The notes under the pieces are model-generated. The model was not told where the DNA came from. It saw nothing but the letters and a program-made list of their open reading frames with translations, and did no database searches. Made by a program: the position numbers and the translations under genes. This document shows positions 1 to 64,000 of a stretch of 64,000 nt of DNA, in pieces. The stretch comes from an uncultured Spirochaetales bacterium (GTDB lineage Bacteria > Spirochaetota > Spirochaetia > Sphaerochaetales > Sphaerochaetaceae): positions 1 to 64,000 of the forward strand of contig CASEAG010000016.1 of assembly GCA_949285785.1 (NCBI GenBank). The letters are read 5' to 3'. Every line of letters starts with the position of its first letter. The first letter of the stretch is position 1.

Positions 1-210
1 GTTCCGCGATCAACCTTCTCGATTCTCACGGGATACGAGTTCTACGACAGGCTGAAGCGCTCTCTGGGCGAGTGGGACATCACAGGTCTCGAGGAGGACT
101 TCGCCCAGGGCATAACGATCACAGGAAACATCGCCGACGCCCAGAAGGAAGACTTCGAGAAGACCTTCGGCGCCATCACGATGGGACGCTCCTCCCTGCG
201 CTGGCTCTAG
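1..210 (+). CDS. C-terminal fragment of an unrecognised protein
   Basis: An open frame enters from the left edge and stops at TAG (208-210), giving the last 69 residues of a gene whose start lies outside the window. The visible tail is mixed alpha/beta with an acidic middle (GEWDITGLEEDF) and ends in SSLRWL. It has no Cys or His clusters and no membrane segment. I do not recognise the family. Its stop overlaps the stop of the convergent M28 peptidase gene by 4 bases, so the two genes meet tail to tail with no room for a terminator. Confidence 0.55.
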   Translation, partial: VPRSTFSILTGYEFYDRLKRSLGEWDITGLEEDFAQGITITGNIADAQKEDFEKTFGAITMGRSSLRWL

Positions 211-1586
211 CGCAGGCTGAAGCGGCGGCTCTGGTCCTGCAACGCCGGAGCCTTCGCATCCTCCGTATCCTCAAGTGAGCCTGCCCTGCTCTCCACGAAC
301 TTTATGCAGATCGAGACGACCTCCTCCAGTGTATGCTGGTCCAGCTTGTCCAGCGTGTCCTCCTTCGTGTGGATGATGTCGGAGGCGGCACCGGAGAGCG
401 GGATGCCCATGAGCGTCACGGCCTCGAGTCCGGCCCTTGCGGCGCTTGCCGCATCGCTCGCACCGCCCATGAGCGGCAGAGAACCCGTCCTTACCTCGTA
501 GCCCATGCTTCCGGCGACCTGGCACACCTCGCTGGCAAGTGATGAGGAGAGGTCGGCCAGACCGTTGACATCCTTTGTCAGGACCACCAGGTCCGACGAC
601 CTGAGCGGACTGTCGATGTTCAGCACCACGGCATCGCGGCACAGGTCCCGATGGCTCCCGTACCAGGCATTCGAACCGCATAGCCCGCACTCCTCCCCGT
701 CGAACGAGGCGAAGACCAGGCGGGTGTCCTCCAGCCCGTGTCCGCTCTCCTTGCGCCAGTGGAAGTAGCGGGCCAGAGTGCACAGGATGGCGCAGGAGAC
801 GAGGTTGTCTCCGGCGCCGGGGGAGCATTGCCCACCGACCAGGGTGAAGAGCCTCCAGTGAAGCGGAGCCGAGATCGTCAGCAGTGCAAGCAGCACACCC
901 ATGGAAATCGGTGGCAGGTTGAACCTGAGAAGGTCGCCGGAGAAGACCTCGCTGACAAACAGGCTCAACGATGTCATGGTCAGGACGATGAAGTGGACCA
1001 GCGGTGCGTACAATGACAGGAGCATGGCGTTCCTGTCTCCTGGCGGGACGTTCATCATCCGTGCGCTGTCATGATGGGCGCTGAAGACTATCGTATGCCT
1101 GACCTCGCCCTCCGGTTCGATCGTGGCATGGACGTTTGTCATGTCGACCCTTCGCTCAAGAATGCGGCGGGTCGGACGGCACAGGAAGAACACGTTCCAC
1201 AGATAAAGAGACGAGAGAATCGCGACCAGCAGCGCGATGGACGGAAGACCCATCCAGCACAGCATGAGCATGACGGGTGCGCATATCGCGATCAGGCGCA
1301 GGCAGCCCATGTAGCCCCGCTCGTCGCATCGGACGCTCGTGATCACGCAGTCGTCGCTCTGTCCTGCCAGGATGTCGCGGATCATGTGGGCCGCAGTACG
1401 GCTCGAGGCGCTTCCCGCCATCCTCCGGGGGCAGGCGGCCAGGATGTCGCGGCAGTGCTCGAGCGCAAGGGCGGCAAGACGCGAGGCCTTGAGCGTCTCG
1501 ACTCCTTCGATCCGCTTCGCCTTCACATCCACATCGAAAAGGCTTGCATCCTTCTTCTCTTCCTTGCGCTTCCAGGGCATTCTCAT
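207..1586 (-). CDS. M28-family zinc metallopeptidase with internal membrane segments
   Basis: About 459 residues if started at the ATG at 1586; a GTG at 1646 would add 20 residues but has no ribosome site. All M28 di-zinc ligands are visible in order: HHD (~171-173), GAGDN (~260), the catalytic GluGlu of DGEEC (~298), NIDSP (~325) and the last His in IIHTKED (~406). M28 enzymes are aminopeptidases or carboxypeptidases. Unusually, one or two hydrophobic stretches precede the catalytic core (~residues 96-135), and two more lie between the first and second zinc ligands (~190-250). The protein is therefore probably membrane-bound. It diverges from leuS across about 108 bp. Substrate is unknown. 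Confidence 0.85.
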   Translation of the reverse strand: MRMPWKRKEEKKDASLFDVDVKAKRIEGVETLKASRLAALALEHCRDILAACPRRMAGSASSRTAAHMIRDILAGQSDDCVITSVRCDERGYMGCLRLIAICAPVMLMLCWMGLPSIALLVAILSSLYLWNVFFLCRPTRRILERRVDMTNVHATIEPEGEVRHTIVFSAHHDSARMMNVPPGDRNAMLLSLYAPLVHFIVLTMTSLSLFVSEVFSGDLLRFNLPPISMGVLLALLTISAPLHWRLFTLVGGQCSPGAGDNLVSCAILCTLARYFHWRKESGHGLEDTRLVFASFDGEECGLCGSNAWYGSHRDLCRDAVVLNIDSPLRSSDLVVLTKDVNGLADLSSSLASEVCQVAGSMGYEVRTGSLPLMGGASDAASAARAGLEAVTLMGIPLSGAASDIIHTKEDTLDKLDQHTLEEVVSICIKFVESRAGSLEDTEDAKAPALQDQSRRFSLR

Positions 1587-1694
1587 CGCTGGAAATGTTA
1601 ATGGAAAAGAGGCCGTCTGGCAAATGCGACGGGGCCTGTACGCCACTACGTGGCGCCTTGAACAGAGCCATGGCGATGGTTATGATATGTTGCC

Positions 1695-4211
1695 ATGAGC
1701 AAGTACCCGTTCACCGACATAGAGAAGAAATGGCAGCGATACTGGGAGGAGCACGACACCTTCCACGTCACCGAGGATCCCTCCTACCCGAAGGACAGGA
1801 GGCTGTACGTCCTCGACATGTTCCCCTACCCGTCGGGTGCCGGACTCCATGTCGGCCACCCGGAGGGCTACACCGCCACCGACATATTCTCGCGCTTCTA
1901 CAGGATGCGCGGCTACAACGTGCTTCATCCGATGGGATTCGACTCCTTCGGCCTTCCCGCCGAGAACTACGCCATCAAGACGGGCACGCACCCCAGGGTG
2001 ACCACCAGGAAGAACATCGAGAACTTCACCCGCCAGATAAAGAGCCTTGGCATGTGCTACGACTGGGACCGCGAGATCAGCACCTGCGAGGAGGACTACT
2101 ACCACTGGACGCAGTGGATCTTCCTCCAGCTCTACAAGAAGGGTCTCGCCTACGAGGCGCACACCCCGATCAACTGGTGTCCCTCCTGCAAGACGGGACT
2201 TGCCAACGAGGAGGTCAAGGAAGGCATGTGCGAGCGCTGCGGCACCCCCGTCGAGCGCAAGAACATCAGGCAGTGGATGCTGAAGATAACCGCCTATGCC
2301 GACGAGCTGCTCAAGGGTCTGGATGAACTCGACTGGCCCGAATCGGTCAAGCTGATGCAGCGCAACTGGATCGGCAGGAGCGAAGGCGCCGCGGTCTTCT
2401 TCGACCTGGAGGGCATGGACGAAAAGCTGGAGGTATACACCACCCGCTGTGACACGCTCTTCGGCGCCACCTACATGGTCATAGCCCCGGAGCACCCCCT
2501 TGTGGGCAAGCTGACCACGAGCGGCCAGAAGGCCGCCGTGGAGGAGTACGTCAGGCAGGCCAGCCACAAGAGCGACCTTGACAGAACCGACCTTGCAAAG
2601 GAGAAGACCGGCGTCTTCTCCGGCAGCTACGCCATCAACCCGGTCAACGGCAAGAGGATCCCCATCTGGATCGCCGACTACGTCCTGATCAGCTACGGCA
2701 CCGGCGCAATCATGGCCGTGCCCGCCCACGACACGAGGGACTGGGAGTTCGCCAAGAAGTTCGACCTTCCGATCGTCGAGGTCCTGAAAGGGGACGTGGA
2801 CGTGCAGACACAGGCCTGGACGGAGGACGGCATCCACATCAACTCCGGCTTCCTGGACGGTCTGGACAAGGCGGAGGCCATACAGAGGATGCTCTCCTTC
2901 CTCGAGGAGCACAAGTGCGGCCACAAGGCCGTCAACTACAAGCTGCGCGACTGGGTCTTCTCCCGCCAGCGCTACTGGGGAGAGCCCATCCCCCTGGTGC
3001 ACTGCGAGCACTGCGGCACGGTCCCCGTGCCCGAGGACCAGCTTCCCCTCACCCTGCCCGAGGTCACGAAGTACGAGCCGTCGGGAACCGGCGAGAGCCC
3101 GCTGGTGAACATCCCCGAGTGGGTGGACACCACCTGCCCCGTATGCGGCCGCCCGGCCAAGAGGGAGACGAACACGATGCCCCAGTGGGCCGGATCCTGC
3201 TGGTACTACCTCCGATACATCGACCCGAAGAACGACAAGGCGTTCGTCGATCCGGATAAGGAGAAGTACTGGATGCCGGTGGACCTCTACATCGGAGGTG
3301 CGGAGCATGCCGTCCTCCATCTGCTGTATGCCCGCTTCTGGCACCATGTCCTGTACGACCTGGGCCTGGTCTCGACGAAGGAGCCCTTCCACAAGCTGGT
3401 AAACCAGGGCATGATCACATCCTTCGCCTACAAGAAGAGCAACGGCGTGGTCATCGCCACCGACAAGGTGGAGGAGACGGCGAACGGGAAGTTCGTGGAG
3501 AAGGAGACGGGGGAGCCGGTCGAGCAGGTCGTGACCAAGATGTCGAAGAGCCTGAAGAACGTCATCAACCCCGACAACGTCATCCGCGACTACGGTGCTG
3601 ACACGATGAGGGTGTACGAGATGTTCATGGGACCGCTGACGATGTCCAAGCCGTGGTCCACACAGGGCACGATCGGCGTCTACCGCTTCCTCGACAGGAT
3701 CTGGCGCATCGCGAGCGAGAAGAGGATCGAGGACGTCGCCATCCCCGGCGAGCTGGAGAAGCTGGTGCACAAGACGGTCAGGAAGGTCACCATCGACACC
3801 GAGACGCTGAACTTCAACACCGCGATCAGCCAGATGATGGTGCTGGTCAACGAGCTCAACAGGCTGGAGGTCATCCCGAAGTCCGTCATGGAGACGCTCG
3901 CCCTGCTCCTGTCGCCGTACGCCCCGCATCTTGCAGAGGAGATGTGGGAGATGCTCGGCCACGAGCCCAGCATCGCAAACGAGAGCTGGCCGACCTGGGA
4001 CGATGCCCTCTGTGCAGAGGACACGATCGAGATGGTCGTGCAGGTCAACGGCAAGCTCCGCGCCAGGATTCCGATGCCGGCTGCGGCCTCGAAGGAGGAG
4101 ATGCTGGAGGTGGCGAAGAAGGACGCCAAGATCGTCCCCTACCTCGACGGAAAGACACTGGTCAAGGAGATCGTCGTACCTGGCAAGCTCGTAAACCTGG
4201 TCGTGAAATAG
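1695..4211 (+). CDS. leuS: Leucyl-tRNA synthetase
   Basis: 838 residues, normal for bacterial class Ia LeuRS, which charges tRNA-Leu in the cytosol. The class I signature HVGH is at residues 52-55 within [16 protein letters not shown]. The KMSKS loop is at about 615-619. Between them is the CP1 editing domain with a [12 protein letters not shown] segment and Cys-rich zinc-type motifs (CPSC...CERCG and CEHCG...CPVCG). The C-terminal anticodon-binding and add-on domain ends in LVNLVVK. The gene is monocistronic between the divergent M28 peptidase and a strong terminator shared with the convergent sdaA. No T-box leader is seen in the short upstream gap. Confidence 0.98.
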
Positions 4212-4236
4212 TCGTACAGGATACCGACGAACGTCA

Positions 4237-4272
4237 AAAGAGGCCCGCGCCACACTGGTTGCGGGCCTTTTC
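4237..4272. terminator. Bidirectional terminator leuS/sdaA
   Basis: Stem AGGCCCGC (4241-4248) pairs with GCGGGCCT (4261-4268), 12-nt loop. It is flanked by AAAAG on the left and CTTTTC on the right, so it serves both convergent genes. Confidence 0.85.
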
Positions 4273-5481
4273 CTATCTGATGAGGGCGAGGCCTCCCATG
4301 CTGGTCTCTCGGTACAGGCTGGGCAGTGCCTGGCCGGTCTCCATCATGACCTCCACCGCGGCGTCGAAGGACACCTTGTGCCGCCCGTCGCTCATGAGGG
4401 CGTACAGGGCATGGTCCAACGCCCTCATGCTGGCAAGCGCGTTGCGCTCGATGCACGGTATCTGCACAAGCCCCTTCATCGGGTCGCAGGTCAGTCCCAG
4501 ATGATGCTCCAGGCCCATCTCAGCCGCGTACTCTATCTGGTAGATGCTCCCGCCCAGGAGCTGGGCTGCGGCGCCTCCGGCCATGGCGCAGGCCACACCG
4601 ACCTCGCCCTGACAGCCGACCTCTGCACCAGAGATCGAACCGTTGGTCTTCACTATGTTGCCGATCATGCCGGCGGTCAGAAGAGCCCTGATCACACGTA
4701 TCTCGGCCAGGTCGTTCTCCTTCATCAGGTAGTACAGCACCGCGGGAAGGACTCCGCAGCTGCCACAGGTCGGGGCCGTCACGATCTCGCCGCCTCCGGC
4801 GTTCTCCTCGCTGACCGCGAGGGCGTATGCGATGGGAAGCGCATTGCCACCGATGGAACCGCTGAAGTCGCGGGCCTTGGCGTAGTACTGGGCGGCCTTC
4901 CTCTGGAGCTTGAGTCCTCCCGGAAGCACGCCCTCGTTGTTCAGGCCGCGCTGTATGGCGACCTTCATCGTCTGCCAGACCTCGGTGATGTAGTCTACGA
5001 TCCCCTCCCCCTCGACCTCCAGCACGACCTCCCAGATCTGCAGTCCTTCGCTGCTGCAGTACTGCAGGAGCTTCGCGAAGGAGCCGCACCTGTCGGCCGG
5101 GTATACATCCATGGGGCTGAGGTCGTTGTCCTCCTCGGTGACGATGCGCCCTCCACCTGTCGAATAGTAGGTCTTCGATGCCATCTCGACGCCGTTGTCG
5201 TCCAAACCGCGGATCGTGATCGCATTGGGATGGAAAGGCTTGAACTCGTCGGGGAACCAGCGTATCTCGACGCTCCTGTTGAACTTGTGGGCCGCCTCCC
5301 TGATCGCCTTGTCGGTCAGGTGACCCTTCCCGGTGGCGGCGAGGGAGCCGTACAGCTCGGCGACGTAGCTAGCGCACTCCCCATGACGCGAGCAGAAGCG
5401 CTCCATGGCGGCACGGGGCCCCATTGTATGCGATGACGACGGCCCATAGCCGATCCTGTAAAGCTCTCTGAGCGACTCCAT
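4273..5481 (-). CDS. sdaA: L-serine ammonia-lyase, iron-sulfur type, single chain
   Basis: 402 residues. Deaminates L-serine to pyruvate and ammonia in the cytosol. The N-terminal part carries the beta-domain signature GPSSSHTMGPRAA (about 13-25). The C-terminal alpha part carries the Cys motifs that hold the 4Fe-4S cluster: PTCGSCGVLPA and TCDPMKG...IPCIERNA. Both halves sit on one polypeptide, as in the SdaA type rather than the split SdaAA/SdaAB type. The ATG follows the stop of the upstream lipoprotein gene by 3 nt, so the two are probably co-transcribed and translationally coupled. It ends at the terminator shared with leuS. Oxygen-labile Fe-S lyases of this type suit an anaerobic amino-acid fermenter. 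Confidence 0.95.
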   Translation of the reverse strand: MESLRELYRIGYGPSSSHTMGPRAAMERFCSRHGECASYVAELYGSLAATGKGHLTDKAIREAAHKFNRSVEIRWFPDEFKPFHPNAITIRGLDDNGVEMASKTYYSTGGGRIVTEEDNDLSPMDVYPADRCGSFAKLLQYCSSEGLQIWEVVLEVEGEGIVDYITEVWQTMKVAIQRGLNNEGVLPGGLKLQRKAAQYYAKARDFSGSIGGNALPIAYALAVSEENAGGGEIVTAPTCGSCGVLPAVLYYLMKENDLAEIRVIRALLTAGMIGNIVKTNGSISGAEVGCQGEVGVACAMAGGAAAQLLGGSIYQIEYAAEMGLEHHLGLTCDPMKGLVQIPCIERNALASMRALDHALYALMSDGRHKVSFDAAVEVMMETGQALPSLYRETSMGGLALIR

Positions 5482-5484
5482 TCC

Positions 5485-6198
5485 CTACCAGCCTGACAAT
5501 CTGTAGTCATAGTAGCTGTTTTTGCCATCCGGATAAAGTGCGACCACATGGACCAGGTCCTTTGCGTTGTTGTAGAAGCGGTGGATACCGGCCCTGAGGC
5601 GTACAGTGATGCTCTGCCCATGCTCCACGTCGAAGTGGGGGCCTTCGTCGACCTCCGCGAGATAGCGACCCGCGGGCAGGTCGTCCATGACCACGTCGAA
5701 GGTCTTCGCCCTGGGGATCCTTCCATCTCCCAGGCTGCCGTCCAGGAACGCGTTGTAGAGCGCATCCTCGTCGAAGTCATCGTCGATGAGCTTCTCGAGG
5801 GCATGGAAGGAGAGCGAGTCGACGAGGGCGGGATTGTACGACACGACATCAAGCAGGACGTCCGCTACACGCCCATCCTCGAACGACAGGGCCAGGGCGT
5901 CGCCATCGCCCGGCTCGTAGACGCCTCCCATCGGACAGAGGCTGTCCAGAGGGTATGCGGCGAAGACGCATGTGCGTCCGCTCCGGATGCGGATGTCTAC
6001 CTGTCTGACGGTCTTGGCGATGGTCTTCCTGTACACGCCCGTGCCATCGTACCAGACAAGGGTGTACCACATGGGCTCCCCTTCCCGCCATTCCCACAGG
6101 TGGACGTCCGCAAGACGGACCTGTATGGTACGGCTCGGCTGGTAGGAGCACGAGACGGCAAGGACGAGGGATAGGGACATGATCATGACAAGCTTCAT
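5485..6198 (-). CDS. Putative lipoprotein of unknown function
   Basis: 237 residues from the ATG at 6198. The first residues form a lipoprotein signal: basic start MKLVM, hydrophobic core, then a lipobox-like LAVSC at about residues 14-18, so the mature protein should start at Cys18 and be membrane-anchored. The mature region is soluble, rich in Asp and beta-strand-like segments, and has no motif I recognise. An alternative ATG 9 bases upstream gives the same signal. It is the first gene of a probable two-gene unit with sdaA (3-nt gap); no functional link to serine catabolism is evident. Confidence 0.7.
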   Translation of the reverse strand: MKLVMIMSLSLVLAVSCSYQPSRTIQVRLADVHLWEWREGEPMWYTLVWYDGTGVYRKTIAKTVRQVDIRIRSGRTCVFAAYPLDSLCPMGGVYEPGDGDALALSFEDGRVADVLLDVVSYNPALVDSLSFHALEKLIDDDFDEDALYNAFLDGSLGDGRIPRAKTFDVVMDDLPAGRYLAEVDEGPHFDVEHGQSITVRLRAGIHRFYNNAKDLVHVVALYPDGKNSYYDYRLSGW

Positions 6199-6231
6199 GC
6201 CATGCATATACGGGAATGCGGGATTATGTCC

Positions 6232-6262
6232 AAAAAAGGAAGGGAGCGGTCCCCCGCTCCCC
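6232..6262 (-). terminator. Terminator after the aroF-pheA fusion
   Basis: Perfect stem GGGAGCGG (6242-6249) with CCGCTCCC (6254-6261). On the minus strand it is followed by six T (6232-6237). Confidence 0.85.
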
Positions 6263-6273
6263 TCTGGTGTCCG

Positions 6274-8193
6274 TCAGTGTGCGCTCCTGTATTCGCCCAG
6301 GACGACCAGACTGCTGGTCTGGTCCCTGAGCTCCGCCAGGGCCTTCTCGAGATCCTCCTGGCTGTGCAGCTCCAGCTCGGCGAAGAAGAAGTACTCCCAG
6401 GGCTTTCCGGCGATCGGCCGCGACTCGAGCTTCTTCATGTTCAGGCCGTACCGCTTGAGCACCTCGAGTGCGTCGAACAGCGCTCCCGGCTTGTCCGATA
6501 CGGTGAAGGAGACGGCGACGCGGTCCGGGGTGTTGGACGACCGGAATACGGCAGCGTTCTCCTCGCGGGAGAGCACGAAGAACCGCGTGTAGTTCCTCGG
6601 ATTGGTCTCGATGCCCTGTCTGAGGACCTCCATGTCGTTGTAGACGGCCGCAGGGGACCCCGCGATGGCGGCGATGGACATGTCTCCCGTCTGCTTCACG
6701 TACGAGACTGCGCCTGCGGTGTCGAAGAACGGTATCGCCTCGGCCTGGGGAAGTTCGCGCTCCAGGAACCCGCGGCACTGTGCAAGCCCCTGGGGATGGG
6801 AGTAGACCTTCCTGATGTCCTCCATCCTGGTGCCCGGGTTGACGATGAGGTTGTGTATGATGCGCACCTGCACCTCACCTACTATCGTGATGTTCGGATA
6901 GCGCGTCAGCAGGTCTATGTTGTCCACGATCGTGCCGCCCAGGGTGTTCTCTATTGGAAGCACAGCGTACTTCACAAGCCCCTTGTTCAACGCCTCGAAC
7001 GAGTCGTGGAACGTCTTGCAGGGCATGACCTTCACATCCTCGTCGAAGACGCGGCGCACGGCCAGCTCGCTGAACGCGCCCCTCTCGCCCTGGAAGGCCA
7101 CGACGAGATCTCCTCCGGAGGATGCGGTGTCCGCCTGGGCGCTCTCGTCCTTCATGTTCGCCGGGATGATCCTCGGCACGCTCTCCAGCGACTTGCCAAC
7201 CACAGGACAAAGGGCCTGCACATCGCGCACCAGCTTCTCGAACTGCTCGGGAAGCAGGGACTGCGGGCCGTCGGAGAGGGCCTTGTCCGGATGGTTGTGC
7301 ACCTCGACGATTAGACCGGATGCGCCGGCGGCGACAAGGGCCAGGCCCATGGGCGCCACCAGGTCCCTCATGCCGGTCGCGTGCGACGGGTCGCCGATGA
7401 CGGGAAGATGGGTGAGCTTCTGCACCACGGGGACGGCGGAGCAGTCCAGCGTGTTGCGCGTCGCCTTCTCGTATGTCCTGATGCCGCGTTCGCACAGCAC
7501 GACCTGGTCAGTGCCGTTGGCCATGAGGTATTCGGCGGCCATCAGCCATTCCTCGATGGTTGCGGCAAGCCCCCTCTTGAGGAGCACGGGCATTCCCGTC
7601 TTGCCAACCTCCTTGAGAAGCTCGAAGTTCTGCATGTTGCGCGCCCCGATCTGGAACATGTCGATGTAGTCGGCCATCATCGCGACATCGCGAGGGGAGA
7701 CGACCTCGGTGGTGACGGGCATGCCGAATTCATCACCTGCCTTGCGCAGATACTTCAGGCCCTCCTCTCCGAGACCCTGGAATGAATACGGACTGGTGCG
7801 GGGCTTGAAGGCGCCGCCACGCAGGATGACGGCTCCCGCCTCCCTGACCAGAGATGCGATCTCCATGATCTGCCTTTCGCTCTCGACCGCACAGGGGCCG
7901 GCCATCATCACGACGCGGTTGCCGCCTATCTTCACGCCGCCCACGGTGACGATCGTGTCCTCCTTCTTCAGCTCGCGCGAAGCCAGCTTGTAGGGTTTGG
8001 AGATCGGCACGACCGAGGCCACGCCGTCCATCAGCTCGATCTGGCGCGGATCCATGCGGTTGACGCCCACGGCGCCGAGGACGGTGTCCTCCTTGCCCTT
8101 TATCTCCCTGACGATCAGGCCATTGGTCTTTAGAAGAGTCTTTATGTCATCCTTCTGCTTGGGGGTTATATCCTGTCTGAGAACGATTATCAT
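6274..8193 (-). CDS. aroF-pheA: Fused DAHP synthase / prephenate dehydratase with ACT domain
   Basis: 639 residues joining the first enzyme of the shikimate pathway to a late step of phenylalanine synthesis. Residues 1-70 form a small ferredoxin-like N-domain. Residues ~90-340 are a type I-beta DAHP synthase barrel (GPCAVES at 99-105, then RGGAFKPRTSPYSFQG and IGARNMQN). Residues ~363-540 are prephenate dehydratase (FQGERGAFSE, PIENTLGGTI, and the catalytic NYTRF at 534-538). Residues ~557-639 are an ACT domain with GALFDAL and the Phe-binding ESRP motif (590-593). No chorismate mutase segment is present in the ~20-residue linker. It is monocistronic, divergent from nth across about 60 bp, with its own terminator. 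The ACT domain predicts feedback inhibition by phenylalanine, possibly of both activities. Confidence 0.93.
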   Translation of the reverse strand: MIIVLRQDITPKQKDDIKTLLKTNGLIVREIKGKEDTVLGAVGVNRMDPRQIELMDGVASVVPISKPYKLASRELKKEDTIVTVGGVKIGGNRVVMMAGPCAVESERQIMEIASLVREAGAVILRGGAFKPRTSPYSFQGLGEEGLKYLRKAGDEFGMPVTTEVVSPRDVAMMADYIDMFQIGARNMQNFELLKEVGKTGMPVLLKRGLAATIEEWLMAAEYLMANGTDQVVLCERGIRTYEKATRNTLDCSAVPVVQKLTHLPVIGDPSHATGMRDLVAPMGLALVAAGASGLIVEVHNHPDKALSDGPQSLLPEQFEKLVRDVQALCPVVGKSLESVPRIIPANMKDESAQADTASSGGDLVVAFQGERGAFSELAVRRVFDEDVKVMPCKTFHDSFEALNKGLVKYAVLPIENTLGGTIVDNIDLLTRYPNITIVGEVQVRIIHNLIVNPGTRMEDIRKVYSHPQGLAQCRGFLERELPQAEAIPFFDTAGAVSYVKQTGDMSIAAIAGSPAAVYNDMEVLRQGIETNPRNYTRFFVLSREENAAVFRSSNTPDRVAVSFTVSDKPGALFDALEVLKRYGLNMKKLESRPIAGKPWEYFFFAELELHSQEDLEKALAELRDQTSSLVVLGEYRSAH

Positions 8194-8252
8194 GGTGCAA
8201 TGCTAGTTTGAAGCGCTGTTTTTTTCAATGGATTTCTGATAAGCATGATCAT

Positions 8253-8918
8253 ATGGACGAAAAGTACTGGGACAGGATATTCGAGGAGTTCTCCGCCGAA
8301 GTCGACAGGAGTCCGAAGAGGCTGCCATCCGTCAGCATCGTGGCATCGCAGGTGCACAGCGACCCCTATGCCGTCCTCGTCAGCACGATCCTCTCGCTGA
8401 GGACGAAGGACGAGGTCACCCTGGCCGCATCGAAGAGGCTCCTGGAGATCGCCCCTGACATAAGGAGTCTGGATGCCCTGGACGAGGAGACGATCCAGAG
8501 AGCCATCTACCCTGCCGGCTTCTACAAGAGGAAGGCCGGTCAGCTCAAGGCGATCGCCCGCGCCATCATAGAGCGTTTCGACGGACAGGTGCCTTCTTCT
8601 GCCGAAAGGCTCATGTCCCTTCCCGGCGTCGGCATCAAGACGGCGAACCTTACGTTGAACCTGGGCTTCGGGATTCCAGCCATCTGCGTGGACTGCCATG
8701 TACACCAGATCGCCAACCGCATGGGCTGGATAAGCACGAAGACGCCCGAGGAGAGCGTGAAGGCGCTCGAGGCCATCATGCCCAAGCGCTTCTGGATAGG
8801 TCTCAACGAGCTTCTGGTCTCGTACGGACAGACCATATGCCTGTCCGTCTCCCCGCTGTGCTCCAGATGCCCCGAGAACGGAAGCTGTCCCAAGGTCGGT
8901 GTCGTCCGGCACCGCTGA
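8253..8918 (+). CDS. nth: Endonuclease III (DNA glycosylase/AP lyase)
   Basis: 221 residues from the ATG at 8253; an in-frame ATG 45 bases upstream gives an extension unlike the family. Base-excision repair enzyme that removes oxidised pyrimidines and nicks abasic sites. The helix-hairpin-helix LPGVGIKTAN holds the catalytic Lys, and the catalytic Asp is in VDCHVHQIANR. The C-terminal 4Fe-4S loop has the exact spacing C-x6-C-x2-C-x5-C. It is probably co-transcribed with the S66 peptidase gene 26 nt downstream. Confidence 0.96.
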   Translation: MDEKYWDRIFEEFSAEVDRSPKRLPSVSIVASQVHSDPYAVLVSTILSLRTKDEVTLAASKRLLEIAPDIRSLDALDEETIQRAIYPAGFYKRKAGQLKAIARAIIERFDGQVPSSAERLMSLPGVGIKTANLTLNLGFGIPAICVDCHVHQIANRMGWISTKTPEESVKALEAIMPKRFWIGLNELLVSYGQTICLSVSPLCSRCPENGSCPKVGVVRHR

Positions 8919-8944
8919 CAGACCGAATGAATTGGAGGTGAATC

Positions 8945-9949
8945 ATGATTGCTCCCAAGCTGAAGAAGGGGGACGCCATCGGGGTGTTCTCTCCATCGTC
9001 GCCCGCGACGGCCACGGCCAGGGTGCGTTACGAGCGCGGCAAGGCATACCTCGAATCGGAAGGCTACAGGATCGTCGAAGGGTGCCTCACTGGGCGGAGG
9101 GACTTCTACCGCTCGGGCTCCATCGCACAGAGGGCCGAGGAGCTCAACGCCCTGATCAGGAACCCTGATGTGCGCTGCATCATGTCGTCGATCGGAGGCA
9201 TGAACTCCAACTCACTGCTTCCATACATCGACTACGAGGCCCTTGCGAAGGACCCGAAGATCGTCATCGGCTACTCCGACGTGACGGCGATTCTCTTCGC
9301 CATATACGCCAGGACGGGGCTGGTCACCTATTACGGACCAGCCGTCGTGGCCTCGTTCGGCGAACTGCCGCCTTTCGTCGACGAGACGTTCGGCTACTTC
9401 GAATCCATCGTGTCGGAGAAGGCATCCTTCCCGCACGTCCTGCCCACACCGGATGCGTGGACGGACGAATTCCTCGACTGGGAGACACAGGACAGGGCGA
9501 AGAGGCCTGTCGCGAACGCTCTCGTCACGGTATGCGGCGGCAGGGCGGAAGGCAGACTGGTCGCAGGAAACCTCAACACGATGGAAGGCTTCTGGGGTTC
9601 CATGTACTTCCCCGCGATACGGAAAGGCGACATCCTGATGATCGAGGACTCCATGAAGGACGCCTCGACAATCGAGCGCAGCTTTGCCATGCTGAAGCTG
9701 AACGGGGTCTTCGAGCGCATCGGAGGTCTCGTGCTGGGCAAGCACGAGAAGTTCGACGACCAGGGAAGCGGCCGCATGCCCTACGACATCCTCATGGAGG
9801 TCATGGGGGATGTGGACTTCCCTGTGCTTGCACAGTTCGACTGCTGCCACACCCACCCGATGCTGACGCTCCCCATCGGCTGCCGGGCCGGATTGGATGC
9901 GACTGCGCAGAGGCTGACCATCCTCAGGGAGGACGACGAGGGCATCTGA
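8945..9949 (+). CDS. S66-family LD-carboxypeptidase / MccF-like serine peptidase
   Basis: 334 residues. The nucleophile Ser is in GYSDVTAI, followed by the Glu in MIEDSMKDAS and the His in CCHTHPM, the Ser-Glu-His triad of S66. The family contains LdcA, which trims the terminal D-Ala from murein tetrapeptides during recycling, and MccF, which inactivates microcin C. There is no signal peptide, consistent with a cytoplasmic enzyme. A strong ribosome site (GGAGGTG) fixes the ATG. Overall layout, including the SSIGGMNSNSLLPY segment, looks closer to the MccF-like branch, but I cannot separate the two without alignment. Confidence 0.85.
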   Translation: MIAPKLKKGDAIGVFSPSSPATATARVRYERGKAYLESEGYRIVEGCLTGRRDFYRSGSIAQRAEELNALIRNPDVRCIMSSIGGMNSNSLLPYIDYEALAKDPKIVIGYSDVTAILFAIYARTGLVTYYGPAVVASFGELPPFVDETFGYFESIVSEKASFPHVLPTPDAWTDEFLDWETQDRAKRPVANALVTVCGGRAEGRLVAGNLNTMEGFWGSMYFPAIRKGDILMIEDSMKDASTIERSFAMLKLNGVFERIGGLVLGKHEKFDDQGSGRMPYDILMEVMGDVDFPVLAQFDCCHTHPMLTLPIGCRAGLDATAQRLTILREDDEGI

Positions 9950-10014
9950 CGAACGCCATCGGCCCACTTGCACAAAGCACTGTTTTACATTAAGCTAGCC
10001 GGTGTTTCATCACT

Positions 10015-10100
10015 GGAGAGGTGTCCGAGTGGTCGAAGGTGCACGATTGGAAGTCGTGTAAGGTCAAAAGCCTTCGGGGGTTCGAATCCCCCCCTCTCCG
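10015..10100 (+). tRNA. tRNA-Ser (anticodon GGA)
   Basis: Acceptor GGAGAGG (10015-10021) pairs with CCTCTCC (10093-10099), discriminator G at 10100. The anticodon stem CACGA/TCGTG encloses loop TTGGAAG, giving anticodon GGA (reads UCC/UCU). A long variable arm, typical of class II tRNA-Ser, precedes the T-loop TTCGAAT. The 3' CCA is not encoded (TAA follows), so it must be added enzymatically. Confidence 0.97.
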
Positions 10101-10105
10101 TAATT

Positions 10106-10208
10106 CCGGTGACAGATACCAGGCAATGGATGCCTCCCAACCCCGCCAGGACAGGAATGTAGCAACGGTCAGAGGACGTTTCATGTGACCAGGACCATTT
10201 GTCGCCGG
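10106..10208 (+). ncRNA. ffs: Signal recognition particle RNA, small bacterial type
   Basis: About 103 nt. The conserved helix-8 core is clear: CCAGG, then ACA-GGAA-TGT (a three-pair stem capped by a GGAA tetraloop), then AGCA and CGG. This is the symmetric/asymmetric loop pair that binds Ffh. The termini pair as CCGGTGACAGAT (10106-10117) with ATTTGTCGCCGG (10197-10208), closing the rod. It starts 6 nt after tRNA-Ser and could share its transcript, and it lies just upstream of dnaX, as in several bacteria. Confidence 0.88.
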
Positions 10209-10209
10209 T

Positions 10210-10238
10210 TTCTATTTCCAGCTCCACTGTGCTATAAT
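10210..10238 (+). promoter_or_regulatory. Putative dnaX promoter
   Basis: Perfect -10 TATAAT at 10233-10238. The -35 (TTCTAT, 10210-10215, 17-bp spacer) is weak. It lies between the SRP RNA end and the dnaX ATG. Confidence 0.5.
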
Positions 10239-10266
10239 TCCGCCTGATTCATGATAGGAGACCGCA

Positions 10267-12015
10267 ATGGCATACGAAGTCACCGCAACAAGGAAGAGAC
10301 CCCAGGTATTCGAGAAGCTCGTGGGTCAGCAGTTCGTGGTCTCCACGATAGAGAACGCGATAGAAAGCGGCAGAATAGCGCATGCATACCTGTTCTCCGG
10401 CCCGCGAGGCGTCGGAAAGACCACATCGGCCCGTCTGCTGGCCAAGGCGCTCAACTGCGAGAAGGGGCCGACCGCCCACCCCTGTGGGGAGTGCACCTCG
10501 TGCCGCGAGATCGCATCGGGCTCGAGCGTCGACGTCATAGAGATCGACGGTGCATCCAACACATCGGTCAACGACATAAGGGTCATCAAGGACGAGGTCC
10601 TCTTCCCTCCGCAGGCATCCCGATACAAGATCTACATAATCGACGAGGTGCACATGCTCTCGAACTCGGCCTTCAACGCCCTGCTGAAGACCATCGAGGA
10701 GCCGCCTGAGTACATCATCTTCATATTCGCGACCACCGAGCTGCAGAAGGTCCCGGCGACCATCCGCAGCCGCTGTCAGCAGTTCCATTTCCAGCTCATC
10801 GGCCTCGAGGACATCAAGGCCTGCCTGAAGGAGGCCTGTGGAGAGATGGGCATACAGGCGGACGAGGACGCCCTCTTCTGGATCGCCAAGGAGGCGGCGG
10901 GCTCGATGAGGGACGCCTATACCCTGTTCGACCAGGTGGCCTCGTTCTCGGGAGACCATATCACTCTCGCCGCGATACGCGACAAGCTCGGTCTTGTCGG
11001 CACAGACCAGATCGCAGCCCTCGTCTCGCGTGCCATCTCGGGAGACAGGAGGATGGCGCAGGAGGATCTTGCATCCATCCTCTCCAAGGGCGTCTCGGTG
11101 GAGCAGTGCATGCGCGACTTCACAGGCTTCTTCCGTTCCGTGCTCCTGCTCAAGGAGGGCATCGACAGCGAGGAGCTGCTTGGCATGAGACGTCAGGACA
11201 TCCCGCAGGAGGTCGTCGATTCGCTCTCGAACGCCCAGGTGGAGGCGACGCTCCGCTTCCTGATGCAGAGCTACAGGGAGATACGCTATTCGATATCGCC
11301 ACGCTTCGAGCTCGAGCTATTCGTCTCAAGACTGTCGTCGCTGCGCTTCCTGACCACCCCGGAGGAACTGGTCGGCAGACTCGAGGCGATGAAGGACGAC
11401 ATCGCAAAGGGCAAGGCGACCGTCGTGAAGGAGGTCCAGACAGTCCAGGTCTCACCATCCGTCCCTCCGGTCGCCAGGACCGAAGAGCCGGCATCCCCTG
11501 CTCCGGTGCAGGAGGTCCAGGATCCCCGGACTCCGGTCCAGACGGAGACGGAGCGCCCTTTTGAGACTTCCACAGTCGATGACATCGGCTGTGGAGAGGG
11601 CGAAGATGATGCCGAGGCGGAAGATTCCGTGACGGCAATCGAGGAGACCGGGCTCCGGCAGACGCCATCCCCGGTTGAAGGCATCACCTCCTACAAGGAT
11701 CGTCTCGGTGCACTGGTGGAGGCCGGTGAAGAGAGCGGCGTGTTCGCCATGGGCAGCTGTCTCTCGGAGGTCAGGGATGCACGCGTCCGTGACGGAGTGC
11801 TATGTCTCGAGACGCCATCGTCCTACGCGCACAAGGTGCTCGGCCAGAACATTGCAGTGGTCACCCGGCTCGTGGAGAAGGTCACAGGGTTCCAGGGCAG
11901 GATCGAGGTGCTGCTGACACAGACCAGGGAGGATGCACACAACCCGATGCTCGACACACTGGCGAAGGCATTCCGAGGCCAGATAATAATCGAGAAGGAA
12001 GACGGGGCCAGATGA
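10267..12015 (+). CDS. dnaX: DNA polymerase III subunit tau/gamma
   Basis: 582 residues. ATPase subunit of the clamp loader that also tethers polymerase cores. Walker A is GPRGVGKTTSARLL, followed by a zinc module (C-x8-C-x2-C-x2-C), Walker B with DEVH, and sensor 1 in TTELQKVPATIRSRC. From about residue 390 a low-complexity Pro/Glu/Val-rich linker leads to a C-terminal tau domain of about 110 residues. I saw no A6G-type slippery run near the linker, so production of a short gamma form is not indicated. The stop overlaps the next gene's ATG (ATGA). Confidence 0.96.
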   Translation: MAYEVTATRKRPQVFEKLVGQQFVVSTIENAIESGRIAHAYLFSGPRGVGKTTSARLLAKALNCEKGPTAHPCGECTSCREIASGSSVDVIEIDGASNTSVNDIRVIKDEVLFPPQASRYKIYIIDEVHMLSNSAFNALLKTIEEPPEYIIFIFATTELQKVPATIRSRCQQFHFQLIGLEDIKACLKEACGEMGIQADEDALFWIAKEAAGSMRDAYTLFDQVASFSGDHITLAAIRDKLGLVGTDQIAALVSRAISGDRRMAQEDLASILSKGVSVEQCMRDFTGFFRSVLLLKEGIDSEELLGMRRQDIPQEVVDSLSNAQVEATLRFLMQSYREIRYSISPRFELELFVSRLSSLRFLTTPEELVGRLEAMKDDIAKGKATVVKEVQTVQVSPSVPPVARTEEPASPAPVQEVQDPRTPVQTETERPFETSTVDDIGCGEGEDDAEAEDSVTAIEETGLRQTPSPVEGITSYKDRLGALVEAGEESGVFAMGSCLSEVRDARVRDGVLCLETPSSYAHKVLGQNIAVVTRLVEKVTGFQGRIEVLLTQTREDAHNPMLDTLAKAFRGQIIIEKEDGAR

Positions 12016-12713
12016 GAGGATCCTGGGCGGGGCGCCTTTCGGTGTACCTTGCAGGACTCGCGGTCCTGGCGCTGGGCATCACGCTCAATGTCAAGACAGG
12101 TCTTGGCGTCTCCCCTCTGGTGTCGGTGGCGCATGTGGCGGCTCTCGCCATCCCCGCGCCGATCGGGGACACGACCTTCGTGCTGTATTCGTCGTTCGTC
12201 GTCGTCCAGATCGTCATGCATCTTCTGATGTACCGGAGGAACAGGACACTGCCGATAGGAAGCATCATCGTCAAGGACATGCTCCAGCTTCCGCTGTCCA
12301 TGGTGTTCACGAGGCTCATGAACGTCTTCGAAGCCGCCATTCCGATGATGACGGATCTAGGACAGGAATCCTTCTTCGCCTCGATGGCAGGCAGGCTGCT
12401 GGTGCTCCTGGCGGCGATCGTCTGCACAGGTGTCGGGGCCGCCGCATCCCTGGACATGCGCCTCATACCAAATCCTGGCGACGGCATCGTCCAGACCATT
12501 GCGGACGTCTCGCATCTGGAGACGGGACTGGTGAAGAACATCTTCGACGGTTGCAGCGTCGCTCTCGCACTGGTCCTGTCATACGCCATTCTCCATGAGA
12601 ACCAGACGATAGGCATCGGCACACTGGCCGCATTCCTGGGAATCGGACGCGCAATGGCCTTGTTCAACCGCTTCGTATTGCCACATCTTCCCCGTGTCGG
12701 ATATATTTCCTGA
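12012..12713 (+). CDS. YitT/YczE-like integral membrane protein
   Basis: 233 residues, strongly hydrophobic, with about five predicted membrane helices (starting near residues 10, 50, 80, 125 and 180). It resembles the YczE/YitT-type family (features such as ITLNVKTGLGVSP and LIPNPGDGIVQ), whose function is mostly unknown. The ATG overlaps the dnaX stop in an ATGA junction, so it is translationally coupled to dnaX, and ybaB follows closely. Its presence inside the dnaX-ybaB-recR unit is unusual, since those three genes are normally adjacent. Confidence 0.7.
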   Translation: MRGSWAGRLSVYLAGLAVLALGITLNVKTGLGVSPLVSVAHVAALAIPAPIGDTTFVLYSSFVVVQIVMHLLMYRRNRTLPIGSIIVKDMLQLPLSMVFTRLMNVFEAAIPMMTDLGQESFFASMAGRLLVLLAAIVCTGVGAAASLDMRLIPNPGDGIVQTIADVSHLETGLVKNIFDGCSVALALVLSYAILHENQTIGIGTLAAFLGIGRAMALFNRFVLPHLPRVGYIS

Positions 12714-12737
12714 CGGGTGAAGACCCGGGAGAAGAAA

Positions 12738-13043
12738 GTGAACAACCCGTTTGGAATCGACTTCGGCGACATCGCGAAGATGAAGAAGGAGTTCGACAGG
12801 ATGAAGAGCGCGATGGACGACATCAGCGCCACAGGCAACGCCGGCGGCGACATGGTCTCCATCACGATAGACGGCAACGACAACGTCAGGGACGTGAAGA
12901 TAAGCGACGAGGCATACGCCCTCGGAGCGGGAACGTTGCAGACACTGGTCTCGGCGGCCCTCGGCGATGCGCTCAGAAGGCTGAACGAGGCCAAGATGGA
13001 CAAGCAGAAGGAACTGGCGATGGACCTTCTTGCGAACAGATGA
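12738..13043 (+). CDS. ybaB: YbaB/EbfC nucleoid-associated protein
   Basis: 101 residues from a GTG at 12738, preceded by GGGAGAAG. An earlier GTG at 12717 is only 3 nt from the previous stop and has no ribosome site. The start MNNPFG followed by an amphipathic helix (MKKEFDRMKSAMDD) and a beta segment around GDMVSITIDGN is typical of the family. EbfC was first described in Borrelia as a dimeric DNA-binding, nucleoid-associated protein. It sits between dnaX and recR, the classical bacterial arrangement, here with a membrane gene inserted. Confidence 0.92.
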   Translation: MNNPFGIDFGDIAKMKKEFDRMKSAMDDISATGNAGGDMVSITIDGNDNVRDVKISDEAYALGAGTLQTLVSAALGDALRRLNEAKMDKQKELAMDLLANR

Positions 13044-13047
13044 GGCC

Positions 13048-13635
13048 ATGGAAGCGATAGAATCACTGGTGAAGCTGCTCAGCAGGCTGCCAGGCATCGG
13101 CGGCAAGAGCGCCTCACGCATAGCCTACCACCTCATAGCGGCAGACGAGGACTACGACAGACGTCTTGGTCAGGCGATATCCGAGATCAAGGGACGGATA
13201 CACTTCTGCCCTTGTTGCGGTGCATACGCCGAGGATGACCTGTGCGAGTTCTGCAGCGATCCCAGACGCGACCAGAGCCTGCTGTGCGTGGTAGAACAGC
13301 CGCAGGATGTGATCACGATCGCCTCCTCCGGAATATACGGTGGACTGTTCCATGTCCTGGGAGGCGCCATCGACCCGATGAACGGCATCGGCCCCGACCA
13401 GCTATCCTTCCCGCAGCTGAAGAGGCGCGTGCAGGAAGGCTCCTTCAAGGAGGTCATCATCGCGACGAACCCCACAGAGGAGGGCGATACGACCGCGCTG
13501 TACATCCGCCAGGTCCTCAAGGGACTGGATGTCACGGTGAGCCGTCTTGCCGCCGGCCTTCCCATCGGAGGAGACCTCGAATACGCCGACCGCCTCACGC
13601 TGGCTCGTTCGATCAGAGGCAGGATCAGCTACTGA
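13048..13635 (+). CDS. recR: Recombination mediator RecR
   Basis: 195 residues from the ATG at 13048, preceded by GATGAGG; a TTG upstream overlaps ybaB and is less likely. It has the helix-hairpin-helix LPGIGGKSASRIAYHL near the N-terminus, a four-Cys zinc finger (CPCC...CEFC), and a TOPRIM domain (LLCVVEQPQDV, then THR-type GEDTT replaced by EEGDTTALYI). It works with RecF and RecO at single-strand gaps; recF lies in the same window. The stop overlaps the convergent binding-protein gene by 7 bases. Confidence 0.96.
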   Translation: MEAIESLVKLLSRLPGIGGKSASRIAYHLIAADEDYDRRLGQAISEIKGRIHFCPCCGAYAEDDLCEFCSDPRRDQSLLCVVEQPQDVITIASSGIYGGLFHVLGGAIDPMNGIGPDQLSFPQLKRRVQEGSFKEVIIATNPTEEGDTTALYIRQVLKGLDVTVSRLAAGLPIGGDLEYADRLTLARSIRGRISY

Positions 13636-15149
13636 AGGATCCTGCTGTTGTAGAAATGGAATCCGTAGAACTCGTCCACCCCGACCAGGTCGGCGCTGTA
13701 CAGATAGCCTGACTGGTAGTGTCCGCAAACGATTGCGGGAAGATAGTCGTAGCAGTAGTCCTGGATTTCAGCCCAGAGGTCCTGAGCCTCCCCTATGGAT
13801 GTGCAGGAGGACAGGTCCTCCATCATCCCCTGCAGTCTGGCGTCATCGCTCCAGCCGGCGTAGTCCGGCGAGAGGAAGAGCTTGAGCGTCGGCACCGGCA
13901 CCATCGTCATGGCCGTCACGCACACGTCCCACTTGGCAGGATCGCTCCGGTAGGCCATCATGGTCGCCCAGTCGACCACCACGAGCTCCGTCGCGAAACC
14001 CGCGGCCTCGAGTTCCTGGGCAAGGGCGAGCGCGCTACGGTCCATGTTGGACAGGTTGCTGGTCAGGATCCTGAGCGGCGTTCCGTCATACCCGTTCTCC
14101 TCGAGGATCCTCCTGGCCGCATCCTTGTCGCCCACGTCGTATCTGTCATCGTGGTCCGTCACGCTCCACAGCACCTGGCTGCTCTCCATGTAGTCGGGGT
14201 GCATGACATAGCCGGAGTCCCCATAGCATGCGGCCATGACCACGTCCAGGTCCACAGCCGTGTTGACAGCCGTCCTGATGTACCCATTGGATGCCAGCCC
14301 CTCCCTCTTGTTGAAGAGCAGCACGAGGGAACCCGCCTCGTCACCACGGGAAACGACAAGGTCATCCCTCTTCTCCAGACGCTCCACGTCGTCGCTCATC
14401 AGGTCGTTCATGAACAGATACCTCCCGCTCTCGCATCCGGCGGTGCGGGCGAAGGCATCCGGGACGAAATGGTAGACGATGCGTGGGATATATGCATGCT
14501 TGTATCCTGCAAGGCCGTCCATCTCGCCACCATAGGCGCAGTAGTCGTCGAAGCGCACGAGGCTGATGTACTCCCCCCTCATCCACTCCTTGACCATGTA
14601 GGGACCTGTACCGATGTACTGCGTCACAAGGCCGTCGCCGTCGAGAGAGGAAAGCATCTCCCTCGCGTATATCACCGCACTCTGGGGGCTGGCCGCCATC
14701 ATGTATGGTAGCAGCAGTATCGGATGGTCGGCATCGATGCGCACACTTGTCTCGTCAGGTGCCCAGAAGCGGGCATCTCCGAGCATGGTCCTTGCCGAGG
14801 AACAGTAGTCCAGCCAGCGGTTGAGAGAGAGGACCACGTCCTCGCTTGTCATCGTCCGTCCGTTGTGGAACAGGACATCGTCCCTGAGGTGGAACGTCCA
14901 GCTGAAGCAGTCATCCGACGACTCGAACGAGTCGCACAGCTCGGGCACTGGACGGCCCTCGCCGTCCAGCGTCACCAGCTGCTCGAAGACGTTTCCGGTC
15001 ATGACGAGACGAGCGACCTGGGACGAGTTCACATGTACGTCGAAGGTAGGAGGTTCTTGTGAGACGGCGACATCGAGCACCTGCGCATCATTCTGGAGAG
15101 AGCATGATGAGAGCAGGAACATGAGGGAAAGCAGAAGAACGTGGCGCAT
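13629..15149 (-). CDS. ABC transporter substrate-binding lipoprotein, family 5
   Basis: 506 residues from the ATG at 15149. A signal ending in a lipobox-like LSSC predicts a lipid anchor at about Cys16. The mature protein has the peptide/nickel-binding family 5 layout: LDVAVSQEPPTFDVHVN, then FSWTFHLRDDVLFHNGR (about 80-100) and TMTSEDVVLSLNRWLD. Such proteins bind oligopeptides, and some bind sugars or metals. No permease or ATPase genes are adjacent, so it is an orphan component. The ATG has no clear ribosome site and lies only 15 nt beyond a perfect 14-bp hairpin that follows the dehydrogenase gene. The long frame upstream of 15149 is antisense read-through and not coding. Confidence 0.88.
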   Translation of the reverse strand: MRHVLLLSLMFLLSSCSLQNDAQVLDVAVSQEPPTFDVHVNSSQVARLVMTGNVFEQLVTLDGEGRPVPELCDSFESSDDCFSWTFHLRDDVLFHNGRTMTSEDVVLSLNRWLDYCSSARTMLGDARFWAPDETSVRIDADHPILLLPYMMAASPQSAVIYAREMLSSLDGDGLVTQYIGTGPYMVKEWMRGEYISLVRFDDYCAYGGEMDGLAGYKHAYIPRIVYHFVPDAFARTAGCESGRYLFMNDLMSDDVERLEKRDDLVVSRGDEAGSLVLLFNKREGLASNGYIRTAVNTAVDLDVVMAACYGDSGYVMHPDYMESSQVLWSVTDHDDRYDVGDKDAARRILEENGYDGTPLRILTSNLSNMDRSALALAQELEAAGFATELVVVDWATMMAYRSDPAKWDVCVTAMTMVPVPTLKLFLSPDYAGWSDDARLQGMMEDLSSCTSIGEAQDLWAEIQDYCYDYLPAIVCGHYQSGYLYSADLVGVDEFYGFHFYNSRILQ

Positions 15150-15164
15150 GGGTGAAAGGAAAGA

Positions 15165-15197
15165 CACGAGGAGGGAAGAAACCCTTCCCTCCTCGTG
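15165..15197 (-). terminator. Intergenic hairpin between dehydrogenase and binding-protein genes
   Basis: Perfect 14-bp stem CACGAGGAGGGAAG (15165-15178) with its complement at 15184-15197, 5-nt loop. On the minus strand it is followed by the pyrimidine-rich TCTTTCCTTTC and then the ATG of the next gene 15 nt after the stem. It could be a terminator, an attenuator or an mRNA-stabilising hairpin. Confidence 0.75.
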
Positions 15198-15216
15198 GTA
15201 GCGTGCAATATCCGGC

Positions 15217-16017
15217 TTACTGCGGCTGCTTGCCGATATAGGCGAGGATGCCTCCATCGACATACAGTATGTGTCCGTTGATGAAGTTGGATGCATCGGA
15301 TGCGAGGAAGACGGCAGGTCCCTGGAGATCTGCGGTGGTGCCCCAGCGGGCAGCCGGCGTCTTCGAGACGATGAACTGGTCGAACGGATGGCGGCTTCCA
15401 TCAGGCTGTCTCTCCCTGAGAGGAGCGGTCTGCGGAGTCTCGATGTAGCCCGGCCCGATGCCGTTGCACTGGATGTTGTACTCGCCGTACTCGGATGCGA
15501 TGTTCCTGGTGAGCATCTTCAGTCCACCCTTGGCCGCGGCGTATGCGCTGACGGTCTCGCGTCCCAGCTCGCTCATCATGGAACAGATGTTGATGATCTT
15601 GCCATGACCCTGCTTGATCATGCCGGGAATGACCGCCTTGGATACGATGAACGGGGCATTGAGGTCGACGTCGATGACCTGGCGGAACTCGGAGGCCTTC
15701 ATGTCGCACATCGGAATCCTCTTGATGATTCCGGCGTTGTTGACGAGGATGTCGATCTTTCCGAAGTCCTTGACGATCTGTGCGGTGGTGGCGTTGACGG
15801 CCTCCTCGTCGGTGACGTCGCACACATAGCCCTTGACCGGGATACCGGCTTCCTTGTAGCTTGCCAGACCCCTGTCGACAGCGGCCTGATTGATGTCATT
15901 GAAACAGATCTGTGCACCTGCGCTATGGAGTGCGGATGCGATGGCGAATCCGATTCCGTAGGAAGCGCCGGTGACCCATGCAACCTTTCCCTCGAGGGAG
16001 AAATCCTTCATGTTCAT
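15217..16017 (-). CDS. Short-chain dehydrogenase, gluconate 5-dehydrogenase / KduD-like
   Basis: 266 residues, classical SDR. The NAD(P)-binding motif TGASYGIG is near residue 16, with NNAG at about 92, the catalytic Ser in ICSMMSELG and YAAAK as the catalytic Tyr/Lys pair. The sequence resembles gluconate 5-dehydrogenase and 2-dehydro-3-deoxygluconate 5-dehydrogenase, enzymes of sugar-acid catabolism. An AGGAGG at 16027-16032 sets the start at 16017. It has its own promoter with an operator-like inverted repeat and lies between a glycosidase gene and an orphan binding protein, suggesting a small carbohydrate-use locus. Exact substrate is inferred. Confidence 0.85.
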   Translation of the reverse strand: MNMKDFSLEGKVAWVTGASYGIGFAIASALHSAGAQICFNDINQAAVDRGLASYKEAGIPVKGYVCDVTDEEAVNATTAQIVKDFGKIDILVNNAGIIKRIPMCDMKASEFRQVIDVDLNAPFIVSKAVIPGMIKQGHGKIINICSMMSELGRETVSAYAAAKGGLKMLTRNIASEYGEYNIQCNGIGPGYIETPQTAPLRERQPDGSRHPFDQFIVSKTPAARWGTTADLQGPAVFLASDASNFINGHILYVDGGILAYIGKQPQ

Positions 16018-16038
16018 AAGAGAAGACCTCCTGAATTT

Positions 16039-16079
16039 TCTTATGCTTCAAATATAAGACGTGACGATGAAACGCGCAA
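16039..16079 (-). promoter_or_regulatory. Putative promoter and operator of the dehydrogenase gene
   Basis: On the minus strand -35 TTGCGC (16074-16079) and -10 TATATT (16051-16056) are 17 bp apart. The inverted repeat TCTTAT-N9-ATAAGA (16039-16059) covers the -10 and the likely transcription start, which is where a repressor would bind. Confidence 0.45.
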
Positions 16080-16111
16080 GGAGAAAAATGGAATGAGGTT
16101 CCATTTTCTCC
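16080..16111 (-). terminator. Probable terminator of the glycosidase gene
   Basis: Arms GGAGAAAAATGGAA (16080-16093) and TTCCATTTTCTCC (16099-16111) pair over 13 bp with one bulged A. It directly abuts the stop codon of the glycosidase gene. The T tract after the stem is poor. Confidence 0.6.
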
Positions 16112-17539
16112 TCAGAGCTTGTCTATCAGCATGCTGCACTTGCCGCTTGGTATCGGCAGCGTCTTTTTCTTCTGCTCGTCAAGAATCTCGATCGTGAAGT
16201 AGTACAGCTTCTCGCTCTCCAGCCTTATCTCCCATCCACGCAGGTTTTTGCTGGACAGGATCGTGATGAAGTTCCTCTTGAGCGAGAGGTTCTCGATGCC
16301 CATGGCCTCGAGGGAGGGCATCATCCACTCCACGGTCTTGCGGGGAAGAGAGATGTCCAGACCGATTATGTTCTCCACCATCAGCGTGACCGTGATAAGG
16401 CCAAGCATTGGAAGATAGCGTCTTCTATTTGTAAAAGACGGGTCTTTCGAGACCGAAGGGCCTTCGCTGGTCGGCTTGTAGACCTCCCAGACCTCACCCA
16501 CCGTGTCCTCGTCAGGATGCAGGGTGTCGAGGATGAAATACATGTGGCGTATGGCGCACTCGCGTGCGAAGATGCTCGTCGTGTACTTCACAAGGCCCTT
16601 GATGACCATATAGGTGAAGAACGGGACGACTCCTCCCCTGTACCCGTCTCCGTTGGGCGAATAGTCCGGATTGGACACCGGAAGACAGGGGAACGGATTG
16701 TCCGTGCCGAACTCCTGCGGGTCCTTGAGCTGATTGATCAGGAACTCCGCATACTCGAAGTTGGGGATCTCCGCAAGCATGGTCCAGTAGCATCCGATGT
16801 GCTTGTTGGACACTATGCGCTGACCGTTCTCGTCCAGATCGAAGTAGAATCGCATGTCAGGATCCCACATCATGCTGTTGATGCGCGTCTTCAGAGAGAA
16901 GTACACCCTCTTGTATCTGAAGCTGAGCTCCTTGTCGTTGAGTATGTCGCCGATGTTCGACATGTACAGCGCGGCAAGGGCCATGGCCGCGTTGAAGTCC
17001 ACGGTGTATCGGGCTCCGTGCCGGTCGATGTTGCCCAGCCTGCATGCGCCGTATGGCACGCTGAACAGCCCGTTCTCCTCCTGCCAGTTCGCGCAGATCC
17101 AGTTCATGTAGCGCTCGAGATGCTCGACGACATCCTTGAGCCTCTTCTTGTTTCCGATCTTGTGGTAGAAGCAGTACTCGACGTATGGAAGCAGAGGAAG
17201 CGTCAGTCCGAGCGGGTTGTCCTCGTCGGTGACGGGCTGGTTCGTGGTGGCGTCATAGCGCTCGCTTATCCTTCCATCGGGAAGCTGCACCGAATAGAAG
17301 TAGTCGATCTGGGGGCAGGGGTCGAACTTCTGGTTGCTGTAGACGAGGAAGAGCGACTCGAGCGAACAGTCGAACAGGCTTATGACATTGTCCTCGCCTG
17401 TATGCAGGAAGCCCTGAGGAAAGGGCGCGGGTCTCATGTTCTCCTTCCAGTTCTCCTCGATCCACACCCAGGTACGGTCATACATGTCGACAAAATCCTG
17501 GTCGTAGAAATGGACGCAGGGAACAAAATCTCTTACCAA
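16112..17539 (-). CDS. Glycoside hydrolase with alpha-toroid fold (GH63/MGH1-like)
   Basis: 475 residues. The sequence is rich in aromatic residues and has the look of an (alpha/alpha)6-barrel glycosidase: GEDNVISLFDCSLE, NGLFSVPYGACRLG, SNKHIGCYW and GDGYRGGVVPFFTY. This resembles the trehalase, GH63 and mannosylglycerate-hydrolase-like group, so it probably acts on a small alpha-linked sugar. No signal peptide is seen, so a cytoplasmic enzyme is likely. The start appears to be TTG at 17537-17539, with GGGGAG 7 nt upstream. A good promoter lies about 60 bp upstream. Substrate cannot be told from sequence alone. Confidence 0.75.
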   Translation of the reverse strand: MVRDFVPCVHFYDQDFVDMYDRTWVWIEENWKENMRPAPFPQGFLHTGEDNVISLFDCSLESLFLVYSNQKFDPCPQIDYFYSVQLPDGRISERYDATTNQPVTDEDNPLGLTLPLLPYVEYCFYHKIGNKKRLKDVVEHLERYMNWICANWQEENGLFSVPYGACRLGNIDRHGARYTVDFNAAMALAALYMSNIGDILNDKELSFRYKRVYFSLKTRINSMMWDPDMRFYFDLDENGQRIVSNKHIGCYWTMLAEIPNFEYAEFLINQLKDPQEFGTDNPFPCLPVSNPDYSPNGDGYRGGVVPFFTYMVIKGLVKYTTSIFARECAIRHMYFILDTLHPDEDTVGEVWEVYKPTSEGPSVSKDPSFTNRRRYLPMLGLITVTLMVENIIGLDISLPRKTVEWMMPSLEAMGIENLSLKRNFITILSSKNLRGWEIRLESEKLYYFTIEILDEQKKKTLPIPSGKCSMLIDKL

Positions 17540-17599
17540 AGCAAAACTCCCCAGAAATCTGTGAAAAACCGCAATTTTCCGCCTATAATCTCACTCTAT

Positions 17600-17628
17600 A
17601 CGATAAACCAGAAAGGCCGCGATGTCAA
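17600..17628 (-). promoter_or_regulatory. Promoter of the alpha-toroid glycosidase gene
   Basis: On the minus strand -35 TTGACA (17623-17628) and -10 TATCGT (17600-17605) are separated by 17 bp. The -35 matches the sigma-70 consensus exactly. Confidence 0.6.
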
Positions 17629-17699
17629 ACTGTTTTTTCTTTGCATTATTCTTTTGTACAAAAGCAGTTACGGGGAGCATGTAAAGGTTGACGCGCTTT

Positions 17700-18635
17700 T
17701 CATGGCATGGGCGGGCACCCACAGAACAGGGACAGGCCACCGGCAATCAGGTCGATGCTGCAGCTCTTCGCCTCGTGGCTGACAAGTTCACCGTCGGTGT
17801 GGATCTGCATGTCGGCCCTGGCGCTCTCCACCAGCACATGACGCCCTCGTCTCTCCTCCATGAAGGAGCAGGTCTCCAGCTGGGTGCCTCGCAGGAAGGA
17901 CAGCACCATCGGAACGACCTGGCGTCTGAACACGGGGCGGTTCGAGTAGACGATGTCCAACAGCCCGTCGTCGAGCTCCGCATGAGGGGCAAGGATGAAT
18001 GCGCTGCCCATCCTCCGTCCGTTGCACACTGACACCTGCTGGCTTTTCAGATGCATCGTGCTGCCGTCTATGGTCACGGTGAGGTCGTATGGTCTGGGAA
18101 GGTGCAGCAGACAATGGAAGAACGCGACGATATAGCTGGGCATGCCGTTCAGGTGTCTGTACTCGCCCGCCTTGAAGTTTATCGAAGGCTCGAAGCCGAA
18201 CCCCGTACCGTTGAGGAAGTAGCGTCCCTCGGGGAAGCGTCCACCCACAAGATGGCCCACGTCGATGCGTCTCGCCCTCCCCTGCACTATTAGGGACACG
18301 GCCTTGTCTATGTCATGAGGGATGCCAGCGATCCAGGCGAAATCGTTGCCGCGACCTATGGGGATGATGCCCATCGAGACGGATGCACCGCTCTTCATTA
18401 CGCCGTTGACGACTTCGTTCACCGTACCATCGCCGCCGGCGACCACGATTCTGCCATACCCCCGGCCGCAGGCATCGAAGGCCATCCTCTCCGCCTGACC
18501 CGCACCGCCGGTCACCAGAATGTCGACATCCTCACCCCTCGACAGGAATGCGTCGAGTATGCGCTCTCGGCTCCGGGCCCCACGTCCCTTGGATGCGTTC
18601 GGATTGAGAATCACACAGGTCTTGTTTCCGCCCAT
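17700..18635 (-). CDS. Diacylglycerol kinase-like lipid kinase (YegS/BmrU family)
   Basis: 311 residues from the ATG at 18635; the longer frame to 18692 adds a non-family leader that overlaps the nagA upstream region. The N-terminal catalytic domain has NPNASKGRGA and the ATP-binding GGDGTVNEVVNG at about residues 69-80, then PIGRGNDFAW. The C-terminal beta-sandwich ends in SIDLIAGGLSLF. Enzymes of this family phosphorylate diacylglycerol or related lipids at the inner membrane face and feed phospholipid recycling. It diverges from nagA over 64 bp. Confidence 0.9.
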   Translation of the reverse strand: MGGNKTCVILNPNASKGRGARSRERILDAFLSRGEDVDILVTGGAGQAERMAFDACGRGYGRIVVAGGDGTVNEVVNGVMKSGASVSMGIIPIGRGNDFAWIAGIPHDIDKAVSLIVQGRARRIDVGHLVGGRFPEGRYFLNGTGFGFEPSINFKAGEYRHLNGMPSYIVAFFHCLLHLPRPYDLTVTIDGSTMHLKSQQVSVCNGRRMGSAFILAPHAELDDGLLDIVYSNRPVFRRQVVPMVLSFLRGTQLETCSFMEERRGRHVLVESARADMQIHTDGELVSHEAKSCSIDLIAGGLSLFCGCPPMP

Positions 18636-18699
18636 GCGCGTTATGATATAGGCAATCGGGGGATGTTGGAAGCCTGGAAACTGTTGTATCATTCATGAC

Positions 18700-19902
18700 A
18701 TGAACATCAGATACGTCCTTATCAACGGCACAATACTCTCAGGAGTCGCAAAGATCGAGAACTGCGCCCTTGCCATCGATGACGAGGGCAGAATCGACGA
18801 CGTCTTCAGGATGAAGCGCCTGTCGGAGAAGAACTATCCGGCATCGACAACGCTGATAGATGTCAAGGGAGCATACATCACCCCGGGTCTCATAGACACC
18901 CACCTGCACGGCATCGGCGGATACGGCACCGAGGACTGCAGCGTGGAGTCCATTCTCGGGATGAGCGAACGTCTTGCGGACTTCGGCGTCACATCGTTCC
19001 TTCCTGCGGTCTACACGGACAGGCTGGACAAGATGATAGCATCGGTCAAGGCGATCGTCGCGGCCATGGGGAAGGAGCGTGGTGCCACCATAGAGGGTGT
19101 CAACCTCGAAGGCCCGTTCATATCCCCCAAGAGAATCGGGGCGCAGGCTCCGGATGGTCTTCAGGAGGTCAATCTCGACACGTTCTACAAGCTGTACGAG
19201 GCAGGAGAAGGCAAGATAGTCTGCATGACGGTCGCTCCAGAGCTCAAGCACATGAGAACGCTTGCCCTGGAGGCGCAGAAGAAAGGCATCGTCCTTCTTG
19301 CCGGACACACGGATGCGGCATATGAGAACATCATAGAGGGCATGCAGTGCGGAATCCTCCACTCAACGCACTTCTTCAACGCCATGAGCCGCCTGCATCA
19401 CCGCAATCCGGGCTGCGTAGGCGCCATCATGATCCAGCAGGACATGAAGGCCGAGATAATCTGCGACGGCATCCATGTCCACCCCGAGCTGGTCAAGCTT
19501 CTTCTGAGAGAGAAGCCCATAAGCAACATAGTGATGGTCACCGACTCGCTGAAGCCGACCATGCAGAAGGACGGCCCGATGACGGCAAACGGAATGCCGG
19601 CCATGCTTCATGAAGGGGCCTTCGTGTCGGCCCAGGACCCGGAGCTGTTCCTGGGCTCCTCCCTCACCCTGCTCAAGGGCATACAGAACGTCGTGGAATG
19701 GGGCATCCCCATAGACCAGGCCATCCAGATGGCATGTTCGAATCCGGCAAGAATATACAATTTCAACAAGAAAGGAGCACTCATCCCTGGCTATGTCGCG
19801 AACGTCGCCGTCATCAACAAGGACTTCTCTCTCGGCGGACTGTTCATAAACGGCAGACTGGCCAGGGGTCAGTTAAGCAAGGAGTTCATAAATGTGGTAT
19901 GA
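18700..19902 (+). CDS. nagA: N-acetylglucosamine-6-phosphate deacetylase
   Basis: 400 residues of the amidohydrolase superfamily. Converts GlcNAc-6-phosphate to glucosamine-6-phosphate in amino-sugar use and murein recycling. Visible motifs are DTHLHGIGGYG (metal site at about 62-72), NLEGPFISPKRIGA with the metal-ligand Glu, AGHTDAAYE, STHFFNAMSRLHHR, CDGIHVHPE and the catalytic Asp in VTDSL. Its 3' end overlaps the pepD start by 11 bases, so the two are co-transcribed. No nagB is adjacent. A separate GlcNAc/hexosamine-kinase-like gene occurs at 45.1-46.2 kb and could supply related sugar phosphates. Confidence 0.95.
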   Translation: MNIRYVLINGTILSGVAKIENCALAIDDEGRIDDVFRMKRLSEKNYPASTTLIDVKGAYITPGLIDTHLHGIGGYGTEDCSVESILGMSERLADFGVTSFLPAVYTDRLDKMIASVKAIVAAMGKERGATIEGVNLEGPFISPKRIGAQAPDGLQEVNLDTFYKLYEAGEGKIVCMTVAPELKHMRTLALEAQKKGIVLLAGHTDAAYENIIEGMQCGILHSTHFFNAMSRLHHRNPGCVGAIMIQQDMKAEIICDGIHVHPELVKLLLREKPISNIVMVTDSLKPTMQKDGPMTANGMPAMLHEGAFVSAQDPELFLGSSLTLLKGIQNVVEWGIPIDQAIQMACSNPARIYNFNKKGALIPGYVANVAVINKDFSLGGLFINGRLARGQLSKEFINVV

Positions 19903-21334
19903 CGGACTGAAGGAGAAGACGATGTGGCAGATTTTCCAGGAGATATCTGCCATACCAAGGGAATCGGGGAACGAGGAAGGGATACGCAATCATCTGCTGT
20001 CCTGGGCGAAGGAGCATGGCCTGGAGGCGAAGAAGGACAAGGTGGGCAACGTGTTCATCTACGTCCCTGCATCGCAGGGCCGCGAAAGCGATGAGCCGAT
20101 CTGTCTGCAGGGCCATATGGACATGGTATGCGTCAAGAGGGACGGCAGCTGCCATGACTTCACGAAGGATCCGATCGAGATCGTATGCGACGGCAGCACC
20201 GTCAGCGCCAAGGATACATCTCTTGGTGCCGACAACGGCATCGCGATTGCGATGGCGCTCGCCATCGCCTGTGACAAGGATCTCCCGCATCCTCCTCTCG
20301 AGCTGCTGTTCACGGTCAGCGAGGAGACCGGACTCACGGGGGCATTCGGCCTTGACGGCAGAAAACTTGCTGCAAGGCGCCTGATCAACCTCGACAGCGA
20401 GGAGGAGGGCATCATCTACACCGGATGTGCAGGAGGAATCGAAATCGACGCAGGCTCCAAGGCCAGGATGAAGGATGTCGACCAGGCAGGATCGCTGCAT
20501 TACCGTCTGACGGTCTCCGGCCTGCTCGGCGGACACAGCGGTGGCGAGATCCACAAGGGAAGAGCCAATGCGATCAAGATCGCGGCACGTGTGATGCATC
20601 GGCTTCCCGACTTCAATCTTACCTCTCTCGATGGCGGCACAAGAAGGAACGTGATTCCATCCACTTGCACGGTCTCGTTCGTCGTCGACAAGGATGCCGC
20701 ACAGACGGTGGAGAGCGTGACGGACCAGGTCAGGCGGGAAGTAGAGGGCGAATACAGAAAGAAGGATCCCGGCATCACGCTCACTCTGGAAAGGCTGGAC
20801 GAGGTTCCGGCGCAGGCGCTCAAGACGAAGATGTCGCTCTCGTTCATGGAGGCGTTGTATTTCACGCCGCATGGTCCCGTATCCATGAGCGCAGACTTCC
20901 CGGGAATCGTGGAGACGTCCAACAACCTTGCAATCGCATCGATGAAGGACGGAAGGCTGTCCGCCGTCTCGTCAACCAGATCGCTCGTGGAGAGTGCCAG
21001 GAACGAATGCGCCTACTCCGTCGCAGCCGTATACGAGGACTTCGGCTTCAATGTGAAGTACGAGGGGGCATACCCATCCTGGGAACCGGACCCTGCCTCG
21101 CCTCTTGTGAAGAAGGCGGCAAGCCTGTACAGGTCCTACTGCAGGAAGAAGGCAGTGGTGACCACGATACACGCCGGTCTGGAATGCGGAATAATAAACT
21201 CCGTCGTCGAAGGGATGGATTCGATATCGATCGGACCGAACCTCTTCGATGTCCACTCGGTCAACGAGCACATCGAGGTCGAATCCGCAGAGCGCACGCT
21301 CGGCTTCGTGAGATATCTGGTCGAGAAGCTGTGA
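19892..21334 (+). CDS. pepD: Aminoacyl-histidine dipeptidase (peptidase D, M20C)
   Basis: 480 residues. Cytosolic zinc dipeptidase. Ligands visible are His and Asp in CLQGHMDMVCV, the bridging Asp in SLGADNGIA, catalytic Glu pair in SEETGLTGAFG, Asp in LINLDSEEEG and the last His in TTIHAGLECG. The start at 19892 is preceded by AAGGAG and yields the family-typical opening KTMWQIFQEISAIPRESGNE; a second ATG at 19922 also has a ribosome site. It overlaps nagA and ends at a strong bidirectional terminator. Confidence 0.94.
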   Translation: MWYDGLKEKTMWQIFQEISAIPRESGNEEGIRNHLLSWAKEHGLEAKKDKVGNVFIYVPASQGRESDEPICLQGHMDMVCVKRDGSCHDFTKDPIEIVCDGSTVSAKDTSLGADNGIAIAMALAIACDKDLPHPPLELLFTVSEETGLTGAFGLDGRKLAARRLINLDSEEEGIIYTGCAGGIEIDAGSKARMKDVDQAGSLHYRLTVSGLLGGHSGGEIHKGRANAIKIAARVMHRLPDFNLTSLDGGTRRNVIPSTCTVSFVVDKDAAQTVESVTDQVRREVEGEYRKKDPGITLTLERLDEVPAQALKTKMSLSFMEALYFTPHGPVSMSADFPGIVETSNNLAIASMKDGRLSAVSSTRSLVESARNECAYSVAAVYEDFGFNVKYEGAYPSWEPDPASPLVKKAASLYRSYCRKKAVVTTIHAGLECGIINSVVEGMDSISIGPNLFDVHSVNEHIEVESAERTLGFVRYLVEKL

Positions 21335-21337
21335 TGA

Positions 21338-21375
21338 AAAAAGCGACCCTGTGCCTGACGGCCCGGGGTCGCTTC
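21338..21375. terminator. Bidirectional terminator pepD / OMP-like gene
   Basis: Stem AAGCGACCC (21341-21349) with GGGTCGCTT (21366-21374), preceded by AAAA and followed by CGTTT. It serves both convergent genes. Confidence 0.8.
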
Positions 21376-21400
21376 GTTTCATCCGGCAGCGGCCGGTGCC

Positions 21401-21958
21401 TTAGAAGAAATTCACAAGCACCGATGCCGAAATCCTGGTCTCCTCCCAGCTGGGCATCGCATCGAAATGCCGGAAGCTGCCTTCTGTCGGAACGGCGGCG
21501 GAAAGGCCGACGCCGATGAAGCCTATGTTGAAGGTGACGGCGGCCCTGTAGAACAGGTTGGCATTCAGGAACACGTCGCCGAATCCTTCGATCGGCATGC
21601 CGTTCACCAGCCAGTCCTCGTTCTGACACATGAAGTTCTGCCTGGTCCCGACTCCGAATGCGAGATCGAGAAAATCCGCGACCGGCAGATTGACGTTGAG
21701 GCTCGGCATTGTTCCAAGCGTGAACGAATCCTCTCCGAAGCCGATCGTCGCAGGCACGGCCAGCGACACCCAGTCGAACAGGTTGAGTCTCGCCTCGATG
21801 CCAAAGCCGAAGTTGTCCAGATCGGAAAGCTCCTCGACCCAGTCCTCATCGCTGACGACCTTCTCATAGAAGACCGTTCCGCCAAGCTGCAGAGTCGGCG
21901 TGGCATACAGCGAGAGGCATGTGACCAGGATCGAAAGCATGAGCGCAATTCTCTTCAT
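21401..21958 (-). CDS. Small outer-membrane-type beta-barrel protein
   Basis: 185 residues from the ATG at 21958 (GGAG 9 nt upstream). It has a clear signal peptide (MKRIALMLSILVTCLSLYA). The mature part shows alternating hydrophobic/polar beta-strand pattern (FGFGIEARLNLFDWVSLAVPATIG, LNANLFYRAAVTFNIGFIGVGLSAAV split over several strands) and ends in VLVNFF. A C-terminal Phe after a beta strand is the usual barrel-assembly signal in diderm bacteria. I do not recognise a specific family. It is transcribed alone, between pepD and the flavodiiron gene. Confidence 0.65.
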   Translation of the reverse strand: MKRIALMLSILVTCLSLYATPTLQLGGTVFYEKVVSDEDWVEELSDLDNFGFGIEARLNLFDWVSLAVPATIGFGEDSFTLGTMPSLNVNLPVADFLDLAFGVGTRQNFMCQNEDWLVNGMPIEGFGDVFLNANLFYRAAVTFNIGFIGVGLSAAVPTEGSFRHFDAMPSWEETRISASVLVNFF

Positions 21959-22096
21959 AAGTCGTATCTCCACTATTTTTCTTCTGCCATCATGTCATGA
22001 TTCAGCGATATCAGAGAACACCGAAGACAGGACGAGGTTACATGAAGGCGCCGATGCATTGCCACCGGCGCCCGGGTCGGATGAAACAGGACGGTT

Positions 22097-23290
22097 TCAG
22101 TCCTCCTTCACGCGCTCTATGAGGCGGGAGAAGGCGTCCATGATGCGCTTCCTGTCATCGTCGGTGCCCTTGCCTCTGAAATCGAAGGTATCGATGACGT
22201 CGAGGCCCATCTTCTCCGCATAGCTCTTGAACTCGGCACTGGCACCACCGGACCAGAGAGAGGATCCGAAGTGCATGGCGATGCGTCCCTTCACATCCTT
22301 CCTGACCAGCCAGTCGAGGCAGTGGGCCATCGGAGGGAACATCTCCTTCTCGTATGTCGGAGCGGCCACGACAAGCCCCCTGCTCCTCCATACCTTCTCT
22401 ATCGCATAGGAGGAACTGGTGTCGGGAATGCGCACAGTGTGCGTGACGATGCCGGCATCCTTGGCCATCCTCTCGAGTGCGGAGACAAAGGAGAGTGTGT
22501 TGCCATACATGCTGGAGACGAGTATCGTGATCTCCTTCTCCCTCTCGCCGGCGGCATATCCCGCCATCTTCGCATACCACTGGACGACATGGCCGGGATC
22601 CTTTCTCCAGACAAGGCCATGGCTTGGGCAGATAGTCTTGATCGGCAGAGAGGAGAGGGCGCTGATGCCACGCAGGACGAAGCTGGAGAAACTCGCGACG
22701 ATGTTTGCATAGTAGCGCTCCGTCTCCGTCTTCAGAAGGGCCCATTCGCTCTCTGTCAGCTCGTCATCATACACGCTCTGATAGGCGCCGAAGGCACCGA
22801 AGGCGTCACAGGAGAACAGAATCCCGTCCTCCTTCAGGAAGGTCATCATGGTGTCCGGCCAGTGTATGTTCGGCGTTGCATAGAACACGAGTGTCATGCC
22901 GCCGATGTCCAGCTCCTCTCCATTGGTGATGACGTGGACATTGTCATGGCCGTAGAGCGTCTGCGTCTCCGTGGCACCAAGTCTGGTCGCGTAGACCTCG
23001 ATGCCCGGGTTTCTTGCGAAGAGCGTGGAGAGGGCTCCGGTGTGGTCCGGCTCCATATGGTTCAGGACAAGGACATCGATGTCCTCGAGCCTGAGCCCGA
23101 GCTGCGCAAGGTCGTCGTCGAACGAGGCGCCGGCCTCGACATAATCGACCAGCACCTTTCTACTGCCACCGATGAGGCAGTATGAATTGATGGAGACCCC
23201 TTTGTTGATGGGCCAGCAGCCCTCGAAGAGGTCGTCATGGTTCTTCTCATAACGGAAGAGATGGACATTGTCCCTGATAGTACTAAGCAT
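22097..23290 (-). CDS. Flavodiiron protein (class A; O2/NO reductase)
   Basis: 397 residues from the ATG at 23290. Residues 1-245 are the metallo-beta-lactamase-like domain with diiron ligands in NHMEPDHTG (H-x-E-x-D-H), the downstream PNIHWPDTMMTF and SCDAFGAFG, and the later His in CPSHGLVW. Residues ~250-397 are a flavodoxin domain beginning ILVSSMYGNT. Such proteins reduce O2 to water or NO to N2O in anaerobes, using a rubredoxin partner; a candidate double-rubredoxin protein is encoded at 63.3 kb. The longer open frame upstream of 23290 runs antisense to the TraB gene and is not coding. Confidence 0.94.
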   Translation of the reverse strand: MLSTIRDNVHLFRYEKNHDDLFEGCWPINKGVSINSYCLIGGSRKVLVDYVEAGASFDDDLAQLGLRLEDIDVLVLNHMEPDHTGALSTLFARNPGIEVYATRLGATETQTLYGHDNVHVITNGEELDIGGMTLVFYATPNIHWPDTMMTFLKEDGILFSCDAFGAFGAYQSVYDDELTESEWALLKTETERYYANIVASFSSFVLRGISALSSLPIKTICPSHGLVWRKDPGHVVQWYAKMAGYAAGEREKEITILVSSMYGNTLSFVSALERMAKDAGIVTHTVRIPDTSSSYAIEKVWRSRGLVVAAPTYEKEMFPPMAHCLDWLVRKDVKGRIAMHFGSSLWSGGASAEFKSYAEKMGLDVIDTFDFRGKGTDDDRKRIMDAFSRLIERVKED

Positions 23291-23365
23291 GTTCAAATGA
23301 TAGCCTGAAAGACGCTGGATCAACAAGCTGTTGTTAAGCCCGGGGAAAGGGAATATGCTGGTGGC

Positions 23366-23800
23366 ATGCTCTTCTCCGTAACGCTTTCGAACCCCATCTC
23401 GTACATCGCCGCAGAGCATGGGTTCACGGACATCGAGGCGATGGCTCCAGGCAGCGAGGTGTGCTTCTGCTACGACTTCGGCTATGACGACGTCATATTC
23501 CGGATCGACAGACGCTGGAGCGCATATCGTGCGCCGTTCAGCGAAGACGAGAAGCGCATCATAGAGGCAGGAGGAATCCCCGAGGACAGGGACGGATACG
23601 ACCTGAGCATACCTTCCGGGCACTACAACCTGCTGCAGACGCTTCCGGCACAGGACGAGGCGTCTCTCAGGACAGCGGCGATGTCGGTTGCCGGCACCAG
23701 CAGAGCCGGAACTCTGTATGTCAGGTTCCTGAAGGAGAGTCCCCTCGAGTGCGTGATGCAGATATTCGTGCCCGGACGATTGCCACAAGCCTCCGATTAG
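23366..23800 (+). CDS. Unrecognised 144-residue protein
   Basis: Opens at an ATG 75 bp from the divergent flavodiiron gene and ends 15 bp before the TraB-family gene. The protein is soluble, has no signal peptide, and includes a run of acidic and aromatic residues (CFCYDFGYDDVIFRIDRRW at about 33-51). Codon use matches its neighbours, so it looks real. I do not recognise a domain. Its placement suggests co-transcription with the TraB gene, and perhaps a shared regulatory region with the flavodiiron gene. Confidence 0.6.
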   Translation: MLFSVTLSNPISYIAAEHGFTDIEAMAPGSEVCFCYDFGYDDVIFRIDRRWSAYRAPFSEDEKRIIEAGGIPEDRDGYDLSIPSGHYNLLQTLPAQDEASLRTAAMSVAGTSRAGTLYVRFLKESPLECVMQIFVPGRLPQASD

Positions 23801-23815
23801 GATAGTTTTTTCAGC

Positions 23816-25003
23816 ATGACGACAGAGACAATCAGCGACACGATACACAGACTCGTCCTGAAGGACCAGGAGATTCTCCTGGTCGGAACCGCACATGTCA
23901 GCCAGACCAGCGTCGAGGAGGTCGCCGCCATCATCGAGCAGGAGCAGCCGGACAGGATCTGCATAGAGCTGGATGAAGGAAGGATGAAGTCCAAGACCCA
24001 GAAGACCAGCTGGGAGTCGATGGACATAAGAAAGGTCATCAAGGAGGGTCGTGGCTTCTTTCTTCTGGCCAACACGGCCCTTGCCTCCTTCCAGCGGAGG
24101 ATGGGCGCCCAGACCGGAATCAAGCCCGGAGAGGAGATCCTGAAGGCTGCCGACATCGCAAATGAGAGGTCGATTCCCCTGTCGTTGTGTGACCGTGACA
24201 TCCAGACCACGTTCAAGAGGGCATGGGCGAAGAGCTCGCTGTGGAACAAGTGCAAGCTGATGGCGACTCTTCTCTCCGCCGCGTTCTCCAACGAGGAGAT
24301 AAGCGCCCAGGAGCTGGAGGAGCTCAAGAGACAGGATACTCTGCAGGCGATGATGAACGAGATGGCCAAGGAGCTTCCGACTGTCAAGGAGGTGCTGATA
24401 GACGAGAGAGACCAGTACCTTGCCCGTTCGATATTCGAGGCGCCCGGACACAGAAAGGTCGCAGTCATCGGCGCAGGACATACCAGCGGAGTCATAAGCA
24501 CGATCGCAGCCCTGGACGAGGGAAGGAATGCGCCTTCACTGGAAAGCCTGGAGGATATACCCAAAGGAAGGCCGGTCGGAAAGATCGTTGCGTATGCCAT
24601 CCCGCTGCTGATAATCGCGATCCTGGCATATGGATTCCTGTCCACAGGATGGGACCAGGGCCTGAGGATGTTCCTGCTGTGGGTGGCCGTCAACTGCTCG
24701 TGTACACTCGTCGCCACGCTGCTTTCGCTTGCACATCCGCTGAACATCATCGCGTGTTCGATCACGGCTCCGTTCTTCGCGCTTCATCCGGCACTTGGAG
24801 TCGGCATGCTCGGCGGAGTGCTCGAGGCCACTCTGCGCAAGCCCAAGGTCAAGGATTTCGAAGGGATCAACGATGACGCGATGAGACTTTCCGGCTGGTA
24901 TAGGAACAGGATCCTGCATGCGCTGGTGGTGTTCCTGCTCTCTTCGCTCGGGAGCATGTTCGGCACGCTCATCGCCTTCCCTCTTCTCATCAGCAGGATG
25001 TAG
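23816..25003 (+). CDS. TraB-family membrane protein
   Basis: 395 residues. The N-terminal ~240 residues form a TraB/PrgY-like (EreA/ChaN superfamily-related) domain with GTAHVSQTS near residue 24, ICIELDEGR, ERDQYLAR and GAGHTSGV. The C-terminal ~150 residues hold about four membrane helices. The family is widespread in archaea and some bacteria; PrgY of enterococci reduces pheromone activity and proteolytic roles have been proposed. The true substrate here is unknown. It is followed after 2 nt by a small membrane-protein gene. Confidence 0.85.
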   Translation: MTTETISDTIHRLVLKDQEILLVGTAHVSQTSVEEVAAIIEQEQPDRICIELDEGRMKSKTQKTSWESMDIRKVIKEGRGFFLLANTALASFQRRMGAQTGIKPGEEILKAADIANERSIPLSLCDRDIQTTFKRAWAKSSLWNKCKLMATLLSAAFSNEEISAQELEELKRQDTLQAMMNEMAKELPTVKEVLIDERDQYLARSIFEAPGHRKVAVIGAGHTSGVISTIAALDEGRNAPSLESLEDIPKGRPVGKIVAYAIPLLIIAILAYGFLSTGWDQGLRMFLLWVAVNCSCTLVATLLSLAHPLNIIACSITAPFFALHPALGVGMLGGVLEATLRKPKVKDFEGINDDAMRLSGWYRNRILHALVVFLLSSLGSMFGTLIAFPLLISRM

Positions 25004-25005
25004 CC

Positions 25006-25200
25006 ATGATCGGTGATGGAAAGAGGAAGAGGAACCTGTGGGCGCTTGCCATCGCCATAGGAATCTGCGTGGCTGCCATGCTTCTGGACGGAGCGGGGGT
25101 GGCAATCGATCCGGCACTGTCCGGCTTTCTGCTCATAGCGGCGGCTACTCTGATGATCGTATACGTGGTATCGAATTACACTGGTGGCAGAAAGGATTGA
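25006..25200 (+). CDS. Small two-helix membrane protein
   Basis: 64 residues: a basic N-terminus (GKRKRN), two hydrophobic helices (about 11-30 and 38-56) and a short polar tail. It starts 2 nt after the TraB-family stop and its stop abuts the radA stop (convergent). No family recognised; its tight linkage suggests it works with the TraB-family protein. Confidence 0.6.
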   Translation: MIGDGKRKRNLWALAIAIGICVAAMLLDGAGVAIDPALSGFLLIAAATLMIVYVVSNYTGGRKD

Positions 25201-26568
25201 TCAGTCCTGCTTACAAAAAGCCTTGCTGATCATTATCGCCTGCTTGATGTTCCTGCAGGTCGATATACGCTCATCACCAGCCCCGCAAGAGGCAGGAGCG
25301 AGGATTCTGTCGAATCCCATCTCGATTGCCGCCTTCACACGACGTTCCAGGAACGATACAGGCCGGACCTCGCCGGCAAGCGACAGCTCCCCGAAGCACA
25401 CCTGCCTTTCGTGAAGCGGCGTTCCTGTCCTGGCCGACCACAGCGCCATGGCGAGCGCAAGCTCAGTCGAGACCTCGTTTATCCTTATTCCACCTGCGAC
25501 GTTGATGTATGTATCGCAATCAGACAGCACGAGGCCTGCATGACGCTCGAGTATGGCGGCGACGCGGTTGACTCTGGCCGTATCTATCCTGTCGGAGTAG
25601 ATGCGTGGAGAGCCTCCTTTGCATGGAACCGTCAGCGCCTGTATCTCCACCAGAAAGGTGCGGGTACCCTCTGCGACCGCCGTATAGGCTATTCCTGAAG
25701 GCAGACCATCTTCCCTGCGGTCGGAGATGAAGAACAGACTGGGATCCTTCACAGGCGACAGTCCATCGGCATCCATGCTGAATATCCCGATCTCGTCCAC
25801 GGAGCCGAAGCGGTTCTTGATGCTTCTGAGAATCCTGACACCGGTCTGCGCGCTCTCGAAGTAGAGCACCGTATCGACCAGATGCTCGACGATCCTTGGG
25901 CCGGCAAGCATTCCGTCCTTCGTCACATGGCCTATGAAGAACATGGCGATGTTCCTGGCCTTCGCAAGGAGGGACAGAGACATGCAGCATGTACGCATCT
26001 GGTTGACACTGCCTGCCATGGAGGACACCTCGCCGGAGGCAAGCGTCTGAAGCGAATCTATGACGACCACGGCAGGAGAGAGCTTCTCGATCGCCTCGAC
26101 AAGGCTCTCAAGTCTTGTATCGCACAGGATATCGATCCTGGAGGCATCAAGCCCTAGCCGCTGGGCCCTCAGCTTCACCTGGGACGGACTCTCCTCTCCG
26201 GAGACATAGAGCACAGGGCCTACGGAAGAACAGGAGGCGGTCAGCTGAAGCATCAGGGTGGACTTTCCGATTCCCGGATCACCACCGACGAGCACGGAGC
26301 TCGGTCTCATCACTCCACCACCAAGGACCCGGTCGAGCTCATCTATTCCGGATGAGAAGCGCACGGAATCGGATACGGCGACGTCCGACAGCTTTCTGAT
26401 CTTCTCGTCGACGGCGCAGGTCGCCGCAGCTGGCATGGAGCGGGAGACAGGTTGGACCTTCTCCTCCTCGAAACTGTTCCAGGCCCCACAGGAAGGGCAG
26501 CGTCCGAGCCATTTGCTCTCCACCCTTCCACATGCGGAACATACGAATCTGGTCTGCGGTCCTTTCAT
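25201..26568 (-). CDS. radA: DNA repair protein RadA
   Basis: 455 residues. Recombination helicase-like ATPase. N-terminal zinc finger CSACG...CPSCGAW, Walker A GGDPGIGKST, the RadA signature KNRFGSVDEIG and a C-terminal Lon-like domain (YINVAGGIRINE, SLAGEVRPV). The ATG at 26568 shares one base with the stop of the immunophilin gene (TGATG), so the gene is translationally coupled to the parA-parB-immunophilin run. Confidence 0.95.
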   Translation of the reverse strand: MKGPQTRFVCSACGRVESKWLGRCPSCGAWNSFEEEKVQPVSRSMPAAATCAVDEKIRKLSDVAVSDSVRFSSGIDELDRVLGGGVMRPSSVLVGGDPGIGKSTLMLQLTASCSSVGPVLYVSGEESPSQVKLRAQRLGLDASRIDILCDTRLESLVEAIEKLSPAVVVIDSLQTLASGEVSSMAGSVNQMRTCCMSLSLLAKARNIAMFFIGHVTKDGMLAGPRIVEHLVDTVLYFESAQTGVRILRSIKNRFGSVDEIGIFSMDADGLSPVKDPSLFFISDRREDGLPSGIAYTAVAEGTRTFLVEIQALTVPCKGGSPRIYSDRIDTARVNRVAAILERHAGLVLSDCDTYINVAGGIRINEVSTELALAMALWSARTGTPLHERQVCFGELSLAGEVRPVSFLERRVKAAIEMGFDRILAPASCGAGDERISTCRNIKQAIMISKAFCKQD

Positions 26569-27527
26569 CACTTGTGGTCGAAGTCCAGAAGCTCGACCTC
26601 AAAGACAAGCGTCGCGTTCGGGGGAATGACGCCTGGAACGCCATGGATTCCATATGCAAGCTCAGGAGGTATGATCAGTGTACGCTTCTCGCCCTTGCTC
26701 ATCTCCACGAGCGCCTCGTTCCAGCCATCGATGACCTGACCGACACGGAAGGTTGCCGGCTGCCTTCTGGCGACGGAGGAGTCGAAGACCTTTCCATCGA
26801 GAAGAGTGCCATGATAGTGGACACGGACCTTGTCTCCCATTACGGGATGGTCCTTGCCGTCGCCCTGCTTCTCTACAAGATACCACAGGCCTGAAGGCTT
26901 CTTGACTGCTCCAGGATAGCGGTTGTCGAGCTCCCTGAGCAGTCTGCGGCGCTCCTCGAGCTCCTTCTCCATCTGTCTCCTGTCGCACTCCTCGACGAGA
27001 CGGGCGAATTCCTCCTTCGTGGCCTGGTAGTTCCTGACGGCATCGCCGACACGGACGATTTCGATCGAGTCGATCCTGTCGCCAGCCTGGATGGCGTTGA
27101 CGACGTCCTGTCCCTCTACGACACGGCCGAAGACCGAATGCTTTCCATCGAGCCACGGCGTGGCGACATGCGTGATGAAGAACTGGCTGCCATTGGTTCC
27201 GGGTCCGGCATTGGCCATGGACAGCACTCCAGGGCCATCATGCTTCAGAGACGGGTCGAACTCGTCAGGGAAACGGTATCCGGGTCCGCCGGTTCCGGTA
27301 CCCTTCGGGCAACCTCCCTGAATCATGAAGTCGGGTATGACACGATGGAACACCAGCCCATCGTAGAACGGTTCGCCCGGATCCTCGATATTGAGCACTC
27401 CCTCGGCGAGGCCGACGAAGTTCATTACAGTCATCGGAGCCTTCTCATGCTCCAGACGCAGTGTGATATCACCCTTTTCGGTATGGATGACGGCATACAG
27501 GCCATCCTTCATTCTTTCCTTGTCCAT
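26568..27527 (-). CDS. Dual immunophilin: cyclophilin fused to FKBP
   Basis: 319 residues from the ATG at 27527; the longer open frame upstream is antisense to parB. Residues ~8-155 are a cyclophilin peptidyl-prolyl isomerase ([24 protein letters not shown]). A charged coiled linker follows (~160-205, [14 protein letters not shown]). Residues ~215-319 are an FKBP isomerase ([38 protein letters not shown]). Both catalytic folds look intact. There is no signal peptide, so it should be cytosolic. Cyclophilin-linker-FKBP proteins have been described in Treponema and a few other bacteria. It lies 25 nt after parB and is coupled to radA. Confidence 0.93.
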
Positions 27528-27552
27528 TCTTTTCTTTCCCCTGAATTGCAAG

Positions 27553-28614
27553 TCACTCCTCGGTGAACAGCGGTTCATCCTTGAGAAGCGAATAAATCCT
27601 TTCGAGCTCCCTGGTCGTACGGAACGGTATGACAAGCCGACCCTTTCTAAGAGAGCCCTTGAGCTCCACCTTCGTACCGAAGGCATCCAGGAAACGATCC
27701 TCGACATTCTGTATGTCGAGATCCTTGTCCTTCTGCCCTCCTTTCTTCCTCAACACGATCTTCTTGCCCTGGTTCAATGCCTCGGCCTCAGCCTCGGCCG
27801 CCCTGACCGAAAGATCCTTCTCCACTATCCTGTTGCGAAGCACGATCCTGTCCGAGGGATTCGTGCAGGAGAGTATTGCCCTGGCATGGCCGGGTGTGAT
27901 GACACCCGATACAAGATCGTCCTTCATGCTGTCCGGAAGCTGCAGCAGCCGGATGCTGTTCGTTATCGACGACCTGCTACGACCAACCCTGGAGGCAAGC
28001 TCCTCCTGGGTGAAGCCCGACTTCTGGATCAGGAACTGGTAGGCATATGCCTCATCGACAGGATTGAGATCCTCCCTCTGTATGTTTTCTATGAGGGCGA
28101 CTTCGAGTCTCTGGATCTCCGTGAGCCTTCGGACAAGCACGGGCACCTTCTCCAGCCCGGCGATGCGTGCAGCGCGGTATCTTCTCTCACCGGCTATGAT
28201 GGAATACCTGCCCGGGGCGAACTCCTCCACGATGAGAGGTTGCAGAACCCCTTGTCTGCGTATCGAGTCGGCAAGTTCCTGAAGGCTGCTTTCGTCGAAG
28301 GATTTCCTCGGCTGGTCCGGATTCGGCTGGATATCGTCCAGGGAGATGGACAGCACCTTGTCTTCCACATCGCCTGTCACTCCGGCATCCTTCTTTGGCG
28401 AAGAGACGGCAGTCTTCACTTCCACCTCATCCTTTCTCGCCTTTGAAGCAGGAGCAAGCACCTTCTTGTCCTCGCTGAGCCTTTCCACTGGAGTGGATCC
28501 GCTCTTCTCCAGTTCACTCAGCATTTGGCCGATGTCCACACTGTCGAGATGTTCACCGAGAAGGGATTCCATACCCTTTCCGAGTCTATGTTTCCTGTCA
28601 ATCTTCGCCGACAC
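27553..28614 (-). CDS. parB: Chromosome partitioning protein ParB (CTPase clamp)
   Basis: 353 residues. Residues 1-90 are a variable, charged N-terminus beginning with a ParA-stimulating basic segment ([14 protein letters not shown]). The ParB/Srx domain follows with the CTP-binding motif GERRYRAAR and [10 protein letters not shown]. The helix-turn-helix ([25 protein letters not shown]) recognises parS, and a C-terminal dimerisation segment ends the protein. Four matching parS sites lie 1.2-1.9 kb away at 29.8-30.5 kb. Its start overlaps the parA end by 17 bases. Confidence 0.97.
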
Positions 28615-29365
28615 GCTTCACCACCTCCTTGGCAAGGGCCATATATGCCTTGCTTCCTGCATTGGATGCATCATAGACGTTAATCGGAAGCCCGAATGAC
28701 GGAGCTTCGGCAAGCCGTACCGTCCTGGGGATCACGGTCTTGAACACAAGTTCCGGCAGATAGCCGGCAGTATCCTGAACGACATCGGCATTGAGACGGT
28801 TGCGTTTGCTGAACATCGTAAAAACGATACCAAGGATCCTGATATCGGCATTGATCGTCTTCCTGACATCGGCGACCGTGCGCATGAGCATGTTGAGCCC
28901 TTCCATCGAAAAGTATTCACACTGCATGGGGATGAGAATGCTCTGCGCCCAAGCAAGTGCATTCATCGTAAGGACTCCAAGCGAGGGAGGGCAGTCGACG
29001 AAGATGAAATCATACTGGCTGTCAAGAACCATCATTCTATTGCGGAGAAAGAAGTTCATGCCATCCTCTCCCACAAGCTCGACATTCAGACCGGCAAGAT
29101 CGATCGACCCAGGGATCAGATAGAGATTCTGGAACGGGGTCTCCTGAACGGCGTCCTCGGCCTCCACCTTGCCTGTGATGACCTCATACATCGTCGATTT
29201 ACGGCTATCACCAGCCACCGCTCCGGTAAGATTGCACTGGGAGTCGAAATCGACTAGAAGGACCTTGTAACCCATTGCAGCAAGCGAGGATCCCAGGTTG
29301 ACGCAGGTCGTCGTCTTCCCGACACCTCCCTTTTGGTTCAGCAGGATTATCTTCTGAGCATTCAT
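28598..29365 (-). CDS. parA: Chromosome partitioning ATPase ParA (Soj)
   Basis: 255 residues from the ATG at 29365; a TTG at 29374 would add three residues. Deviant Walker A KGGVGKTTT with the signature Lys, Walker A' region DFDSQCNLTG, and the DCPPSLGVL Walker B. With ParB it separates origins. The 3' end overlaps parB. It diverges from nfu with about 100 bp between the start codons. Confidence 0.97.
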   Translation of the reverse strand: MNAQKIILLNQKGGVGKTTTCVNLGSSLAAMGYKVLLVDFDSQCNLTGAVAGDSRKSTMYEVITGKVEAEDAVQETPFQNLYLIPGSIDLAGLNVELVGEDGMNFFLRNRMMVLDSQYDFIFVDCPPSLGVLTMNALAWAQSILIPMQCEYFSMEGLNMLMRTVADVRKTINADIRILGIVFTMFSKRNRLNADVVQDTAGYLPELVFKTVIPRTVRLAEAPSFGLPINVYDASNAGSKAYMALAKEVVKRVGED

Positions 29366-29412
29366 ATCAGACAATATATGATTAAATCACGAGCTTGTCG
29401 ACAGAAAGAAAC

Positions 29413-29441
29413 TTGACCGCAGATTGTCTATATTGTATTTT
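29413..29441 (+). promoter_or_regulatory. Putative nfu promoter
   Basis: -35 TTGACC (29413-29418) and -10 TATTTT (29436-29441), 17-bp spacer, then AAGGAGG at 29453-29459 ahead of the ATG. Confidence 0.5.
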
Positions 29442-29469
29442 GTCGGTACCACAAGGAGGATTTAGCCCG

Positions 29470-29715
29470 ATGGCAGACACTTCACTTGAACAGAAGATCG
29501 TCGAAGCGATCAATCAGATAAGGCCTTCTCTTCAGAACGACGGCGGAGACATCGAATTTCTCAAGTTCGAAAATGAAAAGGATGTCTACGTCCGACTTGT
29601 CGGAGCCTGTGCAGGTTGTCCGATGTCGCAGATGACACTCAAGAACGGCGTAGAAAAGTACCTGAGAGCTACAGTCGATCCAAATCTTGAAGTCATCAAC
29701 GCAACAGGATTCTGA
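29470..29715 (+). CDS. NifU-like iron-sulfur scaffold (Nfu)
   Basis: 81 residues, a stand-alone NifU C-terminal domain. The cluster-binding pair is in GACAGCPMSQMTLKNGVE (CxxC). It carries or delivers Fe-S clusters to apoproteins, of which this window encodes several (SdaA, Nth). The ATG at 29470 follows AAGGAGG with 10-nt spacing; the frame extends upstream to 29395 without a credible start. Monocistronic, with its own promoter and terminator. The first parS site overlaps the end of the terminator's T tract. Confidence 0.93.
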   Translation: MADTSLEQKIVEAINQIRPSLQNDGGDIEFLKFENEKDVYVRLVGACAGCPMSQMTLKNGVEKYLRATVDPNLEVINATGF

Positions 29716-29749
29716 TTCACGCAATATCTGATACAACACCAACGAAAAG

Positions 29750-29779
29750 CACCTGATTCAAAACGGATCAGGTGTTTTT
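29750..29779 (+). terminator. nfu terminator
   Basis: Stem CACCTGAT (29750-29757) with ATCAGGTG (29767-29774), followed by five T. Confidence 0.85.
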
Positions 29780-29794
29780 GTTTCACGTGAAACT
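29779..29794. promoter_or_regulatory. parS site 1
   Basis: TGTTTCACGTGAAACT: 15 of 16 positions match the classical parS consensus, with the last A replaced by T. Its first base is the last T of the nfu terminator. Confidence 0.9.
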
Positions 29795-30096
29795 TCGAAG
29801 TTCATTGTTCATTCATCCATTGACGCTTTCTTTTCATCAAAGAAAAATCGAAAAACAAGAAAAGACAAGTCTCAAAACCTCATTCTGTCTTGGTAAAATA
29901 TACTAATATATTACTAATGTTAGAAATTTATCAGCCCCCAAAGAAAGAGAAAAGTAAAACAAGAGATCAATAAACAAATGAATTGCCAAAGAAAAGAATC
30001 TTATATTTCATTTTTCTATCACAAACTCCATATTAAACGCATAAACCGTATAAGAACAAAAAATGCCAAAACAAATTCAAATCTAAAGTTCATCGA

Positions 30097-30112
30097 TGTT
30101 TCACGTGAAACA
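30097..30112. promoter_or_regulatory. parS site 2
   Basis: Exact 16-bp palindrome TGTTTCACGTGAAACA, 318 bp from site 1. Confidence 0.97.
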
Positions 30113-30263
30113 AATCCACAGAACAGCACCAACCTAAAACAGAAGAACCGATGGAAATTGAAACAAGTAAACTGCAAAAAACATTGACAATTTTGTTAAG
30201 ACAAATGAAACCATGATTATTCTCATTTATTATAATGCAAATTCAAATCAAGATTTCACCAAA

Positions 30264-30296
30264 GAGAGGTTTATTTAATCATCAAACAAACCTCTC
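30264..30296. repeat. Hairpin in the parS island
   Basis: Inverted repeat GAGAGGTTT (30264-30272) and AAACCTCTC (30288-30296) with a 15-nt loop. There is no T tract after it and no gene before it, so its role is unclear. Confidence 0.5.
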
Positions 30297-30331
30297 CAGT
30301 AATTACTCAGAAAATATCTCTATGAGATGAT

Positions 30332-30347
30332 TGTTTCACGTGAAACA
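30332..30347. promoter_or_regulatory. parS site 3
   Basis: Exact TGTTTCACGTGAAACA, 235 bp from site 2. Confidence 0.97.
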
Positions 30348-30477
30348 AAACAACTGATTAAATTAGAATCAGTCTTGCAAAAACAGGAATATGATGAAAC
30401 ACTACTTCTTCCTAATTCATCAATTGATGAGTTGTTTTTCAAATTGGTCGAAGAACTATTTCTTTGTTTTGATTCCA

Positions 30478-30493
30478 TGTTTCACGTGAAACA
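30478..30493. promoter_or_regulatory. parS site 4
   Basis: Exact TGTTTCACGTGAAACA, 146 bp from site 3 and about 290 bp from the gyrA stop. Confidence 0.97.
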
Positions 30494-30728
30494 CCAATGA
30501 TTATTGTTTAGCCATTTGTCAAAAGGGCATTGCGCGGTATATTCGAAATTTCTTTTTCTACTCGCGTCACCTTCGTTTAGACGCACCATTTTGCGTTTTA
30601 TTTTACATAATACTATTTATAGAAACAGATATTCTTGGACAAATTTGCTATTTTCTTATATTAAATATAATGCGTATTCAGGCTTTTATCATGCCTTTTA
30701 TCGGATAAAAACAGACAGACTGTGTAAT

Positions 30729-30762
30729 AAAAAACCACCCCTGCATATTCTGCAAGGGTGGT
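30729..30762 (-). terminator. gyrA terminator
   Basis: On the minus strand ACCACCC-type stem (30734-30740 with 30756-30762, extended inward by TGCA pairing), followed by six T (30729-30734). Confidence 0.9.
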
Positions 30763-30785
30763 ATGCTTTTTCCGATGAAGAACCT

Positions 30786-33311
30786 TTACTGCTGCTCTCC
30801 GGTTTCAATGGGCTGGACAGGAGTAGTCTCTTCCTCACCATCCACTTCACCTTCATCTTCAGCCTGGTACTCCGTTGCCGCCATTGCGACGATGGAATCC
30901 TTCGCCTTCTTGAAGGTGACGACCTTCACGCCCATGGCGGATCTTCCCTGAATTGAGATGTCCTTCACATGGACTCTGATCGTCTGGCCGTTCAGCGTGA
31001 TGAACACCACATCGTTGTCATCGTTCACGGCAAGGGCGTTTACAAGATGACTGGTCCTGTCGTCGATGGAATAGATCTTCTGTCCCATCGTGCCTCTTCC
31101 ATGAGACATGAACTCGCTGAAGCGCACCTGCTTGCCCTTTCCGTTCTCGGTGACCATGAGTATCCTCTTGTCGTCATCGACCTTCACCAGACCGATGATC
31201 TCATCGTCACTGGCGAGCTTCATCGCTCTTACGCCATGCGTCGAGCGTCCCATGGTCCTTACGTCGTCAGAACTCGTCCTGAGCCCCTTTCCGAGCTTCG
31301 ATACGAACATGACGTCGTCTCCGCTGTTGACGAAGATCGAAGTGACCAGCTCGTCACCCTCGTCAAGGATGATGGCCTTCACGCCTCTCTTCTTGGCATT
31401 CTCGAACGCTTTCAGAGCGACCTTCTTGGTGACGCCGAACCGGGTGACCATCATCAGATACATGTCATCGCTGAACTCCTTGAAGCAGATGACGCTGGTG
31501 ACCTTCTCCTGGTTCTCTATCTGCAGGAAGTTCTTGAGGTTCGCACCCTTGGATACCTTTGCGCCCTCGGGAATTTCCCATACATACGAGTAGTAGGCCT
31601 TTCCAAAGCTCGTGACGTACATGACGATGTCATGCGAAGAGGCGATGAATAGATGTTCGACGAAGTCCCCGTCGACGAGTTTTGCACCTCTCACGCCCTT
31701 TCCACCGCGGCTCTGTGCCTTGTATTCGTCCAGAGAGAGCCTCTTTGCAAAACCCTTGTTGGATATGGAGACGACGACCTGCTCCTCCTTGATGAAGTCC
31801 GCATCCGTCGTGTCCTCGAGCTCCCTCTCCTGGATCTCGGTCCTTCTCCTGTCGCCGTACTTCTGGCCGATCTCCCTGATCTCGTCCTTGACGACTCCAA
31901 GTATCTTGTTCCTATCAGAGAGCAGATCCTTGTAATAGGCTATCCTCTGCTCGATTTCGGCAAGTTCATCAAGGATCTTCTCGGTCTCGAGCTGGGAAAG
32001 CCGTCCAAGCTTCATGTCAATGATGGCATCCGCCTGGATCTTCGTGAGGCCGAATGCCTTCTGGAGCTCCAGAGAGGCCACGTTGTTGTCCTGGCTCTCC
32101 TTGATGATCCTGATGACTTCATCGATGTTCTCGAGTCCTATCTTCAGGCCTAGAAGCACATGGGCCCTCTCCTCGGCCTTTCTGAGGTCGTAGCGGGTCC
32201 TCCTCTCGATGACGTCCTCTCTATGGTCGACATAGCTCTGGAGCATCTCGCGGAGAGTGAAGACCTTGGGGCGGCCATCCTTGAGGGCGAGGTTGTAGAC
32301 GTTGAAGTTGGACTGCAGCGCCGTCCTGTTGAACAGCATGTTCAGCACTATGTTCGGGACCGCGCCCTGCTTGAGTTCGACGACCACGCGGATTCCATCC
32401 CTGTCGGACTCGTCATGTACAGACGAGATGTTGGGAATAACATTGTCCTTCCTCAGGTCGTCGATCTTCTTCACGAGCTCGGCCTTGTTCACCTGATAAG
32501 GCAGTTCCGTGAAGATTATCCTGTCATGACCCTTCTCGTGCTCCTCTATCTCATAGCGCGACCTCATGACTATCTTTCCACGTCCCGTGGTGTAGGCGTC
32601 GATTATGCCCTTCCTGCCGCAGATGATGCCGGCGGAAGGGAAGTCAGGCCCCTTGATGTATTCGAGAAGTTCGAGGTTTGTCAGATCGGGATTGTCTATG
32701 ATGGCACATACGGCATCGACGATCTCGTTGAGATTGTGCGGCGCCATGTTGGTCGCCATGCCGACTGCGATTCCGCTGGTCCCGTTGGCGAGCAGGAAGG
32801 GGAATGCCGCAGGAAGGACGGATGGCTCATCCAGCGAGTCGTCGTAGTTCGGACCGAAATCGACGGTCTCCTTTCCGATGTCGGCAAGCATCTCCTCGCC
32901 GATGCGGCTCATCTTTGCCTCGGTGTACCTCATGGCAGCAGGAGGGTCACCATCTATGGAACCGAAGTTGCCCTGCGGCTTCACCACCGGATAGCGCAGC
33001 GAGAAGTCCTGTGCAAGACGTACCAGGGCGTCATAGACGGAAGCATCTCCATGCGGATGGAACTTTCCAAGCACGTCACCTACGATACGGGCACACTTCT
33101 TGTAGCCGCCGCTGGCCTTCAGCCCCATCTCGAACATGTCGTACAGAATTCTCCTGTGGACAGGCTTTAGACCGTCCCTGACATCAGGCAGGGCCCTGCT
33201 GACTATGACAGACATGGCATAGTTCAGATAGCTTGTGCGCATCTCCTTCGATACATCGACGACAAGAGTGCGGCTTTCTATATCTTCATTTCTGGTCAGA
33301 TCTTCATCCAT
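30786..33311 (-). CDS. gyrA: DNA gyrase subunit A
   Basis: 841 residues from the ATG at 33311 (GAGG 6-7 nt upstream). Introduces negative supercoils with GyrB. The N-terminal breakage-reunion domain shows [20 protein letters not shown] and the active-site Tyr in [10 protein letters not shown]. The quinolone region reads [12 protein letters not shown], so the residue at E. coli position 83 is Ala, not Ser, with Asp at 87 kept. The C-terminal beta-pinwheel carries a GyrA box, [10 protein letters not shown]. The C-terminus is acidic ([11 protein letters not shown]). It starts 8 nt after the gyrB stop, so the two form an operon. Confidence 0.97.
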
Positions 33312-33319
33312 ACTGGACC

Positions 33320-35338
33320 TCAAACATCAAGATTGGCTACGTAAGTCGCATTCTGCTCGATGAACTCACGTCTGGGTTCGACATCCTCTCCCATGAGCAT
33401 GGAGAAGACCCTGTCGGCCTCTTCCGCATCCTCGAGATGGATCTTGCTTATCAGCCTCGTCTCCGGATTCATGGTCGTCTCCCAGAGCTGCTCGGGGTTC
33501 ATCTCTCCAAGACCCTTGTAGCGCTGGATGGGGATCTTCGACTCGTCCATGCCGGAGGCGTTCTCCTCGATGATCCTCTTCTTGTCCGCCTCGTCATAGG
33601 CGTAGAAGACCTTCTTTCCAAGAGTGATCTTGTAAAGGGGAGGCATTGCGAAGTAGATGTATCCGGCTTCTATCAGCGGTCTCATGTACCTGAAGAAGAA
33701 GGTGAGAAGCAGCGTCCTGATATGGGAACCGTCGACATCGGCATCGGCCATGATGATGATTTTGTGATACCTGGCTTTCGTTATGTCGAACGTCTGCTCT
33801 TCATCGCCTCCCTCGCTCATGTTGTTGTATCTGGTGAGACCTGCGCCGATGGTGGAGATGACAGGCTGAAGCTTGTCGTTTCCAAGGACCTTGTATTCCT
33901 GGGCCTTCTCCACGTTGAGCATCTTGCCCCAAAGAGGAAGGATCGCCTGGAATCTCCTGTCTCTTCCCTGCTTTGCCGATCCGCCTGCGGAATCACCCTC
34001 GACGATGAACACCTCGCACTTGGCTGGATCCTTCTCTGAACAGTCGGCGAGCTTTCCAGGAAGACCACCTCCCTCGCTCTTCTTCCTGATCTGCTCACGG
34101 GCCTTTCTGGCGGCGATTCTTCCAAGTGCCGCGCTGATGGCCTTGTCCAGCAGCATCTCTATGTTGGCGGGGAATTCGTCGAAGTAATTGTTCAGCTTCT
34201 CGTATACGAGCGACTGGACAATACCTCGTACGTTGGCGTTGCCAAGCTTCATCTTCGTCTGACCTTCGAACTGCGGGTTGGCGATCTTGATCGAGACGAC
34301 GCCTGTGAGACCTTCGCTTATGTCGGTGGACTCCAGCTTGTCTCCACCGAACTTCTTCATCATCTTCTGGTTCTTCTGCAGCTGGTTGTTGACAGCCATG
34401 AGAATCGCCGTCTTGAATCCGGTGAGATGGGTTCCTCCCTCCCTGGTGTTGATGTTGTTGACGAAGGAGTAGACCTTTTCGTCGTACTTGTCGTTGTACT
34501 GCAATGCGGCCTCGACCACGACATCGTTCTTCACAGCCTCGAAGGAGACGGGCGGAAAGAGGGTCTTCTTGTATTGGTTGAGGTAGCTTACGAATTCAGA
34601 CAGACCTCCTTCCGAGTGGAATTCCTCCCTTCTGGGCTCGTCGCCCCTCCTGTCCTCGAGGGATATCCTGATACCCTTGTTCAGATAACTCAGCTCCCTG
34701 AATCTGGCGGAGAGGGTCTCGTAGCTGAAGCTGTTCGGCTCCATGACCTCGAAGTCGGGGGAGAAGCGTATGGTGGTTCCATGCTTGTCCTCATCGCAGG
34801 TGCCTATGATCTTCACGTCCTCTTCAGGCACGCCCCTGTGATAGACCTGTCTGTATATTCTTCCGTCATGATATACCGTTGCCTCCATCCAGGAGGAGAG
34901 GGCGTTGACGCATGATACACCTACACCATGCAGACCACCGGAGACCTTGTATGCCCCTTTGCCGAACTTTCCTCCGGCGTTGAGCTTTGTCAGACACACC
35001 TCGAGAGCCGATTTGCCGACCTGTGGATGGATGTCGGTGGGAATGCCTCTTCCATTGTCCTCTACGGTGCAGATCTCTCCATATTCTCCATTGTCGAAAT
35101 ATATCTGGATATGGTCGCAGAAGCCTGCCATGGCCTCGTCGATACTGTTGTCCAGAACCTCGTAGACAAGATGATGAAGTCCGTCTATGCCTGTAGTACC
35201 GATATACATTCCAGGGCGCAGACGTACATGCTCAAGACCTTCGAGCACCTGGATTTCGCTGCTGTCGTATTCCTCAGCGCCGCCCATTATGCTCTCAGCA
35301 TTCCTGAGATCATCATCGTTCACTTTAGTCTCATCCAT
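33320..35338 (-). CDS. gyrB: DNA gyrase subunit B
   Basis: 672 residues. GHKL ATPase domain ([43 protein letters not shown]), transducer, then TOPRIM ([16 protein letters not shown] and [16 protein letters not shown]) and the C-terminal [16 protein letters not shown]. The length fits the short GyrB type without the enterobacterial insertion. In the quinolone region the residue aligned with E. coli Lys447 is Trp ([13 protein letters not shown]). AAGGAA precedes the ATG at 35338. It diverges from dnaA over about 225 bp of lower-GC sequence and heads the gyrB-gyrA operon. Confidence 0.97.
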
Positions 35339-35563
35339 AGAATTTCCTTTTCTCCTGATAGATTGTAGGCATGTGATGATGCATATTTATAACCTTAGAT
35401 AATGTAAGGTAAACCACAATAAGTTTCAACCTGTTCATTATTATTGAAAAACATATGCAAATCCTTATCTTGAAAGAATATAAACATGAGGCTTTCCGCA
35501 AATGGACAAAGACCTTGCAAATTAGTCTGCCGCCTCATAATATATCCTCAGGATTTCAGGAAA

Positions 35564-36919
35564 ATGCTCGAATCTATCTGGTACCAGACTCTTGAACAGC
35601 TCAACGATTCCATGCCTACGTCGAAGACGATGTGGCTGGACTATGTCACGTTCAAGCAGGAGGATGGTGATGTCGTGCATCTCGAGTGCAACTCCTCCAT
35701 GACGAAGTCCAACTTCGAGAAGAACTGCATGGCGGAGGTCCTGAATCTGATGGAGGAGCTGAGCGGCAGACATATCATCCTGGATGTGGCGATCGCCAGC
35801 GACGAATCCACCACAGGCGAGCCGGCTCAGGAAGCTCCTGCAAATGTTGGCACAGAGAAGGTGAAGTCAAGAAGAGGCGAGAGGCACAGCCTTCTCAATC
35901 CTGCATACACATTCGACAGCTTCATACCATGCGAAAGCACCATGTTCGCATACAATGCCGCCAAGGCGATAGCGATGCATCCCGGAATGAGCTACAACCC
36001 ATGCCTCATCTATGGTGGAGTAGGTCTGGGCAAGACACACCTCCTGGAATCGATAGGAAACTATGTCGAGAAGGAGAATCCTCGCAAGAACGTGGTGTAT
36101 GTGACGGCGGAGACATTCACAAACGACTACATACAGTCTCTCACCGACAAGAACACCTCGCAGTTCAGGATAAAGTACAGAAAGGCCGACATACTTCTCA
36201 TAGACGACATCCATTTCCTGGAGAAGAAGATACAGACACAGGAGGAGCTGTTCCACACCTTCAACGACCTGTACGAGACAAGCAAGCAGATAGTATTCAC
36301 CTGCGACCGTCCGATAGTCGAGCTGAAGGGCTTCACGGACAGGCTCAAGTCCAGGTTCACAAGAGGGCTCAACATCAATCTCACCGCACCGGACTACGAG
36401 ACACGCGTCGCTATTCTGAAGAAGAAATGCGAAGAGAAGCATGTCGTGATCGATGACGGCATACTTGACTACATCGCACAGAACATAAAGACGAACGTAA
36501 GGGACCTCGAAGGTTCCCTCACGACGCTCATCGCATACTCCAGTCTGATAAAGTCAAGAATCACTCTGGAGATAGCCCAGGAGCAGCTAAAGAACATCAT
36601 TTCGAGCCCGATGGCAGGGGAACAGGACATCTCCATCAGCTCCATAGTCAAGGAAGTCGCCTCATATTTCAACGTCGACATAGCCGACATAAAGGGAAAG
36701 AAGAGGACAGCGATAATAAAGGATGCAAGAAACATCGCAATCTATCTCACACGTCGGATAACACAGTATTCCACAACGGAGATAGGTACGTACTTCGACC
36801 GCGACCACTCTACGATCACGCATTCGATAGACAAGGTGGAGACCGAGAAGAAGACGAACTCCGAACTTGCAGCTGCGCTGGATTCCCTGGAGACGAGAAT
36901 CAGAACCAAGGCAAAATGA
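35564..36919 (+). CDS. dnaA: Chromosomal replication initiator DnaA
   Basis: 451 residues from the ATG at 35564, which begins the usual domain I helix (MLESIWYQTLEQL); an in-frame ATG at 35486 would add 26 residues unlike DnaA. A short variable domain II (~75-105) leads to the AAA+ domain with Walker A GGVGLGKTH (about 151-159), Walker B LLIDDIHFLE and the arginine-finger region. The C-terminal domain IV signature reads FDRDHSTITHSIDKVE, contacting DnaA boxes. Candidate boxes lie just downstream (36.98-37.15 kb) and, more densely, at 47.6-47.9 kb. Confidence 0.96.
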   Translation: MLESIWYQTLEQLNDSMPTSKTMWLDYVTFKQEDGDVVHLECNSSMTKSNFEKNCMAEVLNLMEELSGRHIILDVAIASDESTTGEPAQEAPANVGTEKVKSRRGERHSLLNPAYTFDSFIPCESTMFAYNAAKAIAMHPGMSYNPCLIYGGVGLGKTHLLESIGNYVEKENPRKNVVYVTAETFTNDYIQSLTDKNTSQFRIKYRKADILLIDDIHFLEKKIQTQEELFHTFNDLYETSKQIVFTCDRPIVELKGFTDRLKSRFTRGLNINLTAPDYETRVAILKKKCEEKHVVIDDGILDYIAQNIKTNVRDLEGSLTTLIAYSSLIKSRITLEIAQEQLKNIISSPMAGEQDISISSIVKEVASYFNVDIADIKGKKRTAIIKDARNIAIYLTRRITQYSTTEIGTYFDRDHSTITHSIDKVETEKKTNSELAAALDSLETRIRTKAK

Positions 36920-36944
36920 GAATCAGATGACATTATGATGAAGA

Positions 36945-36968
36945 CGATATCCATTATATCGGCTTTTT
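36945..36968 (+). terminator. Probable dnaA terminator
   Basis: Weak AU-rich stem CGATAT (36945-36950) with ATATCG (36956-36961), loop CCATT, then GC and five T. Confidence 0.5.
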
Positions 36969-37002
36969 ATTGTAAAGTATAATTGACTCTGATTTTAATT
37001 TC

Positions 37003-37145
37003 TGTTGAAAACCTGTGCAATACCATCTCAAAACCTGTTCAAAACTCTGTTGAAAAGATGGACTTATGTTGAAAACCTCACGGTCTTTGTCCGGGTTTTA
37101 AACATTTCAACATTCAACACGATCCATATCAACAGGTTTTCAACA
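37003..37145. repeat. DnaA-box-like cluster A (TTTTCAACA)
   Basis: Exact 9-mers TGTTGAAAA at 37003-37011, 37048-37056 and 37067-37075, and TTTTCAACA at 37137-37145. Near-matches TGTTCAAAA (37036-37044), ATTTCAACA (37104-37112) and CATTCAACA (37111-37119). The 9-mer differs from the E. coli box TTATCCACA at two positions; it recurs in cluster B together with TTTTCCACA, which supports its being this organism's box variant. Confidence 0.65.
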
Positions 37146-37208
37146 TGCTTTACATGAATATAAGTGCTTACATGACAGATAGATGCAGAGTTTTAAACAA
37201 TTGAACAG

Positions 37209-37261
37209 CCATTATTACTATTACCATTAGGAGAAAAAAAAAATGATAATAATGATAATGG
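37209..37261. repeat. AT-rich imperfect inverted repeat (candidate unwinding element / dnaN leader hairpin)
   Basis: 20-nt arms at 37209-37228 and 37242-37261 pair at 17 of 20 positions around a 13-nt purine loop. The right arm is a trinucleotide-periodic run of GAT/AAT. It lies 64 bp after the last box of cluster A and about 100 bp before the dnaN ATG. Confidence 0.6.
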
Positions 37262-37363
37262 AAAGGTCATGAATGGTTTTCCGTGCAAATACGGAGATAC
37301 TACTTTTTTTCCATCTTTTGACTTATACTTGCCAATGAATGAGAAAGACCACAGGAGGAGTCC

Positions 37364-38464
37364 ATGAAGTTCATCTGCCAAAGAGATACGATCCTTTCTG
37401 AAATAGAGCATGCAAACAGCTTCACAAGCCAGAGGAACGCACTGTCGATATCGTCAAACGTACTTCTCGAGAACTTCCAGAACACGCTGACGATAAAGAG
37501 CACCGACACCAAGATGGGCTTCACCACAAGCTTTCCTGTGATCACAGAGGTTCCAGGTTCCACTACGGTCACGTGCGACAGGTTCCAGTCTATTCTCAAG
37601 TCCCTTCCTTCAGCCGACCTCATATTCAACGAAGAGGATGGAAGGATGAACATCGCGGTCAGCGGGAACGAGAACATAAAGTTCAACCTCAAGACGATAG
37701 ATGCGGACAGATTCCCGGAGCTTGTGACCTGCGACGTTCCTTATTTCTCCGTGTCGCAACGCGACTTCTTCGACATGATACACAAGACATCGTTCTCCGT
37801 AGGAAACGACGAGGCGAAGTTCTTCCTGACAGGCGTCTACATGGAGAAGAACAGCGAAGGACAGCTCGTCATGGTCTCGACAGATGGAAAGAGGCTGAGC
37901 TGTTCCAGAAAGTTCTTCGAGCAGGAGATACCCGAATTCAGGTCGTGCATCATCCCCATCAAGTTCCTCAATCAGCTGATGTCGATCGGAAGCGGGGAAG
38001 GACTGCTTTCGATAGCTGTCACCCCGTCATACATATTCGCCGATGTCAATGGCCATGTAATCTACTCCACGCTCATCACAGGAACATATCCTGCATATCA
38101 GAGGGTCATACCATCGTCATTCAGCTATGAATGCAGAATCAGGGTGAACGAGCTGCTCGACGGCCTTGCACAGGTATCGCTGTGTGTCGATGCCAACAGC
38201 AAGAAGATATTCATAGACCTTGGAAGAAACGGCATACTCCTTTCCAGCGAGAACGCGGAGATCGGTGATGCGAAGGTCATGATCAACTGCGACTACGACG
38301 GTCCTGACACTACGATTCCATTCAACTACAGCTTTCTGCAGACTCCTCTCAAGCTGATGGAGACGGAGTATGTGAAGATCTGTTTCAACAGTCCCAATGC
38401 GGCACTTGTCGTGCAGCCTGAGCCGGAACGCGACTATCTGTTCGTGATAATGCCGATGCACTGA
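37364..38464 (+). CDS. dnaN: DNA polymerase III beta sliding clamp
   Basis: 366 residues, the normal length for three clamp domains. Starts MKFICQRDTILSEIEHANSF with AGGAGG 5 nt upstream. Typical features are GKRLSCSRKF (domain 2, compare TDGHRLA of E. coli) and the C-terminal YLFVIMPMH, the P-M-(R/H) hydrophobic-pocket end. The stop overlaps the recF ATG by one base. Confidence 0.96.
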   Translation: MKFICQRDTILSEIEHANSFTSQRNALSISSNVLLENFQNTLTIKSTDTKMGFTTSFPVITEVPGSTTVTCDRFQSILKSLPSADLIFNEEDGRMNIAVSGNENIKFNLKTIDADRFPELVTCDVPYFSVSQRDFFDMIHKTSFSVGNDEAKFFLTGVYMEKNSEGQLVMVSTDGKRLSCSRKFFEQEIPEFRSCIIPIKFLNQLMSIGSGEGLLSIAVTPSYIFADVNGHVIYSTLITGTYPAYQRVIPSSFSYECRIRVNELLDGLAQVSLCVDANSKKIFIDLGRNGILLSSENAEIGDAKVMINCDYDGPDTTIPFNYSFLQTPLKLMETEYVKICFNSPNAALVVQPEPERDYLFVIMPMH

Positions 38465-39552
38465 TGCTGTTCAAGGAACTCAAGTACTTCAACTTCCGCA
38501 ACATAGCCAACGGAAGCATCCACACGGACAGCAGGAACGTCATCCTCGAAGGATGCAATGGCCAGGGCAAGACCAACATACTTGAATCCGTATACATACT
38601 CTCCTATGGATCCTCCTTCCGGACAGCCAACGTGAAGGAGGCCATAGCATTCGGCCAGCAGAGGATGCATATAGCCGCAATCGCCCAGGATGAGGATGGT
38701 CAGCTGAGAAAGGTTGAATACATAAACCAGCAGGGCAAGAGAAGAATCATGCTGGATGGCAAGACGATACATGACAGGAAGGATCTGATATACAGCTTTC
38801 CAGTCATAGTCTTCAGTCATGAGGACATAGATTTCGTGAAGGGTGAACCCGAGTACAGGAGAAGGTTCTTCGACCAGACATTCAGCATGTACGATCCCTT
38901 ATATCTCGACAGTCTGCGAAGCTACAGAAGCATACTTGCCCAGAGGAACGCAGCAATAAAGTCCGGTCAGCTGTCGCTGATCACATTGTATGACGAACGT
39001 CTTGCCAGACATGGACTGGAGATATCCCACAAGAGAATGAAGGGTGTCGAGGACTTCAACAGGATATTTCCCGACCTGTACAGAAGGATATCCGGAAGTG
39101 ACATCGACATCACCATAAGATACCAGAGGTCATGGAAGGACCTGTCGAGCGTCGATGAGGTGATGGAATATCTTGAGTCCACGAGGGACAGGGACATAAG
39201 GATGATGACGACCTCTTCTGGGATACACAGGGACAGATTCACCGTCTATGACCAGAACGGTCCATTCGTCCAGTCCGGCTCCACAGGACAGATAAGACTG
39301 GCCTCCGTACTATTCCGTCTGGCACAGTCCAGGTTTTTCAATCAGATGACAGGAAAATTGCCTGTAATCCTAGTAGATGATGTTCTTCTTGAGCTTGATG
39401 CGTCGAAGAGGGCATCGTTTCTCTCATTGATGGATGGATACAGCCAGGCGTTCTTCACCTTTCTGCCGGACGAGAAATACTTCGCTGCGCGAAAGGATGA
39501 TATGATCGAATACGTCGTAGAGGAAGGAAAGGTTGGCAAAAAGGCGCAATAG
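38464..39552 (+). CDS. recF: DNA replication and repair protein RecF
   Basis: 362 residues. SMC-like ATPase that loads RecA at gaps with RecO and RecR. Walker A GCNGQGKTNILES near residue 30, ABC signature region QSGSTGQIRLASVLFRLAQS, Walker B PVILVDDVLLELD. It overlaps dnaN by one base and the DUF721 gene by 20 bases, so dnaN-recF-DUF721 is one translationally coupled unit. Confidence 0.96.
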   Translation: MLFKELKYFNFRNIANGSIHTDSRNVILEGCNGQGKTNILESVYILSYGSSFRTANVKEAIAFGQQRMHIAAIAQDEDGQLRKVEYINQQGKRRIMLDGKTIHDRKDLIYSFPVIVFSHEDIDFVKGEPEYRRRFFDQTFSMYDPLYLDSLRSYRSILAQRNAAIKSGQLSLITLYDERLARHGLEISHKRMKGVEDFNRIFPDLYRRISGSDIDITIRYQRSWKDLSSVDEVMEYLESTRDRDIRMMTTSSGIHRDRFTVYDQNGPFVQSGSTGQIRLASVLFRLAQSRFFNQMTGKLPVILVDDVLLELDASKRASFLSLMDGYSQAFFTFLPDEKYFAARKDDMIEYVVEEGKVGKKAQ

Positions 39553-39835
39553 CTGGCAGGAGACCACATTGGGAGAATATCTTCATCAGATAGAGAGCGA
39601 ACTGATGAAGGCATCCGGAGGCGGGGACCCCGTCATCAGACATTGGCAGTACATAGCAGGTGATGTGATGAAGGATCATGTGTTCCTCGAATCCGTCGAC
39701 GAGTCGACTCTTGTGGTCAGATGCGACCATCCCGCATTCGCCAGCTATTTCCGGATGCACCAGAAGGAGGTCATCTCCAGGCTCGAGGAGATGTTTCCCC
39801 AGTACGACATAAGAAAGGTCAGGGTGATGAGCTGA
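39533..39835 (+). CDS. DUF721 protein (post-recF)
   Basis: About 100 residues from a TTG at 39533 inside recF, preceded by GGAAGGAAAGG. The central segment HWQYIAGDVMKDHVFLESVDESTLVVRCDHPAFASYF is the DUF721 core (a DciA-like fold). Related proteins occur right after recF in treponemes and other bacteria, and DciA-type members load the replicative helicase where DnaC/DnaI are missing. A helicase-loading role here is inference. An ATG at 39605 would give a shorter product missing conserved residues. Confidence 0.75.
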   Translation: MAKRRNSWQETTLGEYLHQIESELMKASGGGDPVIRHWQYIAGDVMKDHVFLESVDESTLVVRCDHPAFASYFRMHQKEVISRLEEMFPQYDIRKVRVMS

Positions 39836-39865
39836 TGCATCCTTTGAATAGCCGTATCATGACAA

Positions 39866-39916
39866 TTGACTGTTTTGCATTATTTATATAGAGTTGCAAT
39901 CCGGACACTTGTGTCC
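39866..39916 (+). promoter_or_regulatory. rpmH promoter region with leader palindrome
   Basis: TTGACT at 39866-39871 with TATAGA (39887-39892) or TAGAGT (39889-39894) as the -10, followed by the 14-bp perfect inverted repeat GGACAC-TT-GTGTCC at 39903-39916 about 40 bp before the rpmH ATG. Promoter spacing is imperfect. Confidence 0.4.
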
Positions 39917-39953
39917 ACCCGATATTGAATCAACGATTATTGGAGAATAGAAA

Positions 39954-40121
39954 ATGAGTTACAAAGGTAAGAGGACTTATCAGCCCAGCAAGACGAAGAG
40001 GACAAGGAAGTTCGGTTTCAGAGCCCGCATGGCCACGAAGGGAGGACGTCTCGTACTGGCCCGCCGCAGAGCAAAGGGCAGACACAGTCTCACCGTTTCC
40101 GATGAGAAGAAGCCTTTCTAA
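39954..40121 (+). CDS. rpmH: 50S ribosomal protein bL34
   Basis: 55 residues, slightly longer than the usual 44-50 owing to a C-terminal tail. The family core [24 protein letters not shown] and LARRRAKGR is intact. TGGAGAAT precedes the ATG. Its last 20 bases overlap the rnpA start, a compact rpmH-rnpA arrangement that couples the two. Confidence 0.97.
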
Positions 40122-40461
40122 GATAGAGATCATACGCAGAAGGCAGGATATCGATCGCATTTTCAAGCATGGTAGGAAAGTATCGTGCAAGGGAATGCGA
40201 TTGATGATTCTTGAGAACACGCTTGGATTCGACCGCTTCATAGTCATCCCTGCCAGAAAGTACGGCAATTCCGTGCAGAGGAACAGGATAAGACGTCAGA
40301 TGAAGGAGATTTTCAGGCTGTACCCCGGAAGAATCCTGCCGGATGATGAAAAGACCACTGGTCGCGATATTGCCTTGGTAGTGTATCCCGGAAAGGTCTC
40401 CTCCTATTCCTTGCTTGAGTCCGACTTCCATTCGCTGTTGGACAGGGTGGAGAGGAGATAG
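40102..40461 (+). CDS. rnpA: Ribonuclease P protein component
   Basis: 119 residues. Protein subunit of RNase P, which matures tRNA 5' ends. Basic and small, with the RNR-type motif [17 protein letters not shown] at about residues 55-71. The ATG at 40102 lies inside the rpmH coding region in another frame. The gap to yidC (76 bp) contains no yidD. Confidence 0.95.
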
Positions 40462-40537
40462 TTCCCGACTTTCCTCTTTAAGCAGAGTATTCCGATTCCC
40501 GCTTTCCGTATCCGCTTTGAGGCAACAGAGGAGAAAC

Positions 40538-42301
40538 ATGGATAGGAATACCATCATTGCAATCGTTCTTTCCGTCATTGTGATCACTGTCGGAATGACG
40601 GTGAACGCCGTCTTCTTCCCACAGGACTATTCCACCACCCAGACCACCACTGGTGAGAGCTCAGTCGTGGAAGTCGTCGATAATGGGGAAGGAGTCGATG
40701 TCGTAGCCGTATCGCAGGCTCCGGATGATCAGGAGTTCACAGTCGAGACAGAAGCCTTCTCGATCACGCTCGATCCTGCAGGAGCCTCCGTATCGAGTAT
40801 CAGGCTCAAGAATCATCTCGAGAGCTCCACTGGAGAGCCCGTGGAGCTGGTGCTCAGGGATTCCAGTGGAAGAAACGCCTTCCTGCTGTATCCGGGAACT
40901 GGCCTGGACGATCCCATCGAGGATGTCTTCTCCTATGAAATGGTGGAAGACGATAACGTCATAAGCGTCATCTTCTCGCAGGAGTTCGAGGCTGAGGGTT
41001 CGACTTTCACGATAACCAAGAGCTTCGCCTTCCCGAAGAGCGAGGAGTACCTGTTCCGCGTAAGAGTCGAACTTGCATCAATCGATGGCACGCAGTTGCC
41101 GATTGATGCATATTCTCTTGGCTATGACCCGCAGATAGGACCTTATTTCGAGGAGCTGTCCAACAACTACGGCGAATACAGGAGAATGTTCTACGTCGAG
41201 GCCGGAGACGACAAGAGGAGAAACATCACCGATTTCGAGAATGGACAGGCCCTGTACGATGAGCCCATTGGATGGGCTGCCGTCGCAGGCAAGTACTTCA
41301 CGGTGATCGGAGTTCCCGATGATGATGCGGCTTCATATACCCGCTTCCACCAGTCTACCGGGGACAGCGAGATAAGCCAGACGAACAGCTTCTACTTCAC
41401 CAGAAGCGGAATCTCCTCCGCCTCCGTCAGCGACATGTACAGCTACTATGCAGGACCGAAGCTCTCGAGCACGCTCGCCATCTACGATGTGGCGAACGAC
41501 AACACGTTCGGCTTCACGGATCTCCATCTGGATGAGGTTCTGGACTCGTCATCATGGCTCGGCTGGTTGCAGACGCTGCTCAAGTGGATACTCAACATAT
41601 TCTACAGGCTGATTCCGAACTATGGCGTCGCGATCATCCTCTTGACGATTCTGGTCAAGCTGATCCTTCAGCCGATTTCCAAGAAGGGCATGGATTCGAC
41701 CGCGAAGATGTCAGCCCTCGGTCCGAAGGTGAAGGAGCTGCAGGACAAGTACGCAGACGATCCGAATGCTCTCAACGCCGCAATGGCCAAGCTGTACAAG
41801 GAGGAGGGCATCAGTCCGATGGGATCCTGTATACCGATGCTGATACAGTTCCCGATATTCATAGCTTTGTATGGCCTTCTGAGCACACATTACGAACTGC
41901 GTGGTGCGATGTTCATCCCCGGATGGATTCCAGACCTGTCCGTGCCTGATACCGTATTCACTCTGCCATTCAGGATCCCGCTGCTTGGAAACGGCATACA
42001 TCTGCTTCCGATAATCTATACGGCATCCATGATCTTCTCCATGAAGATCACGCAGACGACCAGTACTCAGACCGGACAGCAGGGGATGATGAAGTTCATG
42101 ACATACGGCATGCCGCTGATCTTCTTCTTCATCCTCTACAATGCACCTTCCGGACTCCTTCTCTACTGGACGGTGATGAACTTCATCTCGATCATCCAGC
42201 AGGTATACGTGAACAAGAAGAAGACCAGAAAATATGCCGATGAGATCCAGGCCAGGGAAGAGGCCAAGGTCAACAAGTACAAGAGCAGGAAGAGAAAGTA
42301 G
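40538..42301 (+). CDS. yidC: Membrane protein insertase YidC
   Basis: 587 residues from the ATG at 40538 (GAGGAG just upstream). The N-terminal signal-anchor helix (about 4-26) is followed by a large beta-rich periplasmic domain (~60-340). The five-helix Oxa1-type core holds YGVAIILLTILVKLILQP, with the conserved cytoplasmic hairpin (KKGMDSTAKMSALGPKVKEL) and GSCIPMLIQFPIFIALYG. The periplasmic domain is the form found in diderm bacteria. The C-terminus is basic. Second-last gene of the rpmH-rnpA-yidC-jag order. Confidence 0.97.
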   Translation: MDRNTIIAIVLSVIVITVGMTVNAVFFPQDYSTTQTTTGESSVVEVVDNGEGVDVVAVSQAPDDQEFTVETEAFSITLDPAGASVSSIRLKNHLESSTGEPVELVLRDSSGRNAFLLYPGTGLDDPIEDVFSYEMVEDDNVISVIFSQEFEAEGSTFTITKSFAFPKSEEYLFRVRVELASIDGTQLPIDAYSLGYDPQIGPYFEELSNNYGEYRRMFYVEAGDDKRRNITDFENGQALYDEPIGWAAVAGKYFTVIGVPDDDAASYTRFHQSTGDSEISQTNSFYFTRSGISSASVSDMYSYYAGPKLSSTLAIYDVANDNTFGFTDLHLDEVLDSSSWLGWLQTLLKWILNIFYRLIPNYGVAIILLTILVKLILQPISKKGMDSTAKMSALGPKVKELQDKYADDPNALNAAMAKLYKEEGISPMGSCIPMLIQFPIFIALYGLLSTHYELRGAMFIPGWIPDLSVPDTVFTLPFRIPLLGNGIHLLPIIYTASMIFSMKITQTTSTQTGQQGMMKFMTYGMPLIFFFILYNAPSGLLLYWTVMNFISIIQQVYVNKKKTRKYADEIQAREEAKVNKYKSRKRK

Positions 42302-42308
42302 GTTGGAT

Positions 42309-42989
42309 ATGTATAGAGAATTCGAAGGAAGAAACGAGCAGGAGGCCATAGACAAGGCCATACAGGAACTTGGACTGGACAGGGAGGACTTCGACGTCGA
42401 GGTCGTCTCATCCCAGAAGAAGACGCTCTTCAAGAAGGGGAGCGTGACGATACGTGTCAGCGTTCCAGACCAGGATGACGAAGACGAGATGGATGACGGG
42501 GATTATGTCCCCCAGCCGGGAAATGCCCTCGAACCTGAGAGCGAGAACGAGAGAAGCATAATCTCGTTCGTCGAGACGCTGATCGCCAAGATGGGCTACA
42601 AGGCAAAGGTCGTGATCAACTTCAGGCGTGACTACAAGATCGGTCTGGACATAGTTAGCGACAGCTCGTCGATCCTGATCGGACGCAAGGGCAAGAATCT
42701 CGATGCCATACAGCTTGTGGCCAATGTATATGCAGGAAATCTCGACAAGGACTACAAGATCATCGTGGACAGCGAGAACTACAGGATGCGCCATGAGGAG
42801 CAGATCGTCCGCACAGCATTCAAGACCGCGGCGATCGTCAGGAAAACCCACAGAAGCAGGCTGCTTCCACCCATGAACCCGTTCGAGAGGAGACTGATCC
42901 ATACGGCTCTCAACGACTACGAGGGAGTCGAGACCAAGAGCGAGGGAGAAGGACTCTACAAGCAGGTGAGGATTCTTCCGGTCGATTGA
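42309..42989 (+). CDS. jag: RNA-binding protein Jag/KhpB
   Basis: 226 residues from the ATG at 42309. The Jag-N domain (REFEGRNEQEAIDKAIQ...LKKGSV-type strand) is at 1-50, followed by an acidic linker (PDQDDEDEMDDGD), a KH domain with IGRKGKNLDAIQ at about 125-136, and a C-terminal R3H domain (LLPPMNPFERRLIH). KhpB binds RNA and influences cell elongation and division in Gram-positives. It follows yidC by 7 nt and ends at a strong terminator. Confidence 0.94.
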   Translation: MYREFEGRNEQEAIDKAIQELGLDREDFDVEVVSSQKKTLFKKGSVTIRVSVPDQDDEDEMDDGDYVPQPGNALEPESENERSIISFVETLIAKMGYKAKVVINFRRDYKIGLDIVSDSSSILIGRKGKNLDAIQLVANVYAGNLDKDYKIIVDSENYRMRHEEQIVRTAFKTAAIVRKTHRSRLLPPMNPFERRLIHTALNDYEGVETKSEGEGLYKQVRILPVD

Positions 42990-43007
42990 GCGGTGGTAGT
43001 GTCATTC

Positions 43008-43043
43008 AGGCTGCATTTCCAAGCGGGATGCGGCCTTTTTTTT
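43008..43043 (+). terminator. jag terminator
   Basis: Stem AGGCTGCAT (43008-43016) with ATGCGGCCT (43028-43036, one T-G wobble), followed by a run of eight T. Confidence 0.9.
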
Positions 43044-43054
43044 GTCGTCTCGTA

Positions 43055-43100
43055 TTGACAATTCCAGGTTATCAATCTAATCTTTAATCAAGAATGATTA
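43055..43100 (+). promoter_or_regulatory. perR promoter with operator-like inverted repeat
   Basis: -35 TTGACA (43055-43060), 17-bp spacer, -10 TAATCT (43078-43083). Directly after it, at the expected transcription start, is TAATC-N6-GATTA (43085-43100). Auto-repression by the PerR/Fur-like product is the simplest reading. Confidence 0.6.
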
Positions 43101-43116
43101 CTGATAAGGAGTCATG

Positions 43117-43512
43117 ATGGCGATAACCCGTAACACGATGCAACGTCAGGTAATCCTTGATTCGGTACGCTCGATGCACACGCATCCAAGCGCCGAGGAG
43201 GTGTATGATGTCGTCGTGGAGAAGGACAGCCGCATCAGCAAGGGAACCGTATACAGAAATCTCGGACTGCTCTCGCAGACAGGGCAGATCAGGAAGATTC
43301 CGATGCCGGGAACACTTGCCGACAGATATGACTTCAATCTTGCCCCACATCATCATGCCATATGCAGAAAGTGTGGTAAGATTGTGGATGTGTACGCACA
43401 GGACATGATCCGGAAGGTCTGGTTCGACGAGGATTTCTCCGTCGAACAGGTCGATCTGGTGTTCACGGGACTGTGCAGTGAATGCGAGAAAACTGGCAAG
43501 ACCAGAGAATAG
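43117..43512 (+). CDS. Fur-family regulator, PerR-like
   Basis: 131 residues from the second of two ATGs (43114/43117); AAGGAG at 43106-43111 fits 43117 better. The winged helix occupies the N-terminal half ([30 protein letters not shown]). Two CxxC pairs (CRKC and CSEC) form the structural zinc site, and APHHH plus downstream acidic residues make the regulatory metal site. Members with this layout next to rubrerythrin are usually PerR, sensing peroxide through Fe-catalysed His oxidation. It is 13 nt from the rubrerythrin gene, a peroxide-defence operon. Confidence 0.9.
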
Positions 43513-43525
43513 GAGAAAAGGAAAG

Positions 43526-44068
43526 ATGGAACTCAAGGGTAGCAAGACCGAAAAGAACCTGCAGACCGCATTTGCCGGCGAGAGCCAGGCAAGGAACAAG
43601 TACACCTACTTCGCATCCAAGGCGAGGAAGGAAGGCTATGTCCAGATCGCCAAGATCTTCGAGGAGACGGCCGACAACGAGAAGGAGCACGCAAAGCTCT
43701 GGTTCAAGCTTCTCCAGGAGAACGGAGAGATCGGAACCACGGCAGAGAACCTCAAGGCGGCTGCCGAGGGTGAGAACTACGAGTGGACCGACATGTATGC
43801 GACCTTCGCCAAGGAGGCCGACGAGGAGGGCTTCAAGAAGATCGCCGCTCTCTTCAGGGGCGTTGCCAAGATCGAGGCCGAGCACGAGCAGAGGTATCTG
43901 GCTCTTCTCAAGAACGTCGAGGAGGGACTCGTATTCTCCCGCGACGGCGAGATGGTCTGGAAGTGCTCCAACTGCGGACACATCCACATCGGCAAGAAGG
44001 CTCCGGATGTATGCCCCGTCTGTGCACATCCCCAGGCCTATTTCGAGCTTCAGGCGAAGAACTACTGA
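43526..44068 (+). CDS. rbr: Rubrerythrin
   Basis: 180 residues from the ATG at 43526 (AGGAGAAAAGGAAAG upstream). Peroxide reductase of anaerobes. The ferritin-like domain carries the diiron ligands with E..ExxH twice: [10 protein letters not shown] and [11 protein letters not shown]. The C-terminal rubredoxin domain has CSNCG and CPVCAHPQ. Co-transcribed with the PerR-like gene and followed by a 12-bp terminator stem. Confidence 0.96.
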
Positions 44069-44088
44069 GATCGTCTGTACGGAAATGA

Positions 44089-44117
44089 AGGAAAGGCTCC
44101 AGAGCGGAGCCTTTCCT
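44089..44117. terminator. Terminator rubrerythrin / kinase gene
   Basis: Perfect 12-bp stem AGGAAAGGCTCC (44089-44100) with its complement at 44106-44117, loop AGAGC. The T tract is weak on both strands. Confidence 0.7.
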
Positions 44118-44124
44118 CGTCTTC

Positions 44125-45132
44125 TCATCGTTTGAACGAGCTTTCCAGATACCGCCTTATGCCGTCGGCCTCATTGGCCGGGAACTGGGCTCCCAGATGT
44201 GAGATTATCTCCCCGGCGAGATAGCTGGCGATTCTTCCGCTGGTGAATGCATCGTATCCGTTTGCGATTCCATACAGGAACCCTGCGGCGTATGTGTCTC
44301 CGGCTCCCGTGGTGTCCACAGGATCCGTCGCACCCTGTACCGGAATCTGCTCTATGACGCCGTCATCCGATACGAACGACCCCTTCTTCCCGTTCTTGAC
44401 CACTGCTATCCTGCACAGCTTCGACATGCTCCTGCAGCATTCGTATGCATCGTAGTTGTCGAAGAGGAACCTGGCCTCCTCGCTGTTCGCGAAGACGATG
44501 TCGCAGTAGTCCCTTATCAGATTCAGGAACGTCTGTCTGTATCGCCCCACGGCGAACGGGTCGGCGACATCGAATGCGACCATCTTCCCGTGTTCTCTGC
44601 AATATTCCAATGCACGCTTTACAGCACCTTTCTGATGTTCCGTATCCCACATGTATCCTGTGAAATAGAACAAAGATGCCTTCTCGAGGCTATCGATGTC
44701 GACATCATCGCTGTTGAAGCAGCGGTTCGCCCCAAGATAGGTGTTCATCGTCCTCTCTCCATCAGGGGTGAGCAGGATTATCGATGTTCCGGTCGACTCG
44801 TCGTATGTCACCAGCTCGTCCTGCAACCCTATAGATGACAGCTTGTCACGGTAGATATGTGCAAGTTCGTCGTCTCCGACTCCGCCTGCGAGTGTGGTCT
44901 CCACACCCAGCATCCTCAGCGTGACCATCGTGTTCGGACAGCTTCCTCCAGGCGAGTAGACAAGCTTCTTGTCCTTGAGATACGAAATGATGCGGCCGTG
45001 CCTCTCCCGGTCGATGAGATGCATCGTGCCCTTGTACAGCGAAAGCCGGTCCAGGTCTTCGTCGTCGACGTAGGCCAGGATGTCTATCAGGGGATTGCCT
45101 ATCCCGTATATCCGCATCGGCTGGTTTGCCAT
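44125..45132 (-). CDS. PfkB-family carbohydrate or nucleoside kinase
   Basis: 335 residues from the ATG at 45132; the longer upstream frame is antisense to the neighbouring gene. Ribokinase fold with motif 1 GGSCPNTMVTLRMLG (about 41-55) and motif 2 DTTGAGDTYAAGFLYG holding the catalytic Asp. The N-terminus GIGNPLIDILAYVDD and the ANRCFNS segment resemble the adenosine-kinase branch, so a nucleoside is the likeliest substrate, a fructose-type sugar the alternative. The ATG shares one base with the stop of the upstream phosphotransferase gene (TGATG), so the two are made together. Confidence 0.82.
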   Translation of the reverse strand: MANQPMRIYGIGNPLIDILAYVDDEDLDRLSLYKGTMHLIDRERHGRIISYLKDKKLVYSPGGSCPNTMVTLRMLGVETTLAGGVGDDELAHIYRDKLSSIGLQDELVTYDESTGTSIILLTPDGERTMNTYLGANRCFNSDDVDIDSLEKASLFYFTGYMWDTEHQKGAVKRALEYCREHGKMVAFDVADPFAVGRYRQTFLNLIRDYCDIVFANSEEARFLFDNYDAYECCRSMSKLCRIAVVKNGKKGSFVSDDGVIEQIPVQGATDPVDTTGAGDTYAAGFLYGIANGYDAFTSGRIASYLAGEIISHLGAQFPANEADGIRRYLESSFKR

Positions 45133-46208
45133 CAGAAACGGTCCCACTGCGCATCCATGCTCTTCATCAGGGCGATCTGCGTGCGGGCCCTGACGATGTT
45201 GTGCTCTGGATAGGCTATGTTGTAGTACACGTCCCCGGCGATGTAGTCGGTGAGGAAACGGACGGCCATTATCTGGGTTATAGTCCTTCCCGACTCCTTT
45301 ATGCCATCCTTCTCGAGCGGTGTGAGGAATCCTTCCGCCTTCTCGAGATATCCTCCCGTGAGCGCCTTGTACATCTGGCAGTCGAAGGACACTTTTGAAA
45401 GATCCTTCTCGTCCTCCTCCGCCGTGTTGCAGGCCGTACGTATCATGTCTCCGGTGTCGAAGAGTATCGTTCCGGGCATTATGGTGTCGAGATCGATGAC
45501 GCAAACCGCCTCGTCCGTGACCGGATCGAACAGCACGTTGTTCATCTTCGTGTCGTTGTGCGTCACCCTGTTCGGCAGTCTGCCCGACTCGAAGTCGTTC
45601 CAGATCCTGCAGCCTCTCTCCTTCTGGGAGAGCAGGAAGTCAAGCTCCTCCCTGACCTCGGACAGCCTTCCGACCGGGTCGGCCGAGACGGCGGACTCCA
45701 GCTGCTGGTAGCGCAGGTTCATGTCATGGAAGTGAGGGATTGTGATGTTCAGCTTCGATCCGTCGAAATCCGACAGCTGGCTCTGGAACTCGCCTATTCC
45801 CCGTCCCAGGTTCCTCGCTGCGTTGAGCGATGGGATCCTGTCATATGTGTTGACGTTCTCGATGAATACATATGTGCGCCAGTATTCGCCATCTGCATCG
45901 ATGAAGAACGGCATACGGTCCTTCGTGAACACGACGCGCAGCACGCGACGGTCCCTGTCCGGAAGGTTCTCCACCTTCTGTGCGATATGACCTGTGACGG
46001 CAAGGATGTTGTCCATGACCTCTTTCGGCTTGTGGAACACGTTCCTGTTTATCTTCTGATGCGTGTACTTCGTCTTCACCCCGTCTTCGTCGAATGTCGA
46101 GATGAATGTCGAGTTGATGTGCCCCTGTGTGTTCACCTTGAGATCTACAAGTCTTCCCGAGATCCTGAAGCTGCTTATGACATCCAATGCCTTTTCCCTG
46201 TTGTCCAT
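45132..46208 (-). CDS. APH-fold kinase, N-acetylhexosamine 1-kinase-like
   Basis: 358 residues. Aminoglycoside-phosphotransferase fold: catalytic VTHNDTKMNNVLF (H-x-D-x4-N, about residue 215) and metal-binding VIDLDTIMPG. The pair HNDTKxNNVLF...IDLDTxMPG is the one I associate with NahK-like kinases, which make GlcNAc-1-P or GalNAc-1-P from free amino sugars. This is not an antibiotic-resistance gene on that evidence. AGGAG lies 5 nt before the ATG. It is the first gene of a two-gene operon with the PfkB-family kinase and diverges from murA, whose product consumes UDP-GlcNAc. Confidence 0.75.
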   Translation of the reverse strand: MDNREKALDVISSFRISGRLVDLKVNTQGHINSTFISTFDEDGVKTKYTHQKINRNVFHKPKEVMDNILAVTGHIAQKVENLPDRDRRVLRVVFTKDRMPFFIDADGEYWRTYVFIENVNTYDRIPSLNAARNLGRGIGEFQSQLSDFDGSKLNITIPHFHDMNLRYQQLESAVSADPVGRLSEVREELDFLLSQKERGCRIWNDFESGRLPNRVTHNDTKMNNVLFDPVTDEAVCVIDLDTIMPGTILFDTGDMIRTACNTAEEDEKDLSKVSFDCQMYKALTGGYLEKAEGFLTPLEKDGIKESGRTITQIMAVRFLTDYIAGDVYYNIAYPEHNIVRARTQIALMKSMDAQWDRF

Positions 46209-46279
46209 ATCTTCTCCTATGCTGGAATTCTAAAACCAAATCTGGGGAAAAAGAAGAGGTGTGTGCTATTATCACAGAC

Positions 46280-47566
46280 ATGAGCGAATACGTCATCACC
46301 GGTGGAGCCCGGCTGTCCGGAACCGTCAGGATAAGCGGCAACAAGAATGCGGCATTGCCCTGTCTTGCCGCCACACTGCTCAGCGATGAGGCCATCACTC
46401 TGAAGAACGTGCCGATGATACAGGACGTCAATGTGATGGTCCGGCTTCTCGGTGAGCTGGGAAGCGAGGTGCACGGCCTCGCCGACGGCACGTATCACAT
46501 AACGAGCGACGTGCATTTCAGCGGGCTCACGCCTTCGCTGGTGGACTCGGTGCGTGGTTCCATCCTTTTCGCCGGACCACTCCTGGCACGAGGCATCAAG
46601 GTGGTCATTCCGCCTCCGGGAGGCGATGTCATAGGCTTGAGAAGACTGGACACCCATTTCATAGGGCTGTCCGCACTGGGGGTAGACTGTTCGATCGACG
46701 GACATGGCGACCTTGTGCTCGATCCGCCATCCAGGCTACGCGGCGCCGACATCTTCCTTGATGAGGCATCGGTCACGGCGAGCGAGAACTGCATCATGGC
46801 TGCAAGCCTCGCCGACGGAGTCACCACCATATACAATGCGGCATGCGAACCTCACGTCCAGAATCTATGCCATATGCTGGAGGCGATGGGTAGCCGGATC
46901 GATGGAATCGGTTCCAATCGGCTCGTGGTGCATGGAAGGGAAAGCCTTGGGGGCTGTGTCCATACCCTATGCTTCGACTATATGGAGTGCGGTTCGTTCA
47001 TCGGCCTGGCGGCCTGTACACGCAGCCCCCTGCTGCTGACAGGCGTCGATGTCGACCAGCTGAGGCCTCTTGAGCTCGGTTTCAGGAAGCTGGGCATAGT
47101 CTTCGAGAAGAGGGAAGGGGAGCTGTTCATACCGCAGGATCAGAGCCGGGTCATGGCCAGAAGCTACACCGGTGTGACGGACAAGCTGGACGATGCTCCC
47201 TGGCCGGGCTTTCCCGCAGACCTTCTGAGCATAGCCTGTGTCACCGCCACGCAGATGGAAGGCAGCATCCTCGTCCATGAGAAGATGTTCGAGTCGCGCA
47301 TGTTCTTCATAGACTACCTGATTCGCATGGGTGCCGACATAATCCTGTGCGATCCCCACAGGGCCGTCATCCGTGGTGCCACCAGGCTGCACGGACGGCA
47401 GGTCACGAGCCCTGATGTCAGGGCCGGGATGGCCCTGGTTCTGGCGGCACTGTGTGCACAGGGGGAGAGCGTCATAGAGAACATCGAGCAGATTGAACGT
47501 GGATATGAGCACCTGCTGGACAAGCTCATCAACATCGGAGCGCAGATACATCGCAATCAGAGATGA
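46280..47566 (+). CDS. murA: UDP-GlcNAc 1-carboxyvinyltransferase, Asp-type
   Basis: 428 residues from the ATG at 46280. First committed step of murein synthesis, PEP plus UDP-GlcNAc. The EPSP-synthase-like fold starts GGARLSGTVRISGNKNAALP. The active-site loop reads PPPGGDVIGLRRLD, so the residue equivalent to Cys115 is Asp116. MurA with Asp here is active but does not bind fosfomycin covalently, as known for Mycobacterium, Chlamydia and Borrelia. Other conserved parts (ASVTASENCIMAA, DAPWPGFPAD, MFESRMFF) are intact. Its 3' side faces the second DnaA-box cluster. Confidence 0.94.
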   Translation: MSEYVITGGARLSGTVRISGNKNAALPCLAATLLSDEAITLKNVPMIQDVNVMVRLLGELGSEVHGLADGTYHITSDVHFSGLTPSLVDSVRGSILFAGPLLARGIKVVIPPPGGDVIGLRRLDTHFIGLSALGVDCSIDGHGDLVLDPPSRLRGADIFLDEASVTASENCIMAASLADGVTTIYNAACEPHVQNLCHMLEAMGSRIDGIGSNRLVVHGRESLGGCVHTLCFDYMECGSFIGLAACTRSPLLLTGVDVDQLRPLELGFRKLGIVFEKREGELFIPQDQSRVMARSYTGVTDKLDDAPWPGFPADLLSIACVTATQMEGSILVHEKMFESRMFFIDYLIRMGADIILCDPHRAVIRGATRLHGRQVTSPDVRAGMALVLAALCAQGESVIENIEQIERGYEHLLDKLINIGAQIHRNQR

Positions 47567-47586
47567 AATACACCACTAGATATGGC

Positions 47587-47902
47587 TTTTCCACAAGTTT
47601 TCAACAGGAGTGTGGAAAACTGTGTTCCATGTTGGTTCCTGAGGCGGCGGCTGATGGAGGAAGGAGAAAGCCCAACAAATCCAAATCAAGTGTCAACTTG
47701 TTGTGATATAAGAACTTACGTAAGATTGTTTACATGAATTTCGCATAAGAACCTATATAATTTCAGCAGCTATGGAACTTGTGTCACAAGTTGGAACGAC
47801 CTTGTTGAAAAGCAGGTTTTCAACAGGTTTTCAACAAGCGTCGCCCAAGTTGTTCATAACCCAGTAAATCCCTGAAAGCACGTAATTTAGCCTTGTGGAA
47901 AA
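47587..47902. repeat. DnaA-box-like cluster B (TTTTCCACA and TTTTCAACA)
   Basis: TTTTCCACA at 47587-47595, and its reverse complement TGTGGAAAA at 47611-47619 and 47894-47902. TTTTCAACA at 47598-47606, 47817-47825 and 47828-47836, and TGTTGAAAA at 47803-47811. Two copies (47817, 47828) are exact 11-bp tandem repeats. TTTTCCACA differs from the E. coli box by one base. Confidence 0.75.
47776..47792. repeat. 17-bp palindrome in cluster B
   Basis: AACTTGTGTCACAAGTT: perfect 8-bp arms around one central T. Related half-motifs CAACTTG/CAAGTTG recur nearby (about 47694 and 47847). Looks like a dimeric protein binding site. Confidence 0.6.
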
Positions 47903-47937
47903 CTGGAAACCATACAGCCTGACTGTCTAGTGGAATG

Positions 47938-49041
47938 TCAGAAGAAATCGCTCAGGAAGCTGTCGTCCACCAGGTCTTCCAGACTGAGATCGTCATCGGT
48001 TCTGCCGCTTCTGTGAAGGCGGTCGACCGTCCTGTTGAGCTCCCTGATGTTGCCGGGCCATCCGTACTCAAGGAAGGCCTGCACATCCCTTATGTGCTCC
48101 CTGTATCCCCTGAACTCCTCACGGGCCCGGATCAGCGCCTCGATGTCCTCTTTGCGTTCGCAAAGCGGCTTCACATCGATTCTGGCCTCGGCGATTCTCA
48201 TGTAGAAGTCCTTTCTGAGCCTTCCTGATGCGATGAGGTCCTCAACGGGTTCGTTCGTCATCGCGATCACTCTGCATCGCGAGTATCTCAGCCGCGTCTC
48301 TCCCACTCTGCGGAACTCCCCGGTCTCGATGAACCTCAGCAGCTTGGCCTGCGACACGGGACTCAGCGTCTCGATCTCATCGAGGATGAGACTCGAGCCG
48401 TCTGCCTCTTCCACGAAGCCGGCCTTGTCCTCCATCGCCCCTGAGAAGGCGTTCTTCGAGTGTCCGAACATGAAGCTGTCGAACAGGGAACCCTCCAGAA
48501 GTGCGCAGTTGACCACCTGGGCCGCCCTCTGGCAGAAGGCGCTGTGTATACTCTGTGCGACTCTCTCCTTGCCGCTTCCCGTCTTGCCGTAGATCACCAC
48601 GTTGCATCCGCATCTGCCGATGACGGCGATCTTCCTTCGCAGGTCCATCACGGCGGCGGACGTGCCTGTGATCTCCTTCGTGATGTCCATGACATCGGCC
48701 TTCTCGACCTTCCCTCTCGCAATAGCCGGCAGATGCTGCATCATCGCATCCTTTCTGACTATGTTGATCCTGCCGTTGCGTGATGTCGGCAGTTTCGAGT
48801 CGGTGTGACCGGCAAGCAGTATGACGTTCTGCAGCCTGGTATCGTCTTCCCTCTTCAGGAGAAGTGCACCCACTTCGCCGGAAGGATATCCCTCGTCTAT
48901 CAAGAGGGAGTAGTCCTCCGTCTGGGTGTCCAGTGCGGCATCCAGCCTGGACAGGCTTGCGAAGAACCGGCATTCGTCATCGTCGAACAACCAGCCTTTG
49001 CTGGATTTCAGATGTCTGTTCTCGGTGGCGACAAAAAGCAT
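47938..49041 (-). CDS. Sigma-54-activator-type AAA+ protein without DNA-binding domain
   Basis: 367 residues from the ATG at 49041 (AAGGAG 9 nt upstream); the frame continues upstream through a hairpin and is not coding there. Residues 1-~80 look like a degenerate receiver domain without a clear phospho-acceptor Asp (MLFVATENR, YSLLIDEGYPSGEVGALLL, NVILLAGH). Residues ~120-340 are the central AAA+ module: Walker A YGKTGSGKE (152-159), Walker B LILDEIE, and RKDFYMRI. The sigma-54-contacting loop is NAFSGA (197-202) instead of GAFTGA. The protein ends about 32 residues after WPGNIREL, too soon for the usual Fis-type helix-turn-helix. Confidence 0.82.
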   Translation of the reverse strand: MLFVATENRHLKSSKGWLFDDDECRFFASLSRLDAALDTQTEDYSLLIDEGYPSGEVGALLLKREDDTRLQNVILLAGHTDSKLPTSRNGRINIVRKDAMMQHLPAIARGKVEKADVMDITKEITGTSAAVMDLRRKIAVIGRCGCNVVIYGKTGSGKERVAQSIHSAFCQRAAQVVNCALLEGSLFDSFMFGHSKNAFSGAMEDKAGFVEEADGSSLILDEIETLSPVSQAKLLRFIETGEFRRVGETRLRYSRCRVIAMTNEPVEDLIASGRLRKDFYMRIAEARIDVKPLCERKEDIEALIRAREEFRGYREHIRDVQAFLEYGWPGNIRELNRTVDRLHRSGRTDDDLSLEDLVDDSFLSDFF

Positions 49042-49086
49042 ATCGAAGTACTCCTTGGAACGAAAATGTCCGGTGTCAGGGCACAG

Positions 49087-49123
49087 AAAAAGAGAAGGCA
49101 AACGACTTTTTTCTTGCCTTCTC
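49087..49123 (-). terminator. Terminator or attenuator upstream of the AAA+ regulator
   Basis: On the minus strand GAGAAGGCAA/TTGCCTTCTC stem (49092-49101 with 49114-49123) followed by five T (49087-49091). It lies 140 nt after the rsmE stop and 45 nt before the regulator ATG. Confidence 0.8.
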
Positions 49124-49155
49124 CCTCTCAGTCCAGACACCTTCTGGTTTTGCCG

Positions 49156-49161
49156 AGTATA
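49156..49161 (-). promoter_or_regulatory. Possible -10 element of the AAA+ regulator gene
   Basis: TATACT on the minus strand with a weak TTTCAT 17 bp upstream. If used, the leader would contain the hairpin at 49087-49123. Confidence 0.3.
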
Positions 49162-49234
49162 GAACATTTCACCTGTGAATGAAAACCGGTCGGACAGAAA
49201 AACTGCACGGATTCTCCACTCATCACCCATCTTG

Positions 49235-49248
49235 TTACAAAAATGTAA
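49235..49248. promoter_or_regulatory. Operator-like palindrome after rsmE
   Basis: TTACA-AAAA-TGTAA, perfect 5-bp arms, in the gap between rsmE and the AAA+ regulator gene. No assigned factor. Confidence 0.35.
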
Positions 49249-49263
49249 TATGGCGGTTGCCGA

Positions 49264-50010
49264 TCAGCCGTCTGTACACAGGATGTTCTCTATGGCTCCC
49301 AGAGCGAATATGCCCGCAGTCTCCGCCCGGAGTATGTTCGTCGGCATGAGACATGCCACGGCCCCCTTCGCCTGGGCATTCCGGCATTCTTCGTCGCTGA
49401 ATCCGCCTTCGCTTCCGACGAACAGCGATATCCGGGAGGTGACGTCGAGGCCCTCCAGGGCCTGACGGAGCAGGACGGTTTCTTCCAGCCTGCTCTGATG
49501 GAGGATCAGGATTCTTCCCGCCGCCTCGGCGAGCGCCTCCTGGAAGGTGAGGATCCGGATGTCGGTTCTGGTCTCCGATCCGCTCTGCTGCGAGGCCTCT
49601 CTGATGATGGCCTGTATCCGTTCAATCGAGTGCGCTGAGAGTGTCTTCTCCTGTGTATAGGAACTCGATACGAACACGAGTTCGTCCACGCCGGCCTCGC
49701 ATGCCATGCGGGCGACCTCCTCGTTCTTCCTGCCTTTGCAGATGCACTGGTACATGTGGATCTCGGGCATCGGACCCCTGTAGCCGGACAGGTCGTCGCT
49801 GAGGCTTCTGTCGGGCTTCTCGACAGGAGCCAGCACGAGCGTGGTCCTGTCCAGGACCGTCGCCTCGTAATATCTGTTGGCCGTGTCCCTGGCCGTTATC
49901 CTGTCACCCGGCTTCAGGCGGAGGACGTTGATGAGATATCGCACCTCCCTGGCCTTGAGCTGGTATGTGTCTCCTCCTGTCCAGGAGCGGTCGAGAAGGA
50001 ATATCCTCAT
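49264..50010 (-). CDS. rsmE: 16S rRNA (uracil1498-N3)-methyltransferase
   Basis: 248 residues. SPOUT-class enzyme with an N-terminal PUA-like domain (AREVRYLINVLRLKPGDRI) and the C-terminal knotted SAM site: FVGSEGGFSDEE and NILRAETAG. Residues SSSYTQEKT correspond to the RS(V)-type segment of the family. The ATG overlaps the stop of the ctp gene (ATGA), so the two form an operon. The terminator comes 140 nt further on. Confidence 0.95.
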   Translation of the reverse strand: MRIFLLDRSWTGGDTYQLKAREVRYLINVLRLKPGDRITARDTANRYYEATVLDRTTLVLAPVEKPDRSLSDDLSGYRGPMPEIHMYQCICKGRKNEEVARMACEAGVDELVFVSSSYTQEKTLSAHSIERIQAIIREASQQSGSETRTDIRILTFQEALAEAAGRILILHQSRLEETVLLRQALEGLDVTSRISLFVGSEGGFSDEECRNAQAKGAVACLMPTNILRAETAGIFALGAIENILCTDG

Positions 50011-51428
50011 AGGCTGTCCAGATGGTCGATGGCGGTCTTCACATAGATGTCGTAGACAGGGTCCACCACCGGTCTATCCTCCACGTCCATCGAGTAGAAG
50101 TATTCATTCCTGATCAGGATTTTCAGGTACAGCGGGTCGAAGGATACCTGTGAGGAGTACGTGTCTGCGAACGCCTCGACGTTCTCCCGGCTGTAGCGAG
50201 GCCTCTCCTCGATCCACGCTGTGAAGATGTCCGGATTGTCGTAGATGAAGTCGTAGTACTCCTCTATCTGCTCGTCGCTCATCGGAGGTTCCTGGACGGT
50301 GATATCTGGAGTGACGCCTTCTCCGTCTATGTCGTTGCCTTCCGGTGTCTGGTAGTGGGAGGATGTGTAGCGGATATAGCCGTCCTGCCAGGGCAGCATC
50401 TCCTGCATGACGCCTTTGCCGAATGTCTGCTGTCCTACTATGACGGCCTTGTCGTTCTCCTGCAGCGCAGCGGCCAGAATCTCGCTTGCAGAGGCGCTGC
50501 CTGCATTGACTATGACCACCAGAGGAATCCTGTACTTGCGGGTCTGGTCGCTCGCCACCGTCGCGTATCCGCGTCTTGGCGATCCGTCCTTGAACGAGGT
50601 GTACATGACGGTGTCCCCGTCATCGAGGAAGAAGTTGGCGACCAGCTGTGCCGAGTTGACCGTGCCGCCTCCGTTGTTGCGAAGGTCGATCACGAGCGCC
50701 TGCATGCCCTGTCCGCTGAGGTCCGTGAGCGCCTCGCTCACCAGGGAGTAGGTGGAATCGCTGAAGTCGGCGATCGATATGTATCCATAAGAGGTTCCTT
50801 CAAGCATGGAATGCAGGACATTCGGTGCCGTGACCTTCTCCGGTGTCACGCTCACCAGGAAGACGCTGTCCCCCCTGTGGACCGTGAGCGTCATTGGCAC
50901 GCCCTCCTGCCCGCGCAGCATCTCGCTGGCCTCGGTGGCGTCCATCTGGGCGAGCGCCTGTCCGTCGATGTGGCTGATCAGGTCCCTCGCCTTGAGTCCC
51001 GCCCGCTCGGCCGGACCCCCGGGGAACGGGCTTGTCACCTGCAGCATGTATGTGGTGCTGTCGTCCCAGTCTATGAACATCGGGTCCATCTTCGACACGT
51101 AGACTCCTATGCCCACATATGTTCCGCTTATGGACTCCTGCGTCTCCTGTACGTCCTCGGGACCTATGTATGCGGCATACGGATCGTCGAGAGATGCGAT
51201 GACGGCCCGGGTGAGGTTCTCCTCGAGTTCGTCCCCATCCATGTCGTCCAGCGCGTTCACGCGAAGGTACTGGTACAGTGTGTTTATGCGGGCGAGGACC
51301 TGTGAGATGCTGCTGTTGCGTATCGTCAGGTCGTTGTCTGTGGACAGCTCTCCGGCTCCGGACGAGAACAGGGGGGAGAGCGCCAGCAGAAGCGTCGTGG
51401 CTGTGAGAATCCTGCGGAAATTCTGCAT
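50007..51428 (-). CDS. ctp: C-terminal processing peptidase, S41
   Basis: 473 residues from the ATG at 51428; a TTG 18 bases upstream is an alternative. A signal peptide (MQNFRRILTATTLLLALSPLFSSGA) directs it to the periplasm. An N-terminal helical region is followed by a PDZ domain (SPFPGGPAERAGLKARDLISHIDG, split by family pattern) and the S41 protease core with the catalytic Ser in NAGSASASEILAAAL and Lys in GQQTFGKGVMQ. It trims C-termini of envelope proteins. A C-terminal extension of about 110 residues follows the protease core. It is coupled to rsmE by an ATGA overlap. Confidence 0.93.
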   Translation of the reverse strand: MQNFRRILTATTLLLALSPLFSSGAGELSTDNDLTIRNSSISQVLARINTLYQYLRVNALDDMDGDELEENLTRAVIASLDDPYAAYIGPEDVQETQESISGTYVGIGVYVSKMDPMFIDWDDSTTYMLQVTSPFPGGPAERAGLKARDLISHIDGQALAQMDATEASEMLRGQEGVPMTLTVHRGDSVFLVSVTPEKVTAPNVLHSMLEGTSYGYISIADFSDSTYSLVSEALTDLSGQGMQALVIDLRNNGGGTVNSAQLVANFFLDDGDTVMYTSFKDGSPRRGYATVASDQTRKYRIPLVVIVNAGSASASEILAAALQENDKAVIVGQQTFGKGVMQEMLPWQDGYIRYTSSHYQTPEGNDIDGEGVTPDITVQEPPMSDEQIEEYYDFIYDNPDIFTAWIEERPRYSRENVEAFADTYSSQVSFDPLYLKILIRNEYFYSMDVEDRPVVDPVYDIYVKTAIDHLDSL

Positions 51429-51498
51429 GGCGGAATTGTATTGCAAATGGCCGGCGTCTTCAATTGACCATGGACTTTCACATGACTAAACTTGGCTC

Positions 51499-52476
51499 AT
51501 GCCGCTGTACCTCGAATTCCCATCGTGGATCGATCCGTATGTAGTATCGTTCCTTCCAATACGCTGGTATGCCGTGATGTATGTCCTGGCATTCGCGACG
51601 GCCTATGCCTTGTATGCATACCAGCTGAAACGGGACAGGACGAGGGACATCGATGACGATACCAGCCAGATGCTGTTCATCGTCGCCGTGATAGGCCTTC
51701 TCATAGGAGCGCGGATCTTCTCCGTGCTGTTCTATGGAGATGCCCGGTACTATCTCACCCACCCATGGATGATCTTCTGGCCGTTCAGGAACGGACGTTT
51801 TGTCGGCCTTCCCGGAATGAGCTATCACGGCGGGGTGGTGGGAGCCCTCGTCGCCGGATGGATATACGCCAGGATCAAGGGATTCAGGTTTCTCAGGCAG
51901 GTGGACTACATCGTTGCGGGAATCCCGCTCGGCTACACTTTCGGCCGCATAGGCAACTTCATAAACGGCGAGCTGTACGGACGCGTCTCGAGTGCGCCTT
52001 GGGCGATGGTCTTCCCTTCGGCCCCATCGTTCTCGACGAACGAAGAGTGGGTGAGGCGTATTGCGGATGCGCAAGGAATCCAATACGTCATCGGCGACAT
52101 GGTGAACCTTCCCAGGCACCCCTCGCAGCTGTATGAGGCCTTCTTCGAGGGCATCGTCCTCTTTCTCATACTGTGGTTCATCTGCCGGCCGCTGATGCGA
52201 AGATACGCACTGAAGCCCGGATCCATGCTATCGTTCTACATCTTCGGCTACGGCTTCTTCCGTTTCTTCATCGAATACTGCCGTCAGCCGGATGCCGACA
52301 TCGGCTATGTCATCACGCTGACAGGAGAGGGTGGTGAGATAGCCCTCTTCGAGTCTTTCGGAAACATTTCGAAGGGGCAGGTCTTCTGCCTCGTGATGAT
52401 GGTCTCGGCCATCATCCTATTCATAGTCGTAAACACAAGGAGGGCAGGATGCAGGAGCAGATCGGGAAAAGGCTAG
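51499..52476 (+). CDS. lgt: Prolipoprotein diacylglyceryl transferase
   Basis: 325 residues, about seven membrane helices. Adds diacylglycerol to the lipobox Cys of prelipoproteins, such as those encoded at 5.5-6.2 and 13.6-15.1 kb. Signature GRIGNFINGELYGR (about residues 150-163), with HGG in MSYHGGVVGA and RHPSQLYEA. The C-terminus overlaps pepP by 28 bases, so the two are coupled. Confidence 0.96.
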   Translation: MPLYLEFPSWIDPYVVSFLPIRWYAVMYVLAFATAYALYAYQLKRDRTRDIDDDTSQMLFIVAVIGLLIGARIFSVLFYGDARYYLTHPWMIFWPFRNGRFVGLPGMSYHGGVVGALVAGWIYARIKGFRFLRQVDYIVAGIPLGYTFGRIGNFINGELYGRVSSAPWAMVFPSAPSFSTNEEWVRRIADAQGIQYVIGDMVNLPRHPSQLYEAFFEGIVLFLILWFICRPLMRRYALKPGSMLSFYIFGYGFFRFFIEYCRQPDADIGYVITLTGEGGEIALFESFGNISKGQVFCLVMMVSAIILFIVVNTRRAGCRSRSGKG

Positions 52477-54230
52477 ACAGCCTCAGAAGAAGGATGAAGG
52501 AGGCGGATCTCGATTGGTATCTGATCACGGGTTCGGATGCCCATATGAGCGAGTATGTGGCACCGCATTGGCGCACACGCGAGTTCATCACGGGATTCAC
52601 CGGTTCGGCGGGAACCGTGCTCGTCTCTCTGGATGGCGCCTGGCTGTGGACCGACTCGCGCTATTTCATCCAGGCGGCCCATCAGCTTGAAGGCACGGGT
52701 GTCTCTCTCATGAGGATGGGTGTCGAAGGCGTACCCGAACCGGAGGACTTCGTGATGGACAACGCCACCAGGGGTCAGCGCATCGGGACCTGCGCCCAGG
52801 AAATCGGCATCCACGAGTTCGACAGACTGGAGAAGGCCTATGCCAGACATGGTCTGGCCTTCGTCGCGACTGAAGACCTCCTCGACCAGGTGTGGAGCGA
52901 CAGGCCTGCTCTCCCCTGTACTCCGGTGCGGCAGATGCCCGTCTCCATCGCCGGAATGGACAGTATGCACAAACTTTCGCTCATCAGAAGCCGCCTTGCC
53001 GCATCCGGCTGCGACTACACGCTCATCTCGACGATCGACGACATCGCATGGATCACCAATCTGAGAGCCGACGACGTGGAGTGCAATCCGGTCTTCCTCT
53101 CGTTCATGTTCATCGACCAGGAGAAGGCAGTGCTGTTCACGCAGCCCGAGCGCTTCAGCGATACGATTCTCGACAGCATCTCGAATGTCTTCAGGGTCAG
53201 ACCCTACGAGGCCGTATACGACGACCTTGCCTCCCTGGCACACGGGAGGGCCTATTACGACGATGCCAGGGTCAACTGCCGCTTCAGGGACATACTGACC
53301 AGGGAGGACGGCATCACCGGCCGCGACTTCTCGACCGATGCCAAGGCCTGCAAGAACCCAGTCGAACTGGAGGGCATGAGGAAAAGCCATGTCATGGACG
53401 GCGTGGCCTTCGTCAACGCGTTCAGCCAGGTGGACTTCTCCCTGACCGACGGGACATACGACGAGATCGCGATCTCCTCGCTTTTCGCTGCCGAGCGGGC
53501 GAAGATGCCCGGCTATCTCGGACCGTCGTTCAATCCGATCTCCGGATTCGGTCCCAATGGCGCCATGTGCCATTACAGTGCGAGCGCTGAGAGCAATGCC
53601 AGGATAGACAGGCCTGGTCTCCTGGTCCTCGACACCGGCAGCCAGTTCGAATACGGCATGACCGACCTGACGAGGACGCTGCTCTTCGGAGAGGCGACGC
53701 CGGAGCAGAGAAGGGACTACACCCTTGTCCTGAAGGGACATCTTGCACTTGCGCGCCAGAGGTTCATCCAGGGCACGAGAGGCTATCAGCTGGACATCCT
53801 TGCCAAGATGTTCATGTGGAAGGAGGGCATGTCCTTCTATCATGGTACGGGACATGGTGTCGGCTTCAATCTGAACGTGCACGAAGGGCCGATGAGGATC
53901 TCCGCCAATCCGATCGACGTCCCGCTGGAGGTCGGCATGGTCGTCTCGGACGAGCCTGGAATCTACAAGGAAGGTCGACATGGCATCCGTATCGAGAACC
54001 TGATTGCGGTAAAGGAGGATGGGGAGACGGAGTTCGGGCGCTTCCTCTCGTTCGAGACACTCTCCCTCGTTCCATATGAGAGACGGCTGATCGACACGTC
54101 ACTGCTCACTGCAGAGGAGCTTAGCCAGATAGACTCGTATCACAGTAGGGTGCGCGAGGCCCTGTACGACAAGGTCGATGCCGGGGCGAGGGCTTATCTC
54201 GAGAGGATGACGGAGCCTCTAGCCGTCTGA
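52449..54230 (+). CDS. pepP: Xaa-Pro aminopeptidase (M24B), long form
   Basis: 593 residues. Two creatinase-like N-terminal domains (from ADLDWYLITGSDAHMSEYV) precede the pita-bread metallopeptidase. Metal ligands are visible as LDTGSQFEYGMTDLTRT (Asp, Asp), GTGHGVGFNLNVHEGP (His), and the Glu residues in SDEPGIYKEG and GIRIENL. The C-terminal segment matches the ~600-residue cytosolic eukaryote-like/APP-type aminopeptidase P rather than the short E. coli PepP. AAGGAGG precedes the ATG, which lies within lgt. Confidence 0.92.
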   Translation: MQEQIGKRLDSLRRRMKEADLDWYLITGSDAHMSEYVAPHWRTREFITGFTGSAGTVLVSLDGAWLWTDSRYFIQAAHQLEGTGVSLMRMGVEGVPEPEDFVMDNATRGQRIGTCAQEIGIHEFDRLEKAYARHGLAFVATEDLLDQVWSDRPALPCTPVRQMPVSIAGMDSMHKLSLIRSRLAASGCDYTLISTIDDIAWITNLRADDVECNPVFLSFMFIDQEKAVLFTQPERFSDTILDSISNVFRVRPYEAVYDDLASLAHGRAYYDDARVNCRFRDILTREDGITGRDFSTDAKACKNPVELEGMRKSHVMDGVAFVNAFSQVDFSLTDGTYDEIAISSLFAAERAKMPGYLGPSFNPISGFGPNGAMCHYSASAESNARIDRPGLLVLDTGSQFEYGMTDLTRTLLFGEATPEQRRDYTLVLKGHLALARQRFIQGTRGYQLDILAKMFMWKEGMSFYHGTGHGVGFNLNVHEGPMRISANPIDVPLEVGMVVSDEPGIYKEGRHGIRIENLIAVKEDGETEFGRFLSFETLSLVPYERRLIDTSLLTAEELSQIDSYHSRVREALYDKVDAGARAYLERMTEPLAV

Positions 54231-54291
54231 GGCGGTGGAGTGCTAGACTCTGCTATATCAGGAAAACAAGAACAAGGAAGGTTCCCGCAAT

Positions 54292-55938
54292 ATGGTTGAA
54301 GCACTGAAGAGAAACGGAAAGATCGACAGGAAGGGACCTGTCGTGCTCGTCATCATGGATGGCGTAGGCTTTGGAAAGTACAAGGAGGGGGATGCCGTCG
54401 CGGCCGCGATGACGAAGCATCTCGACGGACTTTACGCGAAGTACCCTTGGACACGCCTCAAGGCACATGGCCTTGCGGTCGGACTTCCTTCGGATGCCGA
54501 CATGGGCAACAGCGAGGTCGGCCATAACGCCATGGGCTGCGGACGCGTGTTCCATCAGGGCGCCGCGCTCGTCAGCGAGTCGATAGCAAGCGGCCGCATG
54601 TTCCAGGGCAGGACCTGGACGAATCTGGTGGAGAACGTCAAGAAGACGGGAGGCACGCTCCATTTCATCGGTCTTCTGTCCGACGGCAACGTGCACTCCC
54701 ACATCGACCATCTCAAGGCCATGGTCCAGCAGGCGAAGAAGGATGGTGTCAGGAAGGTGCGCGTCCATGCCCTTCTCGACGGAAGGGATGTGGGAGAGAT
54801 GAGCGCTCTGGACTATTTCGATCCGTTCGCGGAGTTCCTCGCCTCGCTGAGCGACGACACGTTCGACGCGAAGATCGCCTCCGGCGGTGGAAGAATGGTC
54901 ATCACGATGGACCGCTACAACGCCAACTGGGAGATGGTCCACAAGGGCTGGCAGACGCATGTCCTTGGAGAGGGCAGGCAGTTCCCGAGCGCCCATGACG
55001 CCATCGTCACGCTGCGCGAGGAGACCGGAGCCATCGATCAGGATCTTCCTCCGTTCGTCATCGCCGAGAACGGGAAGCCGGTCGGCACGATCGAGGACGG
55101 CGACTCCGTGATCCTGTTCAACTTCCGCGGCGACAGGGCCCTGGAGATAACAAAGGCCTTCGAGGCGGACGAACTTTCCGAGTTCGACCGCGTTCGTCAT
55201 CCCAAGGTGGAGTACGCCGGAATGATGGAGTATGACGGCGACCTGCATGTGCCGCATCAGTACCTCGTCGATCCTCCTTCGATCGACAGGACAATGGCGG
55301 AATATCTGTGCGCCAGCGGCGTCAGGCAGTTCTCGATTTCCGAGACCCAGAAGTTCGGACATGTGACCTACTTCTTCAACGGCAACAAGACGGGCAAGTT
55401 CGACGAGAAGCTCGAGGAGTACGTCGAGATCCCTAGCGACATCGTTCCGTTCGAGCAGAGACCGTGGATGAAGTGCGCACAGATCGCCGACAGGGTCATC
55501 CAGGAGGTTGAAAGCGGCAAGTGGGACTTCATCAAGCTCAACTTCCCCAACGGCGACATGGTCGGCCATACGGGCGTGTTCGAGGCGGTCGTGTGCTCCA
55601 TGGAGGCCATGGACCTGCAGATCGGCAGGATCTGGGAGGCCGTCAGCAAGGCCGGAGGAATCATGGTGGTGACGGCAGACCACGGCAATGCCGATGACAT
55701 GTATGAGCACGGCAAGGACGGCTCCGTGAAGCTGAGGGCCGACGGTGAGCCCAAGAGCAAGACGAGCCATTCGCTCAATCCGGTGCCCTGCATCATCTGC
55801 GACGATGCCTATGCAGGAGAGTATTCGAAGGATCTGAAGGAAGGTCTTGGCATCTCCTCCATCGCCACGACGTGCATCACGCTGCTGGGATTCGAGCCGC
55901 CTGCCGACTACGATCCGTCCGTCGTCACGCTGAACTGA
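54292..55938 (+). CDS. gpmI: Phosphoglycerate mutase, cofactor-independent
   Basis: 548 residues. Glycolytic 3-PG/2-PG mutase with two Mn ions. The catalytic Ser is in SDADMGNSEVGHNAMG, with VIMDGVGFG at the N-terminus, RDVGEMSALDYF (an insert-like region) and TADHGNADDM and SHSLNPVPC in the metal-binding alkaline-phosphatase-like domain. AAGGAAGG precedes the ATG. It ends at a strong terminator. Confidence 0.95.
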   Translation: MVEALKRNGKIDRKGPVVLVIMDGVGFGKYKEGDAVAAAMTKHLDGLYAKYPWTRLKAHGLAVGLPSDADMGNSEVGHNAMGCGRVFHQGAALVSESIASGRMFQGRTWTNLVENVKKTGGTLHFIGLLSDGNVHSHIDHLKAMVQQAKKDGVRKVRVHALLDGRDVGEMSALDYFDPFAEFLASLSDDTFDAKIASGGGRMVITMDRYNANWEMVHKGWQTHVLGEGRQFPSAHDAIVTLREETGAIDQDLPPFVIAENGKPVGTIEDGDSVILFNFRGDRALEITKAFEADELSEFDRVRHPKVEYAGMMEYDGDLHVPHQYLVDPPSIDRTMAEYLCASGVRQFSISETQKFGHVTYFFNGNKTGKFDEKLEEYVEIPSDIVPFEQRPWMKCAQIADRVIQEVESGKWDFIKLNFPNGDMVGHTGVFEAVVCSMEAMDLQIGRIWEAVSKAGGIMVVTADHGNADDMYEHGKDGSVKLRADGEPKSKTSHSLNPVPCIICDDAYAGEYSKDLKEGLGISSIATTCITLLGFEPPADYDPSVVTLN

Positions 55939-55960
55939 CGAGGATTTCCATCACACACGG

Positions 55961-55993
55961 GGGTGCGGTACCGTGAAGGGCCGCACCCTTTTT
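55961..55993 (+). terminator. gpmI terminator
   Basis: Stem GGGTGCGG (55961-55968) with CCGCACCC (55981-55988), followed by five T. Confidence 0.88.
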
Positions 55994-56012
55994 CCATGAA
56001 AGGAGGAAGCGC

Positions 56013-56483
56013 ATGTCATACGAGAACGCATACGGATATCTCTCATCGAGAGGTTTCGGCGACAGGGTCCGTCTCTTCGAGGTCTCGTCCGCGACGGTGG
56101 CCCTTGCCGCCCACGCCCTCGGCTGCAGCGAGGGCGAGATCGCCAAGACTCTGGCCTTTGACCAGGCGGGGAACACGGTCCTGATCCTTGCCGCCGGAGA
56201 CGTGAAGATCGACAACCACAAGTACAAGGAGACCTTCCACATGAAGGCGAAGATGCTATCATACGACGAGACGGAGGACCGCGTCGGCCATCCGGTCGGC
56301 GGCGTATGCCCCTTCGGGGTCAAGGATAACGTCCAGATCTTCCTGGACGAATCCCTGAGACGCTTCGAGACGGTCTATCCGGCGGCAGGAACCCCGTCTT
56401 CTGCCGTGAGACTTTCTGTCGGCGAGCTGGAGAGCATATTGCCGGATGCCAGGTGGGTGGATGTGACGAAACAGATGGCCTGA
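56013..56483 (+). CDS. ybaK: YbaK/ProX-type aminoacyl-tRNA deacylase
   Basis: 156 residues. Trans-editing domain that hydrolyses mischarged tRNA (Cys-tRNA-Pro for YbaK, Ala-tRNA-Pro for ProXp-ala types). The substrate-pocket signature GHPVGGVCPFG is at about residues 89-99, and a conserved Lys is in VKIDNHKYKE. AAAGGAGG precedes the ATG at good spacing. Which misacylated tRNA is edited cannot be settled from the motif alone. It is monocistronic between two terminators. Confidence 0.9.
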   Translation: MSYENAYGYLSSRGFGDRVRLFEVSSATVALAAHALGCSEGEIAKTLAFDQAGNTVLILAAGDVKIDNHKYKETFHMKAKMLSYDETEDRVGHPVGGVCPFGVKDNVQIFLDESLRRFETVYPAAGTPSSAVRLSVGELESILPDARWVDVTKQMA

Positions 56484-56504
56484 ATCGGGAGCGAATGGGG
56501 AGAA

Positions 56505-56530
56505 GGGGGAGCTTCGGCTCCCCTTTGTCT
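56505..56530. terminator. Bidirectional terminator ybaK / membrane-protein gene
   Basis: GGGGAGC (56506-56512), TTCG tetraloop, GCTCCCC (56517-56523), flanked by AGAAG on the left and TTTG on the right. Confidence 0.75.
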
Positions 56531-57286
56531 TCAATAGCCCTTCGGGCTGACGATCGAGAGCATGACCGCTCCGATCAGGAAGAGGATCGTCCCAGACAGG
56601 GAGGTGGCGAAGTCGCCGTCCCCGACCATGATCAGATAGTCTCCCAGGGATATGAAGAGGAAGGTGAAGAACCTCTTGATATGGTACGACTCCCTGTCCG
56701 AGATGAAGCTCACCAGATACGTGGAGACCCCTCCCAGCAGAATCAGCAGCACCATCATGTCGAACACGGCTTCATGCACGTTCGCCAGGCCGTCCACCGA
56801 CGAGGTCGGGATGATGTACGAGACGACGAACACCGCGATGAGGGAGAAGACTATGTTTAGACCCGTCTTCGATGTGTTCACGTTCTTCATGTTCTGTATC
56901 GAGGCGAAAAGCAGCACGGCGTACGTGGACATGAAGAAGAAGCGCTCCATGATCGTGATGTGCAAGGGAGATACCATCTCCATGCCCGAGTATGCGAGGA
57001 TGGATGGCAGCATGCGCGTCGTCTGGAGCGAGAGCAGAAGCAGGAACAGCGGCAGCAGATAGCCTTCGGCCACCTGCGAGCGATGCTTTATCCTGAGGAT
57101 CAGTATCGGAATCAGCGTCCCGAGTATTATCGTCATCTCGGGATAAATCTCCTTCAGCATGCCGGGCACATACTGCGCTCCGGCATCGAAGGCCAGGAAT
57201 ATCCCGACGACGATGAGCACGGTGAGTACTGACGAGACAAGTATCTGTATCGTCGATATCAGGCGGGAGGCTCGTGTGGCGTTCAC
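56531..57286 (-). CDS. Integral membrane protein of unknown function
   Basis: 251 residues, mostly hydrophobic, with seven or eight predicted helices separated by short loops. It starts at GTG (57284-57286), which overlaps the stop of the symporter gene in a GTGA junction with AAGGA upstream, so it is coupled to the symporter. No family recognised and no soluble domain. A helper role for the symporter is possible but unsupported beyond linkage. Confidence 0.7.
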   Translation of the reverse strand: MNATRASRLISTIQILVSSVLTVLIVVGIFLAFDAGAQYVPGMLKEIYPEMTIILGTLIPILILRIKHRSQVAEGYLLPLFLLLLSLQTTRMLPSILAYSGMEMVSPLHITIMERFFFMSTYAVLLFASIQNMKNVNTSKTGLNIVFSLIAVFVVSYIIPTSSVDGLANVHEAVFDMMVLLILLGGVSTYLVSFISDRESYHIKRFFTFLFISLGDYLIMVGDGDFATSLSGTILFLIGAVMLSIVSPKGY

Positions 57287-58527
57287 ATGATGTCCTTATA
57301 GGAAGGGCAGACGTCTACTCCGCTTCTCCGTGCAACGACTGCGGATCCGAGGAGGGCTATCTGCGTGTCCACCAGCGTACCAAGTCCGGACAGGAGAGGC
57401 AGCAGTCCAAGCATCGTGACCTCGGCCGAATACAGGTCGATTCCCATGACCTTCATCGCCGCTATGGTTATGAACATGATCTCGAAGCCGGATGACAGGC
57501 TGGCCACGAAGGACATGAGGGCGCAGGCAAGTGCGATCAGCAGACACGTCGGGATGTCCACGGCCGCTCCTGTCACGCTGGCGATCAGCGCAATGACAGA
57601 GAATGTGGCGATGGATGCGCTTCCTCCTCTGGTGAAGAGGTAGAACAGCGAGGATGTGGACGAGGCGATCCTCTTCTGTACACCGTCGTTGTATCTTGAG
57701 CAGGCCATCGTGAAGGGCATGGTGAAGATGTAGTTGCCGCTGGTCAGCGCCGCCGCCTGGCATGCGATGTTCCTGTACAGCGTCTTGAACGGATTGCCCT
57801 TCGCGCCGGTGAAGATCTCATACAGCACTGGCAGAACGATCAGGGACATGCTCAGCGGGATGATGACGAGAAGGGCGGAGAAGGCCGCATCCACGAAGAA
57901 CGTCTTCTCCTGGTAGGTCATCGTGAACATGTAGCAGGAGGTCAGGTAGACCAGGATGTATCCGAAGTAGGCGATGGCCCTGGCTATCCTGTACATCACC
58001 TCGGACAGGGAGTTCATGGTTATGTATGCCGGCCTTATTATATCTGCATCTGGCTTGAGAGCCCAGCCGACGATGAGGGCGAGAAGCACCACAGGCACGA
58101 GGAAGCTGTCGGCGGCGGAGAGGAACAGGACCGGATCGCCCGAGGTGGTCAGCTGCCAGGCGTTGACGAACACCGAGGACACATAAGCGGACGACACGCT
58201 TCCGCTTCCTGCCGTCGTGGACACGGGGAAGGCCACGGGGAAGGCCCCTGCTACGAGACCTGTGAGCAGTGGAAGGACGAGTGCCGTCACGAGCGTCCAC
58301 AACAGCGATATCCCGGCGGTCTTCGTCCCGAGTGCATCCTTCCTGAGGGATGCAATGGCGCTCGTCGTGCTCACGACGACCATCGCAAGCGCAAGCAACG
58401 CTCCCGTGTTGACCGCAAGGGAGTACAGGGTGCCGAAGACCGGCAGGCTCCATGCGCTGTCGCCCAGGAGAAGGGCGGTGGCGAGGCCGAGGAACAGAGA
58501 AGCCAGATAGGTGATCCACGTTTTCAT
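57283..58527 (-). CDS. SDF-family dicarboxylate/amino-acid:cation symporter
   Basis: 414 residues from the ATG at 58527. Eight membrane helices and the family hairpin regions: SSTSSLFYLFTRGGSASIATF (serine-rich re-entrant loop, about 280-300) and a later helix with SSGFEIMFITI. Transporters of this family import glutamate, aspartate, dicarboxylates or serine/threonine coupled to Na+ or H+. The sequence is divergent from GltP/GltT (no NMDG motif seen), so the substrate is uncertain. The downstream membrane-protein gene is coupled by overlap. Confidence 0.75.
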   Translation of the reverse strand: MKTWITYLASLFLGLATALLLGDSAWSLPVFGTLYSLAVNTGALLALAMVVVSTTSAIASLRKDALGTKTAGISLLWTLVTALVLPLLTGLVAGAFPVAFPVSTTAGSGSVSSAYVSSVFVNAWQLTTSGDPVLFLSAADSFLVPVVLLALIVGWALKPDADIIRPAYITMNSLSEVMYRIARAIAYFGYILVYLTSCYMFTMTYQEKTFFVDAAFSALLVIIPLSMSLIVLPVLYEIFTGAKGNPFKTLYRNIACQAAALTSGNYIFTMPFTMACSRYNDGVQKRIASSTSSLFYLFTRGGSASIATFSVIALIASVTGAAVDIPTCLLIALACALMSFVASLSSGFEIMFITIAAMKVMGIDLYSAEVTMLGLLPLLSGLGTLVDTQIALLGSAVVARRSGVDVCPSYKDIM

Positions 58528-58587
58528 GTCTTTACACACTTGGCAGGGCTGGCCTGCCTTCCCTCCTGTGAGCGGAATTATACCCTG

Positions 58588-58625
58588 AAAAGGGGCGCCT
58601 TTGTAGTCCCCTGCACAGGCGCCCC
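58588..58625 (-). terminator. Terminator of the GH13 gene
   Basis: Stem GGGGCGCCT (58592-58600) with AGGCGCCCC (58617-58625), followed on the minus strand by TTTTCAG (58588-58591 are A on the plus strand). Confidence 0.8.
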
Positions 58626-58640
58626 GTCATCGATGCTCCA

Positions 58641-61600
58641 TCAGACCTTCAGCAGCCTGTCGAGCTTGTACTGCGAGGCCTCCTCCTTCTCAAGAAGGCG
58701 GGCGATGTACCTTTCGCTGTTGAATCTTCCCTTTTCAGGCAGCATGACCTCCACCGACAGGGCGGATAGCACGATCAGCAGCTGCATCATCTCCTTGTTG
58801 TACCAGGTGATCCCCTGGTATTCGTTGCACCTGGTGGCGATCCTCACGTCCTCGTCCTCCAGCAGCGAGGCCAGGATCTTCTCGGGCTTCCGGTTGACGG
58901 AGGCCTTCATCCTGTATCCCGCCACGCAGAAGAGGGCGGCCATGTGCATCAGCTGGTGGATGTCCTCGTCCTTGAGATGGAGCTCCTCCTTCTTGCCTTC
59001 GAAGAAATGCTGCAGAAGCAGCCGGTCGGCGGCCTTCATGGCGTCCTTCACGCTGGCCTTCTCCTCGTCGATGAACGGCTTGAGGACAATCGCCGCGGCG
59101 ATGACCAGCCCGAGTTCCGGCGTCAGTCTGGCGAAGGAGGCGAAGACTCCGTCCGCGTTCTTGTGGAAGGCCCTGTTCAGGGCTCGGATCTGGGCCACCA
59201 TCTGGCCAGGATCCACATCACGTGGAAGCTGGGGCAGCGCCTCGACGAGCGCTTCGTCGAAGGTCTCGGAGACCGCGTTGAGCCTGGTGTAGGTCTCGGC
59301 TATCATCAGCAGGAGCTTGCGCTCGCTGACCGCGTTGTTCTCCAGGAACAGCATGTCGTCGATGTATGAGAAGAACTGGCTGGTCCTGAACGGCTCCAGC
59401 TCCCTGTAGACCGGCTTCAGGCGCAGCAGCATCACGGCGACGTTTATGTTCTTCACGCCTCCGTCTCCGAGGAAGCCGTACAGCTTCTCGTAGGATCCGT
59501 CGAAGTCCTCGACCTCGCGGATGTTCCACAGCACCCTGCTGTCATAGCCGTCGATCGTGAAGTTGTAGCCCTCCTCGAAGAGCCTTATCGACGGCATCAG
59601 ATAGGTCAGACCTGTCGAGAAGTTCTCCCAGATCATGTAGTGCCGTCCACCGAAGTGCAGTCCAAGGTTCTCGGCGATCGGGATGCACACGGTCTCCTTG
59701 TCCTCCCCGTCCTTCTTCAGCTTTGGGCAGCTCATCTTTATGTTGGCGCTCACCCGTTCGTACTGGTTGTTGACTATGACGAGCGTCCTCTCGCTTCCGT
59801 GTCCGTTGACATAGGCGAATATGGATTCCTGGCACACCCCGTTGTTCCAGGCGTCGTAGATGTTGAAGTGTTCGACGCCGCTGAACAGGTAGCGTCTTCT
59901 CAGCAGGGGGAATATCCTCCTGTAGTGCTCGTCGATCATCCACTGGTTCGGCTTCTCGTCCCAGTAGGCACGCCTGTATTCCATGCCGTACTTCTCCTTG
60001 AGGCCCTCGATCTGGCCATGGCCGAACATCGGCAGGCCTGGCAGGGTGGCGAGTATGGTGCAGATGGAGAAGTAGCGGTTGCCGTCGCCGAACTGGGCGA
60101 TCGCGGTCTCCTCGTCAGGGTTGTTCATGAAGTTCACGTAGCGCTTGAGGATCTCGGGCTCGAACACCAGAGTGTTCTTGATCGCCATGCGGTACTTCTG
60201 GTTCTCCTGGTTCTTGAGCATGTTCATGAATGCCGAGTTGTATACACGGTGCATGCCCAGGGTGCGTACGAAGTAGCCTTCCATCATCCAGAACGCCTCG
60301 GCCAGAAGCAGTGTGTCCGGGACCTCCTTTGCTATGCGGTCGACGACCTCCCGCCAGAACTCCTGCGGGATCCTGCGGTTGAACTCCTCGTCGCTCAGGG
60401 CGTACATGAACCTGCCGGCGATGTCGCCTCCGTTGCCCGGCTTGGGGTACCACAGCCTCTGGATGTGACGCTTGGCGAGCGTCATGGCCGCATCGAAGCG
60501 TATGATGTGGAAGTTGCGCGCCACATGCAGAATCTCCTGGATGACGGCCTCTCTCGTGACCGGATTGAGGTAGTCCAGCTGCGCAGTGTCGTTCCAGGGC
60601 ATCGATGTACCGTCGTTGCCGTGGAACACGTAGCGTGTCTCCCCGGTCCTTCGGTCGATGCGACGGAACGTGACGGCCGCATCACTCCTGTCGTAGTAAT
60701 GGTCCTCCAGCTTGATCTCGACATCCGGGTTCGTGGACAGGTCGGGTCCGTTGAAGGTGTATGACGGGAACGGGGAGTAGTCCTGGCTCATGAAGTACTC
60801 CGGATGCTGGTACATCCAGTCGCTGTCAAGTCCCGTGTGATTGGGTACCATGTCGGAGGCGAGCCTTATGCCGCGTCTTGCGCATCTGTCCCTCAGGTTC
60901 TCCAGCGCCGGCCATCCTCCGATGTTCTGCGCGATCTCGTAGTTCTTCAGCGAGTATGCGGAGGCCTCCGCATCCGGGTTGCCGCACATGACCTTTATCC
61001 GCTTCGATGCATCCGAGCGCTCCCACAGGCCGATCAGCCACAGCGCGGTGAAGCCGCGTTCGGCGAGCTTGTCCAGCTCCTCGTCCGGAATCTGGTCAAG
61101 CGTCCTGATGGGCCGGTGGTACCACTTGCTCAGCTGGTCCAGCCAGACGAGCGTGCACTTTGCTATCATGACGACGCGCGGCATCCAGTCCAGGTCGTTC
61201 GAGAATGCCTCGTACTCGTTGTCGAGTCCGGAGTAGTCCGGCACCTCCATCGGGGCGCCGCCTCCGTTTCCGAATCCGCCGTGGTCCTTCTCCTCCTGGT
61301 GGATGAAGTCGAGTCCGGACTGCAGCAGCAGCTTCAGCTCGTCCGAGAGAAGGTCCGCCCATTCGCGCAGGATGTACTGGATCTGCTCGCTCAGGCTGTT
61401 GGGGTACAGCCTCGCCGGCTTGGTGAGGAAGTCGAAGATGTCGTCCTCGTCGCTGTGCCCTATCTTCCCGTCTATGGTACGCGTGTATGAGCCGATCAGG
61501 CTCTGGAGGGCTCCCGCCTCCTTGGGGAATACGAGCCCCTGGGGCTCGACGAGCACCCCAGCCGCACTCATCAGAGCCGGGTTGTTCGTCAGCACCTGGT

Positions 61601-62015
61601 GGATGAAGAAGGATCGCAGGACCTCCAGGTCGTAATAGGCCCTGTCGACCAGCTGCTGTCTGAGCAGGGGCGAGGGCAGCTCGTGGTCGAAGAACGTCAG
61701 CACTGCCTTGAGCGGCTCCTGTCTCTCGACGAGCGGGAGGATACGGGTGAACATGTCGGGGTTGTTCTCCCTCAGGTATGTGTCCAGCACGCTCTGGTAT
61801 AGCATGTGCAGCACCGCCGTGGCATGCACCTTGCCTGCCGACAGGTATGAGGAGTCCGCCTCTCCCTTCTCCTTGATGTATCTGTTATAGGCATAGCTGA
61901 TGCCGTTTGCGTCGTTGTACAGTGTCTGCAGGTTTCCTGAAGTCACGAACAGCGGCCTGTCCAGACCAAGATGCTCCCTTGTGGTGCGCGCAACCCTGAA
62001 GTCCCGTTCCGTCAT
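58641..62015 (-). CDS. Very large GH13 alpha-amylase-family protein
   Basis: 1124 residues, about twice a normal GH13 enzyme. Residues 1-~300 are a helical N-terminal region without a family I recognise. The catalytic barrel follows with region I DMVPNHTG (~410), region II IIRFDAA holding the nucleophile Asp, region III LLLAEAFWM with the acid Glu, and region IV NNPDEE where His of the usual NHD is Pro. From ~800 on is a long helical C-terminal region. There is no signal peptide. A strong AAGGAGGGG sets the start. GlgE-type maltosyltransferases also have an NxPD region IV, so glucan or maltosyl transfer is possible. Cytosolic glycogen or maltodextrin use is inferred. Confidence 0.8.
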   Translation of the reverse strand: MTERDFRVARTTREHLGLDRPLFVTSGNLQTLYNDANGISYAYNRYIKEKGEADSSYLSAGKVHATAVLHMLYQSVLDTYLRENNPDMFTRILPLVERQEPLKAVLTFFDHELPSPLLRQQLVDRAYYDLEVLRSFFIHQVLTNNPALMSAAGVLVEPQGLVFPKEAGALQSLIGSYTRTIDGKIGHSDEDDIFDFLTKPARLYPNSLSEQIQYILREWADLLSDELKLLLQSGLDFIHQEEKDHGGFGNGGGAPMEVPDYSGLDNEYEAFSNDLDWMPRVVMIAKCTLVWLDQLSKWYHRPIRTLDQIPDEELDKLAERGFTALWLIGLWERSDASKRIKVMCGNPDAEASAYSLKNYEIAQNIGGWPALENLRDRCARRGIRLASDMVPNHTGLDSDWMYQHPEYFMSQDYSPFPSYTFNGPDLSTNPDVEIKLEDHYYDRSDAAVTFRRIDRRTGETRYVFHGNDGTSMPWNDTAQLDYLNPVTREAVIQEILHVARNFHIIRFDAAMTLAKRHIQRLWYPKPGNGGDIAGRFMYALSDEEFNRRIPQEFWREVVDRIAKEVPDTLLLAEAFWMMEGYFVRTLGMHRVYNSAFMNMLKNQENQKYRMAIKNTLVFEPEILKRYVNFMNNPDEETAIAQFGDGNRYFSICTILATLPGLPMFGHGQIEGLKEKYGMEYRRAYWDEKPNQWMIDEHYRRIFPLLRRRYLFSGVEHFNIYDAWNNGVCQESIFAYVNGHGSERTLVIVNNQYERVSANIKMSCPKLKKDGEDKETVCIPIAENLGLHFGGRHYMIWENFSTGLTYLMPSIRLFEEGYNFTIDGYDSRVLWNIREVEDFDGSYEKLYGFLGDGGVKNINVAVMLLRLKPVYRELEPFRTSQFFSYIDDMLFLENNAVSERKLLLMIAETYTRLNAVSETFDEALVEALPQLPRDVDPGQMVAQIRALNRAFHKNADGVFASFARLTPELGLVIAAAIVLKPFIDEEKASVKDAMKAADRLLLQHFFEGKKEELHLKDEDIHQLMHMAALFCVAGYRMKASVNRKPEKILASLLEDEDVRIATRCNEYQGITWYNKEMMQLLIVLSALSVEVMLPEKGRFNSERYIARLLEKEEASQYKLDRLLKV

Positions 62016-62117
62016 CGAACAAACCCCTCCTTATCGTCTGTATCGTTCTGGGTCCTTTACCCATAGTAGCAGAAAAATGCCGTTTCGTGGGAAATTTCGG
62101 GCGTCTGCGGCCCCTCG

Positions 62118-62642
62118 TCAGACGATTACGGCGAATCCGTCACGGGCATGCATCGCATCCTTCGCGCACAGCAGGTCGAAAAGGACGTCGAGCCGTTCCT
62201 GTTCGTCTTGCGTGAAGGGGGAGAGGACATGGTTCGACACGTCGCCGTGCACAGGACGTCCTATGCCGATGCGCAGCCTGTGGAAGTCGCCGCTGCCAAG
62301 ACGGTCCCTTATGCTCCGCAGCCCGTTGTGCCCCTTCAGTCCGCCGCCCTTCTGGATCCTGGCCTCTCCGAGCGGCAGCTCCATGTCGTCGTGGACCACC
62401 AGGATCTCGTCGGCTCCGATGCGCAGGAAGCAGGCCGCCTCGCTGACGGCCGTTCCCGACAGGTTCATGAGCGTCAGGGGCTTGAGGATGACCAGCCCGT
62501 CCACCTTCGCGTATGCGCTGTGGAACTTCACGCTGAACGATGCATCGGGATACATTCTGGAGCACAGCAGGTATCCTGCATTGTGTCTCGTCCTCTCGTA
62601 CTGTCTGCCTGGGTTGCCAAGGAACACGGCCATTCTGGTCAT
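62118..62642 (-). CDS. pth: Peptidyl-tRNA hydrolase
   Basis: 174 residues from the ATG at 62642 (or 62633); the upstream extension is not family-like. Recycles tRNA from dropped-off peptidyl-tRNA. Catalytic His in RTRHNAGYL, with Asn in LGNPGRQYE and LMNLSG, the Asp in HDDMELPLGEAR, and KGHNGLRSI. The short basic C-terminus ends DGFAVIV. It lies alone between the GH13 gene and the divergent membrane-protein gene. Confidence 0.95.
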   Translation of the reverse strand: MTRMAVFLGNPGRQYERTRHNAGYLLCSRMYPDASFSVKFHSAYAKVDGLVILKPLTLMNLSGTAVSEAACFLRIGADEILVVHDDMELPLGEARIQKGGGLKGHNGLRSIRDRLGSGDFHRLRIGIGRPVHGDVSNHVLSPFTQDEQERLDVLFDLLCAKDAMHARDGFAVIV

Positions 62643-62727
62643 GTCGGACAGCCTAGCCGAAGTGCGGCTTTCTTTCCATCCCCTGTCCATCTGTGGTAGA
62701 ATTCAGGGTATCAATCGGAGGTGTGTA

Positions 62728-63147
62728 ATGGCAAAGACTTCAAAGACGCTTGTCAAGGACACGAAGCTCAACGGCGATCTCGTGCTCAGGGTGCTGGTCG
62801 GCCTCCTGTTCATCTGTATCGGCATCCAGGGGCTGATGGGCGATACCAGCAACGGACTGTTCGACGTGCTGGACAACGAGGTGCTCGAGATACTCCTGGG
62901 CATCCTGCTTCTGCTGTGCGGCGTCCTGCTCATCGTTCCCTCGTTCCTGAAGGGGATCAACGCGAAGTATGTGAAATGGAGCATGGTCGCGATTCTCGTC
63001 GTATGGGTGCTCACGATCGTCATGACGGATTTCGTCGACGGGCTGAAGGGCGTGAACGGAGACGAGTGGATCGGCTGGATCGAGGACCTGGTCACGCATC
63101 TGCTGGTGCTTGCATGCGTGTTCAGAGTGTCGAAGGACGCGTTCTGA
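62728..63147 (+). CDS. Small integral membrane protein
   Basis: 139 residues from the ATG at 62728 (GGAGG 6 nt upstream); the longer open frame starting near 61900 is antisense to pth and GH13. About four hydrophobic segments: VLRVLVGLLFICIGIQGL, LEILLGILLLLCGVLLIV, a third around MVAILVVWVLTIVM, and a weaker fourth near the C-terminus. No recognised family. It has its own terminator. Confidence 0.7.
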   Translation: MAKTSKTLVKDTKLNGDLVLRVLVGLLFICIGIQGLMGDTSNGLFDVLDNEVLEILLGILLLLCGVLLIVPSFLKGINAKYVKWSMVAILVVWVLTIVMTDFVDGLKGVNGDEWIGWIEDLVTHLLVLACVFRVSKDAF

Positions 63148-63167
63148 CATCATCATCGCGATGTCCG

Positions 63168-63210
63168 GGAAGCCGTCGGGAGTGCAGCTCCCGTACGGCT
63201 TCCTCCATTT
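63168..63210 (+). terminator. Terminator of the small membrane-protein gene
   Basis: GGAAGCCGT plus GGGAG (63168-63182) pair with CTCCC and ACGGCTTCC (63188-63203) with a small internal loop, followed by TCCATTTT. Confidence 0.75.
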
Positions 63211-63285
63211 TGTGACGTTCTCCAGGCCTTTTTTCCAACTGCGGCGGGAATCGTCATGCTAGACTGTTGGAAAGGAGGATTCCGG

Positions 63286-63918
63286 ATGAAGTACATATGC
63301 TCCATCTGCGGGTACGTGTATGACGAGGAGGCGGAAGGCGTGCCGTTCGACGGTCTTCCGGACGACTGGACATGTCCAGGATGCGGTGCCGAGAAGGCGA
63401 TGTTCGACCCCCAGGAGGAATCCGGAACCGTACGCCCAGACTCCGCAGGACACCGTGGATCCGGAACCGGGACCAGGACCAGGCTGTCGCCCGCGATCCT
63501 CTCGATCGTCTTCTCCAACCTTGCAAGAGGCAGCGGCAAGCAGTACCAGGGCGATGAGGAGCGACTGTATGGTGAGCTATCATCGTACTTCTCGTCACTT
63601 GCCGATGGCGAGGATGCGGATCTCGACAGGCTCCAGGCTCTTGTGGCCGAGGATCTTGCACAGCGTTTCCCAGCCGCACTCGCCATGGCACAGGAGCGGG
63701 GAGACAGAGGCGCCCTGAGGGCAAGACTGTGGGCGGAGAAGGTCTCCAGGATCGTCTCCAGCCTCCTTTCCCGCTATGCCAGGGAAGGGGAGGCGATGCT
63801 TGAAGGCAGGCAGGTATGGGTGTGCAGCGTATGCGGATTCATCCATATCGGGGACGATGCCCCCGGCATGTGTCCGGTATGCAAGGTCCCCGGCTGGAAG
63901 TTCGACCGTGTCTCCTGA
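63286..63918 (+). CDS. Rubredoxin-helical-rubredoxin protein (degenerate rubrerythrin-like)
   Basis: 210 residues from the ATG at 63286, preceded by AAGGAGG. An N-terminal rubredoxin (Cys5, Cys8, Cys30, Cys33: [16 protein letters not shown] and TCPGCG) is followed by a ~30-residue Gly/Thr-rich linker, a helical region (~68-175) and a C-terminal rubrerythrin-type rubredoxin (Cys180, Cys183, Cys196, Cys199). The helical region sits where rubrerythrin has its diiron helices, but no E-x-x-H pair is present; AEKVS stands where EKxH would be expected. It may act as an electron carrier for the flavodiiron protein or rubrerythrin encoded in this window. Confidence 0.85.
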
Positions 63919-63931
63919 GGAGGGATGTGAT

Positions 63932-64000
63932 ATGGAGAGGAAGGCCGTCAGGAATCTGAGACTGTGTACCAAGGACTGTCTCTGCCTGTATGTATGCCCC
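63932..64000 (+). CDS. Start of a ferredoxin-like gene (partial)
   Basis: Opens at an ATG 13 nt after the double-rubredoxin stop, with GAGGAGG upstream, and runs off the right edge after 23 residues. The visible part reads LCTKDCLCLYVCP, a Cys-rich start resembling a 4Fe-4S binding site. It is probably co-transcribed with the rubredoxin gene, which supports a redox role. Confidence 0.6.
   Translation, partial: MERKAVRNLRLCTKDCLCLYVCP

Follow-up and report, generated by a model that had tools for sequence, protein, structure and literature searches.

Clusters of DnaA boxes close to oriC restrain initiation in Bacillus subtilis and Streptomyces, and deletion of these clusters leads to early or excess initiation (PMC4585315, PMC5295017). 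The datA locus of E. coli, which exhibits a site for a bending protein near its boxes, also restrains initiation (PMC5295017, PMC10380432). At origins that unwind through a BUS, a DnaA box is closely followed by at least three DnaA-trios (PMC8287927); DUEs are found beside box clusters and not inside them, and bipartite origins extend over ~2 kb at most (PMC4285127). The locus considered here, cluster B (positions 47567–47937), is part of a 64-kb window, this being the whole stretch of DNA that was analysed, from a spirochaete that belongs to the same genus as Bullifex porci. Like the DBCs of B. subtilis and the Streptomyces cluster, cluster B consists of intergenic DnaA boxes outside but close to oriC, packed at a density beyond chance; a rigid layout of two box pairs ~222–233 bp apart, as seen in cluster B, does not feature in the published descriptions of those clusters (PMC4585315, PMC5295017). 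With datA it shares boxes that are intergenic and located on the origin-proximal side of the chromosome, and with DARS1 and DARS2 of E. coli it shares a defined set of boxes that includes opposed ones. Tandem boxes and AT-rich DNA are also features of an oriC with a BUS, from which cluster B differs in that its boxes have no adjacent DnaA-trios and the skew minimum lies elsewhere.

Through an exact-match scan, seven TTTTCMACA boxes were identified within the 371 bp of cluster B, three of them TTTTCCACA and four TTTTCAACA, in the places and on the strands that the first-pass annotation had given. The window holds 11 such boxes in total, with the remaining four found in the dnaA-dnaN gap (cluster A, the probable oriC, 37003–37145; boxes at 37003 (-), 37048 (-), 37067 (-) and 37137 (+)): cluster B is thus richer in exact boxes than this gap, as had been noted earlier. 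In shuffled versions of the window 0.39 matches are expected, with a maximum of 2 in 100 shuffles, and the whole 2.05-Mb genome (40 contigs) contains 39, of which the other 28 are scattered with none within ~3 kb of another. Clusters A and B are hence the only two genome-wide, and the possibility that a scan would reveal similar densities elsewhere has not been borne out. The box density of cluster B is far above chance; an origin by chance or as an AT-rich artefact is ruled out by the shuffles, the genome-wide count and the conservation of the boxes. The distance from cluster B to the end of dnaA is 10.7 kb, and since murA ends at 47566 and the gene of an AAA+ protein (bEBP) ends at 47938 on the opposite strand, the gap that holds it is convergent, in agreement with the earlier description of two genes that both end there. 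In four congeners (L176, L177, L178, L179) we also observed that dnaA is separated from the oriC boxes by insertions of ~1 kb, which carry ORFs for small secreted or membrane proteins together with TTATGACATAAG-like palindromes.

The boxes of cluster B are organised around two tandem pairs with an 11-bp period, 230 bp apart. The left pair comprises TTTTCCACA at 47587–47595 (+) and TTTTCAACA at 47598–47606 (+), whilst the right pair comprises two copies of TTTTCAACA at 47817–47825 (+) and 47828–47836 (+). An 11-bp tandem repeat had already been described; it is present, but that description captured only part of the arrangement. Among the 15 congeners with the locus, the boxes at 47587, 47817 and 47828 are retained in 15/15 and the box at 47598 in 13/15. 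Three further boxes point the other way: TTTTCCACA at 47611–47619 (-), opposed to the left pair, is kept in 12/15 congeners and absent from the Sphaerochaeta loci; TTTTCAACA at 47803–47811 (-) is kept in 7/15; and TTTTCCACA at 47894–47902 (-) is kept in 8/15, with some Sphaerochaeta exhibiting a reverse TTATCCACA ~105 bp past the right pair. Cluster B also contains an inverted TTTTCCACA/TGTGGAAAA pair. Between the pairs lies an AT-rich core (47691–47761) with TGTCAACTT (47691–47699) and TATATAAT (47754–47761), both of which recur at equivalent positions throughout the family; 18/57 cores contain TATATAA, compared to 4.9 in shuffles. At the left edge, just outside the left pair, the motif CACTAGATATGG (47574–47585, +) has CACTARATRTRG-like counterparts in most congeners and in several murA-less genomes of another genus. 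The right edge exhibits TCTAGTGG (47926–47933, -), inverted relative to the left motif, with CTAGTG present in 5/5 examined loci of genus g31 and in some congeners. A conserved inverted repeat, TAAAT-N14-ATTTA, is located past the right pair (47864–47889), and in the form TAANT...ANTTA it occupies this position in three genera. Together with the edge motifs CACTAG/CTAGTG, themselves inverted, the TAANT-N14-ANTTA repeat flanks the boxes, and these elements are likely sites for another protein.

Within the window's genus, cluster B is found directly past murA in each of the 15 genomes that have this locus (the window's own and 14 others), and in most of these the tandem pairs are 230–231 bp apart. 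Mean identity to the window over the congeners is 0.90 in the box columns versus 0.48 in the other columns between the boxes, and a control 9-mer that is not a box is found within one mismatch in only 0.8 of 14 congeners on average; the comparison across related genomes proposed earlier hence reveals that the boxes themselves are conserved. The distance from cluster B to dnaA is variable, ranging from 7 kb to ~30 kb and perhaps reaching 97 kb in one genome (G029).

Beyond the genus, Sphaerochaeta and other genera exhibit TTATCCACA boxes in the same location, with tandem pairs 222–223 or 229–233 bp apart, so that the spacing is 222–233 bp across families. The tandem-pair pattern occurs in 77/139 genomes of the order, compared to 0 for a reversed-pattern control among the matches listed, and two pairs spaced by 229–233 bp are present in at least ~40 genomes of the order. 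Across the class, two same-direction TTATCMACA boxes 209–239 bp apart were found in 103/297 genomes (reversed control, ~6), a count in which element types are mixed. Examination of 40 of these class-wide loci placed many near murA and/or the AAA+ gene, 4 directly past jag, 7 within or next to the gyrB-dnaA gap and the remainder with other neighbours, some perhaps by chance; in most, at least one end carries a tandem of a degenerate and a strong box, CACAAGTTATCCACA. The similar paired-box elements within or next to the gyrB-dnaA gap belong to other Spirochaetia families (L229, L230, L233, L235, L237, L246, L250), and in some cases the genome holds another copy at a different location. The pair spacings group near 212, 222 and 230–233 bp. 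Strict helical phasing was rejected, with a Rayleigh test fitting periods of 8.5–10.5 alike and not singling out 10.5 bp; because the test is not specific to 10.5 bp and the genera are not independent, helical phasing is only suggestive.

The identity of the ligand is indicated by the manner in which the box letters change. At clusters A and B they shift jointly, being TTTTCMACA in the window's genus (g1) and mostly TTATCCACA in Sphaerochaeta (g3), and genus g31 exhibits TTTTCCACA at cluster B. In domain IV of DnaA the motif PRQ is altered to ARN in the window's genus and to ARH in g31 (L031, L212, L213, L214), and these are the two genera in which the DnaA boxes begin with TTT instead of TTA. 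The residues that change flank the arginine of this motif, which is the box-reading, minor-groove residue (R399 in E. coli). Because the boxes at both loci change in step with domain IV of DnaA, it is very probable that DnaA binds cluster B.

Neither of the neighbouring genes appears to be needed for the maintenance of cluster B. In genus g31, no close murA was found by homologue search (E <= 1e-80; many genomes of G049–G096); here cluster B adjoins the AAA+ gene, and in two loci pfkB starts beside it. At two other loci (L014/L015) the AAA+ gene is absent and cluster B lies between murA and rsmE, whilst in G004 the cluster keeps its position between AAA+ and murA but has the opposite orientation, with 7/7 boxes intact, although this is one metagenome assembly in which misassembly is possible. 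Since cluster B is kept without murA, kept without the AAA+ gene and inverted in G004, it seems to serve neither neighbour, and we argue that it acts as DNA and not as the terminator or operator of one gene. The retention of cluster B and its other neighbours in g31 (G049–G096) without a close murA raises in its own right the possibility that peptidoglycan synthesis genes have been lost there. The AAA+ gene itself (47938–49230) encodes a protein of the sigma-54-activator type in which no DNA-binding HTH was detected, and sigma-54 is encoded elsewhere in the genome. We had considered this protein as an unusual partner of cluster B and rejected the idea, as cluster B also exists without the gene; with sigma-54 present, it is best seen as an ordinary protein of the enhancer-binding type that has no HTH.

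We propose, with a probability of roughly 55%, that cluster B is a stand-alone DnaA-binding cis element near oriC that restrains re-initiation by sequestering or inactivating DnaA, in a manner comparable to datA, the DBCs of B. subtilis or the Streptomyces cluster. The two tandem pairs, with their 11-bp spacing and ~22 helical turns between them, would nucleate two short DnaA oligomers that face the same way; bending of the AT-rich core, perhaps with HU, would then allow the two DnaA complexes to meet, and the joined complexes could serve as a high-avidity sink or as a site of ATP hydrolysis. Cluster B would be replicated very soon after oriC, and because it doubles just after oriC fires, free DnaA would drop when re-initiation must be prevented. 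The sequence itself shows where cluster B lies, how it is built, that it is conserved and independent of the genes around it, that it co-varies with DnaA and that it is not the skew-defined origin; we infer that DnaA binds it in the cell, that a loop forms and that the effect is to restrain and not to stimulate. The fixed spacing of the two pairs suggests a loop or paired oligomers. Against a passive sink, the rigid spacing, the conserved core, the flanking inverted repeat and the edge motifs exceed what a sink would need, and they point to a specific complex or to further proteins. In the window's genome (96% complete) no separate Hda was found (E <= 1e-10), with DnaA itself as the sole match and below the cut-off, and one gene of the HU/IHF family was found, which is of the HU family. 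As datA needs IHF, its mechanism is unlikely to apply in detail, and restraint free of IHF and Hda is plausible at cluster B. The first-pass annotation had compared the locus to timing elements of the datA, DARS or DBC type, and this part of its reading is well supported: the element is conserved in sequence and architecture, co-varies with DnaA and does not depend on its neighbours. The accompanying suggestion of a true oriC is not supported. Somewhat short of even odds, we would extend the proposal to a class of DnaA control specific to Spirochaetia: two tandem pairs ~21–22 turns apart, an AT-rich core and flanking inverted motifs would form a looped timing complex without IHF or Hda, with separate copies whose location depends on the family, be it close to murA, past jag or between gyrB and dnaA.

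The effect of cluster B may instead be a stimulating one, as a distant helper of oriC or as a DARS-like site. In the first case, which we regard as unlikely, a DnaA complex on cluster B would loop to the dnaA-dnaN gap and promote unwinding there, as in a bipartite origin that is split over a long distance. The location of cluster B within ~7–30 kb of dnaA in most genomes with both on one contig fits this idea, as does the similar paired-box element that other families exhibit in the gyrB-dnaA gap beside the origin; however, known bipartite origins extend only up to ~2 kb (PMC4285127), compared to 10.7 kb here and 7–30 kb in relatives, a separation that exceeds that of the bipartite origins to which the locus had been likened earlier. 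The several-fold variation in distance and the inversion in G004 without loss of boxes also speak against it. Slightly less likely still is the conversion of ADP-DnaA to ATP-DnaA at a DARS-like site. Opposed boxes characterise DARS (PMC10380432), and the window's genus indeed exhibits an opposed box 4 bp past the left pair (47598+/47611-), but Sphaerochaeta lacks this box and has the tandem pairs as its sole constant part. DARS relies on head-to-head boxes I/II and box III, with IHF/Fis at DARS2, whereas the constant part of cluster B is two same-direction pairs.

That DnaA at cluster B mainly controls the transcription of a nearby gene, or of an unannotated RNA, is improbable. Conserved TGTCAA and TATATAA could be parts of a promoter (TTGACA when read leftwards) and the start of pfkB adjoins cluster B in g31, but the window copy has no sigma-70 match, Rfam gave no match in the region of cluster B, and the element persists with varying neighbours and when inverted in place (G004). 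A leftward core promoter (TTGACA...TATAAT), seen in some genera, was also considered and is absent from the window copy. Less probable still is that the boxes serve murA and the AAA+ gene as a terminator or as a hairpin at the 3' end. The convergent gap, the one inverted box pair, an RNA fold somewhat more stable than in shuffles (z-score -2.6) and one weak terminator-like match (47607–47628) would be compatible with such a role; the fold score is, however, expected from the opposed boxes and the inverted repeats at the edges, and was therefore not taken as a sign of RNA. An intrinsic terminator is defined by a GC-rich hairpin that leads into a U-run and is conserved together with the gene that it ends. 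This arrangement was not found in cluster B: no U-run is present and few Ts follow the weak match. Furthermore, the constant part consists of tandem pairs and not of a hairpin, the reverse boxes that would form one are missing in Sphaerochaeta, and the element outlives both the AAA+ gene and murA, in whose absence it can sit upstream of pfkB. The earlier caution that a hairpin might help to end murA transcription thus finds no support as an account of the main role of the locus.

The remaining alternative, that cluster B is itself oriC or an additional active origin, can be addressed through GC skew. In the window's contig, the skew minimum in 4-kb bins lies at dnaA. Because skew in the window alone is too noisy and the turn in G017 is ~5 kb off (between clusters A and B, ~5 kb from the dnaA-dnaN gap and nearer to dnaA), we relied upon genomes with a wider distance between the clusters: in the complete genome G097 (2,227,296 bp) the cumulative minimum is at dnaA (0.1 kb) and the curve is rising through cluster B (30.4 kb), and in G061 the minimum is at dnaA (267 kb) and not at cluster B (292 kb). 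Cluster B is not the skew-defined origin, and the question raised earlier as to which cluster sits at the minimum is answered in favour of dnaA. A DnaA box followed within ~20 bp by a DnaA-trio-like (YTW)n is present in 0/33 loci of cluster B, whereas most of the dnaA-dnaN gaps in the genomes concerned have one; in the window, the degenerate box TTTTAAACA followed by the trio-like TTATTACTATTA (37191–37223, +) forms a probable unwinding site by the definition in PMC8287927. In an AT-rich intergenic stretch at 29779–30493, parS-like sequences occur four times, as three exact copies of TGTTTCACGTGAAACA and one mismatched copy; this is a probable ParB centromere ~5 kb from dnaA. Although cluster B exceeds the dnaA-dnaN gap in its number of boxes and combines tandem boxes with an AT-rich core, we consider its use as an origin highly improbable, given that in G097 and G061 it is embedded in one replichore at 25–30 kb from dnaA, that trios accompany the other locus, that its AT-rich part is between the box groups, unlike the placement of DUEs (PMC4285127), and that the three exact parS sites (30.1–30.5 kb) put the centromere on the dnaA side.

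The control of replication timing is poorly known outside E. coli, Bacillus and Caulobacter. In a limited search of the open-access literature we found no paper on Sphaerochaeta origins and DnaA and, judged by title and abstract, no description of an extra-oriC DnaA element in spirochaetes. For methods of origin finding, cluster B provides a warning that the densest cluster of boxes may not be oriC. For the spirochaetes themselves, an element of fixed spacing has been kept across several families despite the turnover of its neighbours, which makes the question of whether it acts as a sink or as a switch directly testable.
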